From: Peristeroidobacter soli
GTDB lineage: Bacteria > Pseudomonadota > Gammaproteobacteria > Steroidobacterales > Steroidobacteraceae
Reading direction: 5' to 3'
Length of the DNA: 64,000 nt
Assembly (NCBI RefSeq): GCF_004138485.1
Contig: NZ_RYEV01000005.1
Coordinates: 1,040,827 to 1,104,826 of the forward strand
Position numbers and translations under genes: made by a program. Below the pieces are notes generated by a model. The model worked only from the letters and a program-made list of their open reading frames with translations, did no database searches and was not told the origin of the DNA. This document shows, in pieces, positions 1 through 64,000 of this stretch (positions within the stretch are counted from its first letter, which is position 1; each line of letters starts with the position of its first letter).

Positions 1-1293
1 GGCGATTTCTTCGCCGACGTACGTAAGAACGGTTTGGGGCCAACCCTCGCCGATCGCCGCATGTGGGGCGAGATGCGCATGAATCCGACCGACATGCTCG
101 ATGTCTCGGGCTATGCGTACACGTATCTGATGAATGGCGTGACACCGACCGGCAACTGGACGGGCCTGTTCTCGCGCGGTGAGAAAGTGCGGCTGCGCTT
201 CATCAATGGCTCATCGATGTCGTTCTTCGATGTGCGCATTCCGGGATTGAAGCTCACCGTCGTTGCGACCGACGGTGTGGATGTCGAGCCGGTGTCGGTG
301 GATGAGTTCCGCATCGGCGCGGCGGAAACCTACGATGTGATCGTGGAGCCGAAGGACGATCGCGCGTACACGATCTTTGCGCAGGCGATGGATCGGTCGG
401 GATACGCGCGCGGCACGCTGGCGCCGAGCCCGGGAATGGTGGCGGAGGTTCCGGCGCTGGATCCGCGACCGCTGCTGACGATGAGTGATATGGGGCATGG
501 TGGGCATGGCTCGGCCGCTCCCGCTGGCCAGGTTGATCACAGCCAGATGAATCATGGGGCGCAGGCGCAAGGCGCCGTCGATCACGCGGCGATGGGCCAT
601 GAGTCAGCGACAGCGATTGACCATGCGGCAATGGGGCACGGGGCATCGACGGCGGTTGATCACGCCGCAATGGGTCACGGGACATCGACAGCGGTTGACC
701 ACGCCGCAATGGGGCATGGTTCGTCGACAACGGTCGAGCATCCGGCGACGGAGCGGACGCCTTTGCTCGACATGCAGGTCGATCAGCCTCGGGTCGGACT
801 CGACGATCCCGGCGTCGGCTTGAGAAACAATGGACGGCGCGTGCTCACATACGCCGATCTTCGAACCATCGGCGGTCCCATCGATCGTCGCGAGCCGGGA
901 CGCGAGATCCAGTTGCATCTCACCGGTCACATGGAACGGTTCGTCTGGTCCTTCAACGGCCAGAAGTTCTCCGACGCCAAACCGCTGAAGTTCCAGCTCG
1001 GCGAGCGGCTGCGGATCACGCTGGTGAATGACTCGATGATGACGCATCCGATTCACCTGCATGGCATGTGGAGCGAAGTCGAAGATGCGTCGGGCAACTT
1101 CCAGGTGCGCAAGCATACGGTGAATGTGCAGCCGGGGCAGAAGCTGAGCTACGCCGTCACGGCCGATGCGCCGGGTCGATGGGCGTATCACTGCCATCTG
1201 CTGTATCACATGGAAGCGGGCATGATGCGGGAGGTACACGTCGAGCCCGGCGAGGGCGTCGCGGGTCGGGGTGGTCATGGAGATCACTCATGA
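1..1293 (+). CDS. copA: Copper resistance protein CopA (multicopper oxidase), 3' part
   Basis: Periplasmic multicopper oxidase of the CopA/PcoA family, which oxidises and sequesters copper. The gene enters the window already in frame at base 1, so the N-terminus with the Tat signal and first cupredoxin domain is outside; 430 residues are visible. The middle holds a second cupredoxin domain (motif NGVTPTGNWTGLFSRGEKVR near the start), then a His/Met-rich linker, then the third domain with the copper ligands HPIHLHGMW and HCHLLYHMEAGMM near the C-terminus. The stop codon overlaps the copB start (ATGA), so the two are translationally coupled. Family identity is secure; only the missing 5' end limits it. 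Confidence 0.93.
   Translation, partial: GDFFADVRKNGLGPTLADRRMWGEMRMNPTDMLDVSGYAYTYLMNGVTPTGNWTGLFSRGEKVRLRFINGSSMSFFDVRIPGLKLTVVATDGVDVEPVSVDEFRIGAAETYDVIVEPKDDRAYTIFAQAMDRSGYARGTLAPSPGMVAEVPALDPRPLLTMSDMGHGGHGSAAPAGQVDHSQMNHGAQAQGAVDHAAMGHESATAIDHAAMGHGASTAVDHAAMGHGTSTAVDHAAMGHGSSTTVEHPATERTPLLDMQVDQPRVGLDDPGVGLRNNGRRVLTYADLRTIGGPIDRREPGREIQLHLTGHMERFVWSFNGQKFSDAKPLKFQLGERLRITLVNDSMMTHPIHLHGMWSEVEDASGNFQVRKHTVNVQPGQKLSYAVTADAPGRWAYHCHLLYHMEAGMMREVHVEPGEGVAGRGGHGDHS
580..735 (+). repeat. Four in-frame 39-bp repeats in copA (Met/His-rich)
   Basis: Four consecutive 13-codon units, each beginning DHAAMGH followed by a Ser/Thr/Ala spacer (580-618, 619-657, 658-696, 697-735). A related degenerate unit (DHSQMNH) precedes them. 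Met and His side chains are typical copper ligands in CopA linkers, so the array probably adds copper-binding capacity. The unit length is a multiple of three, so copy number can change without breaking the frame. Confidence 0.9.
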
Positions 1294-2099
1294 GCGCTCT
1301 GATCAAACTGCACGTCGCGCTGGCGTTGTTCGCCGCCGTTGTCACGACCGCTGCCGCTCAAGACGAGCAGCGCACCGAGAGTGAGCGTGCGCACATTCCA
1401 CCAGACCCGCCTCAGCACGAAATGGGGGACATGTCGGAAAAGGAGATGGCGGAGCTGATGAACATGGACGACACCGCGCCGTTCGGCATGGTGGCCTTCG
1501 ATCAACTCGAATGGCGTGACAGCGATGGCGGCGACACGCTGTTCTGGGATGGCCGTGCCTGGTTCGGGAACGACTACGACAAGGCCTTGCTCAAGACCGA
1601 AGGCGAGCGTTTCGAGGGCGAGTATGAAGGCTCGGTCGAGCTGCTGTGGGATCGGGTCATTTCACGTTGGTGGAGTTTGCAAGGCGGTGTGGCCCACGAT
1701 TTTGGCGAGGGTCCGTCGCGAACCTGGGCGGCCTTCGGGTTGCAGGGACTCGCGCCGTATTGGTTCGAGGTCGAAGCATTGGCATATGTGGGAGAGCAGG
1801 GCCGGACCGCGGCCAGTTTCTCCGCGGAATATGAAATGTTTCTGACGCAGCGGCTGGTATTGCAGCCGAAGCTGGAATTGAAACTGTACGGCAAGGACGA
1901 TCCAGCCAACGGCATCGGCTCAGGCTTCAGCAGTACCGAGCTGGGACTGCGCCTGCGATATGAGATTCGCCGCGAGTTCGCGCCTTATCTTGGGGTGGTG
2001 TGGTCACGGAAGTTTGGTGAGACTGCGGACCTGGCGCGAAACCATGGCGACGATGCAGATGAACTGCAGCTGGTCGCCGGGTTGCGAGTCTGGTTCTAA
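1290..2099 (+). CDS. copB: Copper resistance protein CopB (outer membrane)
   Basis: CopB/PcoB family outer-membrane protein of copper resistance, 269 residues. The start is the ATG overlapping the copA stop (ATGA), preceded by GGAG inside copA; a longer upstream reading would only run through copA in another frame. A signal peptide (residues about 1-23, ending TTAAAQ) is followed by an acidic Met-rich stretch (MGDMSEKEMAELMNMDD) and then alternating beta-strand sequence typical of a small barrel (LWDRVISRWWSLQGGVAHDF, ending LQLVAGLRVWF with a terminal aromatic residue). Function inferred from family and from the copA neighbour. Confidence 0.92.
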   Translation: MSALIKLHVALALFAAVVTTAAAQDEQRTESERAHIPPDPPQHEMGDMSEKEMAELMNMDDTAPFGMVAFDQLEWRDSDGGDTLFWDGRAWFGNDYDKALLKTEGERFEGEYEGSVELLWDRVISRWWSLQGGVAHDFGEGPSRTWAAFGLQGLAPYWFEVEALAYVGEQGRTAASFSAEYEMFLTQRLVLQPKLELKLYGKDDPANGIGSGFSSTELGLRLRYEIRREFAPYLGVVWSRKFGETADLARNHGDDADELQLVAGLRVWF

Positions 2100-2119
2100 C
2101 GAGGCACTTGCCAACCAGT

Positions 2120-2134
2120 TGAGAATCGTTATCA
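2120..2134. promoter_or_regulatory. Putative Fur box upstream of the EF-hand/TonB receptor genes
   Basis: TGAGAATCGTTATCA matches the 7-1-7 inverted repeat of Fur operators (TGATAAT-N-ATTATCA) at 12 of 14 arm positions. It lies 145 bp upstream of the EF-hand gene and just after the copB stop. A perfect 9-bp hairpin (GCTCGCTGG/CCAGCGAGC, 2143-2165) follows immediately. If functional, it makes the following three genes iron-responsive. Confidence 0.6.
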
Positions 2135-2278
2135 TCTCTGGCGCTCGCTGGGTTCTCCAGCGAGCCGCCAGCTCTCGGGCCAGCAAACAACAGTCCGCAA
2201 CGGACGGCTGAGCCAAACGACATTGCTGCCGACCCTGCGGACCGAAATCGTGCGTCCGATAACAAGGGAGTCCCCGCC

Positions 2279-3229
2279 ATGTCTGTTTCTTCTCGCGCAT
2301 CAGCACCGCTGATGGTTCGTCATGCCTTGCATATTTGCAGTCTCGCCGCCGTGGTTTCGGCGATGGTCGGCACGGCTCATGGCGCGGAAACGGCGAAAGC
2401 GGGTAAGGAGCTGCCCACCGGCGGCCACACCGGCAATGCGTTCATTGCCACGTGGGACGACGATGGCGATGGCAAAGTCACCCGCGCCGAATATGAAACG
2501 GTTCGCAAAGCCCGCTTCGCAACCACCGACAGCGATCACAACGGCTCGCTCACCGTCGAGGAGTACGTGAACGAATATGCGGTCCGCCTGGATCGCGATA
2601 TCGCCGATGAGCGCGACGCGTCGCTGAAACAAACCGATACTCGCTTCAAAGCACTGGACAAGGACGAAGACAAGTTCATCAGCCGCGCCGAGTATGACAG
2701 CTCGGGCGAGCGCGCCTTCGTGCATCTGGATCGGAACAAGGATGGCCGGATCACCAATGACGACGCCGAGCCCGATGCCAGGAAAGAGCCGCGGCGTCGT
2801 TCGGTCATCGGCATGCCGACCTCGCACACTCTCGCCGGCATGCTCGAGATCTACGACGACGATGGCGATGACGTCCTTACGCGTGCCCAGTACGACGCGG
2901 AGCGGCCCAAAGTGTTCGCTGCCACCGATACGAACAAGGATGGCAAGCTCGATCACGATGAGTATGTGAAGGAGTTCGTGGCGCGGCTGAGCCTGCGCAT
3001 CGAAGACCGCCGCCAGGCGCAGCTCAAGCAGGGGCGCGTGCGCTTCAAGGCTATCGACACCAACGAGAACGGCGACATCAGCCGCGACGAATACTTTGCG
3101 ATGAGCGCGCGCATGTTCGATCGCACCGACACCAACAAAGATGGCGTCATCACGCAGGACGATCCGCCGCCCGTGCGTGAGCCGCGCCAGGATCAGCGGG
3201 CTGTCACCAGCCAGGTGCAAACACCTTGA
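2279..3229 (+). CDS. Secreted protein with eight EF-hand calcium-binding loops
   Basis: A 316-residue exported protein with signal peptide about residues 1-35 (ending GTAHGA). Eight EF-hand type loops (Asp at 1, 3, 5 and acidic at 12) start at residues 60, 84, 127, 151, 193, 217, 260 and 284, for example DTNKDGKLDHDE. The second four lie exactly 133 residues after the first four, so the protein is a duplicated four-hand unit. The third (DKDEDK) and fifth (DDDGDD) loops lack the usual Gly at position 6 and may bind weakly. A GGGAG ribosome-binding site precedes the ATG. It lies upstream of a TonB-dependent receptor behind a Fur-like box, which suggests a periplasmic helper in metal uptake; that role is inference. 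Confidence 0.88.
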   Translation: MSVSSRASAPLMVRHALHICSLAAVVSAMVGTAHGAETAKAGKELPTGGHTGNAFIATWDDDGDGKVTRAEYETVRKARFATTDSDHNGSLTVEEYVNEYAVRLDRDIADERDASLKQTDTRFKALDKDEDKFISRAEYDSSGERAFVHLDRNKDGRITNDDAEPDARKEPRRRSVIGMPTSHTLAGMLEIYDDDGDDVLTRAQYDAERPKVFAATDTNKDGKLDHDEYVKEFVARLSLRIEDRRQAQLKQGRVRFKAIDTNENGDISRDEYFAMSARMFDRTDTNKDGVITQDDPPPVREPRQDQRAVTSQVQTP

Positions 3230-3319
3230 TTCGCACTCACTAATTACACCAACAAACGCCCAGTCAGCGCAGGACGCCAACCAGGCATCGCTTCAAATGC
3301 ATTCTGTCTGGAGTTTCTC

Positions 3320-5647
3320 ATGCGTACCTCGAGTACCGTTCTGTCACTGGCGGTCGCCGCGACTTTGTTGTCGGCGTTCCGTCCCAGCGTTGCCGCCGAG
3401 CAGGACAAGGCGCAGCAACTGAACAAGATCAACGTCACCGCCGAAGACGAAGCCCGCTCCACAGTCGGCAATGCCAAAGTCGTCGGCGTCAAGGAGCTGG
3501 AGGACGAGCAGGCGCAGAATTTCGAGGATGCGATTCGTTACATTCCGGGCGTGAGCATCGTCGACCTGGGACGCTTCGGCGATAATGGCTTCAACATCCG
3601 CGGTCTCGAAGGTGATCGCGTGGCGCTGACTGTCGATGGCTTGTCGTTCGCCGAATCGTTGGAGACCACGCCGGCGTACGAGTTCTTTCGCTCGGGGCGC
3701 GGCGACATCGACATCGACTCGCTCAAGGGCATCGAAGTCGTCAAGGGCGCCGATTCCATCACGGCCGGCAGCGGTGCGCTCGGCGGTGCGGTCATGTTCA
3801 CGACCAAGGATCCGTACGACTATTTGAGCCCGGCGGGCAACGATAGTTATTTCCGCATCAAGACGGGCTATACCAGCAGCACCGATGAGCTGATGACGAC
3901 GGCGACGCTCGCCAATCGCACCGGTCCGGTGGAGTCGATGCTGTTGTACACGCGGCGGCGTGGCCACGAAGCAGAGTCGTGGTATGACTCATCGCCGATC
4001 GTGGCGGGCTCGGGGCGTCGCACGCCCGATCCAATCGACCACGACAGCGACAGCGTGCTCGCCAAGGTCGATTTCCTGATCGGCGAAAACCAGCGCTTCG
4101 GCCTGGTCGGCGAGTACAGCCGCGCCACGAACGAGGTCAACAATCTTTCTCGCGTCGGTGGCCCCGGCTATCTCACGCGCCGCGCCGATGATGACAAGGA
4201 CCGCGACCGCTACGGCATTCGTTATTCCTGGGATGCGGCCGGCACCTTCTTCGACAGCTTGGAATGGACGGCTGATCGCGTCGAGACCAAGAGCCGCGGA
4301 CTGACGACGATTCTCGCCGGCACCGGCTGCGTGCCAGCGAATGTCGTGCCGTGCTTGCGAAGTGAGAATCGCGCGACGGATCAGGTGCTCGACCGCTCGG
4401 CGTTGGATCTCACGAAGGCATGGCGGACTGGAAGTGTGGGTCATGATCTGATCTATGGCCTCGCGTGGCAGAAGCGTGAAGTCGACTTCGTCGCGGTGGA
4501 TTCGCGGTACATCGGCACGACCCGCGACACGAGCTCCGTGACCGTCGATCCGGATCAAGTGCCTAACACCGATGTCACGGCCTACAGCGCGTACCTGCGT
4601 GACAGTGTTTATCTGCTGAATGACCGGCTCACGCTGCATGCCGGTGCGCGCTACGACCGCACGGAATACTCACCGAACCTCGATACGCAATTCGTCGATT
4701 CGACCGGCTCGGTACGCGACGTGGAGTTCTCGGCGCCGACGTGGCAGGCCGGTGTCGACTTCAAGTTCACGCCGGAGCATTCCGTGTGGGCGCAAGTCGG
4801 TCGCGGCTTCCGTGCGCCGACGGTGGGTGAGCTGTATGCGCCGACGCAAAGCTCCACCGTGACCGAAGTGGCAACCGGCCGTCAGGTGTCGTTGTGGGAC
4901 TCGGCGTCCAACCCGAATCTGGAGTCCGAGGAGAGCTTGAATACCGAGCTGGGTTATCGCTGGCAGACCGACAGCGTGCAGATCGGCCTCTCCGTGTATC
5001 GCGACAAGTACACCAACTTCATCGAGAGCGCCGAGTTCATTCTGAATCCGGGCACGCAGTATCGTAGCTGCTCGGGCAGCACCTGTACCGTCACGCAGGG
5101 CAAGGAATATACGATGGCCGCCAACGTGGGCGAGGTGACGGTCAAGGGCGTCGAGGTCGAGGGTCGCTGGCAGATCGCTCAGCAATGGTCGGCGCGACTC
5201 GCCTGGGCTTATAGCGAGGGAGAGCAGGGTAACGGCGATCCGCTGCCGAGCATCATGCCAGCCAGCGGCGTGCTCGGAATTCGTTATCAGTCCCCGACTC
5301 AGCGTTGGTCGCTGACGGGCAACGTCACACATACCGAGGCGAAGAAGCTCGAAGACGCGACGCTGACGCAGACGGCGGCCAATGATTTCTTCACATCGCT
5401 GGTGCCGGATTATTTGAGCAATGAGTACACCGTGCTGGATCTGTTCGGGGATATCAGCATCACCAAGGATCTGCGCCTCAACGCCGGCGTCTATAACGTC
5501 TTCGACAAGAAGTACTACCAGTGGCCGCGCGTGCGCTACGTAAACGAAGGCACGACGACGCTGTATGGCTACGTCACCGGCGACGGCATCGGACGTTACA
5601 GCGAGCCGGGACGCAACTTCCGCGTGTCGTTGTCGTGGCAGTTCTGA
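3320..5647 (+). CDS. TonB-dependent receptor, hemoglobin/heme-receptor-like
   Basis: Outer-membrane TonB-dependent receptor of 775 residues. Signal peptide about 1-25; a plug domain follows (NKINVTAEDEARSTVGNAK as the TonB-box region, then DAIRYIPGVS, FNIRGLEGDRVALTVDGL, IEVVKGADSITAGSGALGGAV). The rest is a 22-strand-type barrel with a FRAPTVGELY segment characteristic of heme/hemoglobin and siderophore receptors and a C-terminal Phe (RVSLSWQF). GGAG lies 6 nt before the ATG. Between an EF-hand protein and a DUF4198 protein, downstream of a Fur-like box, so iron or heme is the likeliest substrate; the substrate cannot be read from sequence. Confidence 0.9.
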   Translation: MRTSSTVLSLAVAATLLSAFRPSVAAEQDKAQQLNKINVTAEDEARSTVGNAKVVGVKELEDEQAQNFEDAIRYIPGVSIVDLGRFGDNGFNIRGLEGDRVALTVDGLSFAESLETTPAYEFFRSGRGDIDIDSLKGIEVVKGADSITAGSGALGGAVMFTTKDPYDYLSPAGNDSYFRIKTGYTSSTDELMTTATLANRTGPVESMLLYTRRRGHEAESWYDSSPIVAGSGRRTPDPIDHDSDSVLAKVDFLIGENQRFGLVGEYSRATNEVNNLSRVGGPGYLTRRADDDKDRDRYGIRYSWDAAGTFFDSLEWTADRVETKSRGLTTILAGTGCVPANVVPCLRSENRATDQVLDRSALDLTKAWRTGSVGHDLIYGLAWQKREVDFVAVDSRYIGTTRDTSSVTVDPDQVPNTDVTAYSAYLRDSVYLLNDRLTLHAGARYDRTEYSPNLDTQFVDSTGSVRDVEFSAPTWQAGVDFKFTPEHSVWAQVGRGFRAPTVGELYAPTQSSTVTEVATGRQVSLWDSASNPNLESEESLNTELGYRWQTDSVQIGLSVYRDKYTNFIESAEFILNPGTQYRSCSGSTCTVTQGKEYTMAANVGEVTVKGVEVEGRWQIAQQWSARLAWAYSEGEQGNGDPLPSIMPASGVLGIRYQSPTQRWSLTGNVTHTEAKKLEDATLTQTAANDFFTSLVPDYLSNEYTVLDLFGDISITKDLRLNAGVYNVFDKKYYQWPRVRYVNEGTTTLYGYVTGDGIGRYSEPGRNFRVSLSWQF

Positions 5648-5726
5648 CCAACGTCGACCTGACCTGCCCGAGCGTCCAAACGCCACATCCGCAGCGTCGT
5701 TTCGATTTGCAATCGGCCTAACCTAC

Positions 5727-5791
5727 GCGAGCGCGCGTGAGCGCGCCTCGCGGCCCCAACCTCAGCGAGCGTGCGTTAGCACGCCTCGCGG
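5727..5791. repeat. Two REP-like hairpins with compensating base changes
   Basis: Two copies 38 bp apart of GCGA-stem-GTNA-stem-C-TCGC. Copy 1 (5727-5751) has inner stem GCGCGC/GCGCGC with loop GTGA; copy 2 (5765-5789) has GCGTGC/GCACGC with loop GTTA. In both the outer GCGA pairs with TCGC around a single bulged C, giving a 10-bp stem. The stem change in copy 2 is on both arms, so pairing is kept. Located between the TonB receptor and the DUF4198 gene. Confidence 0.75.
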
Positions 5792-5825
5792 TGTTCTGAT
5801 TCGTCGAGTATTGGAGATGGATTGT

Positions 5826-6608
5826 ATGATCAAGCCTGGTGTTGTGTTGGCGATGAGCGCTGTGTTGCTGGGTGCGGGCACCGCGCAGGCGCACTCACCA
5901 TTCCTGCTGCCGAACCTGTTCGACCTCGGCAAGCGCGATCACGTGACCGTGCAAGGGTCCTTCACCGAGGAGTTCTTCTCGCCGGACGTGGTGATGAAGT
6001 CGGATGACTATCACGTCGTCACGCCGGCAGGCGCGAAGGTTCAGCTCACGCCGGTGTACACGCGTGACCTGGCCATCGTCGAAGCCGATACGAAGGAGGC
6101 GGGCACCTATCGCATCTCCACCGGCAAACGCGGCGGTCGGATGGCGAAGGCCGCGTGGGTCAATGGCGATTGGAAGTTCCTCGGCCCGAAGGAGGAAGCG
6201 CCGGCCGGCGCCAGGATCTACGACGTGACCAGCATCACGATGGCCGAAGTGTATGTAACGCAAGGCAAGCCGAACGATCAGGCACTGGCTGCACGTAACA
6301 CCGGCCTCGAATATCGTGCGCTGTCACATCCGAGCTCGGCCTTCGTCGGTCAGGACGTGAAGTTCGAAGTGTTGTTCGATGGCAAGCCACTCGCGAACCA
6401 TGCTGTGTCGGTATACGGAGCGAAGGCACTCTCGGCGGATCAGAAGCCGTTTGCCGAAGTGACGACGGACAAGGACGGCCGCTTCAGCTTCAAGCCGAGC
6501 GCGCCGGGCGCATATCTCGCGATGTCTCGTCATCGGCCCACACCGGCGAAGGATAGCCAGCAGGGCGTGAGCTACACCTACTCGGTGGTGCTGGAAGCGA
6601 CGGAGTGA
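5826..6608 (+). CDS. DUF4198 family periplasmic protein
   Basis: A 260-residue exported protein of the DUF4198 family, which is often found beside metal transport genes. The signal peptide is about residues 1-21 (MIKPGVVLAMSAVLLGAGTA), followed directly by the conserved AHSPFLLPNLFDL start of the mature protein. The C-terminal part has a carboxypeptidase-regulatory/Ig-like look (GKPLANHAVSVYG, TTDKDGRFSFKPSAPGAYL). Start chosen at the ATG of MIKPG because TTGGAG lies 9 nt upstream; an in-frame ATG nine bases earlier is possible. Same strand as the preceding TonB receptor and probably co-expressed. Biochemical role unknown. Confidence 0.83.
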   Translation: MIKPGVVLAMSAVLLGAGTAQAHSPFLLPNLFDLGKRDHVTVQGSFTEEFFSPDVVMKSDDYHVVTPAGAKVQLTPVYTRDLAIVEADTKEAGTYRISTGKRGGRMAKAAWVNGDWKFLGPKEEAPAGARIYDVTSITMAEVYVTQGKPNDQALAARNTGLEYRALSHPSSAFVGQDVKFEVLFDGKPLANHAVSVYGAKALSADQKPFAEVTTDKDGRFSFKPSAPGAYLAMSRHRPTPAKDSQQGVSYTYSVVLEATE

Positions 6609-6612
6609 ACCG

Positions 6613-7701
6613 CTACGCCCGGATGGCGATCTTCTCAGCGAACGTTCGCATCGTCTGTTCGATGGTGTAGGAACTGAGCACCTTGGCGTGCGCGGCCGAA
6701 CCGAGCCGCGCACGCAGGGTATCGTCATCGGCCAGGGTGCCGAGCGCACTGACGGCGGCATCCACGTTGAGATTCTGATAGACGAGGCCCGTCACCTGAT
6801 GCTCGACGGCCACGGACACCGAGGGCAGGCTCGGCACGACCGGCGGCAGGCCGGCGCACATGTATTCGAGAATGGCGAGCGACATCGCCTCGCCGCGGCT
6901 GGGATGAAACGCGGCCTCGCAGCCCGTCATGATTCGTGGCACGTCGCTGCGTTTTCCCAGGAAGTGCATGCGCCCGGCGACGTTGAGCTCAGCAGCGAGC
7001 TGCCGAAATTCCTCGAGATCCGGCCCATCGCCGACGTGCACGAAATGCACATGAGGCGGCAGCCTGGCGAGACAACGCACGGCGAAGTCGATGCCTTTGT
7101 ACCGGGTGGCTCGACCGACGATCAGGAACGCCTTTGCGTCGGCCGGCAGCTGCAACTCGTTTCGCACCGAGGGCCGCAATGACGGATCGACCTCGAACGG
7201 ACGGATGCCGTTGGTGACCGTGACACAGATGCTGGGATCCATGCGCCAGGTCTCGATGTGACGTTTGGTCACGTGTTCGGCGACGGCCAGGCACTGTGTC
7301 GGTGACATCACGCGCAGGCGGTTCAATGATGCTTTGAGCGCGCCTTTCCAGCCTCGGGCAGGGGGCGGGTCGCCAGGCACGTGATCGTGAACGACGATGT
7401 CTTTCACGCCGGCCAGGCGCCAGCGCGCATACAACGGGTTCAGGCCGGTCCAGTCGGTGAGATACACGTGCTCGATCCGGTGCTGCCGGATGAAGTCGGT
7501 GGAGCTCTGGTCGCGCATGTTCTGCCAATGCACCTTGATGCCCGCGTCGGTGATGACGGCGGGCACCGCGCCATGCAGGGGATAGGCCAGGTGACAGCGG
7601 CCGGGAAACTTGTTCGCGAGCACCACCCAGAACTGCTGGATGAAGTTCCAGGCATAGCCCACGTCCGGCTCGTAGTTGGCGACCATCAACACATTGCCCA
7701 T
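6613..7701 (-). CDS. Glycosyltransferase family 4 protein
   Basis: A 362-residue GT-B fold glycosyltransferase of the GT4 type. The C-terminal half has the nucleotide-sugar binding pattern (FLIVGRATRYKGIDFAV, HVGDGPDLEEF, and the EX7E motif in EAMSLAILEYMCAGLPPV). No signal peptide or membrane segment is obvious. It follows hisIE on the same strand after a 107-bp gap that contains a TATAAT hexamer, so it may have its own promoter. Acceptor and donor sugars are not predictable; a role in cell-surface glycan synthesis is inference. Confidence 0.85.
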   Translation of the reverse strand: MGNVLMVANYEPDVGYAWNFIQQFWVVLANKFPGRCHLAYPLHGAVPAVITDAGIKVHWQNMRDQSSTDFIRQHRIEHVYLTDWTGLNPLYARWRLAGVKDIVVHDHVPGDPPPARGWKGALKASLNRLRVMSPTQCLAVAEHVTKRHIETWRMDPSICVTVTNGIRPFEVDPSLRPSVRNELQLPADAKAFLIVGRATRYKGIDFAVRCLARLPPHVHFVHVGDGPDLEEFRQLAAELNVAGRMHFLGKRSDVPRIMTGCEAAFHPSRGEAMSLAILEYMCAGLPPVVPSLPSVSVAVEHQVTGLVYQNLNVDAAVSALGTLADDDTLRARLGSAAHAKVLSSYTIEQTMRTFAEKIAIRA

Positions 7702-7808
7702 GCGCGTGCGTCCTCGACCCCGCTTTGTTATTCGGGAGGGTATAGCGGGGCTGGCAGCGGATTATAAGGGGCCTTCAGACCGATTACCCGGACGCAGTCG
7801 CCGTTGGC

Positions 7809-8438
7809 TCACTTCCTGGCGGTGTGACGCCGTTCCAGTTCCTCCACGACCTGACCCAGAGAGAGCTGGCGGCTCTTCAACAGCAGGGTCAGATGGAACA
7901 GCAGGTCGGCAGCTTCGCCAACCAGCTTGTCGTCGCTCTGGGTCACCGCCGCGAGCGCGACTTCGACGCCTTCTTCGCCGACCTTCTGCGCCATGCGAGT
8001 CGGACCATCGGCCCACAGCCGCGCGGTGTAGCTGCCTTCGGGCCGCTCGCTGACCCGCTTCTCGATGACCGACTCGAGCCGGGACAGGAAGGCGAGGCGG
8101 GTCGCGGTCGTGCCGATCTCATCGCCAAAGCAGCTCGCCGTGCCATTGTGGCAGGTCGGGCCATCCGGCCTGGCCGTGATCAACAGCGTATCGTTGTCGC
8201 AGTCGATGGCGGCATCGACCAGCTGCAGGAAGTTGCTGGAGGTCTCGCCCTTGGTCCACAGCCGTTGCTTGCTGCGGCTGTAGAAGGTCACGCGTTTCTC
8301 GCCCAGCGTCTTGCGTAGCGCTTCGCGATTCATGTAGCCGAGCATGAGCACCTTGCCGGTGGTCGCGTCCTGCACGACCGCCGGCAGCAGGCCGTCGCCT
8401 TTGCTCCAGTCGAAGGATTCGATCTGGTCGAGCTTCAT
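7809..8438 (-). CDS. hisI: Phosphoribosyl-AMP cyclohydrolase / phosphoribosyl-ATP pyrophosphatase
   Basis: Bifunctional HisIE, 209 residues, steps 2 and 3 of histidine synthesis. The N-terminal cyclohydrolase domain (about 1-110) has [25 protein letters not shown] and the zinc-site residues in DCDNDT and [11 protein letters not shown]. The C-terminal pyrophosphohydrolase domain (about 115-209) has the acidic [11 protein letters not shown] segment and [13 protein letters not shown]. The ATG overlaps the hisF stop (ATGA), so it is translationally coupled as the last his gene. Confidence 0.96.
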
Positions 8439-9202
8439 GGCCGGACCTCGATATGAGTATCGCGCAGATAGGTCTTCAAATCGGGAATCGGCAGTGCGCC
8501 CGTATGAAACACACTCGCGGCCAATGCGCCATCGACGTGCGCCTCGTTGAACACGCTGGCGAAATGTTCCTTCGCGCCTGCGCCACCCGAGGCGATCAGC
8601 GGTACCCGACACAACGCTCGCACGGCGCTGAGCTGCGCGATGTCGTATCCCTTGCGCACGCCGTCGCTCGCCATGCAGTTGAGCACGATCTCGCCCGCGC
8701 CACGCTCCTGCACTTCGCGCACCCAATCCAACGTCTTGCGCGCGGTGTTACGAGTGCGTTCCGGGTCGCCGGTGAATTGATACACCTGATAGGCGCCGTC
8801 GACCGTCTGACTGTCGATACCCACCACCACGCACTGCGCGCCGAAACGCGCACTGAGCCGGCTGATCAATTCAGGATCGGCCAGGGCAGGAGAGTTGATC
8901 GACACCTTCTCCGCGCCTTCACCGAGCACTTCCTCCGCATCGGCGACGCTACGAATGCCGCCTGCCACACAGAAAGGAATATCCAGGATGCGAGCGATAC
9001 GACGGATCCAGCTGCGATCCACCGTGCGTCCATCGGGGCTCGCGGTGATGTCGTAGAACACCAGCTCATCGGCGCCTTCGTCACGATAGCGCTGCGCCAG
9101 TTCCAGGATGTCGCCCACGACCACGTGGTCGCGGAAGCGCACGCCTTTGACGACCTGACCGTCTCTTACATCGAGACAGGGGATGATGCGTTTGGCAAGA
9201 AT
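8435..9202 (-). CDS. hisF: Imidazole glycerol phosphate synthase cyclase subunit HisF, ATT start
   Basis: TIM-barrel cyclase subunit that pairs with HisH to make imidazole-glycerol phosphate and AICAR. The family N-terminus (M)[19 protein letters not shown] is fully present and carries the catalytic Asp in CLDV, but its first codon is ATT (9202-9200). Reading upstream in frame there is only GGA GCT GCG GCC before a TGA stop, and no ATG, GTG or TTG; the first such codon downstream would delete strand beta-1 and the catalytic Asp. GAGGAG sits 8 nt before the ATT. From ATT the protein is 255 residues, the usual length. It overlaps the hisA 3' end by 37 bp. Confidence 0.93.
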
Positions 9203-9924
9203 GGCCGCAGCTCCTCAGGTGAAATCTTGTTTTCCAGCAGCGCTTTGCCGCTGATCACGGCAGCAACGCCGCAGTCGCGCAGGGCGATCAGGTCACGCGC
9301 GGTGGCGACACCGCCGGACGCTTGCCACTGCAGCTCGGGAAATCTGCGCACCGCATCCGCGTACAGCTCGAAGTTCGGGCCGGTGAGCGCGCCGTCTCGG
9401 GCGACGTCGGTGCACAGTACGTGATTGATGCCGGAGCGCATGTAACGTTCGACCAGGCTCCACAGATTGACACTGCTGGTCTGTTGCCAGCCGTGCGTCG
9501 TGAGCATCGGCAGGCCTGAGTCATCCAGGCGCACGTCCAATGCCAGCACGATACGCGTCGGATCGACTTCCGACAGCCAGGAAATCACCACGTCGGGTGA
9601 ATTGATGGCGACACTGCCGACGACGGCGCGTTCGACGCCGGTCTCCAGCAGCGCCTTGACGCGCTCCAGCGAGCGCAGGCCGCCACCGACCTGCAGCTTG
9701 AGCGAGCGGTCGCCGGCGAACTTCACGATAGCCTCGCGGTTCGCCTGGGTACCGTCCTTCGCGCCGTCGAGATCGACGACATGAATGCGGCGCGCCCCGA
9801 AGGCGCGATAGCGGGCCAGGATTTCGGCCGGATCGTTCGAATACACCGTCTCGGCGGCGAAGTCGCCCTTGAACAGGCGCACGCACCGGCCTTCCTTCAG
9901 ATCGATGGCAGGAATCAGCTCCAT
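9166..9924 (-). CDS. hisA: HisA, ProFAR isomerase
   Basis: 1-(5-phosphoribosyl)-5-[(5-phosphoribosylamino)methylideneamino]imidazole-4-carboxamide isomerase, 252 residues, a half-barrel-duplicated TIM barrel. Visible motifs: [20 protein letters not shown] with the first catalytic Asp, [33 protein letters not shown] with the second catalytic Asp, and [11 protein letters not shown]. Start chosen at the ATG giving MELIPAID; it lies 7 bp after the hisH stop with GAAAGAAC upstream. Cytoplasmic, step 4 of the pathway. Confidence 0.96.
9211..9216 (-). promoter_or_regulatory. Ribosome-binding site that fixes the hisF ATT start
   Basis: GAGGAG on the minus strand, inside the hisA coding region, 8 nt upstream of ATT at 9202. 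A strong Shine-Dalgarno at ideal spacing supports initiation at this non-standard codon. Confidence 0.65.
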
Positions 9925-9931
9925 GGTTCTT

Positions 9932-10537
9932 TCAATGAGTCTGTTGCAGTTGCAGGAAATTACGCAGCAGCAACGCGCCGATACGCGCCGAGCGTTCCGG
10001 GTGGAACTGCGCGCCGAACACGTTGCCGCTCTGGACCAGCGCGGAGAATTGCTCGCCATAGGTCGAGGTCGCGACGGTGAGCGGGCTGACCGGCGCCGAA
10101 TAGCTGTGCACGAAATAAACATGATCGCCGGGCTGAATGTCCTGGAGCAGCGGTGAGCCGGGCTCGAACTCCAGTTGATTCCAGCCCATGTGCGGCACCG
10201 GCAGATCGTCGCGATCGGCGAAGCGACGCACGCGTCCGGGCAGCAGACCGAGACAGGGCACTTCGCCTTCCTCGGAGGATTCGAACAACAGCTGCATGCC
10301 GACGCAGATGCCGAGCATGGGCTGCCGCAGCTTGCGAATCGTATCGACCAGGCCGGGGATCTTCTGCAGCCGGCCCATGCAATCGGCCGCGGCGCCGACG
10401 CCGGGCAAAATCACATGCGAGGCGGCGCGAATCCGCTCAGGATCGGTCGTGAGCTCGGAGGCCACGCCGAGTCGATCGATGGCGTAGCGGAGGGAGGCGA
10501 TGTTGGCACCGCCACTGTCGATGATCGCGAGCTGCAT
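9932..10537 (-). CDS. hisH: HisH, glutamine amidotransferase subunit of IGP synthase
   Basis: Class I glutamine amidotransferase that supplies ammonia to HisF; 201 residues. The nucleophile Cys is in GICVGMQLLFESSEEG, the oxyanion strand in ILPGVGAAADCM, and the catalytic His/Glu in FGAQFHPERS. The ATG shares one base with the hisB stop (TAATG), so the pair is coupled. Length is normal for the family. Confidence 0.96.
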   Translation of the reverse strand: MQLAIIDSGGANIASLRYAIDRLGVASELTTDPERIRAASHVILPGVGAAADCMGRLQKIPGLVDTIRKLRQPMLGICVGMQLLFESSEEGEVPCLGLLPGRVRRFADRDDLPVPHMGWNQLEFEPGSPLLQDIQPGDHVYFVHSYSAPVSPLTVATSTYGEQFSALVQSGNVFGAQFHPERSARIGALLLRNFLQLQQTH

Positions 10538-11613
10538 TACAACGTGCCCTTGGTGCTCGGCAATTCCGTGTCCGTGATACGAAACGCCTGGCGCAATGTA
10601 CGACCGACGCCTTTGAAACAGGCTTCGATCATGTGATGAGTGTTCTCGCCCTGAACTTTCAGATTGATCGCCGCGCCCAGGGTCTCCGCCAGCGAGCGGA
10701 AGAAATGGGGCACCAGCTCGGTGGGCAGCTGGCCGACGGAATCCCGACCGAATTGACCCTCGAACACGAAGTAGGGCCGGCCCGACAGATCGATGGCGAC
10801 CTGCGCCAGCGCTTCGTCCATGGGCAGCAGGAAGCCGTAGCGATGAATGCCACGCTTGTCGCCGAGCGCCTGCTTCAACGCCTGGCCAAGCGCCAGCGCG
10901 CAGTCCTCGACGGTGTGATGTTCATCGATGTGCAGATCGCCCTTGCAGGTGAGCTGCAACGAGAAGCCGCCGTGCTTGGCGATCTGCTCGAGCATGTGAT
11001 CGAAGAAGCCGAGGCCGGTCTCGATGTGGATCGGCGTCTCGCGATCCAGGTTCACTTCGACCTTGATGTCGGTTTCTTTGGTCTTGCGAACCACCGTGGC
11101 GGTACGAGCCCGCGCGGTGAGGCGAGCGGCGATCTCGGGCCACGTGTCGCCCGGTGTTTCTTCCGTGCGCACCCGAATGCCCTGAATGCCAAGGTTGGTT
11201 GCGAGCTGCAGATCGGTCTCGCGATCGCCGATGACGTAGCTGTGCTCGCGATCGAGCGGAGTCTTTTTCAGGTAATCATCGAGCAGGCCGGTCTTCGGTT
11301 TGCGGCATTCGCAGTCGTCGGCCGGCTGGTGTGGGCAAATGAATTCTTCGGCGAACGTGATGCCTTGCGACTTCAACAATTCGCGCAGGAAATCGTGCGG
11401 CTCCCGGAAGGTCGGCTCCGGGAAGCTCTCGGTGCCCAGGCCGTCCTGATTGCTCACCATCACGAACGTGTAGCCGGCATCGCGCAGTCGCTGCAGAGCT
11501 GCGATCACATCCGGCACCAGTCCGAACTTCTGCAAGCTGTCGATCTGCTTGTCGGCGGGCTCCGTGATGATCGTGCCGTCGCGATCGATGAATAGAACGC
11601 GTTGGCCGCTCAT
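10537..11613 (-). CDS. hisB: HisB, bifunctional histidinol-phosphatase/IGP dehydratase
   Basis: 358-residue fusion. N-terminal HAD-type histidinol-phosphate phosphatase (LFIDRDGTI with the nucleophile Asp, VSNQDGLG, and a Cys/His zinc loop [15 protein letters not shown]). The C-terminal IGP dehydratase (about 165-358) has the paired His motifs [14 protein letters not shown] and [13 protein letters not shown] that bind manganese. This fused form is typical of gammaproteobacteria. The ATG overlaps the hisC stop as ATGA. Confidence 0.96.
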
Positions 11614-12686
11614 GCCGGAACTCCCGATGCCTGGGCCACACCACGGATGAGTCGATCATTCTGATCGGGCGTGCCGATGGAAATACGCAGGCTGCTGCCG
11701 AGGCCGGGCTGCGAGCGAGGATCGCGAATGATCAAGCCGGCCGACAGGGCGGCGCGCAGAACGGCGTCGGCGTCGTTGCAGTCGACCAGGATGAAATTGG
11801 CATGACTGGGCCACACTTCGCGAATCAGCGGCAGCGAGGCGAGGCCTTCGCAGACACGGGCGCGCTCGGTCAGGATCAGCTCGATGCGCTTCTTCGATTC
11901 CGCGACGTGCTCGTCATCCGTCAAATGCAGTACCGAGTCGATGGTATGTGTAGGCAGTGCATATGGCGTGATCACGCGGGTGAGCAGACTGATGATGTCT
12001 TCGTGTGCGATCAGGGCGCCACAACGCGCACCAGCCAGCGCATAGGCTTTCGACAACGTGCGCAGGATCACGAGGTTCGGGAAGCGCTCCAGGTCCTGCA
12101 CCATGCTCGGGATGTTGGCGAACTCGATATACGCTTCGTCGACGACGATGAGCGACTTGTTGCTCAGCTGCGCGCACAGCACTTCAATCGAAGCGCGGTC
12201 GAGCAGATTGCCGGTGGGATTGTTGGGCGTGCAGATGAACACCAGTTTGACGTTCTCGCGCCAGGCGGCGAGTACGCCCTGCACATCCAGCTCGAAGCCA
12301 CGCTCTTTGAGCAGCGGCACTTCGATGACGCCGGCACCTTGAATGCGCGCCGAGACTTTATACATGCCAAAGGTGGGCGGGCAGATCAGCACGCTGTCTT
12401 CACCAGCGCGACAGAAAGCACGAACCAGCAGATCGATGCCTTCATCGCTGCCGCGGCCCGCGATCACGTTCTTCGGCGAGGTGCCGTAGAGCCTGGCCAG
12501 GTGTTCGATGAGCTCATCGGGCTGCGGCTCGGGATAGCGGTTGAGGCCGGCATGCGACGCGTCGCCGTCGGCCCGCCAGGGCATTTCGTTGGCGTGCAGG
12601 CGCTCGAGCGTCGGTTCCCACGCCGCGTGTTGATACGGCTGCAGCGACAGGATGTCGGGCCGTGCGAGATTCAGGATCGGGTTCAT
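11610..12686 (-). CDS. hisC: HisC, histidinol-phosphate aminotransferase
   Basis: PLP-dependent fold type I aminotransferase, 358 residues, converting imidazole-acetol phosphate to histidinol phosphate. Motifs: [31 protein letters not shown] and the PLP Lys in [15 protein letters not shown]. Start set at the ATG giving [13 protein letters not shown]; this ATG overlaps the hisD stop (ATGA), and upstream residues in the longer reading lie inside hisD. Its own stop overlaps hisB in the same way. Confidence 0.96.
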
Positions 12687-13996
12687 GTGGGATTCGCGAG
12701 TTGGCGCAGGCGCACTTGCACTGCGTTGGCGTGTGCGTCCAGACCTTCGAGGCCGGCGATGGTGATGGCGGTCGGGCCGAGATCGCGCAGGCCCTCGGCG
12801 CTCAGTTCCTGCACCGTCATGCGCCGCTGGAAATCCACCAGCGACAGGCCGCTGTAGGCGCGGGCAAAGCCATAGGTCGGCAACACGTGATTCGTGCCGC
12901 TGCAGTAGTCGCCCATCGTTTCGGGCGTCCACGCACCGAGAAACACGGAGCCGGCGTTACGAATGCTGGGCAACCAATCGCGAGGCTTGGCGACCTGCAC
13001 GATCAAATGTTCCGGCGCGTAGGCGTTGCTCAGATCGAAGGCCGCTTGCAGCGAGTCGACGAGGAACAAACGCGCGTGATTGATGGACTCGCGCAGCGTG
13101 CTCTCACGGCCGAGGCGGCGCATCTGCGCTTCCAATTGCTCCAACGTGGCTTCGGCGAGCTTACGTGAGGTGGTGACGAGAATGGCCTGAGCGTCGGCGC
13201 TGTGCTCGGCCTGGGCGAGCAGGTCGGCAGCGACGAATTCGGCGTTGGCGTCTTCATCGGCGATGACCAGCACTTCGGACGGGCCAGCCGGCAGATCGAG
13301 GGCCGCGCCATCCGGATCGTTCGCCGCGAGAATCTTCGCCGCGGTGACCCAGGCACTGCCAGGGCCGAACACTTTGTCGACTTTCGGAATCGATGCCGTG
13401 CCATAGGCCATCGCAGCGATGGCTTGCGCACCGCCGACTTTGAATACGCGCTCGACGCCGCACAATCGGGCCGCGACCAACACGGCAGGATCAGCGGTGC
13501 CGTCTTTGCGAGGCGGCGTGCAGATGATTCGAGTCGGACAGCCGGCGATGCTTGCAGGCACGGCCAGCATGATGGCGGCGGAGGGCAGGGGCGCGACGCC
13601 CGCCGGGACATACAAACCGACCGCATCGATGGCGCGGAAGTGACGTTCGCAGATCACGCCGGGCGATGTTTCGATTCGCAGCGGGGTGCCGAGCTGGGCT
13701 TCGTGGAAACGACGCACGTTGCTGATGGCGCGTTCGAGAGCTGCGCGCTGCTCGGCATTGAGCGCCTTGTCCGCGGCGGCGAATTCGGCGGCATCGGCTT
13801 CGAGGGACGTGAGCTTCACGCCGTCGAAGCGTTCGGTGAACTCGAACAGGGCCTGATCGCCGCGAGCACGAACGTCCTTGATGATCTCGCTGACGCGTCG
13901 ATGCAAGCCGTCGGTATCCGCCTGCGCCGGCCGCCGCAAGGCAGCCCGCCGTTCATCCGCGGAAAGACTCGACCACTCCAGCAACGACAAGCTCAC
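12683..13996 (-). CDS. hisD: HisD, histidinol dehydrogenase
   Basis: NAD-dependent zinc enzyme for the last two steps of histidine synthesis. Motifs: GLYVPAGVAPLPSAA, VGGAQAIAAMAYGT, DLPAGPSEVLVIADE, LLAQAEHS, and DYCSGTNHVLPTYG with zinc ligands. The start is most likely the GTG at 13996, because AGAGAGG lies 6 nt upstream; a TTG two codons earlier abuts that site and is less favourable. That gives 437 residues, normal for the family. Separated from hisG by a 183-bp spacer full of hairpins. Confidence 0.94.
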   Translation of the reverse strand: MSLSLLEWSSLSADERRAALRRPAQADTDGLHRRVSEIIKDVRARGDQALFEFTERFDGVKLTSLEADAAEFAAADKALNAEQRAALERAISNVRRFHEAQLGTPLRIETSPGVICERHFRAIDAVGLYVPAGVAPLPSAAIMLAVPASIAGCPTRIICTPPRKDGTADPAVLVAARLCGVERVFKVGGAQAIAAMAYGTASIPKVDKVFGPGSAWVTAAKILAANDPDGAALDLPAGPSEVLVIADEDANAEFVAADLLAQAEHSADAQAILVTTSRKLAEATLEQLEAQMRRLGRESTLRESINHARLFLVDSLQAAFDLSNAYAPEHLIVQVAKPRDWLPSIRNAGSVFLGAWTPETMGDYCSGTNHVLPTYGFARAYSGLSLVDFQRRMTVQELSAEGLRDLGPTAITIAGLEGLDAHANAVQVRLRQLANPT

Positions 13997-14015
13997 GATC
14001 AACCTCTCTGGTCAA

Positions 14016-14165
14016 GTGGGTCGGGCCTGCGGCCCGACCCACAAATACATCATCGGCGTCAGGTTGGCGGGCTGCGGCCCGACCAACAAATACAACATCC
14101 GTTTCATGTTGTCGGGCTTGCGGCCCGACAACCAAATACAGCAGATGGCGGGCTTGCGGCCCACT
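14016..14165. repeat. Array of REP-like hairpins between hisG and hisD
   Basis: Four consecutive palindromes with core CGGGC-(T)TGC-GGCCCG. Copy 1 (14016-14042) is a perfect 12-bp stem, GTGGGTCGGGCC/GGCCCGACCCAC. Copy 2 (14063-14087) is a 10-bp stem with one bulged A. Copy 3 (14108-14132) is a perfect 10-bp stem, GTTGTCGGGC/GCCCGACAAC. Copy 4 (about 14147-14164) is degenerate. Copies 1-3 are each followed by AAATACA. Stem positions that differ between copies change on both arms. Probable intercistronic mRNA structure in the his transcript. Confidence 0.8.
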
Positions 14166-14179
14166 CAACCTTGCTGGCG

Positions 14180-15082
14180 TCAGGCCAGCATCTTTTCAAC
14201 CGGCAGCACCAGGATCGCACTCGCGCCCGCGCTCTTCAGGCTTTCGAGCGTTTCCCAGAACACGTTCTCGCGACACACGGCGTGCACGGCGACTTTGTCG
14301 CCGTTGCCGTCGAGCGGCACGATGGTCGGCGACTCACTGCCGGGCAACAGCTTGCGAATATCGGCAAGCTTCGAGCGCGGCGCGTGCAGCATGATGTACT
14401 TGCTTTCCTTCACCTGCTGCACGCCATCGATGCGCATCGTCAGGCGGTGGATCCAGTCCTGCTTTTCAGGGGAGACCGGCACCGGCGTGGTAATGATCGC
14501 GGCCTGGCTCTCCAGGATGGTTTCCGCTTCCCACAGGTGATTGGCCAGCAGAGTCGAGCCGCTCGACACCAGGTCGCAGATGAAATCGGCGCGGCCGAGG
14601 CGAGGCGCGATTTCCACGGCGCCGGACAACGTCACGATCTCAGCCTGTACGTCGCGCTGACGCAGGTAGCGGCCGAGAATGTTCGGATAGGTGGTGGCGA
14701 TGCGCTTGCCGTTCAGGGAGCGCGCGTCCTTGTATTCGACGCCATCGGGCACGGCGATCGACAGGCGGCACTTGCCGTAGTCGAGCGTCATCAACTGTTC
14801 GAACAGCGGCGTGACGCCTTTCGCCTGGAACGCGAGGCGCTTTTCCTCGATCACATTGATGCCGACGATGCCGAGATCGCACACGTCCTGTTGCACCAGG
14901 TCCGGAATGTCGTCATCGCGCACGAACAGCAGATCGAGCGGCATGTTCTCGCCGTAACACATCAGCTGGTCCTTGCCGCGGCTGTACTTCAAGCCGCAGC
15001 GGACCATCAAGTCCAGCGAGTTTTCGGTGAGGCGCCCGGACTTCTGCAGGGCTACTTTGAGACGGGTTGCTTTGTCCATCAT
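14180..15082 (-). CDS. hisG: HisG, ATP phosphoribosyltransferase (long form)
   Basis: First committed enzyme of histidine synthesis, 300 residues. This is the long HisG type, with a catalytic part (KVALQKSGRLTENSLDLM, DLGIVGINVI, GVEYKDARSLNGKRIATTYP, DLVSSGSTLLANHL) and a C-terminal regulatory domain (about 225-300) expected to give histidine feedback. It starts at the first of two adjacent ATGs; that ATG overlaps the stop of the upstream TrpR-like gene (ATGA). Downstream comes the hairpin array before hisD. Confidence 0.95.
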   Translation of the reverse strand: MMDKATRLKVALQKSGRLTENSLDLMVRCGLKYSRGKDQLMCYGENMPLDLLFVRDDDIPDLVQQDVCDLGIVGINVIEEKRLAFQAKGVTPLFEQLMTLDYGKCRLSIAVPDGVEYKDARSLNGKRIATTYPNILGRYLRQRDVQAEIVTLSGAVEIAPRLGRADFICDLVSSGSTLLANHLWEAETILESQAAIITTPVPVSPEKQDWIHRLTMRIDGVQQVKESKYIMLHAPRSKLADIRKLLPGSESPTIVPLDGNGDKVAVHAVCRENVFWETLESLKSAGASAILVLPVEKMLA

Positions 15083-15426
15083 GGTCGGACGCGCCCTGAG
15101 TCGGGTGAACGGAGGTCGGTGGAATCTTTCATGCGTTCGGCGGCCAAGGTATAGCCGCCATTGCCGTTGAGCAGGTAGCGCGCGACGCGACCGATGGTGG
15201 TCACGCTGACGCCGGTCTGCTTGTGAATTTCCCGGTACGGCACTCCTTGCTGGAGCAGGGCCACGACAGCCCATCGATCCGCGAGCGCCTGCAGTTCCGC
15301 CGGCGTACACAGGTCGCGAAAGAACGCGCGGCATTCTTCGATGCTGCGTAAGGTCAGGATGGCGCCAAACAGCGCTCGTTCCGCGAGCGCCTCCTGGCGC
15401 GGCGTCAATGCCCGATGCTCTTTCAT
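15079..15426 (-). CDS. TrpR-like regulator (YerC/YecD family), first gene of the his operon
   Basis: 115-residue helix-turn-helix protein related to TrpR. Recognisable features: LTPRQEALAERALFGAILTL, CTPAELQALADRWAVVALL and the recognition region VPYREIHKQTGVSVTTIGRVARYL. Its stop overlaps the hisG start (ATGA), so it is translated with the his genes. From memory, similar genes head his operons in Xanthomonadales. A palindrome 47 bp upstream of its start (15473-15492) could be its own operator, giving autoregulation; the effector (tryptophan, histidine or other) is unknown. Confidence 0.88.
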   Translation of the reverse strand: MKEHRALTPRQEALAERALFGAILTLRSIEECRAFFRDLCTPAELQALADRWAVVALLQQGVPYREIHKQTGVSVTTIGRVARYLLNGNGGYTLAAERMKDSTDLRSPDSGRVRP

Positions 15427-15472
15427 GGTGCCCCGAATCTTTGGAGGCCGGTACGAGGAGTGACTGTACTAG

Positions 15473-15492
15473 TGTATTAGCACGTTAATACA
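15473..15492. promoter_or_regulatory. Palindromic operator candidate upstream of the his operon
   Basis: TGTATTA-GCACGT-TAATACA, 7-bp perfect arms. A GTACTAGT sequence, resembling a TrpR half-operator, lies directly beside it (15466-15473). Position 47-66 bp before the TrpR-like start codon fits a repressor site over the promoter. No convincing -35/-10 pair was identified. Confidence 0.5.
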
Positions 15493-15633
15493 TTGATGCG
15501 GGTTGGGGCAAGCCCGTTACCGGCCTGGAACCGCTAACACGAAGAAATCGTGGTGATTTTTTCGTGACCCAGGTCGGCAACCGGGCAGGCTTTTCTTGAC
15601 CGAATCCGCCGGTTGACGCTACAGTCGGCGCTA

Positions 15634-15750
15634 CTCATCGAGACCGGCTGAGGGTCAGGCCCTTTGAAGCCGGGGCAACCGTCGAGACTAACCATCTCGA
15701 AAAGGTGCCAACTCCTGCGGGGAACTCCATTTGGAGCCCCGACAGATGAG
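15634..15750 (+). ncRNA. SAM-I (S-box) riboswitch upstream of metX
   Basis: The segment follows the SAM-I consensus: P1 5' strand CTCATCGAGA, then GAGGGTCAGGCCCTTTGAAG, the GGGCAACC of P3, a short variable helix (gtcgaga/tctcga), AAGGTGCCAACTCC with CCTGCGGGG, and the P1 3' strand GATGAG (15745-15750) pairing with CTCATC (15634-15639). It lies in the metX leader, so SAM should repress methionine synthesis genes. Confidence 0.9.
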
Positions 15751-15843
15751 TTGCTGTTGCAGCTGCCAGGCATTGCCGGGCGGTGGGGCACGGCGACCCG
15801 CCTCTACGGACCTCCGTGGGGTTTCTGCGATGAGCGAAACCTG

Positions 15844-15872
15844 TTCAGTCCCGGCCTTCGGCCGCGACTGAA
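15844..15872 (+). promoter_or_regulatory. Hairpin in the metX leader, possible expression platform
   Basis: TTCAGTC-C-CGGCC-TTC-GGCCG-C-GACTGAA: 12 base pairs with one C-C mismatch and a 3-nt loop. It ends 8 nt before the metX ribosome-binding site GGAG (15881-15884) and has no U-tract, so it is not a normal intrinsic terminator. It could affect ribosome access. Confidence 0.5.
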
Positions 15873-15894
15873 GTCGATACGGAGTGTTCGATTC

Positions 15895-16911
15895 ATGAAT
15901 GCTGTGCCCGCGCGCACCCCCGTGATTGTTCACGAGGGCGTGCTGGAGCTTGATCAACCCTTGCCGCTGCATTTTGGCGGTGAGCTGAAAGACGTCCGGG
16001 TCGCGTGGCGACTGGTCGGCAATCCTGCCGCGCCCGTCATCGCCGCGCTCGGTGGCATTTCCGCCGGTCGTGCCGTCGTCGACACGCCCAATGAAAAAGG
16101 TTGGTGGAGCGACATCATCGGCCCCGGCCGTGCGCTCGACAGCAGTGGCTATCGCATTCTCGGCATCGACTTCGTCGGTGGCAGTGGTGGCAGTACCGGC
16201 CCGCGATCCGGCCAGAATGACTTCCCCTCGATCGCCTCTCAAGACCAGGCTGAGCTGCTACGTCGAGTGCTGGTGCATCTGAACCTGGGATCCTTGGAAG
16301 CGATCGTCGGCGCGTCCTACGGCGGCATGGTCGCGCTCGCGTTCGCCGAAAGATTTCCTGATCTGGTGAAGCGCATCGTCGTGATCAGCGCCGCGCATCG
16401 GTCACATCCGATGTCGACGGCCTGGCGCAGCGTGCAGCGCGCGGTCGTTCGTTACGCAGCCCAGAATGGGCAGGGCGCCGAAGGCTTGCGTCTGGCTCGC
16501 GCGCTGGCGATGGCGACGTATCGCAGTCCCGCCGAGTTCGAACAACGGTTCGCCGGCCCGGCGACGCGTGTGGATGGACGTTTCCAATTCCCGGTCGAGT
16601 CCTATCTGCTGTCGCGTGGCGATGCCTACGCCGCCGCCTATATTCCCGAAGCTTTCGTGTGCCTGTCGGAGTCCATCGATCTGCATCAGGTCGATCCGGC
16701 GAAGATTCGCGTGCCCACCTGGCTGGTGGCGGTCATCGAGGATCAGCTCGTGCCGCTGTCGGACATGCGCATGCTGAGACAGTCGGTCAGCGGCCCGGTG
16801 CAGCTCGCCGAGTTCTCGTCGTTGTACGGCCACGATGCTTTCTTGAAAGAGACGCAGGCACTGCATGAGGTGTTCACCCGTGCACTGTCGACTACCGGAG
16901 ATTTGAAATGA
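15895..16911 (+). CDS. metX: Homoserine O-acyltransferase MetX
   Basis: Alpha/beta-hydrolase fold enzyme that activates homoserine by acylation, first step of methionine synthesis; 338 residues. The nucleophile Ser is in GASYGGMVAL, the acid Asp in EDQLVPLSDM and the His in LYGHDAFLKE. The short length and sequence resemble the Xanthomonas-type MetX; such enzymes can use succinyl-CoA rather than acetyl-CoA, so the acyl donor is uncertain. Start chosen at ATG with GGAG 10 nt upstream; the longer upstream reading runs through the riboswitch. The stop overlaps metB (ATGA). Confidence 0.92.
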   Translation: MNAVPARTPVIVHEGVLELDQPLPLHFGGELKDVRVAWRLVGNPAAPVIAALGGISAGRAVVDTPNEKGWWSDIIGPGRALDSSGYRILGIDFVGGSGGSTGPRSGQNDFPSIASQDQAELLRRVLVHLNLGSLEAIVGASYGGMVALAFAERFPDLVKRIVVISAAHRSHPMSTAWRSVQRAVVRYAAQNGQGAEGLRLARALAMATYRSPAEFEQRFAGPATRVDGRFQFPVESYLLSRGDAYAAAYIPEAFVCLSESIDLHQVDPAKIRVPTWLVAVIEDQLVPLSDMRMLRQSVSGPVQLAEFSSLYGHDAFLKETQALHEVFTRALSTTGDLK

Positions 16912-18074
16912 CCTGGCGCCCCTCGGCCGCGACTCGCGCAGTCCGTGCCGCTCTCGATTCCGACCCCCAGCACGGCGCGGTGGTGCCGCCGCTGCATCTC
17001 ACATCGACGTTCTCGTTCAAATGTTTTGGCGAGAAGCGCACCTACGACTATTCGCGATCGGGCAATCCGACCCGGGATGCGCTGGGCGAGGCGATCGCGT
17101 CGCTCGAGGGGGGCGCGGGCGCCGTCGTCACAGCGTCCGGCATGGCCGCCGTCCATCTCGCGTGTCAGCTGCTGTCGCATGACGACCTGCTGATTGCTCC
17201 GCATGACTGCTACGGCGGCACGCATCGCCTGTTCAGCAATCTCGCGCGCCGTGGCCAGCTGCGGGTCGAGTTCGTCGATCAGACGGATGAAGCCGCCCTG
17301 GCCGCCGCGTTGGCTCGCAAGCCGAAGCTCGTGTGGGTGGAAACGCCCAGCAATCCTCTGCTGCGGATCGTCGACATTCAGAAGGTCGCCGACCAGGCGC
17401 ATGCGATCGGCGCGTGGCTGCTCGTCGACAACACGTTCCTGTCGCCGGTGTGGCAGCAGCCGCTGTCGCTGGGCGCGGACTTCGTGTTGCATTCAACGAC
17501 CAAGTATCTCAATGGTCACAGCGATGTGGTCGGCGGCACGATCGTTTCTTCCACCCCGGAGCTGCACGAGCGCGTGGTGTGGTGGGCGAACTGTATCGGC
17601 GTCACCGGCGCGCCGTTCGACAGCTTCATGACGTTGCGAGGCATTCGCACGCTGCATGCTCGTTTGAAAGTGCATGGTGACAATGCCCTCCAGATTGCCA
17701 ACGCGCTGAACGATCACCCGGCGGTCAAAAAGGTGTATTACCCGGGCTTGCCGTCGCATCCTCAGCACGAGCTGGCGAAGCGCCAGCAGAGCGGCTTCGG
17801 CGCGATGCTGAGCTTCGAACTGCGTGGCGGTATCCCGAATGTCTGCGCCTTTCTGGAAGGCCTGGAGACATTCTCGCTCGCGGAATCGCTGGGTGGTGTC
17901 GAGAGCCTGGTGGCGCACCCCGCGTCAATGACTCACGCGGCAATGCCGGCCGACGCTCAGCGCGCGGCTGGTATCAGCGAGACGCTGCTGCGAATCTCGG
18001 TCGGCATCGAATCGGTCGAGGATCTGCTCCAGGATCTGCGCGCCGGATTGGATCGTGCCGCCGCCGTGAAATAG
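16908..18074 (+). CDS. metB: Cystathionine gamma-synthase-type PLP enzyme
   Basis: Cys/Met metabolism PLP enzyme, 388 residues. Motifs: YDYSRSGNPTRDALGEAIA, the PLP Lys in HSTTKYLNGHSDVVGG, and SLAESLGGVESLVAHPASMT. Translationally coupled to metX, so it should condense acylated homoserine with cysteine to give cystathionine. Members using sulfide instead (O-acylhomoserine sulfhydrylase) are close relatives, and sequence alone does not fully separate them. Shares SAM-riboswitch control with metX. Confidence 0.9.
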   Translation: MTWRPSAATRAVRAALDSDPQHGAVVPPLHLTSTFSFKCFGEKRTYDYSRSGNPTRDALGEAIASLEGGAGAVVTASGMAAVHLACQLLSHDDLLIAPHDCYGGTHRLFSNLARRGQLRVEFVDQTDEAALAAALARKPKLVWVETPSNPLLRIVDIQKVADQAHAIGAWLLVDNTFLSPVWQQPLSLGADFVLHSTTKYLNGHSDVVGGTIVSSTPELHERVVWWANCIGVTGAPFDSFMTLRGIRTLHARLKVHGDNALQIANALNDHPAVKKVYYPGLPSHPQHELAKRQQSGFGAMLSFELRGGIPNVCAFLEGLETFSLAESLGGVESLVAHPASMTHAAMPADAQRAAGISETLLRISVGIESVEDLLQDLRAGLDRAAAVK

Positions 18075-18216
18075 CGGAAATATATGTCAAGTTGATTGTT
18101 TCTTGACTCGTTGCTGCGGTTGCGGCTGCCGCAGCAGTCTGCTATCAACCTCCCGGCCGTCAAAGCGATCCTAGAATCGCCGGCGACGCACGGACGAACT
18201 GGGAGGAATGATCGTG

Positions 18217-20511
18217 ATGAGATTTCGTGTGGTGGCGCTCGCGCTGCTCTTCTGCTGTTTGTGGGGGTGCGGCGGCGGAGGCGGCGGTGACGGTGGCGAT
18301 GACACCTCGATCTCGCTATCGACCAGCTCGATCACATTGGATGCCGACCTGGGTTCGACGAGCTTTGCGAGCTCGACGCTCACCGTCAATTTTCGCGGAG
18401 CAGGCGTCGTCGTCGGCACGCTCCCGGGCCAAACGATGCCCACCTGGCTGCTGTCGCCCGTGCCGGAGAATTCGACGACGACGCAAGTCGTTTTCTCGGT
18501 GCGTGCGTTTGCCTATTCGATGCCACGCGGTACCTACACAACCACGTTGCGGTTCGTAACGGGCCGCGAAGATCAGAGCCATCTCAAGACCGCAGACCTG
18601 ACGGTTACTCTGCGCGTGAACACGCCGTTCAATGCGTCTGTCGCCGCGCCATTGGCATTCGTGCAGGCAGATGGCGCCACCAGCGCGACGGCCGTCGGGC
18701 CCTCCGCGATCCAGATCGTCGGCGAGAATCTCCAGTGGCGGGCCACTGCGAATCAGCCCTGGGTAGGCTTCGGAGCTACGAGCGGCACGCAGGCGGGCAA
18801 TCTCACGATCACTGCGAACCGTCAAAGCCTCCCGCTGGGTGTGCATACGGCGCAGATCTCCATCATCGACGACCGGCGTAACCGCACCCTGACGTTCCCC
18901 GTGACGTTCGAAATCCGGCCAGCGCGCATCGCGCTGAGTGCAAGCACGTTCGATTACACGGTCACGCCGCAAACACTTGCGACCGAGTTCACTCGCTCGC
19001 TCACCGTGTCGGATGAGCTGAACGGAACGAACGCAGCGAAGGGAGTCACGTGGACTGCGACTACGGGCGCTCCGTGGCTGACGCTCTCGAGCGGGGCCGG
19101 AAGCTCCGCGTCCAATCAACAGCTGACGGTGAGCCTCGACTCCGCTCGATTGAACGTGCTGCCATCGGGCACGTACAACACCAGCATCACTTTCAATTAT
19201 CAGGATAGCGGTGGCAGCGCTCGCACGGCCGAACTGCCTGTCACGCTCAACGTACGAATGCCGCTCGCCCGCGCGGCCTCGCCTTATCTGCTCGCGCCTG
19301 GCGCGGGGGCGACGCTGCGGTTACGGGGGCAGGACATCCGCGACGTCGATATGTCGTCGTTGTCGGTTGACGGTGCATCGGCGGCCACGCTCACGCGCGT
19401 CGATGCGGATAGCGTGACGCTGCAGATGCCCGCCTTGGGCGCCGGTGTCTATCCCATTCGTTTCAATACGGCTTCGGGGCTCACGCGCTCAGCCGCACGC
19501 GTCGTGGTGCAGGCGTCGAATTTGGGCGAAGGGGTGATCCAGTCGCCGAACGCGAAACGACTGGTGCTGGATGAGCAGCGCGGCCGGTTGATCGCGATCG
19601 ATCGCACCCAGTCTCAACTCGAGAGCTATCGCTGGAACGGTGCGACCTGGGCGGCGGAGATCACGCTGACGATTCCGGAGATTGCCGATGCGGTGCTCAC
19701 TCGCAATGGCGAGGAGGTGATCGTCGTCGCGCGTCACGCGATCTATGCGCTCGATGCGGATGATCTTTCGCAGCCGCGCACCGAGGTGTGGGCGCTGCCG
19801 TCGGGGCAGAACCGGACGGCCTCATTCAATACGATTCAGCTCAATGAGCTCGGCGTCGGTCTGATCGCCCAGACCTACCACTTTGCCGGCCTCTCGGGTA
19901 ACACTTCGATCCTGCGGTTCGATTCGATCCTGCGCGACGCGCCGACAGGATTCAACTTCGAGTCTCTTTATGAGGCGCAGCTGGCGCAGAGCCCGACTGG
20001 CCGCTATCTGATGGTTGGCGAGTATGGGGTATCGCCGCCGATCGCTCCCTGGCTGTACGACAGCGATGATATCGCCACCGGTCTGCTCGGGGCCCGAACC
20101 ACGCCGATCCAGACCGGCGGTTCGATAGCGATCCAGATCAGTCACTCCGAGACGCGCATCCTGCAGTCCTTCGCTCAGGTCTATAACTTCTCTGGTCAAT
20201 TGCTCGGCCGACTGCCAACAGGGGGTTACATTCAGAACTTCGCGACCCTGTCGCCGAACGGCGAGCGAGCCTACCGGCTCGTGCGCACCCCGAGCGGCAG
20301 CAGTCTCGCCGTTCACGATCTCACGGCGACGCCCACCCCGGAGTATCCAGAGATCGATCAGGTCGCGCTGCCCGCGGATGTCATTCAATACAACGCGGAC
20401 ATCGCGCTCTATCCTGGCGCCACGCTGTCAGTTGCGGCAGTCATGAGCCGCGATGGACGTTACCTGTTCCTCGCCGGTCCTGAGCGGATCGTCGTGGTGG
20501 ATGTGAACTGA
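18217..20511 (+). CDS. Large lipoprotein with Ig-like repeats and a C-terminal propeller-like part
   Basis: 764-residue predicted lipoprotein. Residues 1-17 form a signal with lipobox LWGC, followed by a Gly/Asp linker. From about 30 to 350 are three related Ig-like, BACON-type segments (for example GAPWLTLSSGAGSS; NQPWVGFGATSGTQAG). About 350-430 is an IPT/TIG-like domain (SPYLLAPGAGATLRL). The remainder has repeated beta-strand blocks (KRLVLDEQRGRLIAIDRTQS, LYPGATLSVAAVMSRDGRYL) typical of a beta-propeller. The start is the third possible codon (ATG at 18217), 9 nt after GGGAGGA. Function unknown; the domain set suggests surface carbohydrate or protein binding. Confidence 0.8.
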   Translation: MRFRVVALALLFCCLWGCGGGGGGDGGDDTSISLSTSSITLDADLGSTSFASSTLTVNFRGAGVVVGTLPGQTMPTWLLSPVPENSTTTQVVFSVRAFAYSMPRGTYTTTLRFVTGREDQSHLKTADLTVTLRVNTPFNASVAAPLAFVQADGATSATAVGPSAIQIVGENLQWRATANQPWVGFGATSGTQAGNLTITANRQSLPLGVHTAQISIIDDRRNRTLTFPVTFEIRPARIALSASTFDYTVTPQTLATEFTRSLTVSDELNGTNAAKGVTWTATTGAPWLTLSSGAGSSASNQQLTVSLDSARLNVLPSGTYNTSITFNYQDSGGSARTAELPVTLNVRMPLARAASPYLLAPGAGATLRLRGQDIRDVDMSSLSVDGASAATLTRVDADSVTLQMPALGAGVYPIRFNTASGLTRSAARVVVQASNLGEGVIQSPNAKRLVLDEQRGRLIAIDRTQSQLESYRWNGATWAAEITLTIPEIADAVLTRNGEEVIVVARHAIYALDADDLSQPRTEVWALPSGQNRTASFNTIQLNELGVGLIAQTYHFAGLSGNTSILRFDSILRDAPTGFNFESLYEAQLAQSPTGRYLMVGEYGVSPPIAPWLYDSDDIATGLLGARTTPIQTGGSIAIQISHSETRILQSFAQVYNFSGQLLGRLPTGGYIQNFATLSPNGERAYRLVRTPSGSSLAVHDLTATPTPEYPEIDQVALPADVIQYNADIALYPGATLSVAAVMSRDGRYLFLAGPERIVVVDVN

Positions 20512-20525
20512 GGACCTGCTTTCAC

Positions 20526-21491
20526 ATGAGAACCAGAGTCACCGAGCTGCTCGGCACGCGCTATCCCATCATTCAAGGCGGCATGCAATGGGTGGGCACC
20601 GCTGAGCTGGCGTCGGCCGTTTCCAACGCCGGCGCACTCGGCATTCTCACGGCGCTCACCCAGCCGACGCCGGCAGATCTGCGTAAAGAGATCGAACGCT
20701 GCCGGACGATGACGGATCAGCCGTTCGGTGTGAATCTCACGATCCTGCCGGCGATCACGCCGCCGCCGTACGCGGAATATTTGCAGGTGATCATGGATAG
20801 CGGCGTGAAGATCGTCGAGACCGCCGGCAACAATCCCAAGGATTTCATCGGCAAGCTCAAGGAGCGCGGCATCAGGGTCGTGCACAAATGCACGTCGGTG
20901 CGTCATGCGTTGTCGGCGCAGCGGGCGGGTGTCGATGCGGTCAGCATCGATGGCTTCGAATGCGCCGGTCATCCGGGTGAAGACGATGTTCCCAATCTGA
21001 TTCTGATTCCGGCCGCCGTGCGTGCGCTCGAGATTCCCGTGATTGCATCGGGTGGAATCGGCGACGGGCGAGGGATGGCCGCGGCGTTCGCGCTGGGCGC
21101 TCATGGCATCAACATGGGCACGCGCTTCATGATCACCAAAGAAGCGCCGCTTCACGACAACATCAAACAAGCGCTGGCGAAGGCCGGCGAGCGCGATACC
21201 AATCTGATCTTCCGAACCATGCACAACACCGCGCGCGTGTTCAAGAATGCGATCTCGAACGAGGTGGTCGCGATGGAAAAGCAGGGCGCGAAGTTCGAGG
21301 AAGTGCGTCCGCTCGTGGCCGGTGTCCGCGGCAGGCAGGCGCTCAAGGAAGGAAACATCGACGGCGGCGTGATCAGCGCCGGCATGGTGATCGGATTGAT
21401 CGACGACGTGCCGAGTTGTGCCGAGCTGGTCGAACGGATCGTGGCGGATTGTCGGGCGCACCTGCGGGCGGCAGCGGAGCTCGTGGCCTGA
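20526..21491 (+). CDS. Nitronate monooxygenase (2-nitropropane dioxygenase family)
   Basis: FMN-dependent TIM-barrel enzyme, 321 residues. Motifs: PIIQGGMQWVGTAELASAVS, FGVNLTI, DGFECAGHPGEDD with the catalytic-type His, and the FMN phosphate site ASGGIGDGRGMAAAFALGA followed by GINMGTRF. The family oxidises nitronates such as propionate-3-nitronate. It starts 14 bp after the lipoprotein stop but has no functional link to it. Class II FMN NMO-like by motif; exact substrate uncertain. Confidence 0.9.
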   Translation: MRTRVTELLGTRYPIIQGGMQWVGTAELASAVSNAGALGILTALTQPTPADLRKEIERCRTMTDQPFGVNLTILPAITPPPYAEYLQVIMDSGVKIVETAGNNPKDFIGKLKERGIRVVHKCTSVRHALSAQRAGVDAVSIDGFECAGHPGEDDVPNLILIPAAVRALEIPVIASGGIGDGRGMAAAFALGAHGINMGTRFMITKEAPLHDNIKQALAKAGERDTNLIFRTMHNTARVFKNAISNEVVAMEKQGAKFEEVRPLVAGVRGRQALKEGNIDGGVISAGMVIGLIDDVPSCAELVERIVADCRAHLRAAAELVA

Positions 21492-21856
21492 GCTCGCCGT
21501 GGACAGCCGCCTAGCCCCCGGGCAGGCCCGGATCGGGTCCATTTTCCGAAAAGTCGGCATCGTCCCGGAGGCCTGTTCCTCCGCGGATCGTCGGCGTCGG
21601 GCAGGCCCTGGAATGGGTCTATACCGGAACTCCGCGCAAAGCCCCCTCCGGGTGGAGGCTCACCGGATCGACTCACTGGCCATGTTTCACGCCGGTGCCG
21701 AGGGGCGGCAAGGAAGGGGGCCGGTCGCTCCTGCAAAAGCGGCCGTCGGAGTTCGACGGCCGGCTCAGTACCGATCTGCCACTCCTTATATTAAGGAGTG
21801 GACCCGGCGCCTGGATTGACCCAGGGGGCGGGGCTGAAAGTGGGGGAGCTGTGGAT
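21492..21856. other. Intergenic region with one perfect hairpin
   Basis: No gene seen on either strand. The only clear structure is a perfect 10-bp hairpin CCACTCCTTA-TAT-TAAGGAGTGG at 21779-21801, without a following U-tract on either strand, so it is not an evident terminator for the nitronate monooxygenase. Confidence 0.6.
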
Positions 21857-21884
21857 AAAAACAGGCCGGCGCTAGGCCGGCCTG
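21857..21884 (-). terminator. Intrinsic terminator of the candidate sRNA / leu transcript
   Basis: On the minus strand CAGGCCGGC-CTAGC-GCCGGCCTG, a perfect 9-bp GC-rich stem with a 5-nt loop, followed at once by TTTTT (21861-21857). Classic rho-independent terminator. Confidence 0.85.
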
Positions 21885-22057
21885 GGATGTGGCAACTTAA
21901 GACTTACGTCGTGGCGGCATCGGTTTGAGCCGATACCGGCCTTGGGGACTAACCCGACACGAGTCCCGTTTCCACCAAAGACACCTCGACCGTAGTGGTC
22001 GAGACATGGAGATTTGCCCGAAGGCGGAAGCGGCGGAAGAGATCGAATCCGTCGCCT
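21857..22057 (-). ncRNA. Candidate small RNA gene between leuB and nmo
   Basis: About 200 nt bounded by a promoter-like sequence upstream (22095-22065) and a strong intrinsic terminator at its end. Internal perfect or near-perfect hairpins: CTCGACC/GGTCGAG (21985-22003), GGGACT/AGTCCC (21945-21967) and an 8-bp stem with one mismatch (21915-21938). The last two could be enclosed by a GTGG/CCAC helix, giving a three-way junction. No open reading frame of note on this strand. I could not match it to tmRNA, RNase P, SRP or 6S RNA by eye; a divergent 6S homologue is not excluded. Alternatively it is an unusually long leuB 3' UTR. Confidence 0.45.
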
Positions 22058-22064
22058 GGGACAG

Positions 22065-22095
22065 ATCATAACCGGTTCGCCCGGATTGTGGTCAA
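22065..22095 (-). promoter_or_regulatory. Promoter candidate for the small RNA
   Basis: TTGACC (22095-22090) and TATGAT (22070-22065) on the minus strand with a 19-bp spacer, slightly longer than ideal. It lies 59 bp after the leuB stop and would start transcription near 22057. Confidence 0.5.
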
Positions 22096-22153
22096 GATTA
22101 TTCTGCGACCGGACAAATTTTTTCCGGGCTAATAAAATCAATAACTTACGATT

Positions 22154-23215
22154 TTACTTCAGCAACTTGGCCAGGACCGCATCACCCGCCTGAGCGGTGC
22201 TCGCAGCCACTCCACCGGCGGCAATATCGGCCGTCCGGACCCCCTCGGAAATGACATTTCGGACCGCCGTTTCGACCGCTTCGGCTTCCTTCGGCAGGTC
22301 GAGCGAGTGACGCAGCAGCATCGCGACGCTGAGGAGGGTGCCGAACGGATTCGCGATGCCTTTGCCCGCGATGTCGGGTGCGGAACCATGGATGGGTTCA
22401 TACAAACCGAGCTTGCCGGCACCGAGCGATGCCGACGGCAACAGGCCGAGTGAGCCGGCGAGCATCGACGCTTCGTCGGTGAGGATGTCGCCAAACATAT
22501 TTTCAGTGAGCACGACGTCGAAGTGCGCCGGCTTGCGGATCAGCAGCATCGCCGCCGAGTCGACCAGCTGATGCTCGTACTTCACGTCCGGAAATTCTTC
22601 ATTCAGCACTTTCTCGACGGTGCTGCGCCACAGGCGCGATGTTTCCAACACGTTGGCCTTGTCGACTGACGTGATGAATTTGCGGCGGCCTCGCGCGAGA
22701 TTGCCGGCCACACGGGTCACGCGGGTGATCTCGTCGACGGAGTAGGTGCACAAGTCGCTTGCCGAATTCTCCGTGCGGGTCTTCTCACCGAAGTAGATGC
22801 CGCCGGTCAGCTCGCGCACGACCATGATGTCGGTGCCCTTGAGCACTTCAGGCTTGAGCGGAGATGCATCGAGCAAGTCGGTGTGCAATGAGACGGGGCG
22901 CAGGTTCGCGAACAGGCCGAGCGCTTTACGCAACGCGAGCAGGCCTTGCTCAGGGCGAATCCTGGCGTTCGGGTCGGACCACTTCGGACCGCCCACCGCG
23001 CCGAGCAGCACCGCGTCAGCAGTGCCGCACGCGGACGTCGTTTGCGAGGGCAGCGCACTCTGCGTCGCGTCGATCGCGGCGCCACCGATCAGGTGATGCG
23101 CAAACTTGAAATCGTGTCCGTAACGGCTCGCAACCGCTTCCAGCACGCGCACGCCCTGTTGAGTGACTTCCGGGCCGATGCCGTCGCCGCCGAGTACTAC
23201 GATGCTTGCTTCCAT
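22154..23215 (-). CDS. leuB: 3-isopropylmalate dehydrogenase LeuB
   Basis: NAD-dependent beta-decarboxylating dehydrogenase, 353 residues, third leucine-specific step. Motifs: [45 protein letters not shown] (the IPMDH-type ELTGG signature), [20 protein letters not shown] and [14 protein letters not shown]. Last gene of leuCDB, 39 bp after leuD. Confidence 0.96.
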
Positions 23216-23254
23216 GGAAATGACTACTGACTGGTGACTAATGACTGGGTCGGA

Positions 23255-23833
23255 TCAGAAACCGCGGGCTTGCTCGTAACGCTCGATCGCGGGCGCTTGT
23301 TGCAGCAGGAAGCCGAGCTCGTCGACGCCATTCATCAGGCACACGCGCGCGAAGCCCTCGATGGGGAATTTCGCGGTCGCACCGGTCGGCAGCGTGAGCG
23401 TGGTCGTGTCGAGATCGATTTTCACGTTCGCGCCGGGATGGTTCGTCAGCCACTGGTGGGTCTGCTCATCGACGACGATGGGCAGCAGGCCGTTCTTCAG
23501 CGAGTTGTTACGGAAGATGTCGGCGATCTCGGTGCTGATGACGGCGCGGAAGCCGTAGTCCAGCAACGCCCAAGGCGCGTGCTCGCGTGACGAGCCGCAG
23601 CCGAAGTTGCGGCCGGCGACGAGAATGTCGCAGCCGGCGACCTCGGGCTTGTTCAGTATGAAATCGGATTTCACCGCGCCATTGGCGTCGTAACGCCAGT
23701 CGGCGAAGGCTTGTTTGCCCAGGCCTTCGCGCGTCGTCGTCGTGAGGAAGCGCGCGGGAATGATCTGGTCGGTGTCGATGTTCGTCACCGGAATGACGAC
23801 AGTGCGAGACTCGATCGTGCGGATGGGTTGCAT
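23255..23833 (-). CDS. leuD: 3-isopropylmalate dehydratase small subunit LeuD
   Basis: Small (swivel-domain) subunit of isopropylmalate isomerase, 192 residues. Motifs: [34 protein letters not shown] and [14 protein letters not shown]. Start chosen at ATG giving [13 protein letters not shown]; the longer reading runs into leuC. It follows leuC by 10 bp. Confidence 0.96.
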
Positions 23834-23843
23834 GGTCGGGTTC

Positions 23844-25250
23844 TCAGTGAGGGAGGTAGGCGCGGGGGTCGGCGATCTTGCCTGCAATCGCAGCGGCAGC
23901 CGCTGTAGCGGGGCTCGCGAGCAGCGTGCGTGCCCCTGCGCCCTGACGGCCTTCGAAGTTACGATTGCTGGTGCTGACCGCGTATTCGCCGCGACCTGCG
24001 GTGTCGCCGTTCATGCCGATGCACATCGAGCAGCCCGACTCTCGCCATTGCGCGCCGGCCTCGGTAAAGATCTTGTCGAGCCCCAGGCGCTCGGCTTCAC
24101 GCTTCACCTGCTGCGAGCCGGGCACCACGAGCATGCGAACGCCGCTCGCGACCTTGTGGCCTTTGATCACGCCGGCGGCGAGCTCGAGATCGGACAGTCG
24201 TCCGTTGGTGCAGCTGCCGATGAACACGACCTGGATGGGCTTGCCGACCATCGGCTCGCCACCGTGCAGGCCCATGTAGTTCAGCGCCTTCGCGTGCACC
24301 GGATCGTTGGCGACCTCGGGCACGGTGCCGCTGATGGGAACGACCATGCCAGGATGCGTGCCGTAGCTGATCATCGGCTCGAGCTTGCTTGCGTCGATGC
24401 TGACGACGCGATCGAACTTCGCGCCCGGGTCGGTCTTCAATTCACGCCAGCGCGCGACGGCTTCGTCCCACGCTTTGCCTTGCGGAGCGAAGCGACGGCC
24501 CTTGAGGTACGCGAACGTTGTTTCATCCGGTGCGATCAAGCCGGCACGCGCGCCCGCTTCGATGGACATGTTGCAGACGGTCATGCGCTCTTCCATCGAC
24601 AAGGCTTCGATGGCCGAGCCGCGGTATTCGATGACGTAGCCGGTGCCGCCGGACACGCCGATCTCACCGATGATGGCGAGGATCAAATCCTTGGCGGTGA
24701 CGCCCGCACGCAGCTTGCCGGTCACTTCGATCGCAAGTGTCTTCGGCCGACGCTGCAGCAAGCATTGGGTCGCGAGCACGTGGCCCACTTCGGTGGTGCC
24801 GATGCCGAAGGCGAGGGCGCCAAACGCGCCGTGAGTCGCGGTGTGACTGTCGCCGCAAACGATGGTCTTGCCAGGCTGAGTCGCGCCCAACTCGGGACCG
24901 ATCACGTGCACGATGCCGCGAGTGTCGCTGCTCATGTCGTGCAGCTCGACACCGAATTCACGGCAGTTCTTCTCGAACTCCTTCACCTGACGCGCGGCGG
25001 ACTCGACCTTGATCGGCACGCGACCGAACACTTCGTCCGGATCGGTGGGCGTGGAGTGATCCATCGTCGCCAGCACGCGCTCGGGCCGGCGCACTTTCAG
25101 GTTCTGGGCGCGCAGCACGGAGAAGGCCTGCGGCGAAGTGACTTCGTGAACGAGGTGCAGGTCGATGTACAGCACCGCCGGCGTGTCGGCGGATTCGGGA
25201 ACGACCTGGTGTTGTTCCCAGACTTTTTCGAACAGGGTCTTGGCAGTCAT
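23844..25250 (-). CDS. leuC: 3-isopropylmalate dehydratase large subunit LeuC
   Basis: Aconitase-family large subunit carrying the 4Fe-4S cluster, 468 residues. Cluster cysteines are in [13 protein letters not shown] and [10 protein letters not shown]; also [20 protein letters not shown]. Start set at the ATG giving [14 protein letters not shown], the usual N-terminus, although the ribosome-binding site is weak. First of leuC-D-B; leuA is not in the window. Confidence 0.95.
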
Positions 25251-25346
25251 GGAGCTAGACCATTGAGCATGATGAAGCGGCAAGGATGCCAGGGCGGGTG
25301 GGGCGCGGGGGTGACGATTGCCGAGGGGGGCATCGTCGGCAGCGAT

Positions 25347-25373
25347 GGGGCGCCGCCATTGCAGCGGCGCCCC
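25347..25373. terminator. Strong hairpin between ilvE and leuC
   Basis: GGGGCGCCGC-CATTGCA-GCGGCGCCCC, a perfect 10-bp stem 14 bp past the ilvE stop. No U-tract follows on the minus strand, so it may be a mRNA-stabilising or processing hairpin rather than a full terminator; on the plus strand TTT follows. Confidence 0.45.
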
Positions 25374-25387
25374 TTTGAATCAACTGC

Positions 25388-26344
25388 TTAGGCGCCGACG
25401 GCCTGCTTCGAGCTGTCGTCGCACAGCTCCAGCCAGCCCCATTTGTCCGCGGTCTTGCCGGTGAACAGGCCGAAGAAGGCCGTCTGAATGGCTTCGGTGA
25501 TCGGGCCGCGCTTGCCGGCGCCGACGGTGATCTTGTCGACCGAGCGTACCGGCGTGATTTCAGCGGCCGTGCCGGTCATGAAGATTTCGTCCGCGAGGTA
25601 CAGGAACTCACGCGGCAGCGGTTGTTCGCGTACTTCAAACCCATGGGCTCGGGCGAGTGTCACGACGGTGTCGCGAGTGATGCCCTGGAGGATCGAGTTC
25701 GCGAGACCCGGCGTGTAGATCACTCCGTCGCGGATGATGAACAGATTCTCGCCGGCGCCTTCGCTGATGGTGCCATCCACGCCGAGGCCAATGCCTTCGG
25801 CAAAGCCCAGTCGCTTGGCTTCCATGCTGATCAGCTGGCTCGACAGGTAATTGCCGGCCGCCTTGCCGAGCGCGGGAATGGTGTTCGGTGCGAGGCGCTG
25901 CCACGATGACACCATCACGTCGACGCCGTTTTCCAGACCCTCGGAGCCGAGGTACGAGCCCCACTCGAAGGCCGCGACGACGGTGTCGATGGGCGGGGCA
26001 ATCTTCGGCGCGACACCGATTTCGCCATAGCCGCGGAATGCGAACGGCCTGAGGTAGGCGCCCTCGGTGAGGCCGTTGACGTTGATGATCTGCTTGCACG
26101 CGGCGCTGATCTCGTCCTGCGTGTAGGGGATCTCGATGGAATAAATCTTCGCCGAATCGAACAGCCGACGGGTGTGATCCTTGAGACGAAAAATCACCGG
26201 GCCGTTCGGGGTCGGATAGGCGCGCTCGCCTTCGAATACCGTCGAGCCGTAATGCAGCGCGTGGGTCAGTACGTGGACCGTGGCTTTTTCCCAGGGCACC
26301 AGCTTGCCGTTGAACCAGATGTGTTTCGCTGCATCGAGGGGCAT
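25388..26344 (-). CDS. ilvE: Branched-chain amino-acid aminotransferase IlvE
   Basis: Fold type IV PLP aminotransferase, 318 residues, last step of Ile, Val and Leu synthesis. Motifs: HIWFNGKLVPWEKATVHVLT, HYGSTVFEGERAY, the PLP Lys in LGKAAGNYLSSQLISMEAKR and DGTISEGAGENLFII. Start at ATG giving MPLDAAKHIWF with AGGAGAG upstream. It follows ilvC by 76 bp, across a hairpin. Confidence 0.95.
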   Translation of the reverse strand: MPLDAAKHIWFNGKLVPWEKATVHVLTHALHYGSTVFEGERAYPTPNGPVIFRLKDHTRRLFDSAKIYSIEIPYTQDEISAACKQIINVNGLTEGAYLRPFAFRGYGEIGVAPKIAPPIDTVVAAFEWGSYLGSEGLENGVDVMVSSWQRLAPNTIPALGKAAGNYLSSQLISMEAKRLGFAEGIGLGVDGTISEGAGENLFIIRDGVIYTPGLANSILQGITRDTVVTLARAHGFEVREQPLPREFLYLADEIFMTGTAAEITPVRSVDKITVGAGKRGPITEAIQTAFFGLFTGKTADKWGWLELCDDSSKQAVGA

Positions 26345-26375
26345 GTCGACTCTCCTGTGAGGGGGCCGCAGGCGA

Positions 26376-26399
26376 AAACGGCGCCCTGAGGCGCCGTTT
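26376..26399 (-). terminator. Hairpin between ilvC and ilvE
   Basis: AAACGGCGCC-loop-GGCGCCGTTT, a perfect 10-bp stem with a 4-nt loop (CTGA as read on the plus strand); on the minus strand it ends in four T. It could act as a partial terminator that sets the ilvC:ilvE ratio. Confidence 0.6.
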
Positions 26400-26420
26400 C
26401 CGTTCACGACCGTCGTGAAA

Positions 26421-27419
26421 TCAAGCTTTCTCTTCCTGCAACCAAGGCATGCGCTCGCGCAGCTTGGCACCGACCTTCTCGATCTTGTGGGTGAAGTCCG
26501 CCTTCATCATCTTGTTGTACTTCTTGCGGCCACTCTTGTTCTCGGCGATCCACTGACGTGCGAACTTGCCGTCCTGGATTTCCGTGAGGATCTTTTTCAT
26601 TTCCTTCTTGGTGGACTTGTTGACCACGCGTGGGCCGCGCGTCAGATCGCCGTACTTGGCGGTCTCGGAAATGAACTGATGCATCTTGGTCAGACCGCCT
26701 TCGTGCAGCAGGTCGACGATCAGCTTCAGCTCGTGCAGGCACTCGTAGTAGGCGACTTCAGGCTGATAGCCGGCTTCCACCAGCGTCTCGAAACCCTTGA
26801 CCACCAGCTCGGTGGCGCCGCCGCACAGCACGGCCTGCTCACCGAACAGATCGGTCTCGGTCTCTTCGGCGAAGGTCGTGGTCAGCACGCCGCCGCGAGT
26901 ACCGCCGATGCCATCGGCGTAGGCGAGGGCGATGGCCTTCGCCTGCTTGTTCGTGTCCTGATACACGGCCAGCAGCGAGGGCACGCCGCGACCCTGCTGA
27001 TACTGACGGCGCACCAGGCCGCCCGGGCCCTTCGGCGCGATCAGCACCACGTTCAGATCCTTGCGCGGCTTGATCTGCTTGAAGTGGATGTTGAAGCCGT
27101 GCGCGAACAGGATGGTGGCACCCTGTTTGATGTTGCCGATCACGGCCTGGTACAGATCCTTCTGGGTCAGATCCGGCGTCAGGAACGCGATCAGATCGGC
27201 GCCTTTCACCGCCTCGACCGGCTCGGCCACTGCCAGGCCGTCCTTCTTCGCCTTGGCGAAGCTGTCGCCCGACTTGCGCACGCCGACGATGACGTCGTAG
27301 CCGCTGTCCTTGAGGTTCAGCGCATGCGCGCGGCCCTGGCTGCCATAGCCCAGGATGGCGATGCGGGCCTTGGCCAAGGCCTTCTTGTTGACGTCCTTCT
27401 GCGAGTAGATCTGCGGCAT
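26421..27419 (-). CDS. ilvC: Ketol-acid reductoisomerase IlvC (class I)
   Basis: NADPH- and magnesium-dependent enzyme of Ile/Val synthesis, 332 residues, the short class I length. Motifs: [19 protein letters not shown] (Rossmann), [25 protein letters not shown] and the knotted domain ligands in [16 protein letters not shown] and [17 protein letters not shown]. Start at ATG giving [15 protein letters not shown], with CGGAGAG upstream. Preceded by a leader-peptide attenuator. Confidence 0.96.
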
Positions 27420-27479
27420 GTCGCTCTCCGAGTAAAACAAGCTAAAAAGCGTGTGTGTGTTGAAAGAAATCTGTATCTC

Positions 27480-27524
27480 AAAAACGAGCGAACCCCGCCT
27501 CGGTCTGGGCCGGTGCGGGGTTCG
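27480..27524 (-). terminator. Attenuator terminator of ilvC
   Basis: Minus strand CGAACCCCGC (27524-27515) pairs with GCGGGGTTCG (27498-27489), then CTCG and TTTTT (27484-27480). It ends 60 nt before ilvC and after the leader peptide stop. A competing 7-bp pairing, GTGCGGG (27569-27563) with CCCGCAC (27519-27513), would break it and serves as antiterminator. Confidence 0.85.
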
Positions 27525-27550
27525 TGTGGCGAATCTCTATCCTGTGATGG

Positions 27551-27676
27551 TCAGACGCCGGTCCCGCACTCGACCCGCCGCGGCAGGCCGGAGACGACTA
27601 CACGCTCTGCTACAATGATCGAAGCGATCATTGCGAGGCCGACGATCTCGGCGGAAGCGTGCGTGACGGCGGGCAT
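27551..27676 (-). CDS. Ile/Val-rich leader peptide of the ilvC attenuator
   Basis: Short open frame of 41 codons (ATG at 27676), with an internal in-frame ATG at 27631 giving 26 residues: MIASIIVAERVVVSGLPRRV then ECGTGV. The run of Ile and Val codons (ATC, ATC, ATT, GTA, then GTA GTC GTC) is as expected for ribosome-mediated attenuation by branched-chain aminoacyl-tRNA. The terminator and antiterminator lie at and after the end of this frame. Neither ATG has a strong ribosome-binding site, so the true start is uncertain. Confidence 0.72.
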   Translation of the reverse strand: MPAVTHASAEIVGLAMIASIIVAERVVVSGLPRRVECGTGV

Positions 27677-27771
27677 GGCCTAACTTGTAACGACGGGTGA
27701 AACGGTGGGTCGCGTCTGATTTGGTGCGTGAAAGCGCGCAAATGGCACCATATGGCTGCGTAACTTGTCAA

Positions 27772-27796
27772 GCAGCGCTACACTGGTGAGCGCTGC
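27772..27796. promoter_or_regulatory. Inverted repeat in the ilvC/pepA divergent region
   Basis: GCAGCGCT-9 nt-AGCGCTGC, perfect 8-bp arms, 59 bp before the aminopeptidase start, with a TACACT hexamer (27779-27784) inside. Candidate operator over the aminopeptidase promoter. On the other strand a TTGACA hexamer (27771-27766) abuts it. Confidence 0.4.
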
Positions 27797-27854
27797 GTCA
27801 CGGCTGTGAGCGGCACATGAACCTCCCTAAATCAGCTGACGATCGCCTCCGACC

Positions 27855-29228
27855 GTGACCACCATTTCCATTCCTTTGCAGCTGCTCCACGAAGATGAAT
27901 TCGAGCAGTGGCGGACGGCTCAAGAAGAGCCGGTGCGCAACTGGGCGGCGACGCACGGCTTCAAGGCCGAACGAAACAAACTGCTGTTGCTGCCGGGCCC
28001 GCAAGGCCGGCCGATAGCGGTGATTGTCGGTCTCGGCAAGTACAATCCACGCGAGGAAGTGAGCTACTGGATCGGTGCGGGTCTGGCCGACCGGCTGCCC
28101 GATGGCCAGTACCATCTGGCGAGTGCATTGCCGGCGCGGGCCGCGACTCAGTTCGCCGCCGGCTGGGGGCACGGGCAATATCGTTTCGAGCGTTACAAGC
28201 GCGGCGGTCCACAGCGCTCGGTGCAGTTGCGGCTGCCTGAAGGCGCGGATACCTCGGAGGTGGAAAGATTGAGATCCGCCACTTCGCTGGCGCGCGATCT
28301 GGTCAATACGCCCGCCAACGACATGTCGCCCGAGGCGCTGGCGCAAGTGGCAATCGATGTCGCTCGCCGTCATGGCGCGCGTCATCGCGTCATCATCGGC
28401 GAGGACTTGCTGAAAGAACGGTTTCCGGCCGTGCACGCGGTCGGTCGGGCCGCCGCCGTCGCACCGAGGCTGGTCGACATCGAGTGGGGCGATGCCTCGA
28501 AGCCGAAAGTCACCCTGGTGGGCAAGGGGGTCTGCTTCGATACCGGCGGGCTGGACATCAAGCCCGGCGCATCGATGCTGTTGATGAAAAAAGACATGGG
28601 CGGTGCCGCGATCGCCCTGGCGCTGGCGCAGACCATCATGGATGCGAAGCTGCCGGTTCGTTTGCGCGTGATTCTGCCGATGGTCGAGAACTCGATCGCA
28701 GGTAACGCGTTGCGCCCGGGTGACGTGCTCGGCACGCGCAAGGGACTCACAGTTGAAGTCGGCAACACGGATGCAGAAGGACGCTTGATCCTGTGCGACG
28801 CTCTGGCGCTGGCCGATGAAGAGCAGCCCGACTTGCTGATCGACACCGCCACCCTGACCGGTGCGGCAAGAGTTGCACTCGGGCCGGAGTTGCCGGCGTT
28901 GTACAGCAACGATGACGCGGCGGCCGAGGAAGTCTTGCGAGCAGGCACCGCTGAATCCGATCCGCTGTGGCGCATGCCCTTGTGGCCGGGTTACGACGAT
29001 GAGCTTTCCAGCAAAATCGCCGACGTGAACAACGTATCCACTTCGGGCTTCTCGGGCTCCATCATCGCGGGACTGTTCCTGCGTCGCTTCGTGAGCAACG
29101 CCCGGACCTGGTTGCACATCGATCTGTATGCCTGGAATAACAAAGAACGCCCGGGTCGGCCGGTCGGCGCGGAACCACACACGATTCGTGCGTTGTACGC
29201 TTTCCTCAAGCAGCGATATGCGCGTTGA
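27855..29228 (+). CDS. Leucyl aminopeptidase family M17 protein
   Basis: Cytoplasmic dimetal aminopeptidase, 457 residues, GTG start. The catalytic C-terminal domain (about 150-457) has the metal and lysine motifs VGKGVCFDTGGLDIKPG, KKDMGGAA and the M17 signature NTDAEGRL, with DTATLTGAARVALG. The N-terminal domain is shorter than that of E. coli PepA. Possibly the PepB-like or a divergent PepA branch; it probably trims peptides and helps recycle amino acids. Confidence 0.92.
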   Translation: MTTISIPLQLLHEDEFEQWRTAQEEPVRNWAATHGFKAERNKLLLLPGPQGRPIAVIVGLGKYNPREEVSYWIGAGLADRLPDGQYHLASALPARAATQFAAGWGHGQYRFERYKRGGPQRSVQLRLPEGADTSEVERLRSATSLARDLVNTPANDMSPEALAQVAIDVARRHGARHRVIIGEDLLKERFPAVHAVGRAAAVAPRLVDIEWGDASKPKVTLVGKGVCFDTGGLDIKPGASMLLMKKDMGGAAIALALAQTIMDAKLPVRLRVILPMVENSIAGNALRPGDVLGTRKGLTVEVGNTDAEGRLILCDALALADEEQPDLLIDTATLTGAARVALGPELPALYSNDDAAAEEVLRAGTAESDPLWRMPLWPGYDDELSSKIADVNNVSTSGFSGSIIAGLFLRRFVSNARTWLHIDLYAWNNKERPGRPVGAEPHTIRALYAFLKQRYAR

Positions 29229-29231
29229 TTG

Positions 29232-30143
29232 ATGGTTGCAAGCTCTACTCCCGACGTGGCTGACGCCGCTTCGATCGCGCCCCGGCATCTGGTCCTGCTG
29301 GTTTTGATGAACCTGGTCTGGGGCCTGAACCTCATTGCCTCGAAGATCGGCGTCGCGCAGTTTCCACCCATCCTGTTCACGGCGCTGCGCTTTGGATCGC
29401 TGGCGTTGTTTCTATTGCCGCTGTTGAAAATCCATCGCGGTCAGATGAGCAATCTGCTACTGGCGGCGATGCTGACCGGGCCGGCGGCATTCTCGCTGCT
29501 GTTTCTCGGGGTGAAGCACGCGGAGGACGCGGCAACGGTGGCGATCGCGAGCCAGATGAGCGTGCCAATTTCCACGCTGCTCTCGATCTGGCTGCTCGGT
29601 GAGACGATTCGATGGCGTCGTACGCTCGGCATCGCACTCGCGTTCGGCGGCATGGTCATCATCAGCTTCGATCCGCGCGTGTTTGCGTATTGGGAAGGAT
29701 TGGCGCTGGTGGTGACGTCGACGTTCTTCGCCTCGCTCGGTTTGATTTTCGTGAAACGCCTGCACAACATCAAAGCACTGGAATTACAGGCCTGGATCGC
29801 GGTCGCGGGCGGTTCGACGCTGATGCTGTTGAGCCTGCTGTTCGAGCAGGATCAGATGGAAGCGGTTCGGGCGGCGGACTGGAAGGCATGGACGGCGCTC
29901 GCGTTCACGACGTTGATGTCGAGCTTGCTCGCGCACACGGCGTGGTACTACCTGGTCAGCAAATATCCAGTGACGAGCCTGTCGCCGATCACATTGCTGT
30001 CGCCGCTGTTCGGCATCTTCTTCGGCGTGACGTTGTTACACGATCAGTTGACCGCGCGCATGTTGCTCGGTGGCGCCGTGACGTTGATCGGCGTGTTCAT
30101 CGTGGTGATGCGCGAGAAGAGGCTGGTCGATACCGGCACCTGA
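29232..30143 (+). CDS. EamA-family (DMT) membrane transporter
   Basis: 303-residue inner-membrane protein with ten hydrophobic segments in two EamA repeats (LVLLVLMNLVWGLNLIASKI at the start of the first, LEGL-type second repeat from about 150). The motif SPITLLSPLFGIFFGV is typical. Start set at the ATG 4 bp after the aminopeptidase stop; a TTG immediately before it is possible. Probably an amino-acid or metabolite exporter; substrate unknown. Confidence 0.88.
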   Translation: MVASSTPDVADAASIAPRHLVLLVLMNLVWGLNLIASKIGVAQFPPILFTALRFGSLALFLLPLLKIHRGQMSNLLLAAMLTGPAAFSLLFLGVKHAEDAATVAIASQMSVPISTLLSIWLLGETIRWRRTLGIALAFGGMVIISFDPRVFAYWEGLALVVTSTFFASLGLIFVKRLHNIKALELQAWIAVAGGSTLMLLSLLFEQDQMEAVRAADWKAWTALAFTTLMSSLLAHTAWYYLVSKYPVTSLSPITLLSPLFGIFFGVTLLHDQLTARMLLGGAVTLIGVFIVVMREKRLVDTGT

Positions 30144-30223
30144 GCAGTCGCGAGTGGCGCTCTCGCGCCCTCGCTGCTATCGCCGTCGCCCGGCTCCTCA
30201 GGCACGATCCGTCTGGCTGCAGG

Positions 30224-30853
30224 CTATCGCCGTCGCTTGCTCGGTGGTGCGTTTGTTCGTATGGCCGGCCGTGCGGCCATGGGCGCCATGAACTTCGCGA
30301 TCTCCACTGCGTCGATGGGGCGGTACTCGCCGGGTGCGAGTCCATCCAACGTCCACGGTCCGACCGACCATCGGATCAATCGCAGTGTCGGCAGGTTTAC
30401 CGCGGCGGTCATCCGTCGTACCTGACGATTGCGACCTTCGCGAATCGTGAGCTTCAGCCAACCGGTCGGAATGGCCTTGCGAAACCGGATCGGCGGATCG
30501 CGCGGCCACAGCTCTTGCGGCTCGTCCATGCGCTCGGCGCCCGCCGGCAAGGTCATTCCATCGTTCAACTGCACGCCTCGCCGCAGTCGGGCCAGAGCGT
30601 CATCGCCGATCTCTCCTTCGACCTGCACGAAATAAGTTTTCTGCTGTTTCCAGCGCGGATCGGCCAGCTTGGTCTGTAACGGTCCCGAGTTCGTCAGCAG
30701 CACCAGTCCTTCGCTGTCGTAGTCGAGTCGACCGGCCGGCCGCATGCCTGGCGCGTACACGAAATCACGCAGGGTCGCCTTGCTGTCCTCACTGGTGAAC
30801 TGCGTGAGTACGCGGAACGGCTTGTTGAGCAGGAGCAGGGCAGGCGAATCCAT
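30224..30853 (-). CDS. Pseudouridine synthase, RluE-like
   Basis: RsuA/RluB/E/F-type pseudouridine synthase, 209 residues. The catalytic Asp is in AGRLDYDSEGLVLLTN; other motifs are LLLNKPFRVLTQFT, LKLTIREGRNRQVRRM and LRLIRWSVGPWTLDGLAPGE. There is no N-terminal S4 domain, which fits RluE (23S rRNA) rather than RsuA or RluB. Start chosen at ATG giving MDSPALLLLNKPF. It begins 8 bp after the LysR gene stop, so the two may be co-transcribed. The C-terminus is a basic tail. Confidence 0.88.
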   Translation of the reverse strand: MDSPALLLLNKPFRVLTQFTSEDSKATLRDFVYAPGMRPAGRLDYDSEGLVLLTNSGPLQTKLADPRWKQQKTYFVQVEGEIGDDALARLRRGVQLNDGMTLPAGAERMDEPQELWPRDPPIRFRKAIPTGWLKLTIREGRNRQVRRMTAAVNLPTLRLIRWSVGPWTLDGLAPGEYRPIDAVEIAKFMAPMAARPAIRTNAPPSKRRR

Positions 30854-30861
30854 CGGGCGGA

Positions 30862-31776
30862 TCAAATATGTTCGGCGGACGTGCGCACCAGATCGATGAA
30901 GCGTTGCACGGCCGCGGCATTTTCGCCACGTCGACAGGCGAGAATCAGCGGCGCCGTGAGCTGTGGCATGTCTTCGAGCTTGCGATAGACGATGCCGTCC
31001 ATCTGCAGACGTTGCAACGAGGCGGGCACGATCGACACGCCGATGCCGGCGGCGACGAGATTCAGCGTGGAAATGATTCGCGGCGCTTCCTGTCCGACGC
31101 GAGGGCTGAATCCCGCGCTTCGGCAAGCGGCGATGATGGTGTCATACAGGCCCGGACCGCCGGGACGTTTGTAAAGTACGAATGTTTCTTTTGCGAGCTC
31201 GGACAAGGGTAGCAGCACGCTGCGACTGAAACTGCTGCGACGGGCGAAGATGTGGCCGGTCGGTAACGCCACCAGCATTTTCTCCTCCAGCAACGGCTGC
31301 ACGGTGAGTCCGACCACATCGGCGACCGGCGATCGAATGAATGCCGCGTCGATGTCCTCGTTGTGCAATCCCTGCACCAGCTCGCTGCTGCCACTTTCCT
31401 CGAGCATCATCGAAACCAGCGGCGCCGCTTCCCGAAACGCGCGCAACACTCGAGGCACGAACGGGTGAAACGGAGCGGAGCTGGTAAAGCCGACGACCAC
31501 TCGGCCTTCCTCGCCGCGGGCGGTCCGGCGGGTGGTCGCGACCGCCCGATCCACCTGGTCCAGGATGGCCCGGGCCCGATCCAGAAAGGCCTGGCCGGCA
31601 TCGGTCAGCTCGACCCCGCGCGGCTGGCGACGGAACAGCTGGGCATCCAGCTCCTGCTCCAGCGCCCGGATCTGCATGGACAGCGGCGGCTGCTGAATGC
31701 CCAGGCGCTCAGCGGCCCGGGTCATGTGCTTTTCTTCAGCCACAGCAATGAAGTAGCGCAAATGTCTCAGTTCCAT
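30862..31776 (-). CDS. LysR-type transcriptional regulator
   Basis: 304 residues with an N-terminal winged helix (MELRHLRYFIAVAEEKHMTRAAERLGIQQ, PPLSMQIRALEQELDAQLF) and a C-terminal periplasmic-binding-like effector domain (about 90-300). The DNA-binding sequence resembles the BenM/CatM/CynR group. Divergently placed to malate synthase, 101 bp apart, which suggests control of that gene, though aromatic or C2 metabolism elsewhere may be its main target. Confidence 0.93.
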   Translation of the reverse strand: MELRHLRYFIAVAEEKHMTRAAERLGIQQPPLSMQIRALEQELDAQLFRRQPRGVELTDAGQAFLDRARAILDQVDRAVATTRRTARGEEGRVVVGFTSSAPFHPFVPRVLRAFREAAPLVSMMLEESGSSELVQGLHNEDIDAAFIRSPVADVVGLTVQPLLEEKMLVALPTGHIFARRSSFSRSVLLPLSELAKETFVLYKRPGGPGLYDTIIAACRSAGFSPRVGQEAPRIISTLNLVAAGIGVSIVPASLQRLQMDGIVYRKLEDMPQLTAPLILACRRGENAAAVQRFIDLVRTSAEHI

Positions 31777-31781
31777 GATGA

Positions 31782-31798
31782 GATATTTATCAGATATC
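31782..31798. promoter_or_regulatory. LysR-type operator candidate
   Basis: GATAT-TTATCAG-ATATC, an interrupted dyad of the T-N11-A kind, 6 bp upstream of the LysR start and about 80 bp before malate synthase. A TATATT hexamer suitable as malate synthase -10 follows at about 31815. Confidence 0.5.
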
Positions 31799-31877
31799 GG
31801 TTTCTAACTCACCATATATTTTACCCACAGGCGAGAAGTCGCTAAGGTGCGCCCACTTTGGCAAATGGGGAGCGGCA

Positions 31878-33482
31878 ATGGCGACCAATCCGGCGGTGAA
31901 CCCGACCACGGGTATTGAGCTTCGCGGGGCGATGAAGCCCGGCTATGAGGCGATCCTGACCCCCGATGCCCTGGACTTCATCGCCGAACTGACGCGTCGA
32001 TTTGGCGATCGTGTGGCCGCGCTATTGGAGGCTCGTAGCGCCCGCCAGCGTCAGCTGGATGACGGCGCGCTGCCGGACTTTCTCGCCGAGACGCGCAGTG
32101 TTCGCGAAAGCGATTGGCGGGTGACGACCATTCCCGCCGACCTGCAGGATCGCCGCGTCGAGATCACAGGCCCGACCGATCGCAAGATGATCATCAACGC
32201 GCTGAACTCCGGCGCCAAGGTGTTCATGGCCGACTGCGAAGATTCGATGACGCCGACCTGGGACAACGTCGTGCAGGGCCAGATCAATCTGCGCGATGCG
32301 GTGAACCGCTCGATCTCCTTCTCGAATCCCGATGGCAAGCAGTACCGCCTCAATCCGCAGATCGCAACGCTGATCGTCCGTCCGCGCGGCTGGCATCTGT
32401 TCGAGAAACATATCTATGTGGACGGCCGCCGCGCGCCGGGTGCGTTCGTCGACTTCGGCCTGTATCTGTTCCACAACCACGCCGCTCTGAAAGCCCGTGG
32501 CACCGGGCCGTATTTCTATTTGCCGAAGCTCGAGAGTCATCTGGAAGCGCGGTTGTGGGCGGATGTGTTCCGTTACGCCGAGGGCAAGCTCGGGCTCGCC
32601 TCGCAGACCATCAAGGCCACGGTGTTGATCGAGACCATTCTCGCGGCATTCGAGATGGACGAGATCCTGTTCGAGCTCAAGGACTACATCGTCGCGCTCA
32701 ATTGCGGCCGCTGGGACTACATTTTCAGCTTCATCAAGAAGTTCGCGCGCCGGCCGGATTTCGTGCTGCCGGATCGGCAGCAGGTGACCATGACCACGCA
32801 CTTCCTGCGTTCGTATTCGAAGCTGGTGATTCGCACCTGCCATCGTCGCGGCGCGTTCGCGATGGGCGGCATGGCGGCGCAGATTCCGATCAAGAACGAC
32901 CCGAAAGCCAACGATGAGGCCATCGCCAAGGTGCGCGCCGACAAGGAGCGCGAGGCCGGTGACGGTCACGATGGCACGTGGGTCGCGCATCCGGGCCTGG
33001 TGCCGGTGGCGATGGAAGTGTTCGATCGTTTGATGCCGACGCCGAATCAGCTGGACAAGATTCCCGAGATCGACGTCACCGCCAAGGATCTGTTGCAGAT
33101 TCCGCAGGGCACGATCACCGAAGCCGGGTTGCGCGGCAACGTGAGCGTGTCGATTCAATATCTCGCTGCATGGCTCGGGGGGTTGGGTTGCGTGCCCATC
33201 AATAATTTGATGGAAGACGCGGCGACTGCGGAAATTTCTCGCGCACAGATCTGGCAGTGGATCAAACATCCCGCCGGCGTGCTCGATGACGGGCGCAAGG
33301 TCACGGCGGAGCTGTTCCGCGCGATCAGCAAGGAAGAGCTGGCGAAGTTGCGCGCCGCTGTCGGCGACAAAGCCTTCGCCACGGGCAACTTCGAGCGGGC
33401 TGCCGCGTTGATCGATGAGATCACGACGGGAGCTGAGTTCGAGACGTTCATAACGCTGCCGGCTTATCGGGTCATCCACTAG
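31878..33482 (+). CDS. aceB: Malate synthase (A type)
   Basis: Glyoxylate-cycle enzyme condensing acetyl-CoA and glyoxylate, 534 residues, matching the A-type length. Motifs: MADCEDSMTPTWDNVVQGQINL, RPRGWHLFEKH, YFYLPKLESHLEARLW, RWDYIFSFIKKF, GGMAAQIPIKND and WVAHPGLVPVAMEVFD. GGGGAG precedes the ATG. No isocitrate lyase gene is adjacent, so the partner must be elsewhere. Confidence 0.95.
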   Translation: MATNPAVNPTTGIELRGAMKPGYEAILTPDALDFIAELTRRFGDRVAALLEARSARQRQLDDGALPDFLAETRSVRESDWRVTTIPADLQDRRVEITGPTDRKMIINALNSGAKVFMADCEDSMTPTWDNVVQGQINLRDAVNRSISFSNPDGKQYRLNPQIATLIVRPRGWHLFEKHIYVDGRRAPGAFVDFGLYLFHNHAALKARGTGPYFYLPKLESHLEARLWADVFRYAEGKLGLASQTIKATVLIETILAAFEMDEILFELKDYIVALNCGRWDYIFSFIKKFARRPDFVLPDRQQVTMTTHFLRSYSKLVIRTCHRRGAFAMGGMAAQIPIKNDPKANDEAIAKVRADKEREAGDGHDGTWVAHPGLVPVAMEVFDRLMPTPNQLDKIPEIDVTAKDLLQIPQGTITEAGLRGNVSVSIQYLAAWLGGLGCVPINNLMEDAATAEISRAQIWQWIKHPAGVLDDGRKVTAELFRAISKEELAKLRAAVGDKAFATGNFERAAALIDEITTGAEFETFITLPAYRVIH

Positions 33483-33502
33483 GCCGCGCGAAAAGCTACT
33501 GC

Positions 33503-33555
33503 GGCTTCCCGCCCGCTCAGTGCCACAGCTAAAGAGCAGGAAGTGGCGGGAAGCC
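33503..33555. repeat. Long inverted repeat downstream of malate synthase
   Basis: Perfect 11-bp arms GGCTTCCCGCC (33503-33513) and GGCGGGAAGCC (33545-33555) around 31 nt; with one extra base the pairing extends outward through CTGC/GCAG. A smaller stem GCTC/GAGC lies inside. No U-tract follows. Possibly a transcript 3'-end structure. Confidence 0.6.
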
Positions 33556-33641
33556 TGCAGACCTGATTGAAACGAGGGATCGGGCATCGTGCCGCGACCC
33601 TCGTGCGAGCTGGCAAAAAGGCGTGACTTTTTTGCTGCTCG

Positions 33642-33677
33642 CCGCCGCCTGAGGCGGCGGGGTACATTCATGTACCC
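33642..33677. promoter_or_regulatory. Two abutting palindromes upstream of the uracil-DNA glycosylase gene
   Basis: CCGCCGCC-TGA-GGCGGCGG (33642-33660) followed by GGGTACAT-TC-ATGTACCC (33660-33677), both perfect. The second ends 10 bp before a TACAAT -10 hexamer (33688-33693), where a repressor or activator would act. The protein that binds is unknown. Confidence 0.55.
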
Positions 33678-33699
33678 GTAGGGTGGCTACAATGCAGGG

Positions 33700-34470
33700 A
33701 TGAGCAAGCCATCCGCCCGCAAGGCCAAGCGCGCCGAGCCTATTTCCATTCCTCGCAGCACCAAGAGCGCGCCGCTCAAGCAGCTCGCGCTGAGCGATGA
33801 CGCGCCCTCGAACGGCTTGTGGCCTTCGGATGGGGAAGTCTTCGACCGTACCTGCACCGATTGCCCGCGCCTGGCGGCGTTTCTGGAGGAGGGGCGGAAG
33901 CAACATCCCGACTACTACTGCGCCCCCGTCGCGCCCTTCGGCGATCGCAAGGCGCGCCTGATCATCATCGGCCTCGCACCCGGCTTTCATGGGGCGAATG
34001 CGACCGGCCGCCCGTTCACCGGCGACTACGCGGGTGTGCTGCTGTACCAGACGCTGCACAAGTTTGGATTTGCCAACAAGCCGGAGTCGATTCATCGCAA
34101 TGACGGCCTGAAGCTGATCGATGCCCGCATCTCGAACGCAGTGAAGTGCGTGCCGCCGGATAACAAGCCGCTGCCGGTCGAGATCACGACCTGCAATCAT
34201 TATCTGCAGGCTGAGCTTGCGAGTACACCGAAGAATGTCGTACTGCTGGCGTTGGGCTCGATCGGTCACAACGCGGTTCTGCGCACGCTCGGATTGAAGG
34301 CGAGTGAGTATAAGTTCGGGCACGCCGCGGAGTTCAAGCTGCCGGGCGGACAGTGGCTGATCGATTCGTACCACTGCAGCCGCTACAACACCAATACGCG
34401 ACGGCTGACGGAAGAGATGTTCGAGGCGGTGTTCGCGCGCGCGAAGCAACTGATCGGATCGGCTCATTGA
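33700..34470 (+). CDS. Uracil-DNA glycosylase, family 5 (UdgB-like)
   Basis: 256-residue base-excision repair enzyme. Motif 1 is GLAPGFHGANATGRPFTGDYA, without the polar catalytic residue of UNG; motif 3 is DSYHCSRYNTNTRRLT, with the family-5 HCSRYNT pattern. Four cysteines for an iron-sulfur cluster are visible (CTDCPRL, YYCAPV, VKCVPP and CNHYL nearby). A basic N-terminal tail precedes the fold. TACAAT ends 6 nt before the ATG, suggesting a leaderless transcript. Upstream of uvrC, also DNA repair. Confidence 0.9.
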   Translation: MSKPSARKAKRAEPISIPRSTKSAPLKQLALSDDAPSNGLWPSDGEVFDRTCTDCPRLAAFLEEGRKQHPDYYCAPVAPFGDRKARLIIIGLAPGFHGANATGRPFTGDYAGVLLYQTLHKFGFANKPESIHRNDGLKLIDARISNAVKCVPPDNKPLPVEITTCNHYLQAELASTPKNVVLLALGSIGHNAVLRTLGLKASEYKFGHAAEFKLPGGQWLIDSYHCSRYNTNTRRLTEEMFEAVFARAKQLIGSAH

Positions 34471-34549
34471 TCGGGGTCGTACCGCCGATCCAGGAACGTC
34501 CCGAAATGCCTGACCAGCGCTGACTGGCTTCATCCTCTAAAATGGCGCC

Positions 34550-36382
34550 ATGACCGGTTCATCGAGCGCCCCCTTCGACTCCAAGCTGTTCCTGGCCAAC
34601 GTGAGCCAGCGCCCGGGCGTCTATCGCATGATAGGCGCCGACGGCGAGGTGCTGTACGTCGGCAAGGCGCGCAATCTCAAGAACCGGCTCACGACCTACT
34701 TCGTCGGCAAGGCGCAGGCGGCGAAGACCATGGCGATGGTCTCGCAGGTGGCCAATGTCGAAGTGACGGTCACGGCTTCGGAGACCGAGGCGCTGCTGCT
34801 CGAGTACAACTTGATCAAGCGGCATCGGCCGCGCTTCAACGTGACTCTGCGCGACGACAAGAGTTTTCCGTACCTCTACGTCACAACCGAACAGGAATAC
34901 CCACGCGTCAGCTTCTACCGAGGCAGTCGCAAGCTGCCGGGCCGCTTCTTCGGGCCTTACCCCAACGCGCGGGCCACGCGCGAAACCATCCTGCTGCTAC
35001 AGAAGCTGTTCCTGCTCCGTCCGTGCAGCGACTCGTTCTTCGCCAATCGCTCCCGCCCGTGCCTGCAGCACCAGATCAAGCGCTGCTCCGGGCCGTGTGT
35101 GCGGTTGATCTCGCCGGAGGAGTATGGCCAGGACGTGAACGATGCGATCAAGGTGCTGGAAGGCAAGGGCGGTGAGCTGATCGACGATCTGGCTCAGCGC
35201 ATGGAGCAGGCCTCGCAGGCGCTGGAGTTCGAGAAGGCCGCGCGACTGCGCGATCAGATCAATGGCATCAAGTCGATCCACTCGACTCAATCGGTGACGC
35301 GCAACGCCACCGAGGATATCGACGCCGTGGCGCTCGTCTCCCATGGCAGCGATCATTGCGTGTCCATCGTGTTCGTGCGTGGCGGGCGCAATCTCGGCAG
35401 CAGCAACTTCTTTCCGAAGCCGGGTATCGCCGAAGCGGGTGAGTTGCTCTCGGGCTTCCTCGCGCAGTACTACCTGGGCAGCGAGGCGCCGGCGGAGATC
35501 CTGATCAACGAGCAGATCGAGGATGCCGACACGCTCGAGCAGGCGTTGACCGAGCGCATGCAGCGTTCGGTTCGTATCCGGCCGAACGTTCGCGGTGTCC
35601 GTGCGCGTTGGCTGGAGATGGCGCGTACCAACGCCGAGTTGGGCGTGAAGATGCGCCGCGCGACCGAGGCGACGAGTGTCGAACAGCTGCAAGCTATGCA
35701 AGAGGTGTTCAATCTGCCAAATCCGCCGGCGCGTATAGAGTGCTTCGACATCAGTCACACGATGGGTGAGCGTGCCGTGGCGTCGTGCGTCGTGTTCGGT
35801 CCGGAAGGGCCGATCAAGAGCGATTATCGGCGCTTCAACATCGAGGGGATTGCGGGCGGCGACGACTACGGCGCCATGCGCCAGGCACTGTCGCGACGGT
35901 ATGCTCGCATCAAGAAGGGCGAAGCCCCGACCCCCGACGTGCTGCTGATCGACGGTGGTCCGGGCCAGCTTGCCCAGGCCACGGAAGTGCTGAACGAGCT
36001 GGAGATCAATAATGTGTTGATCGCGGGTGTGGCGAAGGGCGCGGATCGCCGGCCGGGACAGGAGCGCTTGTTCCTGCCCGGGCACGAGCTGCCGACCGTG
36101 CTGCCGCCGGATTCACCCGCCCTGCACTTGATTCAGCGCGTGCGCGACGAGGCGCATCGGTTCGCGATCACCGGCCACCGGGCGCGGCGGGGCAAAGCGC
36201 GGACTCAGTCCGTTCTGGAGACGGTGCCGGGGCTCGGGCCGCGCAAACGCAGGGAACTGCTGCGCCAGTTCGGCGGTCTCCAAGGGGTGACTCGCGCGGG
36301 AATCGACGATTTGGCCAAGGTTCACGGCATCAGTCGCAAACTGGCGCAATCTATCTATGACACATTGCACGCGAACGGCTGA
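34550..36382 (+). CDS. uvrC: Excinuclease ABC subunit C
   Basis: Dual-incision nuclease of nucleotide excision repair, 610 residues. N-terminal GIY-YIG domain (GVYRMIGADGEVLYVGKARN), a Cys-rich segment (CLQHQIKRCSGPCVRLIS), the UVR/UvrB-binding motif at about 200-235, the RNase H-like C-terminal nuclease (ECFDISHTMGE, LLIDGGPGQL) and tandem HhH motifs (VPGLGPRKRRELLRQFGGLQ). TAAAAT ends 6 nt before the ATG. Followed by pgsA, the usual order in gammaproteobacteria. Confidence 0.96.
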   Translation: MTGSSSAPFDSKLFLANVSQRPGVYRMIGADGEVLYVGKARNLKNRLTTYFVGKAQAAKTMAMVSQVANVEVTVTASETEALLLEYNLIKRHRPRFNVTLRDDKSFPYLYVTTEQEYPRVSFYRGSRKLPGRFFGPYPNARATRETILLLQKLFLLRPCSDSFFANRSRPCLQHQIKRCSGPCVRLISPEEYGQDVNDAIKVLEGKGGELIDDLAQRMEQASQALEFEKAARLRDQINGIKSIHSTQSVTRNATEDIDAVALVSHGSDHCVSIVFVRGGRNLGSSNFFPKPGIAEAGELLSGFLAQYYLGSEAPAEILINEQIEDADTLEQALTERMQRSVRIRPNVRGVRARWLEMARTNAELGVKMRRATEATSVEQLQAMQEVFNLPNPPARIECFDISHTMGERAVASCVVFGPEGPIKSDYRRFNIEGIAGGDDYGAMRQALSRRYARIKKGEAPTPDVLLIDGGPGQLAQATEVLNELEINNVLIAGVAKGADRRPGQERLFLPGHELPTVLPPDSPALHLIQRVRDEAHRFAITGHRARRGKARTQSVLETVPGLGPRKRRELLRQFGGLQGVTRAGIDDLAKVHGISRKLAQSIYDTLHANG

Positions 36383-36404
36383 AAAGTCCTTACAATTCGC
36401 CCCA

Positions 36405-37001
36405 GTGACTTTTCCCATCGCGAATATCCTGACTGTGGCGCGGATCATCATGATTCCGCTGGTGGTCGTTCTCTTTTATATGCCGGAGCCTTGGGCCAAG
36501 GCGGCCACCGGCTGGATTTTTATTCTTGCCGCCGTCACCGATTCGCTCGACGGCTACCTGGCGCGCAAACTCGGCCAGATGTCGGCGCTTGGCGCGTTCC
36601 TCGATCCGGTGGCGGACAAGTTGATGGTCGCGGTCGCGCTGATCCTGCTGGTCAGTTACGACCCGCCGATGCTCCAGTTCATCAAGTTCGATCCACACAC
36701 CTTGATCACGCTGACGGCGGCGGTGATCGTCGGCCGCGAAATCACCATTTCCGCGCTCCGTGAATGGATGGCGGAGATGGGCGCGCGCGGTAAGGTGGCT
36801 GTGTCCTCGATGGGCAAACTCAAGACCATCTTCCAGATGACCGGCCTGTCGATGATGCTGTTTCGCGAGGATGTGTGGTTCATCCCGGCCTTCGAGCTCG
36901 GGTTTTATTGCCTGGTGGCGGCGGCCGCGCTGACGCTGTGGTCCATGGTGGTTTACCTACGGGCCGCCTGGCCGGACCTGATGCGGTCGGGTTCTAGATA
37001 A
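36405..37001 (+). CDS. pgsA: CDP-diacylglycerol-glycerol-3-phosphate 3-phosphatidyltransferase
   Basis: Inner-membrane enzyme making phosphatidylglycerol phosphate, 198 residues from a GTG start. The CDP-alcohol phosphotransferase signature is complete: DSLDGYLARKLGQMSALG then FLDPVADK. Several membrane segments follow (for example FELGFYCLVAAAALTLWSMV). Start chosen at GTG giving (M)TFPIANILTVARII; the longer reading overlaps the end of uvrC. A TACAAT hexamer lies 8 nt before the GTG. Two tRNA genes follow. Confidence 0.94.
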   Translation: MTFPIANILTVARIIMIPLVVVLFYMPEPWAKAATGWIFILAAVTDSLDGYLARKLGQMSALGAFLDPVADKLMVAVALILLVSYDPPMLQFIKFDPHTLITLTAAVIVGREITISALREWMAEMGARGKVAVSSMGKLKTIFQMTGLSMMLFREDVWFIPAFELGFYCLVAAAALTLWSMVVYLRAAWPDLMRSGSR

Positions 37002-37104
37002 AGTTGTGAACAAAGATGCAATTAAGTGCACAACTTGCCTTGACACTTTGCCGCTCAACCCTAGAATAGCGGCCTCTCCGGTGGCCACGCCAACCGGACG
37101 CGAC

Positions 37105-37179
37105 GCGGGAATAGCTCAGTTGGTAGAGCGTAACCTTGCCAAGGTTAAGGTCGCGAGTTCGAGCCTCGTTTCCCGCTCC
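37105..37179 (+). tRNA. tRNA-Gly (GCC)
   Basis: Acceptor stem GCGGGAA/TTCCCGC, D-arm with AGCTCAGTTGGTAGAGC, anticodon loop CTTGCCAAG with GCC, T-arm with GTTCGAGCC, and encoded CCA at 37177-37179. Confidence 0.95.
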
Positions 37180-37272
37180 AATTTCTTCAGTGCCGCCAGC
37201 CACTTAGAACGTCGATAAGGTCAAGGCGGCAGCGGCGGGAGCTGGGGTTTCACCACTCCTACCCACTCCTAC

Positions 37273-37346
37273 GGCTCGGTAGCAAAGTGGTTATGCAGCG
37301 GCCTGCAAAGCCGTCTACGCCGGTTCGATTCCGGCCCGAGCCTCCA
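37273..37346 (+). tRNA. tRNA-Cys (GCA)
   Basis: Acceptor GGCTCGG/CCGAGCC, anticodon stem-loop CGGCCTGCAAAGCCG with GCA, T-loop GGTTCGATTCC, CCA encoded at 37344-37346. A short tandem duplication (CCACTCCTA-C twice, 37252-37271) lies just upstream. Confidence 0.95.
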
Positions 37347-37445
37347 GTCCCTTCGTTCCCTGCGTTCTCCGTTCTGTTGGCTCCAGGTCGGCCCGCCACG
37401 TAGTTGGTGCCGACTGCATCTTCATTTCCTTCAGACTGGTTGATC

Positions 37446-37474
37446 TTGAAGGCTGTAGCACTCAGTGCTATATG
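37446..37474 (+). promoter_or_regulatory. Promoter with palindromic operator for the toxin-antitoxin pair
   Basis: TTGAAG (37446-37451) and TATATG (37469-37474) with 17-bp spacing; the spacer contains TAGCAC-TCA-GTGCTA (37456-37470), perfect 6-bp arms. Fits autorepression by the XRE antitoxin. Confidence 0.65.
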
Positions 37475-37490
37475 GAATCGCAGGACAGGT

Positions 37491-37865
37491 ATGTCGATCT
37501 ACAAGGTTCGCTGGTTCACTCGTTGGGCGCGCAAGCAAGGATTGTCCGACGCAGCGCTTTGCGAAGCTGTGAAGGAAATGGGCAAGGGATCTTACGAGGC
37601 CGATCTCGGCGGAAACTTGCTGAAGAAGCGGATTGCCCGGCCGGGTCAGGGAAAACGTGGCGGCTTCCGCACGATAGTCGCAACCAATTGCGCTGGCCGG
37701 TGGTTCTTCGTCTACGGTTTCGCCAAGAACGAACGAAGCAATATCGATTGCGAGGAAGAAGCGGCGCTGAAAAGATTGGCCAAGACGCTGTTGACGATGG
37801 CGTCGGCGGCCTTGAGCAAAGCGAAGCTAGCTGGCGAGGTGACGGAGGTGGATTGCGATGCGTAA
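37491..37865 (+). CDS. RelE-family toxin
   Basis: 124-residue type II toxin of the RelE group (the HigB-2-like kind), with KVRWFTRWARKQGLSDAAL, GSYEADLGGNLLKKRIARPG and the conserved GKRGGFRTIVA and WFFVYGFAKNERSNI blocks. Such toxins cleave ribosome-bound mRNA. Start at ATG with AGGA upstream, just after the promoter/operator. It overlaps the antitoxin gene by 8 bp; toxin-first order is as in higBA. Confidence 0.88.
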   Translation: MSIYKVRWFTRWARKQGLSDAALCEAVKEMGKGSYEADLGGNLLKKRIARPGQGKRGGFRTIVATNCAGRWFFVYGFAKNERSNIDCEEEAALKRLAKTLLTMASAALSKAKLAGEVTEVDCDA

Positions 37866-38172
37866 GAAGCGATCGAAGATTCTCGACGCCGTGCATGAGA
37901 CCGCCCGTGGGCTGCATGCAGCCGACGCTATCGATCAAGTGACCATGCGAGAGTTTGATCAGCTCTGCCTCAAGCCTGTTCCCCCGTTGCGCCCGGCCGA
38001 GATCAAGCGCATCCGCGAAGCTGCGAACGTGAGTCAGGCGGTCTTCGCAGCGATTCTGAATACCAGCACGTCCTCGGTGCAGAAGTGGGAGATTGGTCAG
38101 AAGCGACCGACGGGCACCGCCCTGAAACTGCTTCATCTCGTTCAGAAGAACGGTTTGGCAGCGGTTTCATAA
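37858..38172 (+). CDS. XRE-family antitoxin
   Basis: 104-residue helix-turn-helix protein of the NadS/HigA type; the HTH is VSQAVFAAILNTSTSSVQKW, with EIGQKRPTGTALKLLHLV after it. The N-terminal half should bind the toxin. Translationally coupled to the toxin by overlap; expected to repress the pair through the palindrome at 37456-37470. Confidence 0.9.
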   Translation: MRKKRSKILDAVHETARGLHAADAIDQVTMREFDQLCLKPVPPLRPAEIKRIREAANVSQAVFAAILNTSTSSVQKWEIGQKRPTGTALKLLHLVQKNGLAAVS

Positions 38173-38176
38173 TGTC

Positions 38177-39721
38177 TTAGTCGCGGCTGGGGGTCATAGC
38201 AGTACCGGCATTCATGGTTGGCTGGGATGACTTATCCGTCAGTCGCTGCTTCTGGCCCCACAACGCTTCGTAGCTCCATCCCGTGAGGTCCTCCACGATC
38301 CGTCGGCTCTCCGCATCGGGCACGGGATCGGGTTGTTCTTTGAAGCGCGCGATCTCGCGCATCAGCACGGCGTGTGTATCGCGATCGAGATGAAAGCGCA
38401 GCGACACGATCCAGCCAAACGCGAGCAGGGTCAGCGTGCCCAACGCGAGCATCAGCACGATGGTCTGCACTGCCTGGGGCGATTGAGTGGTGTTTCCGGA
38501 AATGAATCCGCCGGCCTGCAAGATGAAGCCAACGCCCATGACCGCGGCGGCTTGCGAGGTCTTGCGAATGAAGGTCATGACGCCGGCGAAGGCGCCTTCG
38601 CGGCGGCGGCCGGTGACGATCTCATCGACGTCGGCCATGTAGTTATAGGTGTTCCAGGGAATGTAGTTGAGGCCGCCGCGCCCCAAGCCAGCCATCAGCA
38701 CGGGCACGTAGATCCATCCTGTGGGCACGGGGTGCATCTGATAGAGCGCGACGAAGCCGAGCACGGCGGTCGCGTACAGGCTGACGGCGATCCGATAGGA
38801 GGGCGCCGGATGCAAGCGCAGGCACATCGGAATGAACGCAGCGACGGCGAGCAACTGGGCGAACGCCATCGTGCCCATCAGGTTGGAGGCAATGACGACG
38901 CTGCCGCCGATGGCGAACACGATGAAATAGGTGAACACGGCGTTGAAGATGTCCTGGCTGATGTAACCGCCGAGGTACATGCCAAGATGCAGCCGAAAGG
39001 CGCGGATGCGCAGCGTCGCGATCAAGTCGGAATACAGCTGCGTCAGTCGTCGCAGCGGCGATGGGTCGCCGTGCTCGATGGCGATGCTCTCGATCTGCTC
39101 GCGCGGCCGCTCCCAGGTGAACATGAATACGGCCAGCGCGACCAGCATGAAGATCGCCGAGAAGATCACACCCAGATAGAAGAACGTCTCGGCCGAGCTC
39201 TTGCCGAACGCTTCGATGATCCGGCCCGGCAGCACGCCGGCCAGAATGGCGGCGACCTGGCCGCACAGAATCCGAGCGCCGGCGAACTTCGCCTTGACCT
39301 TGTAGTCGGGCGACATCTCCGCGGCCAGTGTCTCGTATGGAATCAGCTCCATCGCGTACACGACCTCGAAGAACACGTAAGTGACGAGGTAGTACCAGAA
39401 GCTCATGCCGTCGATCCACATCAGCGCGAAGCTGGGCAGCAGCGGCACCGCGAGCAGAATGAAGAACCGTCGACGGCCGAAGCGTCGGCCGAGGGCAGTG
39501 CGGTGGAAATGATCGGAGATATAGCCGATCAGGGGGCTGGCCACGGCATCGAACAGCCGTGCGATCGCGAAGATCGCGGCGGCTTGCACGGCGGTGAGAC
39601 CGCAGAAGGTCGTGTAGAAGAAAAGGATCCAGCCGCTGATGACCGACATCGCGCCGGCGCCCAGGAAGTCGTTGCTTCCGTAGGCGACGTAGTGGCCGAA
39701 CCGAACCGTGCGCATGGCCAT
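38177..39721 (-). CDS. GPH-family sugar:cation symporter (MFS)
   Basis: 514-residue inner-membrane transporter with about twelve hydrophobic segments. The pattern ARLFDAVASPLIGYISD and the absence of classic MFS sugar-porter motifs fit the glycoside-pentoside-hexuronide family. It begins 5 bp after the GH105 stop as last gene of the GH51-rhaM-GH105 string; it probably imports unsaturated galacturonyl-rhamnose or arabinose-containing oligosaccharides. A second ATG two codons in is possible as start. Confidence 0.87.
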   Translation of the reverse strand: MAMRTVRFGHYVAYGSNDFLGAGAMSVISGWILFFYTTFCGLTAVQAAAIFAIARLFDAVASPLIGYISDHFHRTALGRRFGRRRFFILLAVPLLPSFALMWIDGMSFWYYLVTYVFFEVVYAMELIPYETLAAEMSPDYKVKAKFAGARILCGQVAAILAGVLPGRIIEAFGKSSAETFFYLGVIFSAIFMLVALAVFMFTWERPREQIESIAIEHGDPSPLRRLTQLYSDLIATLRIRAFRLHLGMYLGGYISQDIFNAVFTYFIVFAIGGSVVIASNLMGTMAFAQLLAVAAFIPMCLRLHPAPSYRIAVSLYATAVLGFVALYQMHPVPTGWIYVPVLMAGLGRGGLNYIPWNTYNYMADVDEIVTGRRREGAFAGVMTFIRKTSQAAAVMGVGFILQAGGFISGNTTQSPQAVQTIVLMLALGTLTLLAFGWIVSLRFHLDRDTHAVLMREIARFKEQPDPVPDAESRRIVEDLTGWSYEALWGQKQRLTDKSSQPTMNAGTAMTPSRD

Positions 39722-39726
39722 GGTGG

Positions 39727-40833
39727 TCAGATGCGCGTGCGCAGGTATTCACCCAGACACAGCATGGCCATGGCCTGGCCGTACGGCATGGGTGTCAACG
39801 GGATCTTGCGATAGAACTCCAGATCCGAGCCCATGGCGGTGCCGAAAGAAACATTGCGCAGCTCGCCGTTGTCGGCGATGTTTTCGAGCACGCCTTGAAC
39901 GGCGCGCAGGCCGGTCTCCAGATACTTCTCGGGCAGATATCGCCGGCGCACCGCCTTCAGAATGCCGTACGCGAAGCCTGCGGTGGCGGACGCTTCCAAG
40001 TAGGACGACTCGTCATTGATCAGCGTGTGCCACAGGCCGCTGGCATCCTGATGCTTCTGCAGTGTGCGCACCTGGGCCTTCAAGGTATCGGTCAGGAACT
40101 CGCGAAGCGCATCGCCGGGCGGCAGATTCAGCATCTCGATGAACTCGGGAATCGCGATGGTCACCCAGCAATTGCCTCGGGCCCACAGCGCCTCGGCGAA
40201 GTTGTGGCGACCATCGAACGTCCAGCCGTGAAACCACAGCCCGGTGCGTCGGTCGTGAAGATATTTGACGTGCAGCAGGAACTGTCGTCGCGCCTCTTCG
40301 AGATACTGCGGCCGTCCCAGCACCTGACCGATGCGCGCCAACGGCAACACGCACATCATCAACGTGTCGTCCCACAACTGCTGCGGATTCTCTGAGTTGA
40401 ACACGATGTGTTGCAAACCGCCTTCATCGGTGCGCGGCATGTCGTTCATGACCCATTCGGCCCAGGTATCCAGATAGGGCACATAGGTCGGATCGCGGTA
40501 GTGCTCGTAGAGATTCGCGAGCGTGAGGAACGGCGCCATCGTGTTGACGTTCTTGGTCGGCGTGCCGGCGGCAAAGCGATCGCGGAACCAGTCCTTGATG
40601 ACTTGCAAGCAGCGCGGGTCGCCGGTGAGCTGATAATACTGCTGGATGCCGTAGAGCCCGATGCCGTGCGTCCATTCCCAATCGTTCCATCCCTTGGTGT
40701 CGATGACGCGACCGTCGTCGAGCTTCAGCAGGAACTCGCCGGAGGAATCCTTCAGATCGACCAGATTGGAGATCAGCAGCTGGACGGTGCCATGCAGGTG
40801 CGCGGTGTCGTAGTCGCGAAGCGGAACGGGCAT
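39727..40833 (-). CDS. Unsaturated rhamnogalacturonyl hydrolase (GH105)
   Basis: 368-residue (alpha/alpha)6-barrel glycosidase of the YteR/YesR family. Motifs: WNDWEWTHGIGLYGI, LWDDTLMMCVLPLARIG, WFHGWTFDGRHNFAEALWARGN, WHTLINDESSYLEASATAG. The conserved Asp in DDTLMM and the RGN segment match the active site. No signal peptide, so cytoplasmic: it would cleave the delta-4,5 galacturonyl-rhamnose made by the exo-lyase. Start at ATG giving MPVPLRDYD with GAAGG upstream, 11 bp after rhaM. Confidence 0.9.
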   Translation of the reverse strand: MPVPLRDYDTAHLHGTVQLLISNLVDLKDSSGEFLLKLDDGRVIDTKGWNDWEWTHGIGLYGIQQYYQLTGDPRCLQVIKDWFRDRFAAGTPTKNVNTMAPFLTLANLYEHYRDPTYVPYLDTWAEWVMNDMPRTDEGGLQHIVFNSENPQQLWDDTLMMCVLPLARIGQVLGRPQYLEEARRQFLLHVKYLHDRRTGLWFHGWTFDGRHNFAEALWARGNCWVTIAIPEFIEMLNLPPGDALREFLTDTLKAQVRTLQKHQDASGLWHTLINDESSYLEASATAGFAYGILKAVRRRYLPEKYLETGLRAVQGVLENIADNGELRNVSFGTAMGSDLEFYRKIPLTPMPYGQAMAMLCLGEYLRTRI

Positions 40834-40844
40834 GAAACTTACCT

Positions 40845-41168
40845 TCAATCGAGATGAAACAGGGGCACGAGGGGCCACTCGCGCGGTCGCAGATCGGGTT
40901 CGGTTTCCATCAGCTCCGCCATGTACAGCCACCAGCGCTTCATGACGGGATGATCGGGCAGTTCCTCGCGGCGATGTCCGGGGCGCAGCTTGAGTACCGC
41001 GAACAGCTGCAGCGTCTTCGGATCGAGGAAGATCGAGTAATCGTGAATGCCCGCTTCATGCAGCGTTTCGGCGAGCTCCGGCCAGAGCTCGTCGTGGCGC
41101 CGCCGATATTCATCGACCCTGCCAGGCTTCAGCTGCATCCGAAAGGCGATCGTTCTGGACTGGCTCAT
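40845..41168 (-). CDS. rhaM: L-rhamnose mutarotase
   Basis: 107-residue ferredoxin-like enzyme interconverting rhamnose anomers. Family motifs: FRMQLKPGRVDEYRRRHDELWPE, HDYSIFLDPKTLQLFAVL, and the MKRWWLYMAELMET region with active-site Trp residues. It lies between GH51 and GH105 genes with 3-bp and 11-bp gaps, consistent with release of L-rhamnose in the cytoplasm. Confidence 0.94.
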   Translation of the reverse strand: MSQSRTIAFRMQLKPGRVDEYRRRHDELWPELAETLHEAGIHDYSIFLDPKTLQLFAVLKLRPGHRREELPDHPVMKRWWLYMAELMETEPDLRPREWPLVPLFHLD

Positions 41169-41171
41169 GAG

Positions 41172-42719
41172 CTACCTCTGACTCAGTACGAGCAGTGACC
41201 TGGCGGGCAGCTCGACCTGCAGCTCACCCTTCACTTTGATGGCTTTGAACGGAGCAGGGCGCACAGTATCAGGAGCCTCGAAGGTGTTGATGGCGTCGGT
41301 GGTGGCCGCGGTCAGGATCTGCCCTTGTAGCGTCTTGCCAGTCTGGCCCGGCAGGTGCAGCTCGACCGCGGCGCGTCGGTGCGGATCCAGATTCGTGAGC
41401 GCGATATGCAGCGCGCCGGCTTTGTCTCGCGCGGCCGTGGCATGCACAGCCGGAATGCTCTCTGCGTCGAGTCGGTACTCGGCCGTCGAAATCTCCACCG
41501 GAACATGAGTGGCACCTCGAAAGGGCCTGTACAGGGCGAATGCATGATAGGTCGGGGTCTTCAGCATCCTCGGTCCGTCGGTGAGGATGATGGCCTGGAG
41601 CACGTTCACCATCTGCGCGATGTTCGTCATGCGCACCCGTGCGGCGTGACGGTGAAAGATATTGAAATTGACCGCCGCGACCAGCGCGTCGCGCAGGCTG
41701 TTCTGTTGATATAAAAAGCCTTCGTTGGTGCCGGGCTCGACGTCGTACCAGGTGCCCCATTCGTCGACCAGCAGCGCCACGCGCCGCTGCGGATCGTAGC
41801 GATCCATGATCGTGCTGTGATTGGTCAGGATTTCATCCATGCGCAGCGTACGCCTGAAGGTGGAGATCCATTCGGATTCTGGAAAGCGGGTGGCGGCGCC
41901 TTTTTCCTTCCAGGCGCCGCGGGGCAGGGTGTAGTAGTGCACGCTGATCGCATCCATGTGCCTGCCCGCTTCGCGCATCAGCACGTCGGTCCATTCGGTG
42001 TTGCTGCCATTCGCGCCGCTCGCGATGCGTTGAGGTTTGTTATCACGCGGCGTTTTGATGAAAGTCGCGTACTGCCGGTAGAGATCCGCGTAGAACTCCG
42101 GCCGCATGTTGCCACCGCAGCCCCAGGTCTCGTTGCCGACGGCGAAGTAGTGCACCCGCCAGGGCTTGTCGCGACCGTTCGCACGGCGCAGTTGTGCCAG
42201 CGTGGAGTTGTTGTCGGCGGTCATGTATTCGACCCACTCCGCCATTTCGCGCGTCGAGCCGGTGCCGACATTGCCATTTACATAGACCTCGGCGCCGATC
42301 AGCTCGGCGAAGTCCATGAACTCGTGCGTGCCGAAGGAGTTGTCGTCGACCACGCCGCCCCAGGTCGTATTGATGCGTGTCGGTCGCTGATCGCGCGGAC
42401 CGATGCCATCGCGCCAGTGATACTCATCGGCGAAGCAGCCGCCGGGCCAGCGCAGCACCGGCACCCCCAGCTCTTTGAGCGCCGCCAGAACGTCGTTGCG
42501 CAAGCCGCGTGTGTTCGGAATCGGTGAGTTCTCGCCGACCCAGACGCCTTCATAAATGCCGCGGCCCAGATGCTCCGCGAACTGACCGTAGATGCCGGGA
42601 TCGATCACGCTGCCGGGCTGGTCGGTGCGTACCGTCACGCTGGCTCGAAGCGATTCCGCCGGCGCGGCGGAGCAAGAAACAAGAAACAGCAGGAACAGGG
42701 TCGATGCTCGAATGGTCAT
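41172..42719 (-). CDS. Alpha-L-arabinofuranosidase (GH51), exported
   Basis: 515 residues with a signal peptide (about 1-22; the [12 protein letters not shown] region may be a lipobox). The catalytic TIM barrel has the acid/base Glu in [14 protein letters not shown] and the nucleophile Glu in [12 protein letters not shown], with [15 protein letters not shown]. The C-terminal beta domain runs from about 385. It would remove arabinose side chains from arabinan or rhamnogalacturonan-I. First complete gene of the minus-strand operon. Confidence 0.92.
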
Positions 42720-43210
42720 GTCGCTCTTTAATCCATGGGGCAGGAACCCGGTTGCGAGACGACGCGCAGCGATGAAAGGGGGCTGTCATGCCGCGCGTCG
42801 CCTCGAACCGTACTCACAATCGCGCTCGCACTCTGAGAAAGTAGCGCGATCCGTAAGTCTCATTGGCGATGCGTCGTAAGAACGGCAGCGGGGCGGTCAA
42901 AGTCCACGGTGCGCACGTTGCAGAGCGCGAGCCGCGACATCCAAGGATATTCGCCATGCAATCCCCCAAAATCTCCGGTCTTTTCTGTCCGCCTTCGTGC
43001 CTGCGACCGCGTGGCGGTGCTGTAGTCGACTCGGGCAAGCGTCCCTGACACCGGTAACAATCCGACACGACACTCCGGGGCCCGTTGCTAATATTTGCGC
43101 TAGTTTGATCGAATTTGCAATCATTTGTCAGAGAAATTGTCTTTGCGACGCAAAAGACCGGCTACATCGATCAATTGCAATCGTTACCGGGCCTGAATGA
43201 GGGGGATGGG
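42720..43210. other. Divergent regulatory region of the pectin locus
   Basis: About 490 bp between GH51 and the exo-lyase with no complete gene. Apart from the possible receptor remnant it holds a perfect palindrome TTTGCG-A-CGCAAA at 43142-43154, 57 bp before the lyase start, and an AT-rich stretch (43090-43145) suited to a promoter. Candidate operator for a LacI- or GntR-type sugar regulator that is not encoded here. Confidence 0.5.
42814..42960 (-). pseudogene. Possible 3' remnant of a TonB-dependent receptor
   Basis: The minus strand just upstream of GH51 ends in NETYGSRYFLRVRARL-stop, which looks like the last beta-strand of a TonB-dependent receptor. The preceding sequence, GEYPWMSRLALCNVRTVDFD, continues in a neighbouring frame, so one frameshift near 42878 would join them. 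The rest of a receptor gene is absent. Based only on C-terminal resemblance; it may be chance. Confidence 0.33.
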
Positions 43211-45949
43211 ATGGCACAGGGGATTTCGCGACGGCAGTTCATCGCGGCGAGCGCTCTGGCAACCACAGCGCTCAGCGATGCATCGAGCTCACAGGCAATG
43301 ACGCGCGGGCCGACAGCGGTTCTGACGGAGGAAACATTCGCGCAGGGGGCGTGGTGTCACTGGTTAGACGATCGCGCACCGGATGTCGCGACCGGTGTGA
43401 CCTGGGGCATGCCGTGGCCGCGTAGCAAACATTCGCCACGCACGTCGTTTTCATTGCGTGATCGCGAGGGCAAACCCGTGCCGTTGCAAACGTGGCCGCT
43501 TGCGTATTGGCCGGATGGTTCGCTGAAGTGGACGGCGCATGCGGTTGCACCGGATGTGACTTTGGCGAGCACGGCATTTCAAGTCGAGCCGGGTCAGAAA
43601 GGTCCGGCGCCCGCGGCGACGTTGAAAATCAAGCAGGATGCAGGGGCAATTGAGATCGACACGGGCGTCATCACTTGCCGGGTGCTACGGCATAGTGCGG
43701 TCTGTATCGAGTCGATCCGCCGCGGCGATAAGGAGCTGCTCGCCGGTGGGCGTTTGGTCGCGCTTCGACAGAACGCGCCGCTGGAGGAGGCGGACTCGAC
43801 CGTCAAAGTGGAAACATTCGAGTCGTTGGTCGAGTCGGCCGAGATCGAGCATCAAGGCCCGCTCCGAGCGGTAATCAAAATCACCGGTGTGCATGCACGT
43901 CCGAAGGGGCGGCGTTGGCTGCCCTTCACGCTGCGGTTGTATTTCTACGCGGGCGGTGACGATGTGCGCGTCGTTCACACCTTCGTTTTCGATGGCGAGG
44001 AATCGCGGGATTTCATCCGAGGTCTGGGCCTGCGCTTCGATGTTCCTCTGTCGGAGGCGCTTCACAATCGACACGTCCGATTCGTCGGCGAGAACGATGG
44101 TGTGTTCGGCGAGGCGGTGCGTGGTTTGACCGGCTTGCGTCGCGATCCGGGTATCGAGGCACGCCAGGCGCAGATTGCGGGGCGCGAGGTGAAGTCGATT
44201 GGTCCGAGAGTGGCGGAAGGACTGGAATTGATTCCTGCCTTCGGCGACTGGACGCTGCTGCAGCCCACGGCGGATTCGTTTCAGATCCGCAAGCGGACTG
44301 CAGCCGGCTATGCATGGCTCGACTCGAGTCGTGGGGGGCGCGCTTCTGGGTTGGGCTATCTCGGTGGGCCGAGCGGCGGTGTGGCATTCGGCATTCGTAA
44401 CTTCTGGGAGAGCCACCCGGCACAACTGGACATTCGTAAGGCCCGCACCGAGCGTGCCGAAGTCACGATGTGGCTGTGGGCGCCCGATGCGCCGCCGATG
44501 GATCTGCGTTTCTATCACGACGGTCTGGGCCAGGATACGCACGAGAAGCAGCTTCAAGGTCTGAACATCACCTATGAGGATTACGAGCCGGGCTTCGGTA
44601 CACCGGTGGGCGTTGCGCGAACCAGCGAGATGCGATTGTGGTTGCTCGAAGCGACCCCGGCTCGCGAACGTTTAGTGCAGCTCGCGGCAGCGGTGCGTGC
44701 GCCCGCCGCGATGGTCGCCGTGCCACAGACGTTGCATCGAGCGGGCGTGTTCGGCGGCACGTTTGCGCTGCCTGATCGATCCAATGCAAAACAGGCGCGC
44801 CTCGAGGAGCAGCTGGACTTCCTGTTCGATTTCTACGAGAAGCAGCGGGATCAACATAGTTGGTGCGGGTTCTGGAACTATGGCGACGTGATGCATACCT
44901 ACGATGCGGATCGTCACACCTGGCGATATGACGTTGGCGGTTATGCGTGGGACAACTCCGAGCTGTCCACGGATATCTGGCTCTGGCTCTATTTCCTGCG
45001 CACCGGGCGCGCAGATGTCTATCGATTCGCCGAGGCGATGACGCGGCATACCGGAGAAGTCGACGTTCATCACTTGGGCAAGTTCGCGCCCCTTGGGTCG
45101 CGGCACAACGTCATGCACTGGGGCTGCAGCGCCAAGCAGCTGCGCATCAGCACAGCGTTGAATCGTCGCTACTACTACTTCCTCACAGCCGATGAGCGCG
45201 TGGGCGATTTGTTGCGTGAGCAGTTGGAGGCGGCGCGCACGCTTCGGGCGGTAGTTCCCGAACGGAAGCTGCCCGAGGCCCAGGACCGTGTTGTTGAGAG
45301 TGCGGACGGCGACTATGCGCGACTCGGCTTTGGAACCGACTGGGGGTCGATTGCAGGCGCATGGCTGACGGAGTGGGAGAGAACCGGATCTCGTGAGATG
45401 CGCGATCGGCTGGTTGCGAGCATGCGATCGATCGGTTCGCAGCCGAGAGGTTTTTTTACCGGCGGTGGGCGCATGAACCTGCGGACCGGCGCGTTCGATA
45501 TATCCAATGATAGAGCGCTGAATGTTTCTCACCTCAGCGCGGCGTTTGGATTGCCGGAGGTCTGCGCGGAGTTGATCGAGTTGTTGAAGATTCCGGAGTT
45601 TGAGCGGGCGTGGGTGGAGTACTGCATGCTCTATAACGCACCTCCGGAGCAGCAGAAGGCGGTGCTGGGTGAGAGTCTCGGTGAGCTGAATCTTGGGCAG
45701 GGGCACTCGCGGCTTACTGCCTATGCCGCCAGGATCAAACGAGATCCGGCGCTCGCCAAGCGAGCGTGGGAAGAGTTTTACGCGGGGCGCGCGGGGTTTG
45801 CGCCGGATCAGCGATTTGAAACGCGGCGGATTGCCGGGCCGGCGGTGATGAACGCGGTCGATGAAGCGGCGTGGGTGTCGACCAACACGGCGGCCCAGTG
45901 GGGGCTGGCGGCGATCGAGTGCCTGGCGTTCACTGTCGACCTTGGCTGA
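43211..45949 (+). CDS. Tat-exported exo-rhamnogalacturonan-lyase-like protein (PL26/PcRGLX type)
   Basis: 912-residue protein with twin-arginine signal (SRRQFIAASALATTALS, residues 6-22). An N-terminal RIFT-type beta-barrel domain (LPLAYWPDGSLKWTAHAV) is followed by a beta-sandwich and a C-terminal (alpha/alpha) toroid. This domain order resembles PcRGLX-type exo-rhamnogalacturonan lyases; assignment rests on general pattern and on its neighbours (rhaM, GH105, GH51). Start at ATG with GAGGGGG upstream; the longer in-frame reading precedes the Tat motif and is unlikely. Confidence 0.75.
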   Translation: MAQGISRRQFIAASALATTALSDASSSQAMTRGPTAVLTEETFAQGAWCHWLDDRAPDVATGVTWGMPWPRSKHSPRTSFSLRDREGKPVPLQTWPLAYWPDGSLKWTAHAVAPDVTLASTAFQVEPGQKGPAPAATLKIKQDAGAIEIDTGVITCRVLRHSAVCIESIRRGDKELLAGGRLVALRQNAPLEEADSTVKVETFESLVESAEIEHQGPLRAVIKITGVHARPKGRRWLPFTLRLYFYAGGDDVRVVHTFVFDGEESRDFIRGLGLRFDVPLSEALHNRHVRFVGENDGVFGEAVRGLTGLRRDPGIEARQAQIAGREVKSIGPRVAEGLELIPAFGDWTLLQPTADSFQIRKRTAAGYAWLDSSRGGRASGLGYLGGPSGGVAFGIRNFWESHPAQLDIRKARTERAEVTMWLWAPDAPPMDLRFYHDGLGQDTHEKQLQGLNITYEDYEPGFGTPVGVARTSEMRLWLLEATPARERLVQLAAAVRAPAAMVAVPQTLHRAGVFGGTFALPDRSNAKQARLEEQLDFLFDFYEKQRDQHSWCGFWNYGDVMHTYDADRHTWRYDVGGYAWDNSELSTDIWLWLYFLRTGRADVYRFAEAMTRHTGEVDVHHLGKFAPLGSRHNVMHWGCSAKQLRISTALNRRYYYFLTADERVGDLLREQLEAARTLRAVVPERKLPEAQDRVVESADGDYARLGFGTDWGSIAGAWLTEWERTGSREMRDRLVASMRSIGSQPRGFFTGGGRMNLRTGAFDISNDRALNVSHLSAAFGLPEVCAELIELLKIPEFERAWVEYCMLYNAPPEQQKAVLGESLGELNLGQGHSRLTAYAARIKRDPALAKRAWEEFYAGRAGFAPDQRFETRRIAGPAVMNAVDEAAWVSTNTAAQWGLAAIECLAFTVDLG

Positions 45950-45956
45950 GCGGGTC

Positions 45957-45979
45957 GCGCCAACGCTGACGCGTGGCGC
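45957..45979. terminator. Hairpin between convergent genes
   Basis: GCGCCA-11 nt-TGGCGC directly after the lyase stop, between two converging genes. A TTCTT run follows on the plus strand; weak terminator candidate. Confidence 0.35.
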
Positions 45980-46080
45980 TTCTTCGTGGTGTCAGCAGGA
46001 TCGCGTGCTCAGCAAATGTGACGCACGCGATCCTCGCTGCCTGGACCACAGAATTTCAGACAGATCCTTGCGCAGCCGAA

Positions 46081-47364
46081 TCAGCTCTTCCGGCCGATCC
46101 TCAGCAACTGACCATCCGCCGCTTCAGTCACGACGTAGACCGCCCCATCGGGGCCTTGCTTCACGTCACGAATGCGACTGCCGCGATCCTGCAGCAGCCA
46201 CTCCTCGCCGACCACCTTGCCGTCCTGCATCTGCAGACGAACCAGCTTGGTGCTGCCCAAACCGCCGACGAACAGATTGCCTTGCCACTCGGGGAACAGG
46301 GCGCCGTCGTAGAACGTCATGCCGGAGGGAGCGATGACCGGGTCCCAGTAATAGACCGGCTGTTCCATGCCTTCCTTCGCGGTGATGCCTTCGCCGATTT
46401 TCGGGCCGGCGTATTCGATGCCGTAAGTGATGACGGGCCAGCCGTAGTTCAGACCGGCCTGCGGCTGATTCAGCTCATCGCCACCGCGCGGGCCGTGTTC
46501 GATGGTCCACAGTTTGCCCTGTGAATCGAGCGTCGCGGCCTGGACGTTGCGATGGCCGTAGGACCAGATCTCCGGCTTGGCATCGCTGCGCCCGGCGAAC
46601 GGATTGTCGCCCGGTACGCTGCCATCGGGATTGAGGCGCACGACCTTGCCGAAGTGGCTGTTCAGATCCTGCGCGTGCACGCGTGTTTCAGGGAGCGAGC
46701 GCTCGCCGAGCGTCAGGAACAATTTGCCATCGGGCGCGAACACGATGCGCGAACCGAAGTGCAGTTTCGAATCCCAGGTCGGCATCTGGCGGAAGATCAC
46801 CTTGACGCTCTCGACGGTGCTTTCGTCCGCCGACAGCACGCCCTTGGCGAGCGCGGTGCCGTTGCCGCCGTCACGCGGTTCGGCGTAGCTCCAATAGAGG
46901 GTGCGATTGGTTGCGAATTGGGGATCGAGGGCCACGTCGAGCAGACCGCCCTGGCCTTCGAAATAAACTTTGGGCAGACCTTTCAACGGTGCCGACACCT
47001 TGCCGTCCTTGCCGACGATGCGCAGGTTGCCCTGGCGCTCGGTGACCAGGATGCGCTGATCCGGCAGGAATTCGAACGACCAGGCGCCGTTCAAATCCTT
47101 CGCGACCACGGAGATATCCAGCGGGAACTCGCTCTTGATGGCGGGCGCGCGCGTCTGACCGGCGAACGCGGGCTTGAAGTCCGTGCCATTCGGCGGCCGC
47201 GTCTCCAGTGGTGATCCCGGCGTGATGGGTGGTGAGGCCAATGCAGCAGGGGCATTCGCATCCGCCGCGGGCGGCGCCGCTTCGCGTGAGCAGGCGGCAC
47301 ACAGAGCCAACAGCGACAAGATGGCCGCCTTCAGCAGCGATGAATGCTTATACGTCTGATGCAT
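46081..47364 (-). CDS. PQQ-dependent aldose sugar dehydrogenase-like lipoprotein
   Basis: 427 residues with a lipoprotein signal (LLALCAAC). Six-bladed propeller of the soluble glucose dehydrogenase/YliI group: GAWSFEFLPDQRILVTERQG, GLLDVALDPQFATNRTLYWSY, FGSRIVFAPDGKLFLTLGER, SYGHRNVQAATLDSQGKLW and EHGPRGGDELN, which are the PQQ- and calcium-contact regions. Periplasmic oxidation of aldoses with PQQ is expected. Start at ATG giving MHQTYKHSS; only 40 bp separate it from the divergent gene. Confidence 0.88.
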   Translation of the reverse strand: MHQTYKHSSLLKAAILSLLALCAACSREAAPPAADANAPAALASPPITPGSPLETRPPNGTDFKPAFAGQTRAPAIKSEFPLDISVVAKDLNGAWSFEFLPDQRILVTERQGNLRIVGKDGKVSAPLKGLPKVYFEGQGGLLDVALDPQFATNRTLYWSYAEPRDGGNGTALAKGVLSADESTVESVKVIFRQMPTWDSKLHFGSRIVFAPDGKLFLTLGERSLPETRVHAQDLNSHFGKVVRLNPDGSVPGDNPFAGRSDAKPEIWSYGHRNVQAATLDSQGKLWTIEHGPRGGDELNQPQAGLNYGWPVITYGIEYAGPKIGEGITAKEGMEQPVYYWDPVIAPSGMTFYDGALFPEWQGNLFVGGLGSTKLVRLQMQDGKVVGEEWLLQDRGSRIRDVKQGPDGAVYVVTEAADGQLLRIGRKS

Positions 47365-47404
47365 ACGTTGTCTCGCGATGTCTCGTTGGTTGAAGGGGGT
47401 GATC

Positions 47405-49561
47405 ATGTTGCGGAGTATATGCGTTATCCTCCGCGCGATGAGCGCCTCCACCGTCGGATCGCTGCCCAAAGCCTGGGTATACAGAACACCGCTATACGCC
47501 GTCACTGTGATCGTCGGCGCGTGTCTGTTGTTCCTCGTTCAACCACTGATCGCGAAAATAATCCTGCCCTGGTTCGGCGGTACCTCCGCGGTGTGGAGCG
47601 CGGCCCTGGTGTTTTTTCAGGCCTGCGTGCTCGGCGGTTATAGCTACGCGCACTGGCTCACGACGCACATTTCGCCACGGCGGCAAAGTCTGATTCACGG
47701 CACGTTGCTGATCGTCAGCTGCCTGATGATGCCCATTCTGCCGTCGGAGTCCTTTCGACCCGAGGGCGGCGGCGATCCCGCGCTACAGATCCTGTTGCTG
47801 CTGACGGTGACCGTGGGTCTGCCGTCGTTGATGCTGAGCGCGACCAGTCCCTTGCTACAGGTCTGGTACATGCGTCGGACCGGCAGTGAGCCGCCGTATT
47901 GGTTGTTCGCCTGGTCCAACGCGGGCTCGCTGTTGGCGTTGCTCAGTTTTCCGTTGTTGCTGGAGCCGGCATTCAGTTCACGCGCGCTGGCGTTGGGATG
48001 GAGTGCGTTGTTCGTCGTGTTCGCGGCACTCTGCGCGGGCCTGGCGTTTCTCAACAGTAAGCAAACCGTTTCCCAAGCGGCGGACGTGACTGAGCCCGAG
48101 TTTGAGTCGAAGGCAGTCGCGCCGACGGTATGGCGCATGATGGTGTGGCTGTTACTGTCGGCATGTGCATCCGGCTTGCTCGTCACGGTTTCGGCAAATC
48201 TCAGTGCCAACGTCGCGCCCATTCCGCTGCTGTGGGTGGTGCCGCTCGCGCTGTACCTGTCGACGTTCATCCTGGCGTTTGGAAATCACCGGTTCTATCA
48301 CCCGACCTGGTTCTTTCCGCTGGTGGCGCTGTCGCTCGGGGGGCTGGCGTATCTGTATATCAATCGGCTGGAGAACTGGCCGATTCAATACGTGGTGCCG
48401 GGCTATCTGTTGAGCCTGTTCGTCATCTGCATGGCCTGTCATGGCGAGCTGGTGATGCGTCGACCCGCGGGGCGTTATCTCACGCGGTTCTATCTGGTGA
48501 TTTCCCTGGGCGGTGTGGTGGGGGGCGCGTTCGTCGGCTTGATCGCGCCCGTGATCTTCAAAACGTACGTCGAGTTTCCGTTGCTGGTGGTGTTGATCGC
48601 CGAGCTCTATGTGATCCTGCAATGGTACCGACGCGGCGCGCGACGCACGCAGTGGCTGTTTCGTGTGGTGATGATTCTCGGCGTGCTCACGCTGATGGGC
48701 GAGCTGCTGCGCTCGGAGTACCAGGAACGCCGGCTGAGCGTGCTGGTGCAAAGAAACTTCTATGGCGTGCTGAGCGTGCAGGATGATCCGACTAGTTTCG
48801 AGCTGGCGCGCCGCTATTTGATCCACGGCACGATCAGTCATGGCTACCAGTACTTGCACGAGGAACTTCGCCGCCTGCCATCCTCGTATTTCTCCAAGCA
48901 TTCCGGCGCCGGGCTCGCATTGGCGGCGCTGCAGTCCGAGGGGCCGGTGCGGATGGGGGTCGTGGGCCTGGGCGTGGGCGTGATGTCGGGCTATGTGAGA
49001 GAGGGCGACTACGCGCGCTTCTATGAGATCAATCCAGCCGTCGTCGACATCGCGGACTCGTACTTCACGTTCTTGCCCGCGGCAAGGAAGGCTGGCGATG
49101 TGGACGTGCTGCTCGGCGATGCGCGGTTGACGCTGGAGAGTCAGTCACCTCAAGGGTTCGATCTGTTGGCCATCGACGCATTCTCGAGCGACGCCATTCC
49201 GACGCATCTGCTGACGCACGAGGCGTTCGAGCTGTACTTCAAGCATCTGCAGCCGGGCGGCGTGCTGGCCGTGCACATCTCGAATCGATACATCGATCTG
49301 GTGCCAGTGTGCGCAAGATCCGCTGAGCATGTGAATCGATCGGCGCGAGTGGTCCGCAGTATCAGCGATGGCACCTACGACACCAGCATCTGGGTGCTGG
49401 TGACCTCGAATCAGCCGTTGTTGGCGCGGCCCGAATTCCAAAACGCCACTACGTACGAGGCGACGGCGGCGCCGTCATTCGACGGTTGGACGGATCAATA
49501 CAGCAGCGTCTGGCCGCTGATGCGTCTTCGAGGCACGGCGCACGCCGCCGAGGCTAAGTAG
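47405..49561 (+). CDS. Membrane-fused spermidine-synthase-like protein
   Basis: 718 residues. The N-terminal half carries about ten hydrophobic segments (LYAVTVIVGACLLFLVQPLI, FGGTSAVWSAALVFFQACVL). The C-terminal part (about 490-690) is a Rossmann methyltransferase/aminopropyltransferase fold (MGVVGLGVGVMSGYVREGD, YEINPAVVDIA, VLLGDARLTLES, FDLLAIDAFSSDAIPTHLLT). Some canonical spermidine-synthase residues seem absent, so polyamine synthesis is not certain. Start at ATG 47405 with AAGGGGG upstream. Its 3' end overlaps the next convergent gene by 8 bp. Confidence 0.83.
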   Translation: MLRSICVILRAMSASTVGSLPKAWVYRTPLYAVTVIVGACLLFLVQPLIAKIILPWFGGTSAVWSAALVFFQACVLGGYSYAHWLTTHISPRRQSLIHGTLLIVSCLMMPILPSESFRPEGGGDPALQILLLLTVTVGLPSLMLSATSPLLQVWYMRRTGSEPPYWLFAWSNAGSLLALLSFPLLLEPAFSSRALALGWSALFVVFAALCAGLAFLNSKQTVSQAADVTEPEFESKAVAPTVWRMMVWLLLSACASGLLVTVSANLSANVAPIPLLWVVPLALYLSTFILAFGNHRFYHPTWFFPLVALSLGGLAYLYINRLENWPIQYVVPGYLLSLFVICMACHGELVMRRPAGRYLTRFYLVISLGGVVGGAFVGLIAPVIFKTYVEFPLLVVLIAELYVILQWYRRGARRTQWLFRVVMILGVLTLMGELLRSEYQERRLSVLVQRNFYGVLSVQDDPTSFELARRYLIHGTISHGYQYLHEELRRLPSSYFSKHSGAGLALAALQSEGPVRMGVVGLGVGVMSGYVREGDYARFYEINPAVVDIADSYFTFLPAARKAGDVDVLLGDARLTLESQSPQGFDLLAIDAFSSDAIPTHLLTHEAFELYFKHLQPGGVLAVHISNRYIDLVPVCARSAEHVNRSARVVRSISDGTYDTSIWVLVTSNQPLLARPEFQNATTYEATAAPSFDGWTDQYSSVWPLMRLRGTAHAAEAK

Positions 49562-50564
49562 GCTCGCGCACCGGGTTGGGAGTAGGGCGGCTGTCCATGC
49601 GGACGGCGTTACGCAGCGAGTCCAGCAGGCGTTGCCACGAAGTGCGGCGACGAGTCTGTGCCGGCAACCCGAGCCGATCGCGCATGGCGCCGAAGATCGC
49701 GTCGGGCACGCTGATGCGACAGGCCTTCTCCAGGCCTTGGAAACCGGGCGAGGAATTGGCCTCGCAGATCCGATAGCCATCGGCGTCGAGCAGTATGTCG
49801 ACGCCGGCGACATCCAGGCCCAGAGTATTCGCGACACGAACGGCGAGCTCGGCCATTTCCGGCGGCGGCTCGAACGCCGAGCCCACACCGCCCAACGAGA
49901 TGTTCGACTTGAAGCTGCCGTCCGTGGAGCGGCGTTCCATCGCGGCGATGGCCCGACCGTTGACCACGAGCACGCGCACGTCGCGGCCGTGGCTCGCCTT
50001 CACATACTCCTGGAAGATGAAGTCCGCGCTCGACTGCGCGCCATCGAGCAGCGTCGCGAGATCGTTGAACTGTTCGCGATTCGCACACAGGAACACGCCG
50101 TTGCCGCGAGTACCGCGCAAAGTTTTCACGACCACTGGGAAGCCCAGCTCGCGCTCGATCACGTTCACATCGACCGGGAATTTACCCAGGATGGTTTTTG
50201 GAATCGGAATGCCGGCGCCGGACAGGATTTGCAAAGTTTGCAGCTTGTCGGCCACGGCTTCGACCGCGGCCGGGCTGTTCACCATCGCGATGCCCTGGCG
50301 CTCGAAATGCCGAAGCACCGCCAGGGTGAAATAGCTGGTCTCGCTGCCGGTGCGCGGAATGATCAGGTCGGGCTTGGGCAGCTTGCGACCTTGATAAACC
50401 GCGGACCAGCCCTCGGTCGAATCGACGATGAGCTCGAAATCACGGGGATTGAGCACGTCGAGACGAATGCCCGCCTGCACGGCCGACTGCTGGAAGCGGA
50501 AGACTTCCGCTGCTTCGGGAACGTCGCGACGAAGTTCCCGATGAAAGAGAAGCCAGCAATGCAT
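49554..50564 (-). CDS. RimK-like ATP-grasp ligase
   Basis: 336 residues. ATP-grasp signatures: PKTILGKFPVDVNVIERELG, FPVVVKTLRGTRGNGVFLC, IFQEYVKASHGRDVRVLVV and the metal/ATP site GVDILLDADGYRICEANSSPGF. RimK relatives add glutamate to ribosomal protein S6 or make other amide bonds; this protein lacks an obvious fused protease domain. The substrate is unknown. Confidence 0.87.
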   Translation of the reverse strand: MHCWLLFHRELRRDVPEAAEVFRFQQSAVQAGIRLDVLNPRDFELIVDSTEGWSAVYQGRKLPKPDLIIPRTGSETSYFTLAVLRHFERQGIAMVNSPAAVEAVADKLQTLQILSGAGIPIPKTILGKFPVDVNVIERELGFPVVVKTLRGTRGNGVFLCANREQFNDLATLLDGAQSSADFIFQEYVKASHGRDVRVLVVNGRAIAAMERRSTDGSFKSNISLGGVGSAFEPPPEMAELAVRVANTLGLDVAGVDILLDADGYRICEANSSPGFQGLEKACRISVPDAIFGAMRDRLGLPAQTRRRTSWQRLLDSLRNAVRMDSRPTPNPVREPT

Positions 50565-50639
50565 GCAACGGTCCTCGTCGTTGAGGTGAATAAACTCGCA
50601 TGCTGCCCGCGCAGGCGTGGCGTGTCCATTTCAGAGTGG

Positions 50640-51293
50640 TTACAGATTCCGCGTCTCGCCGACGACGCGCAGACTGTTGATCACGTCGCGCACGCCGGAC
50701 AGGTGTTCGATCAAATCCTCGGCGTGCCGCTTCTGCATGCGAGAGCTGACGGTGCCGGTCAGCGTCACTTCGCGATCCTGCACGGTCACTTCGATGTCGC
50801 TGGCATCGATGTGATGATCGTCGGTGAGGCACTGGCACACATCCTCTTTGATGCGCTCATCGGAGCGACGATAGCCGCGCGGCCCCATACCGCTGAACGG
50901 GCCGCGATGCGCCAGTTCGCCGAGCTGCTCGTTATTGGCCTCGCCTCGCCATTGGGTCATCGGCAGTCCGGCCTTGGAGCCGAAATAATCGGAGTCGTAG
51001 ATGGAGCCGGCCCGCGTGAGAGGACGATCGCCGTAAAAGGGATTGCTGCTCGAGCCGCCGTACTCGACGTCACGCCGTTGATTGGCGAAGCGTCCGTAAC
51101 CCGCGCCGCTATATGAGTTCTCCCAGCGATCGTTGTAGCTGCGGCGCTCGTCGTCGAAATCCCGGTAGACGTCCGCGCCGTAACGGGCGTCGGCTTCCTC
51201 GTGCCAGGATTCGCGCGACAGCGGATCCAGCGGATAGCGGGTGCGCTCGTCTCGATGACGATGGCCGCCGCGAAAGAAGTCTTTCAATGCCAT
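50640..51293 (-). CDS. BON-domain protein with a disordered N-terminus
   Basis: 217 residues. The first 140 are polar and rich in Arg, Asp, Tyr, Gly and Ser (for example GGSSSNPFYGDRPLTRAGS), with no signal peptide. Residues about 145-212 form a BON domain (IKEDVCQCLTDDHHIDASDI, VTVQDREVTLTGTVSSRMQK, DVINSLRVV). Such proteins often respond to osmotic or envelope stress. Cellular location is unclear. Confidence 0.85.
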   Translation of the reverse strand: MALKDFFRGGHRHRDERTRYPLDPLSRESWHEEADARYGADVYRDFDDERRSYNDRWENSYSGAGYGRFANQRRDVEYGGSSSNPFYGDRPLTRAGSIYDSDYFGSKAGLPMTQWRGEANNEQLGELAHRGPFSGMGPRGYRRSDERIKEDVCQCLTDDHHIDASDIEVTVQDREVTLTGTVSSRMQKRHAEDLIEHLSGVRDVINSLRVVGETRNL

Positions 51294-51374
51294 GGTGATG
51301 TCCTCGCGCTTCGGTGATTTCCCGACGGCTACGCAACGGCGCGCCGCTCAGCAAGGAACAAACGGGTTGGCGTT

Positions 51375-52547
51375 TCAGCGGTTCCCTGCGGAATGGCGCA
51401 GCAGTACCTGATCGTAGATTTCTTTCAGTCGAGCGGCGCTCACTCGCTCATCGAAGTTGCGCACGACGTGCTCGCGGCCCCGGGCAGCTTGTGTGCGAAG
51501 GGCGTCGACGTTGGCGAGTGCCGTGGCCATCGTTGCGCTGAGTGCGGCGACAGAGTCTTCGCTGGTGAACGCCAGATAGGGCTCGGCACCGTTCGACTCA
51601 TAGGCCTTCAAGCGATTGGTCAGCACCGGCACGCCGCAGGCGAGACTTTCCAGGAACGTGACCGGAAACGCGTCCATGTGAGGGAAGTTCACTGAGAAGT
51701 CCGCAGCGACGAACAAGCCCGGCTGCTGCTCATAGGGCATGCCGCCAACCCAACGCACGCGCGCTGCGATGCCGAGCGCTTCGGTCTGCTGTCGTAGGGC
51801 GCTGAGCGATGTGCCGACGCTGTGGCCGAAGGTTCGCATGATCAGATAGGAGCGCTCGCGAGCGGCGGCAGGCATGGCCGCGAACGCGGCAATGATCTCG
51901 CCCGGTCGATAGACGGCACCGAGCTGTCGCGCTGACAGAAAGACGCGGGCATCGGGCTCGATCTGCCATTGCTGGCGCCACCGCGCCCGCTCCTTGGCTA
52001 ACTCAGGATGAAACAGCTGCGTGTCGATGCCGATCGGCAGCGTTACGGCGGGCACGCGAGTGCCGGCCAGCACATTCGCAGTGGCGGCGCTGTCATCGGC
52101 ATCGACGATGAGCAGATCCAGCTCGCGAAGGGCGGCACCGATGCGTTGCCGTGCCCGATCGTCCGGCGCCGCCTGGGCCGGCACGTTCAGATCGCTGCCC
52201 CAGGCGGTTGCAATCAACGGACGACCGCCCGCGAGACTCACATCGAGCACGCGTTCGTCCATCCATTGCACGTGACACAGATCCGCGGCGACCGAGCGCA
52301 ACAGGGGTTCGAGACGTCGCTTGTGGAGAAACGATAGCGCCTGTGTGGTCAGCAGTCCGTCGAGCCGGCGCAGGCGCCGGGGATAGTTGCGCTGGTCGAC
52401 GCCGGGTATCGGCAGCGACCGCGCGCCGCCATGCTCGATCAGCGTCACCTTGCAGCCAGCCAGCTGCATCAGCCGCAGATATCGTCGGCAATGAATGTGC
52501 ATCTGGCCGCCTTGCCCGAAGGGGGCGGCAAACAGGATGACTTTCAC
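51375..52547 (-). CDS. Glycosyltransferase family 4 protein
   Basis: 390-residue GT-B glycosyltransferase: N-terminal FAAPFGQGGQMHIHCRRYL, then PIGIDTQLFHP, ARQLGAVYRPGEIIAAF, and an EX7E-like end SVNFPHMDAFPVTFLESLACGVPVLTN, in which the first acidic residue is Asp. Its start overlaps the stop of the DegT-type gene by 4 bp (ATGA), so the two are co-translated. Part of a surface-glycan set. Confidence 0.87.
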   Translation of the reverse strand: MKVILFAAPFGQGGQMHIHCRRYLRLMQLAGCKVTLIEHGGARSLPIPGVDQRNYPRRLRRLDGLLTTQALSFLHKRRLEPLLRSVAADLCHVQWMDERVLDVSLAGGRPLIATAWGSDLNVPAQAAPDDRARQRIGAALRELDLLIVDADDSAATANVLAGTRVPAVTLPIGIDTQLFHPELAKERARWRQQWQIEPDARVFLSARQLGAVYRPGEIIAAFAAMPAAARERSYLIMRTFGHSVGTSLSALRQQTEALGIAARVRWVGGMPYEQQPGLFVAADFSVNFPHMDAFPVTFLESLACGVPVLTNRLKAYESNGAEPYLAFTSEDSVAALSATMATALANVDALRTQAARGREHVVRNFDERVSAARLKEIYDQVLLRHSAGNR

Positions 52548-53695
52548 TCAGCGGCACGCAGGAGGTGCGTGATCTCGTCGACCTGCTCGGTGCCCAGGCC
52601 CGGATGCATGGGCAACGTGATCGCGCGGTTGGCGAACTGATGCGTCAACTCCAGCCGCTCGGAGAAACGACCCCGGAAGCCGCTGAATTCCAGGATGGAG
52701 GGGTAGTGCATGCTCGTCTGGATGCCCGCCTCACGCAGCGTGTGGGCGGCGTTGGCGCGCGTCTCGGTCGAGTCCGCCACGACGACCATCAAATGGCCGG
52801 AGGAATGCTCGATCTGATCGGCGAACACCATGGTCCAGCGCTCGGCGCCCTGCAGGCCTTCGCGATAGCGCGCCAACAGTTCACGCCGCCGCGCGTTGCC
52901 CGGCAGGAGTTTCGCGAGTTGGACCCGGCCCAGCGCGGCATGCAACTCATCCAGCCGATAGTTGAAGCCGGCCAGCGCGATGTCGTACGAGCCGGGCCGG
53001 CCGTGGTGACGTTCCCAGGAGGAGCGCGTCATGCCATGACTGCGCATCATCTGAATGCGCTCGCCCAGATCGTCACGGTTGGTCACCAGCATGCCGCCTT
53101 CGCCGCACGCCAGATTCTTGTTCGCGTAAAAGGAAAACGTGCCGAGATCGCCGATGCTGCCGGCCATGACACCGTGAGGCTCGCGGCCTTTCGGATCATG
53201 ATAAGCGGTGCCCACCGCGTGGCAGGAGTCCTCGATCATCGCCAGGCCGTGTTGCTTGCACAACGCGAGCAGCTCGCTCATGCGCGCGAGATTGCCGCCG
53301 TAGTGCATGGGAACGATGGCTTTGGTACGAGGCGTGATCAGCCGCTCGACGTGCTCCGGATCGAGCGTTGGCTCGGCAAGACTGCAAATATCCGCGAATA
53401 CCGGCGTGGCACCGGCGAGCAAGGTCATGTTGGCAGAGGCGACGAAGTTGATCGCCGGCTGGATGACTTCATCGCCGGGCCGGAGGCCGACCGCATGCAT
53501 CGCCAGATGCAGGGCGGCGGTGGCGCTGGACACGGCGAAGGCATGGCGAGCCGACTGCATCTGCGCGAACTCGCGCTCGAAGGCCTCCACTTCGGGGCCC
53601 ATGGACAACCATTTACTGGCAATGACCCGTTGCGCGGCCTCTGCTTCTGCCACGTCGTAGTCCAGCACGGATAGTGGCACGCGCCAATCAGTCAA
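52544..53695 (-). CDS. DegT/DnrJ/EryC1/StrS sugar aminotransferase
   Basis: 383-residue PLP enzyme acting on nucleotide-linked keto-sugars. Motifs: VSSATAALHLAMHAVGLRPG, PMHYGGNLARM, IEDSCHAVGTAYH, the PLP Lys in TFSFYANKNLACGEGGML, and YRLDELHAALGRVQL. It provides an amino sugar for polysaccharide or O-antigen; the exact sugar is not predictable. Followed by the coupled GT4 gene. Confidence 0.92.
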   Translation of the reverse strand: MTDWRVPLSVLDYDVAEAEAAQRVIASKWLSMGPEVEAFEREFAQMQSARHAFAVSSATAALHLAMHAVGLRPGDEVIQPAINFVASANMTLLAGATPVFADICSLAEPTLDPEHVERLITPRTKAIVPMHYGGNLARMSELLALCKQHGLAMIEDSCHAVGTAYHDPKGREPHGVMAGSIGDLGTFSFYANKNLACGEGGMLVTNRDDLGERIQMMRSHGMTRSSWERHHGRPGSYDIALAGFNYRLDELHAALGRVQLAKLLPGNARRRELLARYREGLQGAERWTMVFADQIEHSSGHLMVVVADSTETRANAAHTLREAGIQTSMHYPSILEFSGFRGRFSERLELTHQFANRAITLPMHPGLGTEQVDEITHLLRAAE

Positions 53696-53855
53696 TTTTC
53701 GGTACTCCCGCGCGTGCCAGTCGCTGTTGATTTAAGTTAAAGGGCGGTCCGCGCGCTCACCGCCCCCAACCTGCGAAACGTCGAGAGTATGTAGTTGGTT
53801 TCGTCGCCCCGGTCAATTCGAGACGACAGCGGCTTATGGATTGCGAAAATGCCGT

Positions 53856-54071
53856 TCAGGGAACGTCGCTGCGCGGCTCGGGGAGATAACTGGTCGTTAT
53901 CGGCGGCTTCCGGGGGGGATCGGTGACCAGGCTGAAGGTGGCGAGCGCGGCGGCGAGCAACGCCAGAAGAAACAAAGCCCAGTGACGCCAGCGCCAGAGT
54001 CGCCGGGCCCATTCGGCCGACGCGGAACCAGCACCCGACTCCCTTAGCAGCACTGCTCTACCGATTGCCAT
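53856..54071 (-). CDS. Small single-pass membrane protein
   Basis: 71 residues. A basic and Trp-rich segment (WARRLWRWRHW) precedes one membrane helix (ALFLLALLAAALATFSLV) and a Pro-rich tail. Start at ATG with GGGAG 5 nt upstream; a GTG two codons earlier is possible. Between a GT2 and a DegT gene on the same strand, so it may assist the glycan cluster. I do not recognise a family. Confidence 0.55.
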   Translation of the reverse strand: MAIGRAVLLRESGAGSASAEWARRLWRWRHWALFLLALLAAALATFSLVTDPPRKPPITTSYLPEPRSDVP

Positions 54072-54181
54072 CGCCACTCCCGCGGTATCTGTCTCTCAGA
54101 CGCCGCTGGTCTTAGTTTCAGGACATCGACATGAATTAAGTCATCTCGGGCGTCGCGAGGCCATACGGGGAAGTGACTGCG

Positions 54182-55177
54182 CTATTTCAACAATCCCTGT
54201 GGCAGTGCCGCGAGCAAGCGCAACGCCCCCTGAAATTTCCTCAGGCCCGCAGCGGGTAACTTGCGGGACTCGCGCCAGGCGCGAAAACCTGCACGCGTCT
54301 GACCGGCTTTCATCAAAGAGATCGCCGCGTCGAGTTGGGCCTGGCCGAGCCGCTCGCGATACGGCGCCAGATCGCGCTCGCGAGTCACATGCGGCGCAAG
54401 TGCTTGCAAGCCTTCGAGCTGTTGAACCGCGAGGTTGCCTCGATCGAGGGTCGCTTTGCGGTCGTGTCGGCGCACGATGGCGAGGACCTCGTCGGTGAAC
54501 ACCACCAGGCCTTGCATGAACGCCCGCAGCACGAAGGTGATGGCCGCGCCGCGCCCGAGACCGGGCTCGAAACGCAGCGGCTCGATCGCGCTTCGTCGGA
54601 ACATCATCACCTGCAGATAGGCTGGAATGTCACTGCAGGCCACCAGCGCGCCGAACGCTTTTTCTTGTGGAATGCGACCGTGCGCGTGAGGTGCGTCCTT
54701 CAGCAGCACCGGACGTTTGATTTCTGGATAGCAGCGAAACTGATCGCCCACCATCTTGCCGGTCGCCTCATCGAGATGCACGAAATTGCTGAAGGCGCAG
54801 GAGATGCCCGCATCCGCGGCGAGGTAGTCGTACATGCGCTCGACGAACGCGGGACTCCAGCGATCGTCGGGATACAGGAACGTCACGAATTCGCCGCGGG
54901 CGGCATCGAGGCCGACGTTACAGGCAGCGACCAGGCCGGCCGGCGGCGTGCGGATGTACTGAATGCGGCGATCTTTGTAGCGCCCGACGACTTCCGCCGT
55001 GTTGTCGCTCGAGCCGTCGTCGATGATCAGGATCTGCTGGACCGGCAGGCTCTGGGCGAGGATGGAATCGAGCGCTTCGGCGATGAACGTGCCGCCATCA
55101 TGGCTGGGCACGATGACGCTGATCGATGCGGGCGCTCGGGGCGGGGCTGTGGGTTCGGGCGTGGACATGCCGCGCAT
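54182..55177 (-). CDS. Glycosyltransferase family 2 protein
   Basis: 331-residue GT-A glycosyltransferase. Motifs: SVIVPSHDGGTFIAEALDSI, LIIDDGSSDNTAEVV and the metal-binding acidic pair in FVTFLYPDDRWSPAF. The C-terminal 100 residues are alpha-helical, with no membrane segments. First gene of the minus-strand glycan cluster; AGG lies 6 nt before the ATG. Confidence 0.9.
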   Translation of the reverse strand: MRGMSTPEPTAPPRAPASISVIVPSHDGGTFIAEALDSILAQSLPVQQILIIDDGSSDNTAEVVGRYKDRRIQYIRTPPAGLVAACNVGLDAARGEFVTFLYPDDRWSPAFVERMYDYLAADAGISCAFSNFVHLDEATGKMVGDQFRCYPEIKRPVLLKDAPHAHGRIPQEKAFGALVACSDIPAYLQVMMFRRSAIEPLRFEPGLGRGAAITFVLRAFMQGLVVFTDEVLAIVRRHDRKATLDRGNLAVQQLEGLQALAPHVTRERDLAPYRERLGQAQLDAAISLMKAGQTRAGFRAWRESRKLPAAGLRKFQGALRLLAALPQGLLK

Positions 55178-55229
55178 TCTACCTGCACGCGGTGGCAGGC
55201 ATCAGCGACGGCGATGCTCGGGGCCCCGG

Positions 55230-56849
55230 TCAGGGCGAAGGCACCGCCGGGGCGAACGCACGTTCCTGTGTTTCGATCGAAGGAATGAACTTTGGAATGA
55301 TGCGCGCCTGCGCCCGCTGCTCGAACGCATAGCCCGCCGAGAGCAGCACATCCTCGGACCAGGGCGCGCCGATGAAGGAAATTCCCAGCGGCAAGCCCTT
55401 CAACTCCCCCATGGGCACGGTGAGATGCGGATAGCCGGCGACCGCGGGCAGGGACGTGAAGGAGCCGGGCGAGCGCGTGCCATTGATCGAGTCGACGCGC
55501 GGGGCGACACCGGTGCTCGGCGCGACGATCAGATCCAGCTGATGCTCGGCCAGCATCTTCATGATGCCCTGGACACCCGCGAGACGCTTGCCATCGGCGC
55601 GGGCCGTCATGTACTTCGCATCGCTGAGCGGCGGCATGGCGTTCGCTTTCTCGAACGTATCCTGACCGAACAGGGCCAGCTCGGCCGGCGTCTTCTTGTT
55701 GAACTCGATCAGCTGCTCCAGCGAGCGCACGCCGATCTTGGCGGGCGAGCCTGAGAGATAAGCGTTGAGATCCGCTTTGAACTCGGCATGCAGCACCAGG
55801 TCCTCGGCCTCATCCAGCCCCGGCAAGTCCGGCATCTTGATCTCGATCAGGGTGGCGCCGCCTTCTTTCAAGTGAGCGAGCGCGCGCTCGTACACAGGAG
55901 TGACATAGGCATTGCGGCCCGGCGGATCGAAGCGCAATACACCGATCCGCTTGCCGTTCAGCGCCGTGGGCACGAGGCCCTTGGTGTAATCGGACTTGGC
56001 GCAGCCGGCCGACGGTGGATCGCACGCGGGCGTATCGCCAACCAGCGCGGCCAGGAACAGCGCCGCGTCTTTCACATTGGTCGCCATCGGACCGGCGGTG
56101 TCCTGGCTGTGCGAGATCGGAATGATGTATTTGCCGGACAGCAGCCCCAGGGTGGGTTTCAAACCGACCACGCCATTCATCGCCGAGGGACAAATGATCG
56201 AGCCGTCGGTCTCGGTGCCGATGGCAACCGGTGCGAGGCCCGCCGCGACCGCCGCGCCACTGCCGGCGCTCGAACCGCAGGGCGTGCGATCGAGCACGTG
56301 GGGATTCTTGGTCAGACCGCCGACTGCGCTCCAGCCGCTGGTCGAGCTGCGCGAGCGGAAGTTCGCCCATTCGCTCAAATTGGTCTTGCCCAGGATGATG
56401 GCGCCGGCGGCGCGCAGGTTCGCGGCGATGGGCGCGTCGCGTCGAGTCACGTTGCCGATCAGGGCCAGCGAGCCGGCGGTGGTGGGCATCGGGTCGGCCG
56501 TTTCGATGTTGTCCTTCAGGAGCACGGGGATGCCGTGCAAGGGGCCGCGCGGGCCTTTGGTTTGCAGCTCTTTATCCAGGGCGCGCGCCTGCTTGAGTGC
56601 GTCGGGATTGATGGCGATGATCGAACGCAATTGCGGGCCGTTGCGATCGATGGCCTCGATGCGCCGGGTGAACGCCTCGACCAGCTCGACCGAGGTGGTC
56701 TTGCGTGCGTCCAGATCGGCTCGCAGCTCGCTCAACGTGCGAGTGTCGGGCTCATCGGCCGCGTGCACCGTGGCGGTTCCCATCGACAGTGCCACGACCA
56801 TTCCCAATGAACGACGCAGCGATGCCCGCAGGCTTCCCTTCGACAGCAT
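55230..56849 (-). CDS. Exported amidase (amidase signature family)
   Basis: 539 residues with a signal peptide (about 1-31, ending TVHA). The amidase signature Ser-cisSer-Lys triad is visible: Lys in GIPVLLKDNIETADPMPTTAG and serines in PCGSSAGSGAAVAAG with IGTETDGSIICPSAMNG. Periplasmic, hydrolysing amides of unknown kind. Start at ATG giving MLSKGSLRASL; upstream sequence in the longer reading overlaps the divergent gene's leader. Confidence 0.92.
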   Translation of the reverse strand: MLSKGSLRASLRRSLGMVVALSMGTATVHAADEPDTRTLSELRADLDARKTTSVELVEAFTRRIEAIDRNGPQLRSIIAINPDALKQARALDKELQTKGPRGPLHGIPVLLKDNIETADPMPTTAGSLALIGNVTRRDAPIAANLRAAGAIILGKTNLSEWANFRSRSSTSGWSAVGGLTKNPHVLDRTPCGSSAGSGAAVAAGLAPVAIGTETDGSIICPSAMNGVVGLKPTLGLLSGKYIIPISHSQDTAGPMATNVKDAALFLAALVGDTPACDPPSAGCAKSDYTKGLVPTALNGKRIGVLRFDPPGRNAYVTPVYERALAHLKEGGATLIEIKMPDLPGLDEAEDLVLHAEFKADLNAYLSGSPAKIGVRSLEQLIEFNKKTPAELALFGQDTFEKANAMPPLSDAKYMTARADGKRLAGVQGIMKMLAEHQLDLIVAPSTGVAPRVDSINGTRSPGSFTSLPAVAGYPHLTVPMGELKGLPLGISFIGAPWSEDVLLSAGYAFEQRAQARIIPKFIPSIETQERAFAPAVPSP

Positions 56850-57020
56850 TATCGGTTCCCCATGCCTGGATTGGCTTGTCGGGCACGTATATCCAACCTG
56901 CCGCCCGGCGACAAGCGGTACGAGGCCCGAACCGACAAGCATGTGGCCCCCTGGGCAAAGCGCGGGTCGAGGCAGCCGGTATGCTCCGGCGCTCTTCTGT
57001 ATACAGGCACGGGGATGAGC

Positions 57021-58430
57021 ATGAAAACAATCAATCTTGCCGCCGCACTGACGGCGACCATTCTCTGTGCCAATGTCGCCGCCGCCGACGTCGACCGCAC
57101 CCAGCAGGTCGATCAGGTGCTCAAGGATTGGGCGCGCACCGACGGCCCGGGCTGCGCAGTCGAGGTCAGTCAGGACGGCAACATCGTTCTGGAACGCGGC
57201 TATGGCATGGCGGATCTGGAGCAGGGCGTCGCCATCCGTCCGGACACGGTATTCAATATCGCCTCGCTGTCCAAGCAGTTCACTGCCGTGTCGCTGCTGT
57301 TGCTACAGGAGCAGGGCAAGCTGTCGCTCGACGATGATGTGCGCAAGTATGTGAGCGAGCTGCCGGACTACGGCCGGCGCATCACGTTGCGTCACCTGGC
57401 CAATCACACCAGTGGCATCCGCGATCTGCCCTCGGTGCTCGCGCTGGCCGGCTGGAACTGGCTGGACGCGGTGCCTCAGCAATATGCGCTGGAGGTCCTC
57501 GCCCGGCAGAAACATCTGAACTTCGAGCCCGGCAGCCAATATTCCTATAGCAATTCCGGCTACTACTTGATGGCCGTGATCGTGGAACGAGTGAGCGGGC
57601 AGCGATTCAGCGAGTTCACGCGCGATCACATCTTCCAGCCGCTCGGGATGTTGCATTCCCGGTTCTATGACGATCGCCGGATGATCATGAAGAGCCGCGC
57701 CATCGGACATGTGAAGTTGCCGGGCGGCGGTTTCGGAGTGTGGCGCCCGACGTATGAAATCGTCGGCGACGGCGCGTTGCTCACGACCGTGCAGGACATG
57801 GCGCTGTGGGATAGAAACTTTCTGTATCCCAAGCTCGGCCGCAATCCTCAGCAACTGCTCGCGGACATGACGCAGGCGGGCGTGCTCAACGACGGCAAGA
57901 AGCTCGAGTACGCGCTCGGACTCGTCATCGAGAAGTATCGCGGCCTGCCCACGGTCGGGCATGGCGGCAGCGTTCCCGGCTACAACACCTACATGCTGCG
58001 ATTCCCGGAGCAGAAGTTTGCGACCACGATCTTGTGCAACGTCGGCGGCGGCCCGGCGCGCGTGGCGGCAAAGGCCATCGCAGATATCTATCTGGATGGC
58101 AAGTTCCCCGAAGGGCCGGAAGTACCGAAACCGCGTGAGCAACCGAACGTTCCGCCGCCGGCTCAACGTCAGCCCGCCGTGGCGGAATTGAAGAAGCTCG
58201 CGGGGACGTATTACAGCGAGGAGCTGGGTGTGAGCTACACGCTGAGCGTGGTGGGGGAGGCGTTGCAGGCCGTGGTGGGCTATCAGCCGCCGCTCACGTT
58301 GTATGCCGTCGAGGGTCAGCGCTTCTACAGCAAGCAGCACGATGTGACGTTGACGTTCGGCGGCAAGGGCTTCGTGCTCGGCGCGGATGAGATTCAAGGC
58401 CTCAAATTCGAGCGCACGTCGCGTCGCTAG
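57021..58430 (+). CDS. Class C beta-lactamase-fold serine hydrolase
   Basis: 469 residues, signal peptide about 1-24 (ending NVAAAD). Penicillin-binding-protein motifs: SLSK (nucleophile Ser), YSNS and HGGS, in the order of class C/DD-peptidase relatives. A C-terminal domain (about 385-469) resembles the DUF3471-like beta barrel often attached to such esterases/peptidases. Start at ATG giving MKTINLAAAL, 6 nt after GGGG; two codons earlier is possible. True beta-lactamase activity is doubtful; a peptidase or esterase is more likely. The stop codon is the first base of the tandem repeat that follows. Confidence 0.87.
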   Translation: MKTINLAAALTATILCANVAAADVDRTQQVDQVLKDWARTDGPGCAVEVSQDGNIVLERGYGMADLEQGVAIRPDTVFNIASLSKQFTAVSLLLLQEQGKLSLDDDVRKYVSELPDYGRRITLRHLANHTSGIRDLPSVLALAGWNWLDAVPQQYALEVLARQKHLNFEPGSQYSYSNSGYYLMAVIVERVSGQRFSEFTRDHIFQPLGMLHSRFYDDRRMIMKSRAIGHVKLPGGGFGVWRPTYEIVGDGALLTTVQDMALWDRNFLYPKLGRNPQQLLADMTQAGVLNDGKKLEYALGLVIEKYRGLPTVGHGGSVPGYNTYMLRFPEQKFATTILCNVGGGPARVAAKAIADIYLDGKFPEGPEVPKPREQPNVPPPAQRQPAVAELKKLAGTYYSEELGVSYTLSVVGEALQAVVGYQPPLTLYAVEGQRFYSKQHDVTLTFGGKGFVLGADEIQGLKFERTSRR

Positions 58431-58620
58431 GCCTGCGGCCGGCAACGAAGTCGGCCAGTTCATTTGCGCACGTCCGACGTGGCCTGCGGCCGGCAACGAA
58501 GTCGGCCAGTTCATTTGCGCACGTCCGACGTGGCCTGCGGCCGGCAACGAAGTCGGCCAGTTCATTTGCGCACGTCCCGCGGGGGCCTGCGACCGGCACG
58601 GCGCGGGCTAGTTCATCTGC
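58430..58620. repeat. 51-bp tandem repeats downstream of the serine hydrolase
   Basis: Units start at 58430, 58481 and 58532 (the first two identical, the third diverging only in its last bases), with a degenerate fourth at 58584. Each opens with GGCC-TGC-GGCC, a small hairpin, and contains GGCAACGAAGTCGGCC and CATTTGCGCACGTC. The unit is 17 codons long, but no gene with a credible start runs through it. No spacers differ between copies, so it is not CRISPR. Confidence 0.9.
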
Positions 58621-58671
58621 CGGATCTCGTTCTGCGATCCGGTTCACATATTTTCATAGGCGCTCAGTGCG

Positions 58672-58733
58672 CGACGTCACAGTTGTCGGTCGCGACCCAT
58701 CTCCTCGAATGAAACGACGTCGCAACTGTCGGT
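58672..58733. promoter_or_regulatory. Pair of 19-bp direct repeats upstream of the PEP-CTERM gene
   Basis: CGACGTCACAGTTGTCGGT (58672-58690) and CGACGTCGCAACTGTCGGT (58715-58733), 16 of 19 identical, 43 bp apart start to start, about four helical turns. They lie 104-165 bp before the gene. Candidate paired regulator sites. Confidence 0.5.
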
Positions 58734-58836
58734 GTTTGTCCTGTACAGCAACGCGACACTAGCGCGACATAACCTGTCAAGACATAGTGCGGCCCAGCCC
58801 GAGCAGCAGCCCGGGTTGACGGTTCAAGGAGCAGCG

Positions 58837-59526
58837 ATGAAGCGCATTGTCTTGGCAACGGTTCTGACAGCAGGGTTTGCTTGCACGGCGCACGCCGGCA
58901 TGGTCTCGGTGGGATTCAACGATTTCGATGCTTCGCCCGAATTCTCATACGCCAACTATCAGAGCGCGGGCTCGATGGATCCGTGGCAGAAATGCGCACG
59001 CTCCTACGGCGCTTCGGCGGTTGCCATTTCGTCTGAAACGCTTTGCACCTACGAGACCAATTACGCGCGTGACTATCCCGATGCACTCTTGTCGGATCGT
59101 GCGCTCAACGACTCGGGTCTGCTGACCGCCTACGGTCCGTTGTCGATCACCGCGGACGGCGAGTTCACGCTGTCCAGCATCGATGTGCTCAGTGGCCTGA
59201 ACAATCACGGCATGTCGCTGCGCTTCGACGCCTATCTGAACGGCGCGCTCACTTCCAGCTCCGATGTTTATTTCCCGGCGGCCGATCCGTCCAACTATGC
59301 CGCGTGGGTCGGCGGGCAGAGCTGGCTGTTCGGTTTCAACGGCGCGAATCTCGGCGTGATGGACCGGCTGGTCATTTCGGGCATTCCCGGCATCCGAGGC
59401 GACGGCAAGTTCTTCCTCGACAATCTGGTGGTCGACGCCGTCAACGTTCCCGAGCCCGGCACGATGGCGCTGTTCGCCCTCGGTGGCCTCGGTCTGCTCG
59501 CCGGCCGCCGTCGCAAGACGGCCTAA
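58837..59526 (+). CDS. PEP-CTERM sorting-domain protein
   Basis: 229 residues: signal peptide (1-20, ending ACTAHA), a beta-rich middle, and a C-terminal sorting tag, VPEPGTMALFALGGLGLLA followed by GRRRK, with the Pro-Glu-Pro motif, membrane helix and basic end recognised by exosortase. AAGGAG precedes the ATG. Expected to be cut and released or anchored in an exopolysaccharide matrix. No exosortase is in the window. The stop overlaps zwf (convergent) by 4 bp. Confidence 0.92.
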   Translation: MKRIVLATVLTAGFACTAHAGMVSVGFNDFDASPEFSYANYQSAGSMDPWQKCARSYGASAVAISSETLCTYETNYARDYPDALLSDRALNDSGLLTAYGPLSITADGEFTLSSIDVLSGLNNHGMSLRFDAYLNGALTSSSDVYFPAADPSNYAAWVGGQSWLFGFNGANLGVMDRLVISGIPGIRGDGKFFLDNLVVDAVNVPEPGTMALFALGGLGLLAGRRRKTA

Positions 59527-60995
59527 CTCCCCAACTTATCCGGATCGCGCCACACGCGCTCGAAAGGCAATCGCCAGGCGCGTGGCGCGATCAGTTGATG
59601 GATCGCGTTCGGTCCCCACGAGCCTTGCGGATAGGGCCGGATCGGTGTGGGGTTTTCCAGCAGCGGCGTCGACAATGCCCACAGTCGTTCGATGCCCTCG
59701 GCGTTCGTGAACAGCGTGCGATCGCCGCGCATCGCATCCAGGATCAAACGTTCGTAGGCCTCCAGCACGTCGCCGATCAGGCCCGTGTCGCGCATCGCGA
59801 ATTGCAGGCTGAGTTTGTCCAGGCGCATGCCCGGGCCCGGGCGCTTGCCATAGAAGGACAATGACATCTTCGACTGGTCGGCGAGATCGAACGTGAGGTG
59901 ATCGGGCCCGCGGTCGCCGATGCCCGAGCCGGCTGGAAACATGCTTTTCGGTGGCTCGCGGAATGCAATCGAAATGATGCGCTGGCCCTCGGCCATGCGC
60001 TTGCCGGTCCGCAGATAGAAGGGCACGCCGGCCCAGCGCCAGTTGTCGATCAGGCATTTCAATGCGATGAACGTTTCGGTCTCCGACTGCGGATTCACAC
60101 CTTCCTCGGAGCGGTAGCCCGCGTACTGACCTCGCACCACGTCGCCCGGCTGAATGGGGCACATGCTGCGAAAGACTTTGTATTTCTCCTCGCTGATGGG
60201 AATCGGCTCGAGCGACGTCGGTGGCTCCATGGCGACGAACGCCAGAATCTGGAACAGGTGCGTGACCACCATGTCGCGAAACGCGCCGGTTGCTTCATAG
60301 AACGCTGCGCGCGTTGCGAGCCCGATGCTCTCGGGCACGTCGATCTGGATGTGATCGATGAAGTTGCGATTCCAGATCGGCTCGAACAAGCCGTTGGCGA
60401 AGCGGAACGCCAGAATGTTTTGCGCCGGCTCCTTGCCCAGGAAATGATCGATGCGAAAAATCTGATCTTCCTTGAACACTTCGTGCAGGCGGCTGTTCAG
60501 CTCCACGGCGCTGGCGAGATCCACGCCGAAGGGCTTCTCCATCACGATGCGGGATCGTTCGACCAGCCCGGCCTCGCCCAGCATGCGCACGGCGGACAAC
60601 GCCGCGTTCGGCGGCACACTGAGATAGTGCAGACGACGGCTCTCGCCGGTGAAGGTCGCTTCGGCCTTTTCGACCGCGGCCTTCAGCGCCGCCGGTCCCG
60701 CACTGAGCGGCACGTAGTCCAGGCTGTTGGCAAACTCCTGCCATTCCGCGTCCGCCACGGGACGGGCGGAGAACTCCGTGAGCGCCCGTCGCGCCAGATC
60801 GCGAAAGCCATCGGCGCTCAGCTCATCGAGCGACACCCCCACGATCCGGCAGCCGGGAATGAAGCCGACGCTGGTCAGATGAAACAGACCGGACAGCAAT
60901 TTGCGTCGGGCCAGGTCGCCGGTGGCGCCGAACAGCACCACGACCTGGGGAAAGCGCGGACCGACGCCAGGAGGAATTTTTGCCATCGAGTTCAT
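59523..60995 (-). CDS. zwf: Glucose-6-phosphate 1-dehydrogenase
   Basis: 490 residues. NADP-binding start VVLFGATGDLARRKLL, the active-site motif RIDHFLGKE with the catalytic His, and EKPFGVDL. Entry step of the pentose phosphate and Entner-Doudoroff routes. Start set at ATG giving MNSMAKIPPG; the second ATG three codons on is equally possible, and neither has a clear ribosome-binding site. It stands alone here, without pgl or edd. Confidence 0.94.
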   Translation of the reverse strand: MNSMAKIPPGVGPRFPQVVVLFGATGDLARRKLLSGLFHLTSVGFIPGCRIVGVSLDELSADGFRDLARRALTEFSARPVADAEWQEFANSLDYVPLSAGPAALKAAVEKAEATFTGESRRLHYLSVPPNAALSAVRMLGEAGLVERSRIVMEKPFGVDLASAVELNSRLHEVFKEDQIFRIDHFLGKEPAQNILAFRFANGLFEPIWNRNFIDHIQIDVPESIGLATRAAFYEATGAFRDMVVTHLFQILAFVAMEPPTSLEPIPISEEKYKVFRSMCPIQPGDVVRGQYAGYRSEEGVNPQSETETFIALKCLIDNWRWAGVPFYLRTGKRMAEGQRIISIAFREPPKSMFPAGSGIGDRGPDHLTFDLADQSKMSLSFYGKRPGPGMRLDKLSLQFAMRDTGLIGDVLEAYERLILDAMRGDRTLFTNAEGIERLWALSTPLLENPTPIRPYPQGSWGPNAIHQLIAPRAWRLPFERVWRDPDKLGS

Positions 60996-61170
60996 CCGAA
61001 ACGGAAGCTGCCGGCAGCATAGCGCAGCGCGCGGTCTTTGCTGATCGACACATGCCACAGCACGTACGGCCGAGCCGCAGACATTTGTCGACCGATTCGC
61101 TAGATTGCCGGCATAACTCACCGGTGCACGAAAACAGGGCGCTGACGCGCCGTCGGAATGGGGACCAGTC

Positions 61171-61632
61171 ATGCCGCGCAATCGTGCCGCTTACGCCATC
61201 CTGTGGGGCGGGCTCATCGCCGGGCTCATCGATATCAGCTACGCAGTCGGCTTCTCGGCCACGCGCGGCGTGCCGCCATCGCGAATTCTGCAATCGGTCG
61301 CGAGCGGCCTATTGGGCTCTCCGGCCTACCAGGGCGGCAACGCGACGGCGACCCTTGGCCTGGTGCTGCACTTCGTGCTGATGATGATCATCGCCGCGAT
61401 CTTCTATTTCGCCAGTACCCGTCTGCGGTTCCTGGTGGCACGGCCGGTCGGGTGGGGCGCGTTGTACGGATTCCTGGTGTATTGGGTCATGAACCTGGTG
61501 GTGCTGCCGCTCTCGGCCTTTCCCAGTCAGGTCAAGTTCGTCCCGATTCTGCTCATCACCAGCCTGATCGTGCATGCGTTCGGGATCGGCGTGCCGATCG
61601 CGCTCGCCAGCCGCAAGGCGCAGGCGATGTGA
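61171..61632 (+). CDS. Four-helix inner-membrane protein of unknown function
   Basis: 153 residues with four predicted membrane helices (YAILWGGLIAGLIDISYAVG; LVLHFVLMMIIAAIFYFAS; WGALYGFLVYWVMNLVVLPL; ILLITSLIVHAFGIGVPIAL). I do not recognise the family with certainty. No function can be inferred from the neighbours. Confidence 0.75.
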   Translation: MPRNRAAYAILWGGLIAGLIDISYAVGFSATRGVPPSRILQSVASGLLGSPAYQGGNATATLGLVLHFVLMMIIAAIFYFASTRLRFLVARPVGWGALYGFLVYWVMNLVVLPLSAFPSQVKFVPILLITSLIVHAFGIGVPIALASRKAQAM

Positions 61633-61735
61633 TCCAACGCACAGGTCGGCCGATTGCGGCTGCCCCGGATTTGGCAGCGTCCGGGGGCGCGCCGGATAAT
61701 TCGCCGCTGGCGAGTTGTCGGAGCCTGACTGTCCC

Positions 61736-62488
61736 ATGATTGCCTGGCGCGAAAAGTTTCGTGCGCTGTCGCTGCATTTCCTGGTCACCGCCGCCATGGC
61801 GGCCCTCGCCGCCGCGGTGATCTTTCTCGTGTGGTTTCCGGATCCGTTCCAGCAAATGCTGGGCGGCACCCGACTGTTTCTGCTGATCAGCGGCATCGAC
61901 CTGGTGCTGGGGCCACTGTCGTCGCTGATCGTCTACAACAGCAAGAAGACGCGCCGCGCGCTGATCTTCGACTACACCGTCATCGGCATCGTGCAGCTCG
62001 CGGCATTTGGATATGGCGTCATGTCCATCGCGGATGCACGGCCCGCGTATGTGGCCTTCGCCAAGGATGCGTTCGAGGTGGCGCTGGCGGGGGATCTGGA
62101 GGACCAGGATCTACAGGCCGCCAAGGATCCATACCGCACTCGTCCCAAGTGGGGCCCGAAAGTCGTCGGTACCCAATCGCCGACCAATAGAGAAGAACGC
62201 AATGCATTGCTGTTCTCAGCGGTCTCGGGCAAAGACATCCAGATGTTTCCGAAGTACTTCGTGCCTTACGAGGCGGTGAGAGAACAGGTCAAGCAGAAGG
62301 CACAGCCGCTCGAGGTCCTCTACAAACATCATCCCGAGGCCCGGCAAATGGTCGCGGAGGCCGGGCTGAAGATTCCGGAAGCGCAACTGCGCTGGCTGCC
62401 CATCCGGGGCAAGACGTTCTGGACCGTGCTGCTGGATGCGAATGGCGGGCCGCCGCTCGCGTATCTGCCGGTCGATCCGTACTACTGA
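61736..62488 (+). CDS. TfpX/TfpZ-family type IV pilin accessory protein
   Basis: 250 residues: three N-terminal membrane helices (HFLVTAAMAALAAAVIFLVW; FLLISGIDLVLGPLSSLIVY; IGIVQLAAFGYGVMSIAD) and a periplasmic C-terminal domain (about 95-250, VYVAFAKDAFEVALAG-like start, LRWLPIRGKTFWTVLLDANG). This pattern is that of pilin accessory/chaperone proteins normally found beside a major pilin gene; no pilin gene is present here. Start at ATG with GGAG 12 nt upstream. Confidence 0.82.
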   Translation: MIAWREKFRALSLHFLVTAAMAALAAAVIFLVWFPDPFQQMLGGTRLFLLISGIDLVLGPLSSLIVYNSKKTRRALIFDYTVIGIVQLAAFGYGVMSIADARPAYVAFAKDAFEVALAGDLEDQDLQAAKDPYRTRPKWGPKVVGTQSPTNREERNALLFSAVSGKDIQMFPKYFVPYEAVREQVKQKAQPLEVLYKHHPEARQMVAEAGLKIPEAQLRWLPIRGKTFWTVLLDANGGPPLAYLPVDPYY

Positions 62489-62525
62489 CGGTCTCGGATC
62501 GTTTTGTTATCTATTGATGCTTTGT

Positions 62526-62553
62526 TACCGCCGCCGCTGGAGTATCGGCGGTA
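62526..62553. other. Hairpin upstream of the second TonB receptor
   Basis: TACCGCCG-12 nt-CGGCGGTA, perfect 8-bp arms, in the 184-bp gap before the receptor. No U-tract. Could be an operator or the end of the upstream transcript. Confidence 0.35.
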
Positions 62554-62672
62554 CGTGACGTCGCGAGCGGTCACAACCCTGCCTGGCCGATGACTGAGCC
62601 GCAACCGCTTCGTGACTGATCCGCTGACCGTTCCGGTCATAGATTGCAGCTGCCCTCAGGGAGGGGCGCGGC

Positions 62673-64000
62673 ATGCGGTCTCATCATATGAAACATTGGT
62701 TGGGGTTGGTCACGGCGCTGAGCGGCGGCGTGGCGCTGAATGTTCCTGCGTTAGCTCAGGATGCCAGCGGCGAGTCGGGCTCGGCCGGTCGCGGTGTGGA
62801 GGAGGTGGTGGTCACGGCACGCAACCGCTCGGAGCGGTTGCAGGAGGTGCCGATTCCCATCTCGGTCGTGAGTGGCGCCACGCTCGATCGCGATCGCACC
62901 TTCACTGTCGCTGAGTTGAGCCAGCGTGCGCCCGGCCTGACTGCAACCACGCCGAATGCGCGCCGCTCCGGCATTTCGATTCGCGGCATCGGCAAAACCA
63001 GCGGCAACGACAACATGGAGCCGGCGGTCGGCGTGATCGTCGACGATGTCTTCCTGGGTCACGTCGGCATGACCTATCAGGACTTCACCGATCTGGAGCG
63101 TGTCGAGATCCTGCGCGGTCCGCAAGGTACGCTGCTCGGCAAGAACACCTCGCTGGGCGCGATCAAATACACCAGTCGTGCGCCGTCGTTCAGCCCGGAG
63201 GCCAGGCTGGAGCTCGAAGGCGGTCTGGGCACCGAGTCGTACAAGGCGCGCGGCTCGTACTCCAACGCGCTCATCGAGAATCTGCTGGCGTTGCGTGCGT
63301 CCGCCTTCTTCGACAATCAGGAAGGCGATATCGAGAACGTCGCCAACGGCGGGCATTGGCACGAGCGCAATCGCTACGGCGGTCGGGTGCAGTTCCTGCT
63401 TCAGCCGAGCGAAGCGCTGTCGGTGAAGCTGAATCTCGACGGTGCGTTCACGGACGAGAACAGCAACACCAAACCGTTCATGGTCGATCCCGCGACGCTG
63501 AACGACGGCTCGGTGCGTGCGACGACGTACAGCACGCGGCTCGCCCGCGATTATTTCGGCGGGTACACGCCGATCGTCGGCTCGTGGGACCAGATCGAGC
63601 TGGACATGGCGCGGCCGTTGGTCACGGACAACTACGGCGCGTCCGCGGTCGTGACCTGGGACGCAGGCCCCGTGGAGCTCACGTCGATCACGGCCGTGCG
63701 CTGGTTTCACTTCGACGCCAAGAACGATCAGGAGCAGACCCGCTTTCCCATCGCTCGCAGCGGTACGCTGGTCGACACGCGTCAGATCTCGCAGGAGTTG
63801 CGGCTCAGCGGCGACATCAATGATCGCGTCGATTATCAAACCGGTATTTATTTGTTCAACATCGATACGGATACGACCAGTCGCAATACGTACGGCGCGG
63901 ATGCCGGCGCGTTCTACGCGAGCGACTCGCAGTACCGAACGCTGAACACAGTCGCGGGCCGGCAGCAGCTACAAGCGTCGCTGCGCGATGTTTATTCGAT
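62673..64000 (+). CDS. TonB-dependent receptor, 5' part
   Basis: The gene runs off the window; 442 codons visible. Signal peptide about 1-29 (ending PALAQ), TonB box region VEEVVVTARNRSERLQEVPI, then the plug: SQRAPGLTATTPNARRSGIS, IRGIGKTSGNDNMEPAVGVI, LERVEILRGPQGTLLGKNTS. The barrel begins at about residue 175. The VVVTARNRSERLQEVPI form belongs to the large oligosaccharide/siderophore receptor group common in Xanthomonadales and sphingomonads. GGGAGGGG lies 6 nt before the ATG. Substrate unknown. Confidence 0.92.
   Translation, partial: MRSHHMKHWLGLVTALSGGVALNVPALAQDASGESGSAGRGVEEVVVTARNRSERLQEVPIPISVVSGATLDRDRTFTVAELSQRAPGLTATTPNARRSGISIRGIGKTSGNDNMEPAVGVIVDDVFLGHVGMTYQDFTDLERVEILRGPQGTLLGKNTSLGAIKYTSRAPSFSPEARLELEGGLGTESYKARGSYSNALIENLLALRASAFFDNQEGDIENVANGGHWHERNRYGGRVQFLLQPSEALSVKLNLDGAFTDENSNTKPFMVDPATLNDGSVRATTYSTRLARDYFGGYTPIVGSWDQIELDMARPLVTDNYGASAVVTWDAGPVELTSITAVRWFHFDAKNDQEQTRFPIARSGTLVDTRQISQELRLSGDINDRVDYQTGIYLFNIDTDTTSRNTYGADAGAFYASDSQYRTLNTVAGRQQLQASLRDVYS

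Follow-up and report, generated by a model that had tools for sequence, protein, structure and literature searches.

Non-standard start codons are already known from infC and from Streptomyces sigR, as reported in the parts of PMC5472188 consulted, and from Borrelia pncA, as reported in the parts of PMC13398362 consulted. The consulted sections of PMC5472188 give AUU as the infC start in E. coli and AUC in Streptomyces, and describe a sigR start that is GTC in 32 of 34 species and GTT in 2, behind a conserved strong Shine-Dalgarno (SD) sequence. They also document sigR as a gene besides infC that is under IF3 control, and they name no overlapping reading frame as the cause of its start codon. 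The excerpts of PMC13398362 concern one species, in which pncA, a metabolic enzyme, was reported with an AUU start and a later-starting database entry lacks the catalytic Asp; no argument from an overlap is made in them. According to the consulted part of PMC5622118, a reconstruction that covered 36 groups of related prokaryotes counted 61,358 ancestral AUG starts, a single one of which turned into AUU.

The hisF gene described here is like sigR in that its non-standard start is conserved over many species and accompanied by a strong SD, and the GTT starts of sigR are a precedent for two hisF genomes with GTT (PMC5472188, parts consulted). It is unlike sigR in that sigR is a regulator with demonstrated IF3 control, whereas hisF encodes a biosynthetic enzyme for which such control is a hypothesis. 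Like pncA, hisF encodes a metabolic enzyme for which an AUU start can be proposed and a later start would lose the catalytic Asp; unlike pncA, as covered in those excerpts of PMC13398362, it involves many species and an argument from an overlapping gene.

In the window, which is the whole stretch of DNA analysed (64,000 nucleotides), hisF and hisA lie on the minus strand with the following features.

8435..9202, minus strand: hisF coding sequence, 255 codons plus TGA, translated from ATT
9200..9202, minus strand: hisF start codon ATT, at the Met1 position
9211..9216, minus strand: GAGGAG, the SD, with 8 nt between it and ATT
9215..9217, minus strand: in-frame TGA that bounds hisF upstream, four codons ahead of ATT
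9166..9924, minus strand: hisA coding sequence, 252 codons plus TAA (9168-9166), TIGR00007
9166..9202, minus strand: hisA/hisF overlap of 37 nt, the end of hisA and the start of hisF
9199..9201, minus strand: hisA codon TTC (Phe242), its first two bases being bases 2-3 of the hisF start
9202..9204, minus strand: hisA codon CCA (Pro241), its synonymous third base being base 1 of the hisF start

The minus strand reads TGA GGA GCT GCG GCC ATT CTT GCC AAA CGC ATC ATC CCC TGT CTC GAT, in which GAT is Asp11. The two genes have 37 nt in common because hisF begins inside hisA, whose TAA occupies 9168-9166, and the hisA frame is in a -1 relation to the hisF frame. Neither the strand nor this overlap was included in the preliminary description of the locus. 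Its account of the start region otherwise held: ATT stands at the HisF Met1 position (9202-9200), GAGGAG precedes it by 8 nt (9216-9211), only four codons, none of them a standard start, separate it from the upstream TGA, and the first downstream standard start is GTG at 9142-9140, codon 21, which lies beyond Asp11 and would therefore lose the catalytic Asp.

The product of hisF scored 334.2 bits against NCBIfam TIGR00735 (cut-off 294.55), could be aligned from its residue 1 or 2 onward with HisF chains of solved structure, and contained in its ATT-started frame the catalytic N-terminal Asp11. HisA scored 243.5 bits against TIGR00007 (cut-off 229). Only one HisF match at E <= 1e-60 was present in the 9.37-Mb genome. 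Replacement of hisF by a second HisF-like gene of the same genome (L003, contig C3, 422179-422868, minus strand; 36% identical) was considered and rejected: this gene scores as AglZ/HisF2 above the cut-off and adjoins HisH and a WbuX-like N-acetyl sugar amidotransferase gene just under the WbuX cut-off. Judged by these scores and neighbours, the set of AglZ/HisF2, HisH and the WbuX-like gene is one for sugar amidation rather than histidine synthesis.

The start codon was then compared across 247 genomes of the genus, family and order, among which 212 had a HisF match and 209 had a locus with a readable, complete 5' end. Left out of the 209 were 35 genomes without HisF at E <= 1e-60, the fragment G121, which lacks the N-terminus, and the contig-edge loci L219 and L295. 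All 5 genomes of family f10 were among these 35 of 247, and the other 30 were found elsewhere in the order. At the position of Met1, the 209 aligned loci had ATT in 160, ATA in 16, GTT in 2, ATG in 19 and GTG in 9; the remaining 3, of families f9 and f14, start elsewhere, with no start at the aligned codon and standard codons a few codons upstream. Non-standard starts (ATT, ATA, GTT) thus account for 178 of 209 readable loci, spread over 54 of 61 genera and 10 of the 15 families read, with a locus G+C of 31 to 76%. Outside the order, ATT, ATA or GTT was seen at the hisF start in 0 of 28 loci, 26 from a class search (32 matches, 26 with loci, all 26 read) and 2 from a nearby order. On 80 named genome contigs, hisF had ATT in 15 and ATA in 2. 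The hisF of L034, a Burkholderiales MAG, shows ACG at the position of Met1, and in the same frame TTG and ATG lie 7-8 codons upstream.

A base-call error, ATT for ATG, had been put forward as the main alternative, with relatives that have a standard start elsewhere as the observation that would count against an ATT start. Comparison with close relatives found ATT in all 14 genomes of the genus and thus no such relative within it, and together with the 160 ATT loci among the 209 of the order and the spread over genera and families this refutes the error, to which we give practically no probability.

The HisA codon before the aromatic residue, which provides base 1 of the hisF start as its third base, is four-fold degenerate in 155 of 178 non-standard genomes. 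Base 1 was A in 153 of these 155, against 13.6 expected from the other four-fold codons of the same hisA genes, and in 50 of 50 when one locus per genus was taken (4.5 expected). The two exceptions are the GTT genomes, in which this HisA codon is TCG (Ser) instead of the TCA seen in others. These are two genomes of genus g57 in family f6 (L331, which is G236, near 1837; L330 and L377, which are G212), and their nearest relative (G227) has ATT. The HisF frame of L331 is uninterrupted from end to end and carries an insert of about 29 residues after residue ~131; the sole standard start that precedes it in frame is GTG, at a distance of 71 codons. Since base 1 is synonymous in HisA and is nevertheless A, the triplet looks to have been selected as a start.

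Of the 178 non-standard genomes, 176 had an SD match of at least 4 bases, and in 135 of these its distance from the start was 8 nt; in the 15 genomes in which hisA ends before hisF, four bases matched in 7 and more in none. The HisA codon inside the SD was GAG in 169 of 178, and at the other Glu sites of these genes GAG was counted 1062 times and GAA 743 times. Comparison among genomes thus supports initiation of hisF at AUU behind a strong SD. A special mRNA fold at the start was considered and rejected, since an 86-nt stretch there folded no better than its shuffles (z 0.60; 147 of 200 shuffles folded as well or better).

It is very unlikely that ATT is not a start at all and that HisF instead arises through a -1 frameshift in hisA or from a standard start elsewhere, upstream or downstream. 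The -1 relation of the frames would suit such frameshifting, more than 10 open hisF-frame codons lie upstream in 127 of 178 genomes, a standard codon occurs somewhere upstream in the open frame in 84, and TTG precedes Asp11 in 4. However, an in-frame stop lies at most 5 codons upstream in 34 of 178, in one directly before ATT, and by the criterion for programmed frameshifting a slippery heptamer of the form XXXYYYZ was found within reach in the hisA frame in only 2 of 178. Equally few genomes, 2 of 178, have a standard codon among the 20 codons before the non-standard start, no standard start at all is present between the upstream in-frame stop and Asp11 in 90, and the first downstream standard start is past Asp11 in 174. 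Both the SD and the A at base 1 would be left unexplained by a frameshift or by another start.

Initiation at the non-standard triplet being the preferred reading, the residues of HisA suggest why the triplet takes the form it does. In all 178 non-standard genomes hisA crosses the hisF start, and the HisA codon opened by start bases 2-3 encodes Phe in 162 of 162 genomes with ATT or GTT and Tyr in 16 of 16 with ATA (in the HisA motif count among the 178, the motif was not found in 10 and one row had Lys at the counted place). ATC was the hisF start in 0 of the 178 non-standard loci of the order; it would encode Ser in HisA, so its absence fits a constraint on HisA. In the 15 genomes in which hisA ends before hisF (3 of them those of f9 and f14), non-standard starts numbered 0 of 15, and the equivalent place in HisA was aromatic in 14 (Trp 9, Phe 3, Tyr 2), the exception having Phe one residue later. 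In the AlphaFold model of HisA from the window (mean pLDDT 95.6), Phe242 lies just behind the last helix (236-239); pLDDT averages 85 at residues 241-250 and 47 at the last two.

The overlap alone is not sufficient for a non-standard start, because 16 of the 194 genomes with hisA across the hisF start use ATG or GTG. Among these 16, 9 have GTG with Cys-Trp in HisA and 2 (f16 g40) have ATG with Trp. In 3 ATG genomes of f2, hisA crosses the start only by its last codons, behind the aromatic residue; in L233, an overlap case of the ATG/GTG type, Cys is the last HisA residue; and L324 (f8) combines overlap and standard start with Cys in HisA and no aromatic residue there. The relatives on named contigs are like the genomes with non-standard starts in that hisA often crosses the hisF start: with an ATG or GTG start, it did so in 48 of the 58 in which the HisA motif was found (62 tested). 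They are unlike them in the start itself and in HisA, which mostly has Cys there, often followed by Trp or the end of HisA. The codon pattern as a whole, with Phe or Tyr in HisA, never ATC, and no non-standard start where hisA does not cover it, points to a coding conflict as the reason for persistence, and dual coding with hisA is probably the cause of the hisF start codon.

Trees were built on HisA and HisF with the overlap region excluded. The label standard or non-standard changed 11 times on the tree of 229 rows or 12 times on that of 95 rows, and branch support requires at least 7 of these changes. Examples of ATG rows placed among ATT rows are f1 g12 and L243, in both of which hisA has ceased to span the hisF start; another is L233, whose hisA ends one codon past that start. 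L324 does not follow the overlap pattern: an unstarred branch puts it next to ATT rows of f4. Five supported independent pairs were available, of which on average 3.9 went the expected way, 0 against and 1.1 without difference (p 0.125); with the pairing taken the other way round, 7 pairs gave 3.5 the expected way, 0 against and 3.5 without difference (p 0.125). The association of overlap and start codon is therefore consistent, with none of the pairs against it, and not statistically closed because the supported pairs are too few.

Comparison with infC in the same order bears on a different explanation, namely that AUU has been kept as a regulatory start that makes HisF synthesis sensitive to IF3, as for infC and Streptomyces sigR, and links histidine production to how the initiation machinery is faring. 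An AUU start is expected to be IF3-sensitive on general grounds. In 39 readable infC loci of the order, including L350 (42 fetched, from part of the genomes with an infC match, 57 of 59 and 14 of 14), the start was ATC in 29, ATA in 7 and ATT in 3. All 39 are non-standard, which implies that these genomes do employ a start that senses IF3, and in the same genomes infC resembles hisF in having a non-standard start behind a strong SD. The resemblance of hisF to sigR, a conserved non-standard start with strong SD for which IF3 control was demonstrated (PMC5472188, parts consulted), also speaks for regulation. However, infC regulates itself through IF3 and in this order mostly starts with ATC, and a regulatory start in hisF should likewise accept AUC; the frequencies of ATC, 0 of 178 in hisF and 29 of 39 in infC, differ with a Fisher p of 7e-28, relatedness being ignored. 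Moreover, no non-standard start was found in the 15 genomes without hisA cover of the start. We therefore regard a start kept for regulation as unlikely. Regulation may be a by-product of dual coding, which would be compatible with both the absence of ATC and the 15 non-overlap genomes. A fuller version, in which an AUU, AUA or GUU start forced by the overlap was kept across the order and turned into a regulator, so that HisF output and the flux of histidine and AICAR would rise as IF3 falls, is likewise improbable on our analysis; if it were true, the GUU cases would show that the SD and the coupling to hisA, not the codon, choose the site.

The reading that we prefer, and that we put at roughly three in four, is that hisF is initiated at AUU (AUA, or rarely GUU, in relatives) from a strong SD in the tail of hisA, with the codon held in place by dual coding. 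AUG at this place would give Cys, Trp or a stop in HisA, AUC would give Ser, AUU gives Phe and AUA gives Tyr. HisA would need an aromatic residue near its C-terminus, and selection would keep this residue and the A of the start codon and give up the G. Ribosomes finishing hisA, or recruited by GAGGAG, would then initiate at AUU with initiator tRNA. The penalty imposed at AUU by IF3 discrimination would be met by the SD and the coupling, so that the strong SD, probably together with coupling to hisA translation, would pay the cost of a non-AUG start. The comparison among genomes shows that the genes overlap, that the residue rule holds, that base 1 is under selection, that an SD is present and that starts are standard once the overlap has been lost; from this we infer that initiation takes place at AUU, that it has a cost which is compensated, and that HisA needs the aromatic residue.

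Among the matches listed in a search of open-licence papers, we found neither a non-standard hisF start nor an order-wide non-standard start in a biosynthetic gene for which an overlapping frame predicts the codons. AUU starts look like isolated oddities, but here non-standard starts occur in an everyday biosynthetic gene and in 10 of the 15 families read within a single order. The probable reason can be read from the sequence: what the neighbouring protein needs at one residue takes precedence over the start codon. Since a residue of HisA would outrank the hisF start, the hisA-hisF pair may serve as a natural experiment on the worth of AUG, and other gene overlaps would be a place to look for further non-standard starts. 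Gene-finding software that accepts ATG, GTG and TTG alone and moves downstream to the nearest of them would predict a HisF without Asp11 in those 174 of 178 genomes.

At the other end of the gene, the stop codon of hisF overlaps the start codon of the hisI/hisE-like gene that follows, in the sequence ATGA (8435-8438, minus strand).
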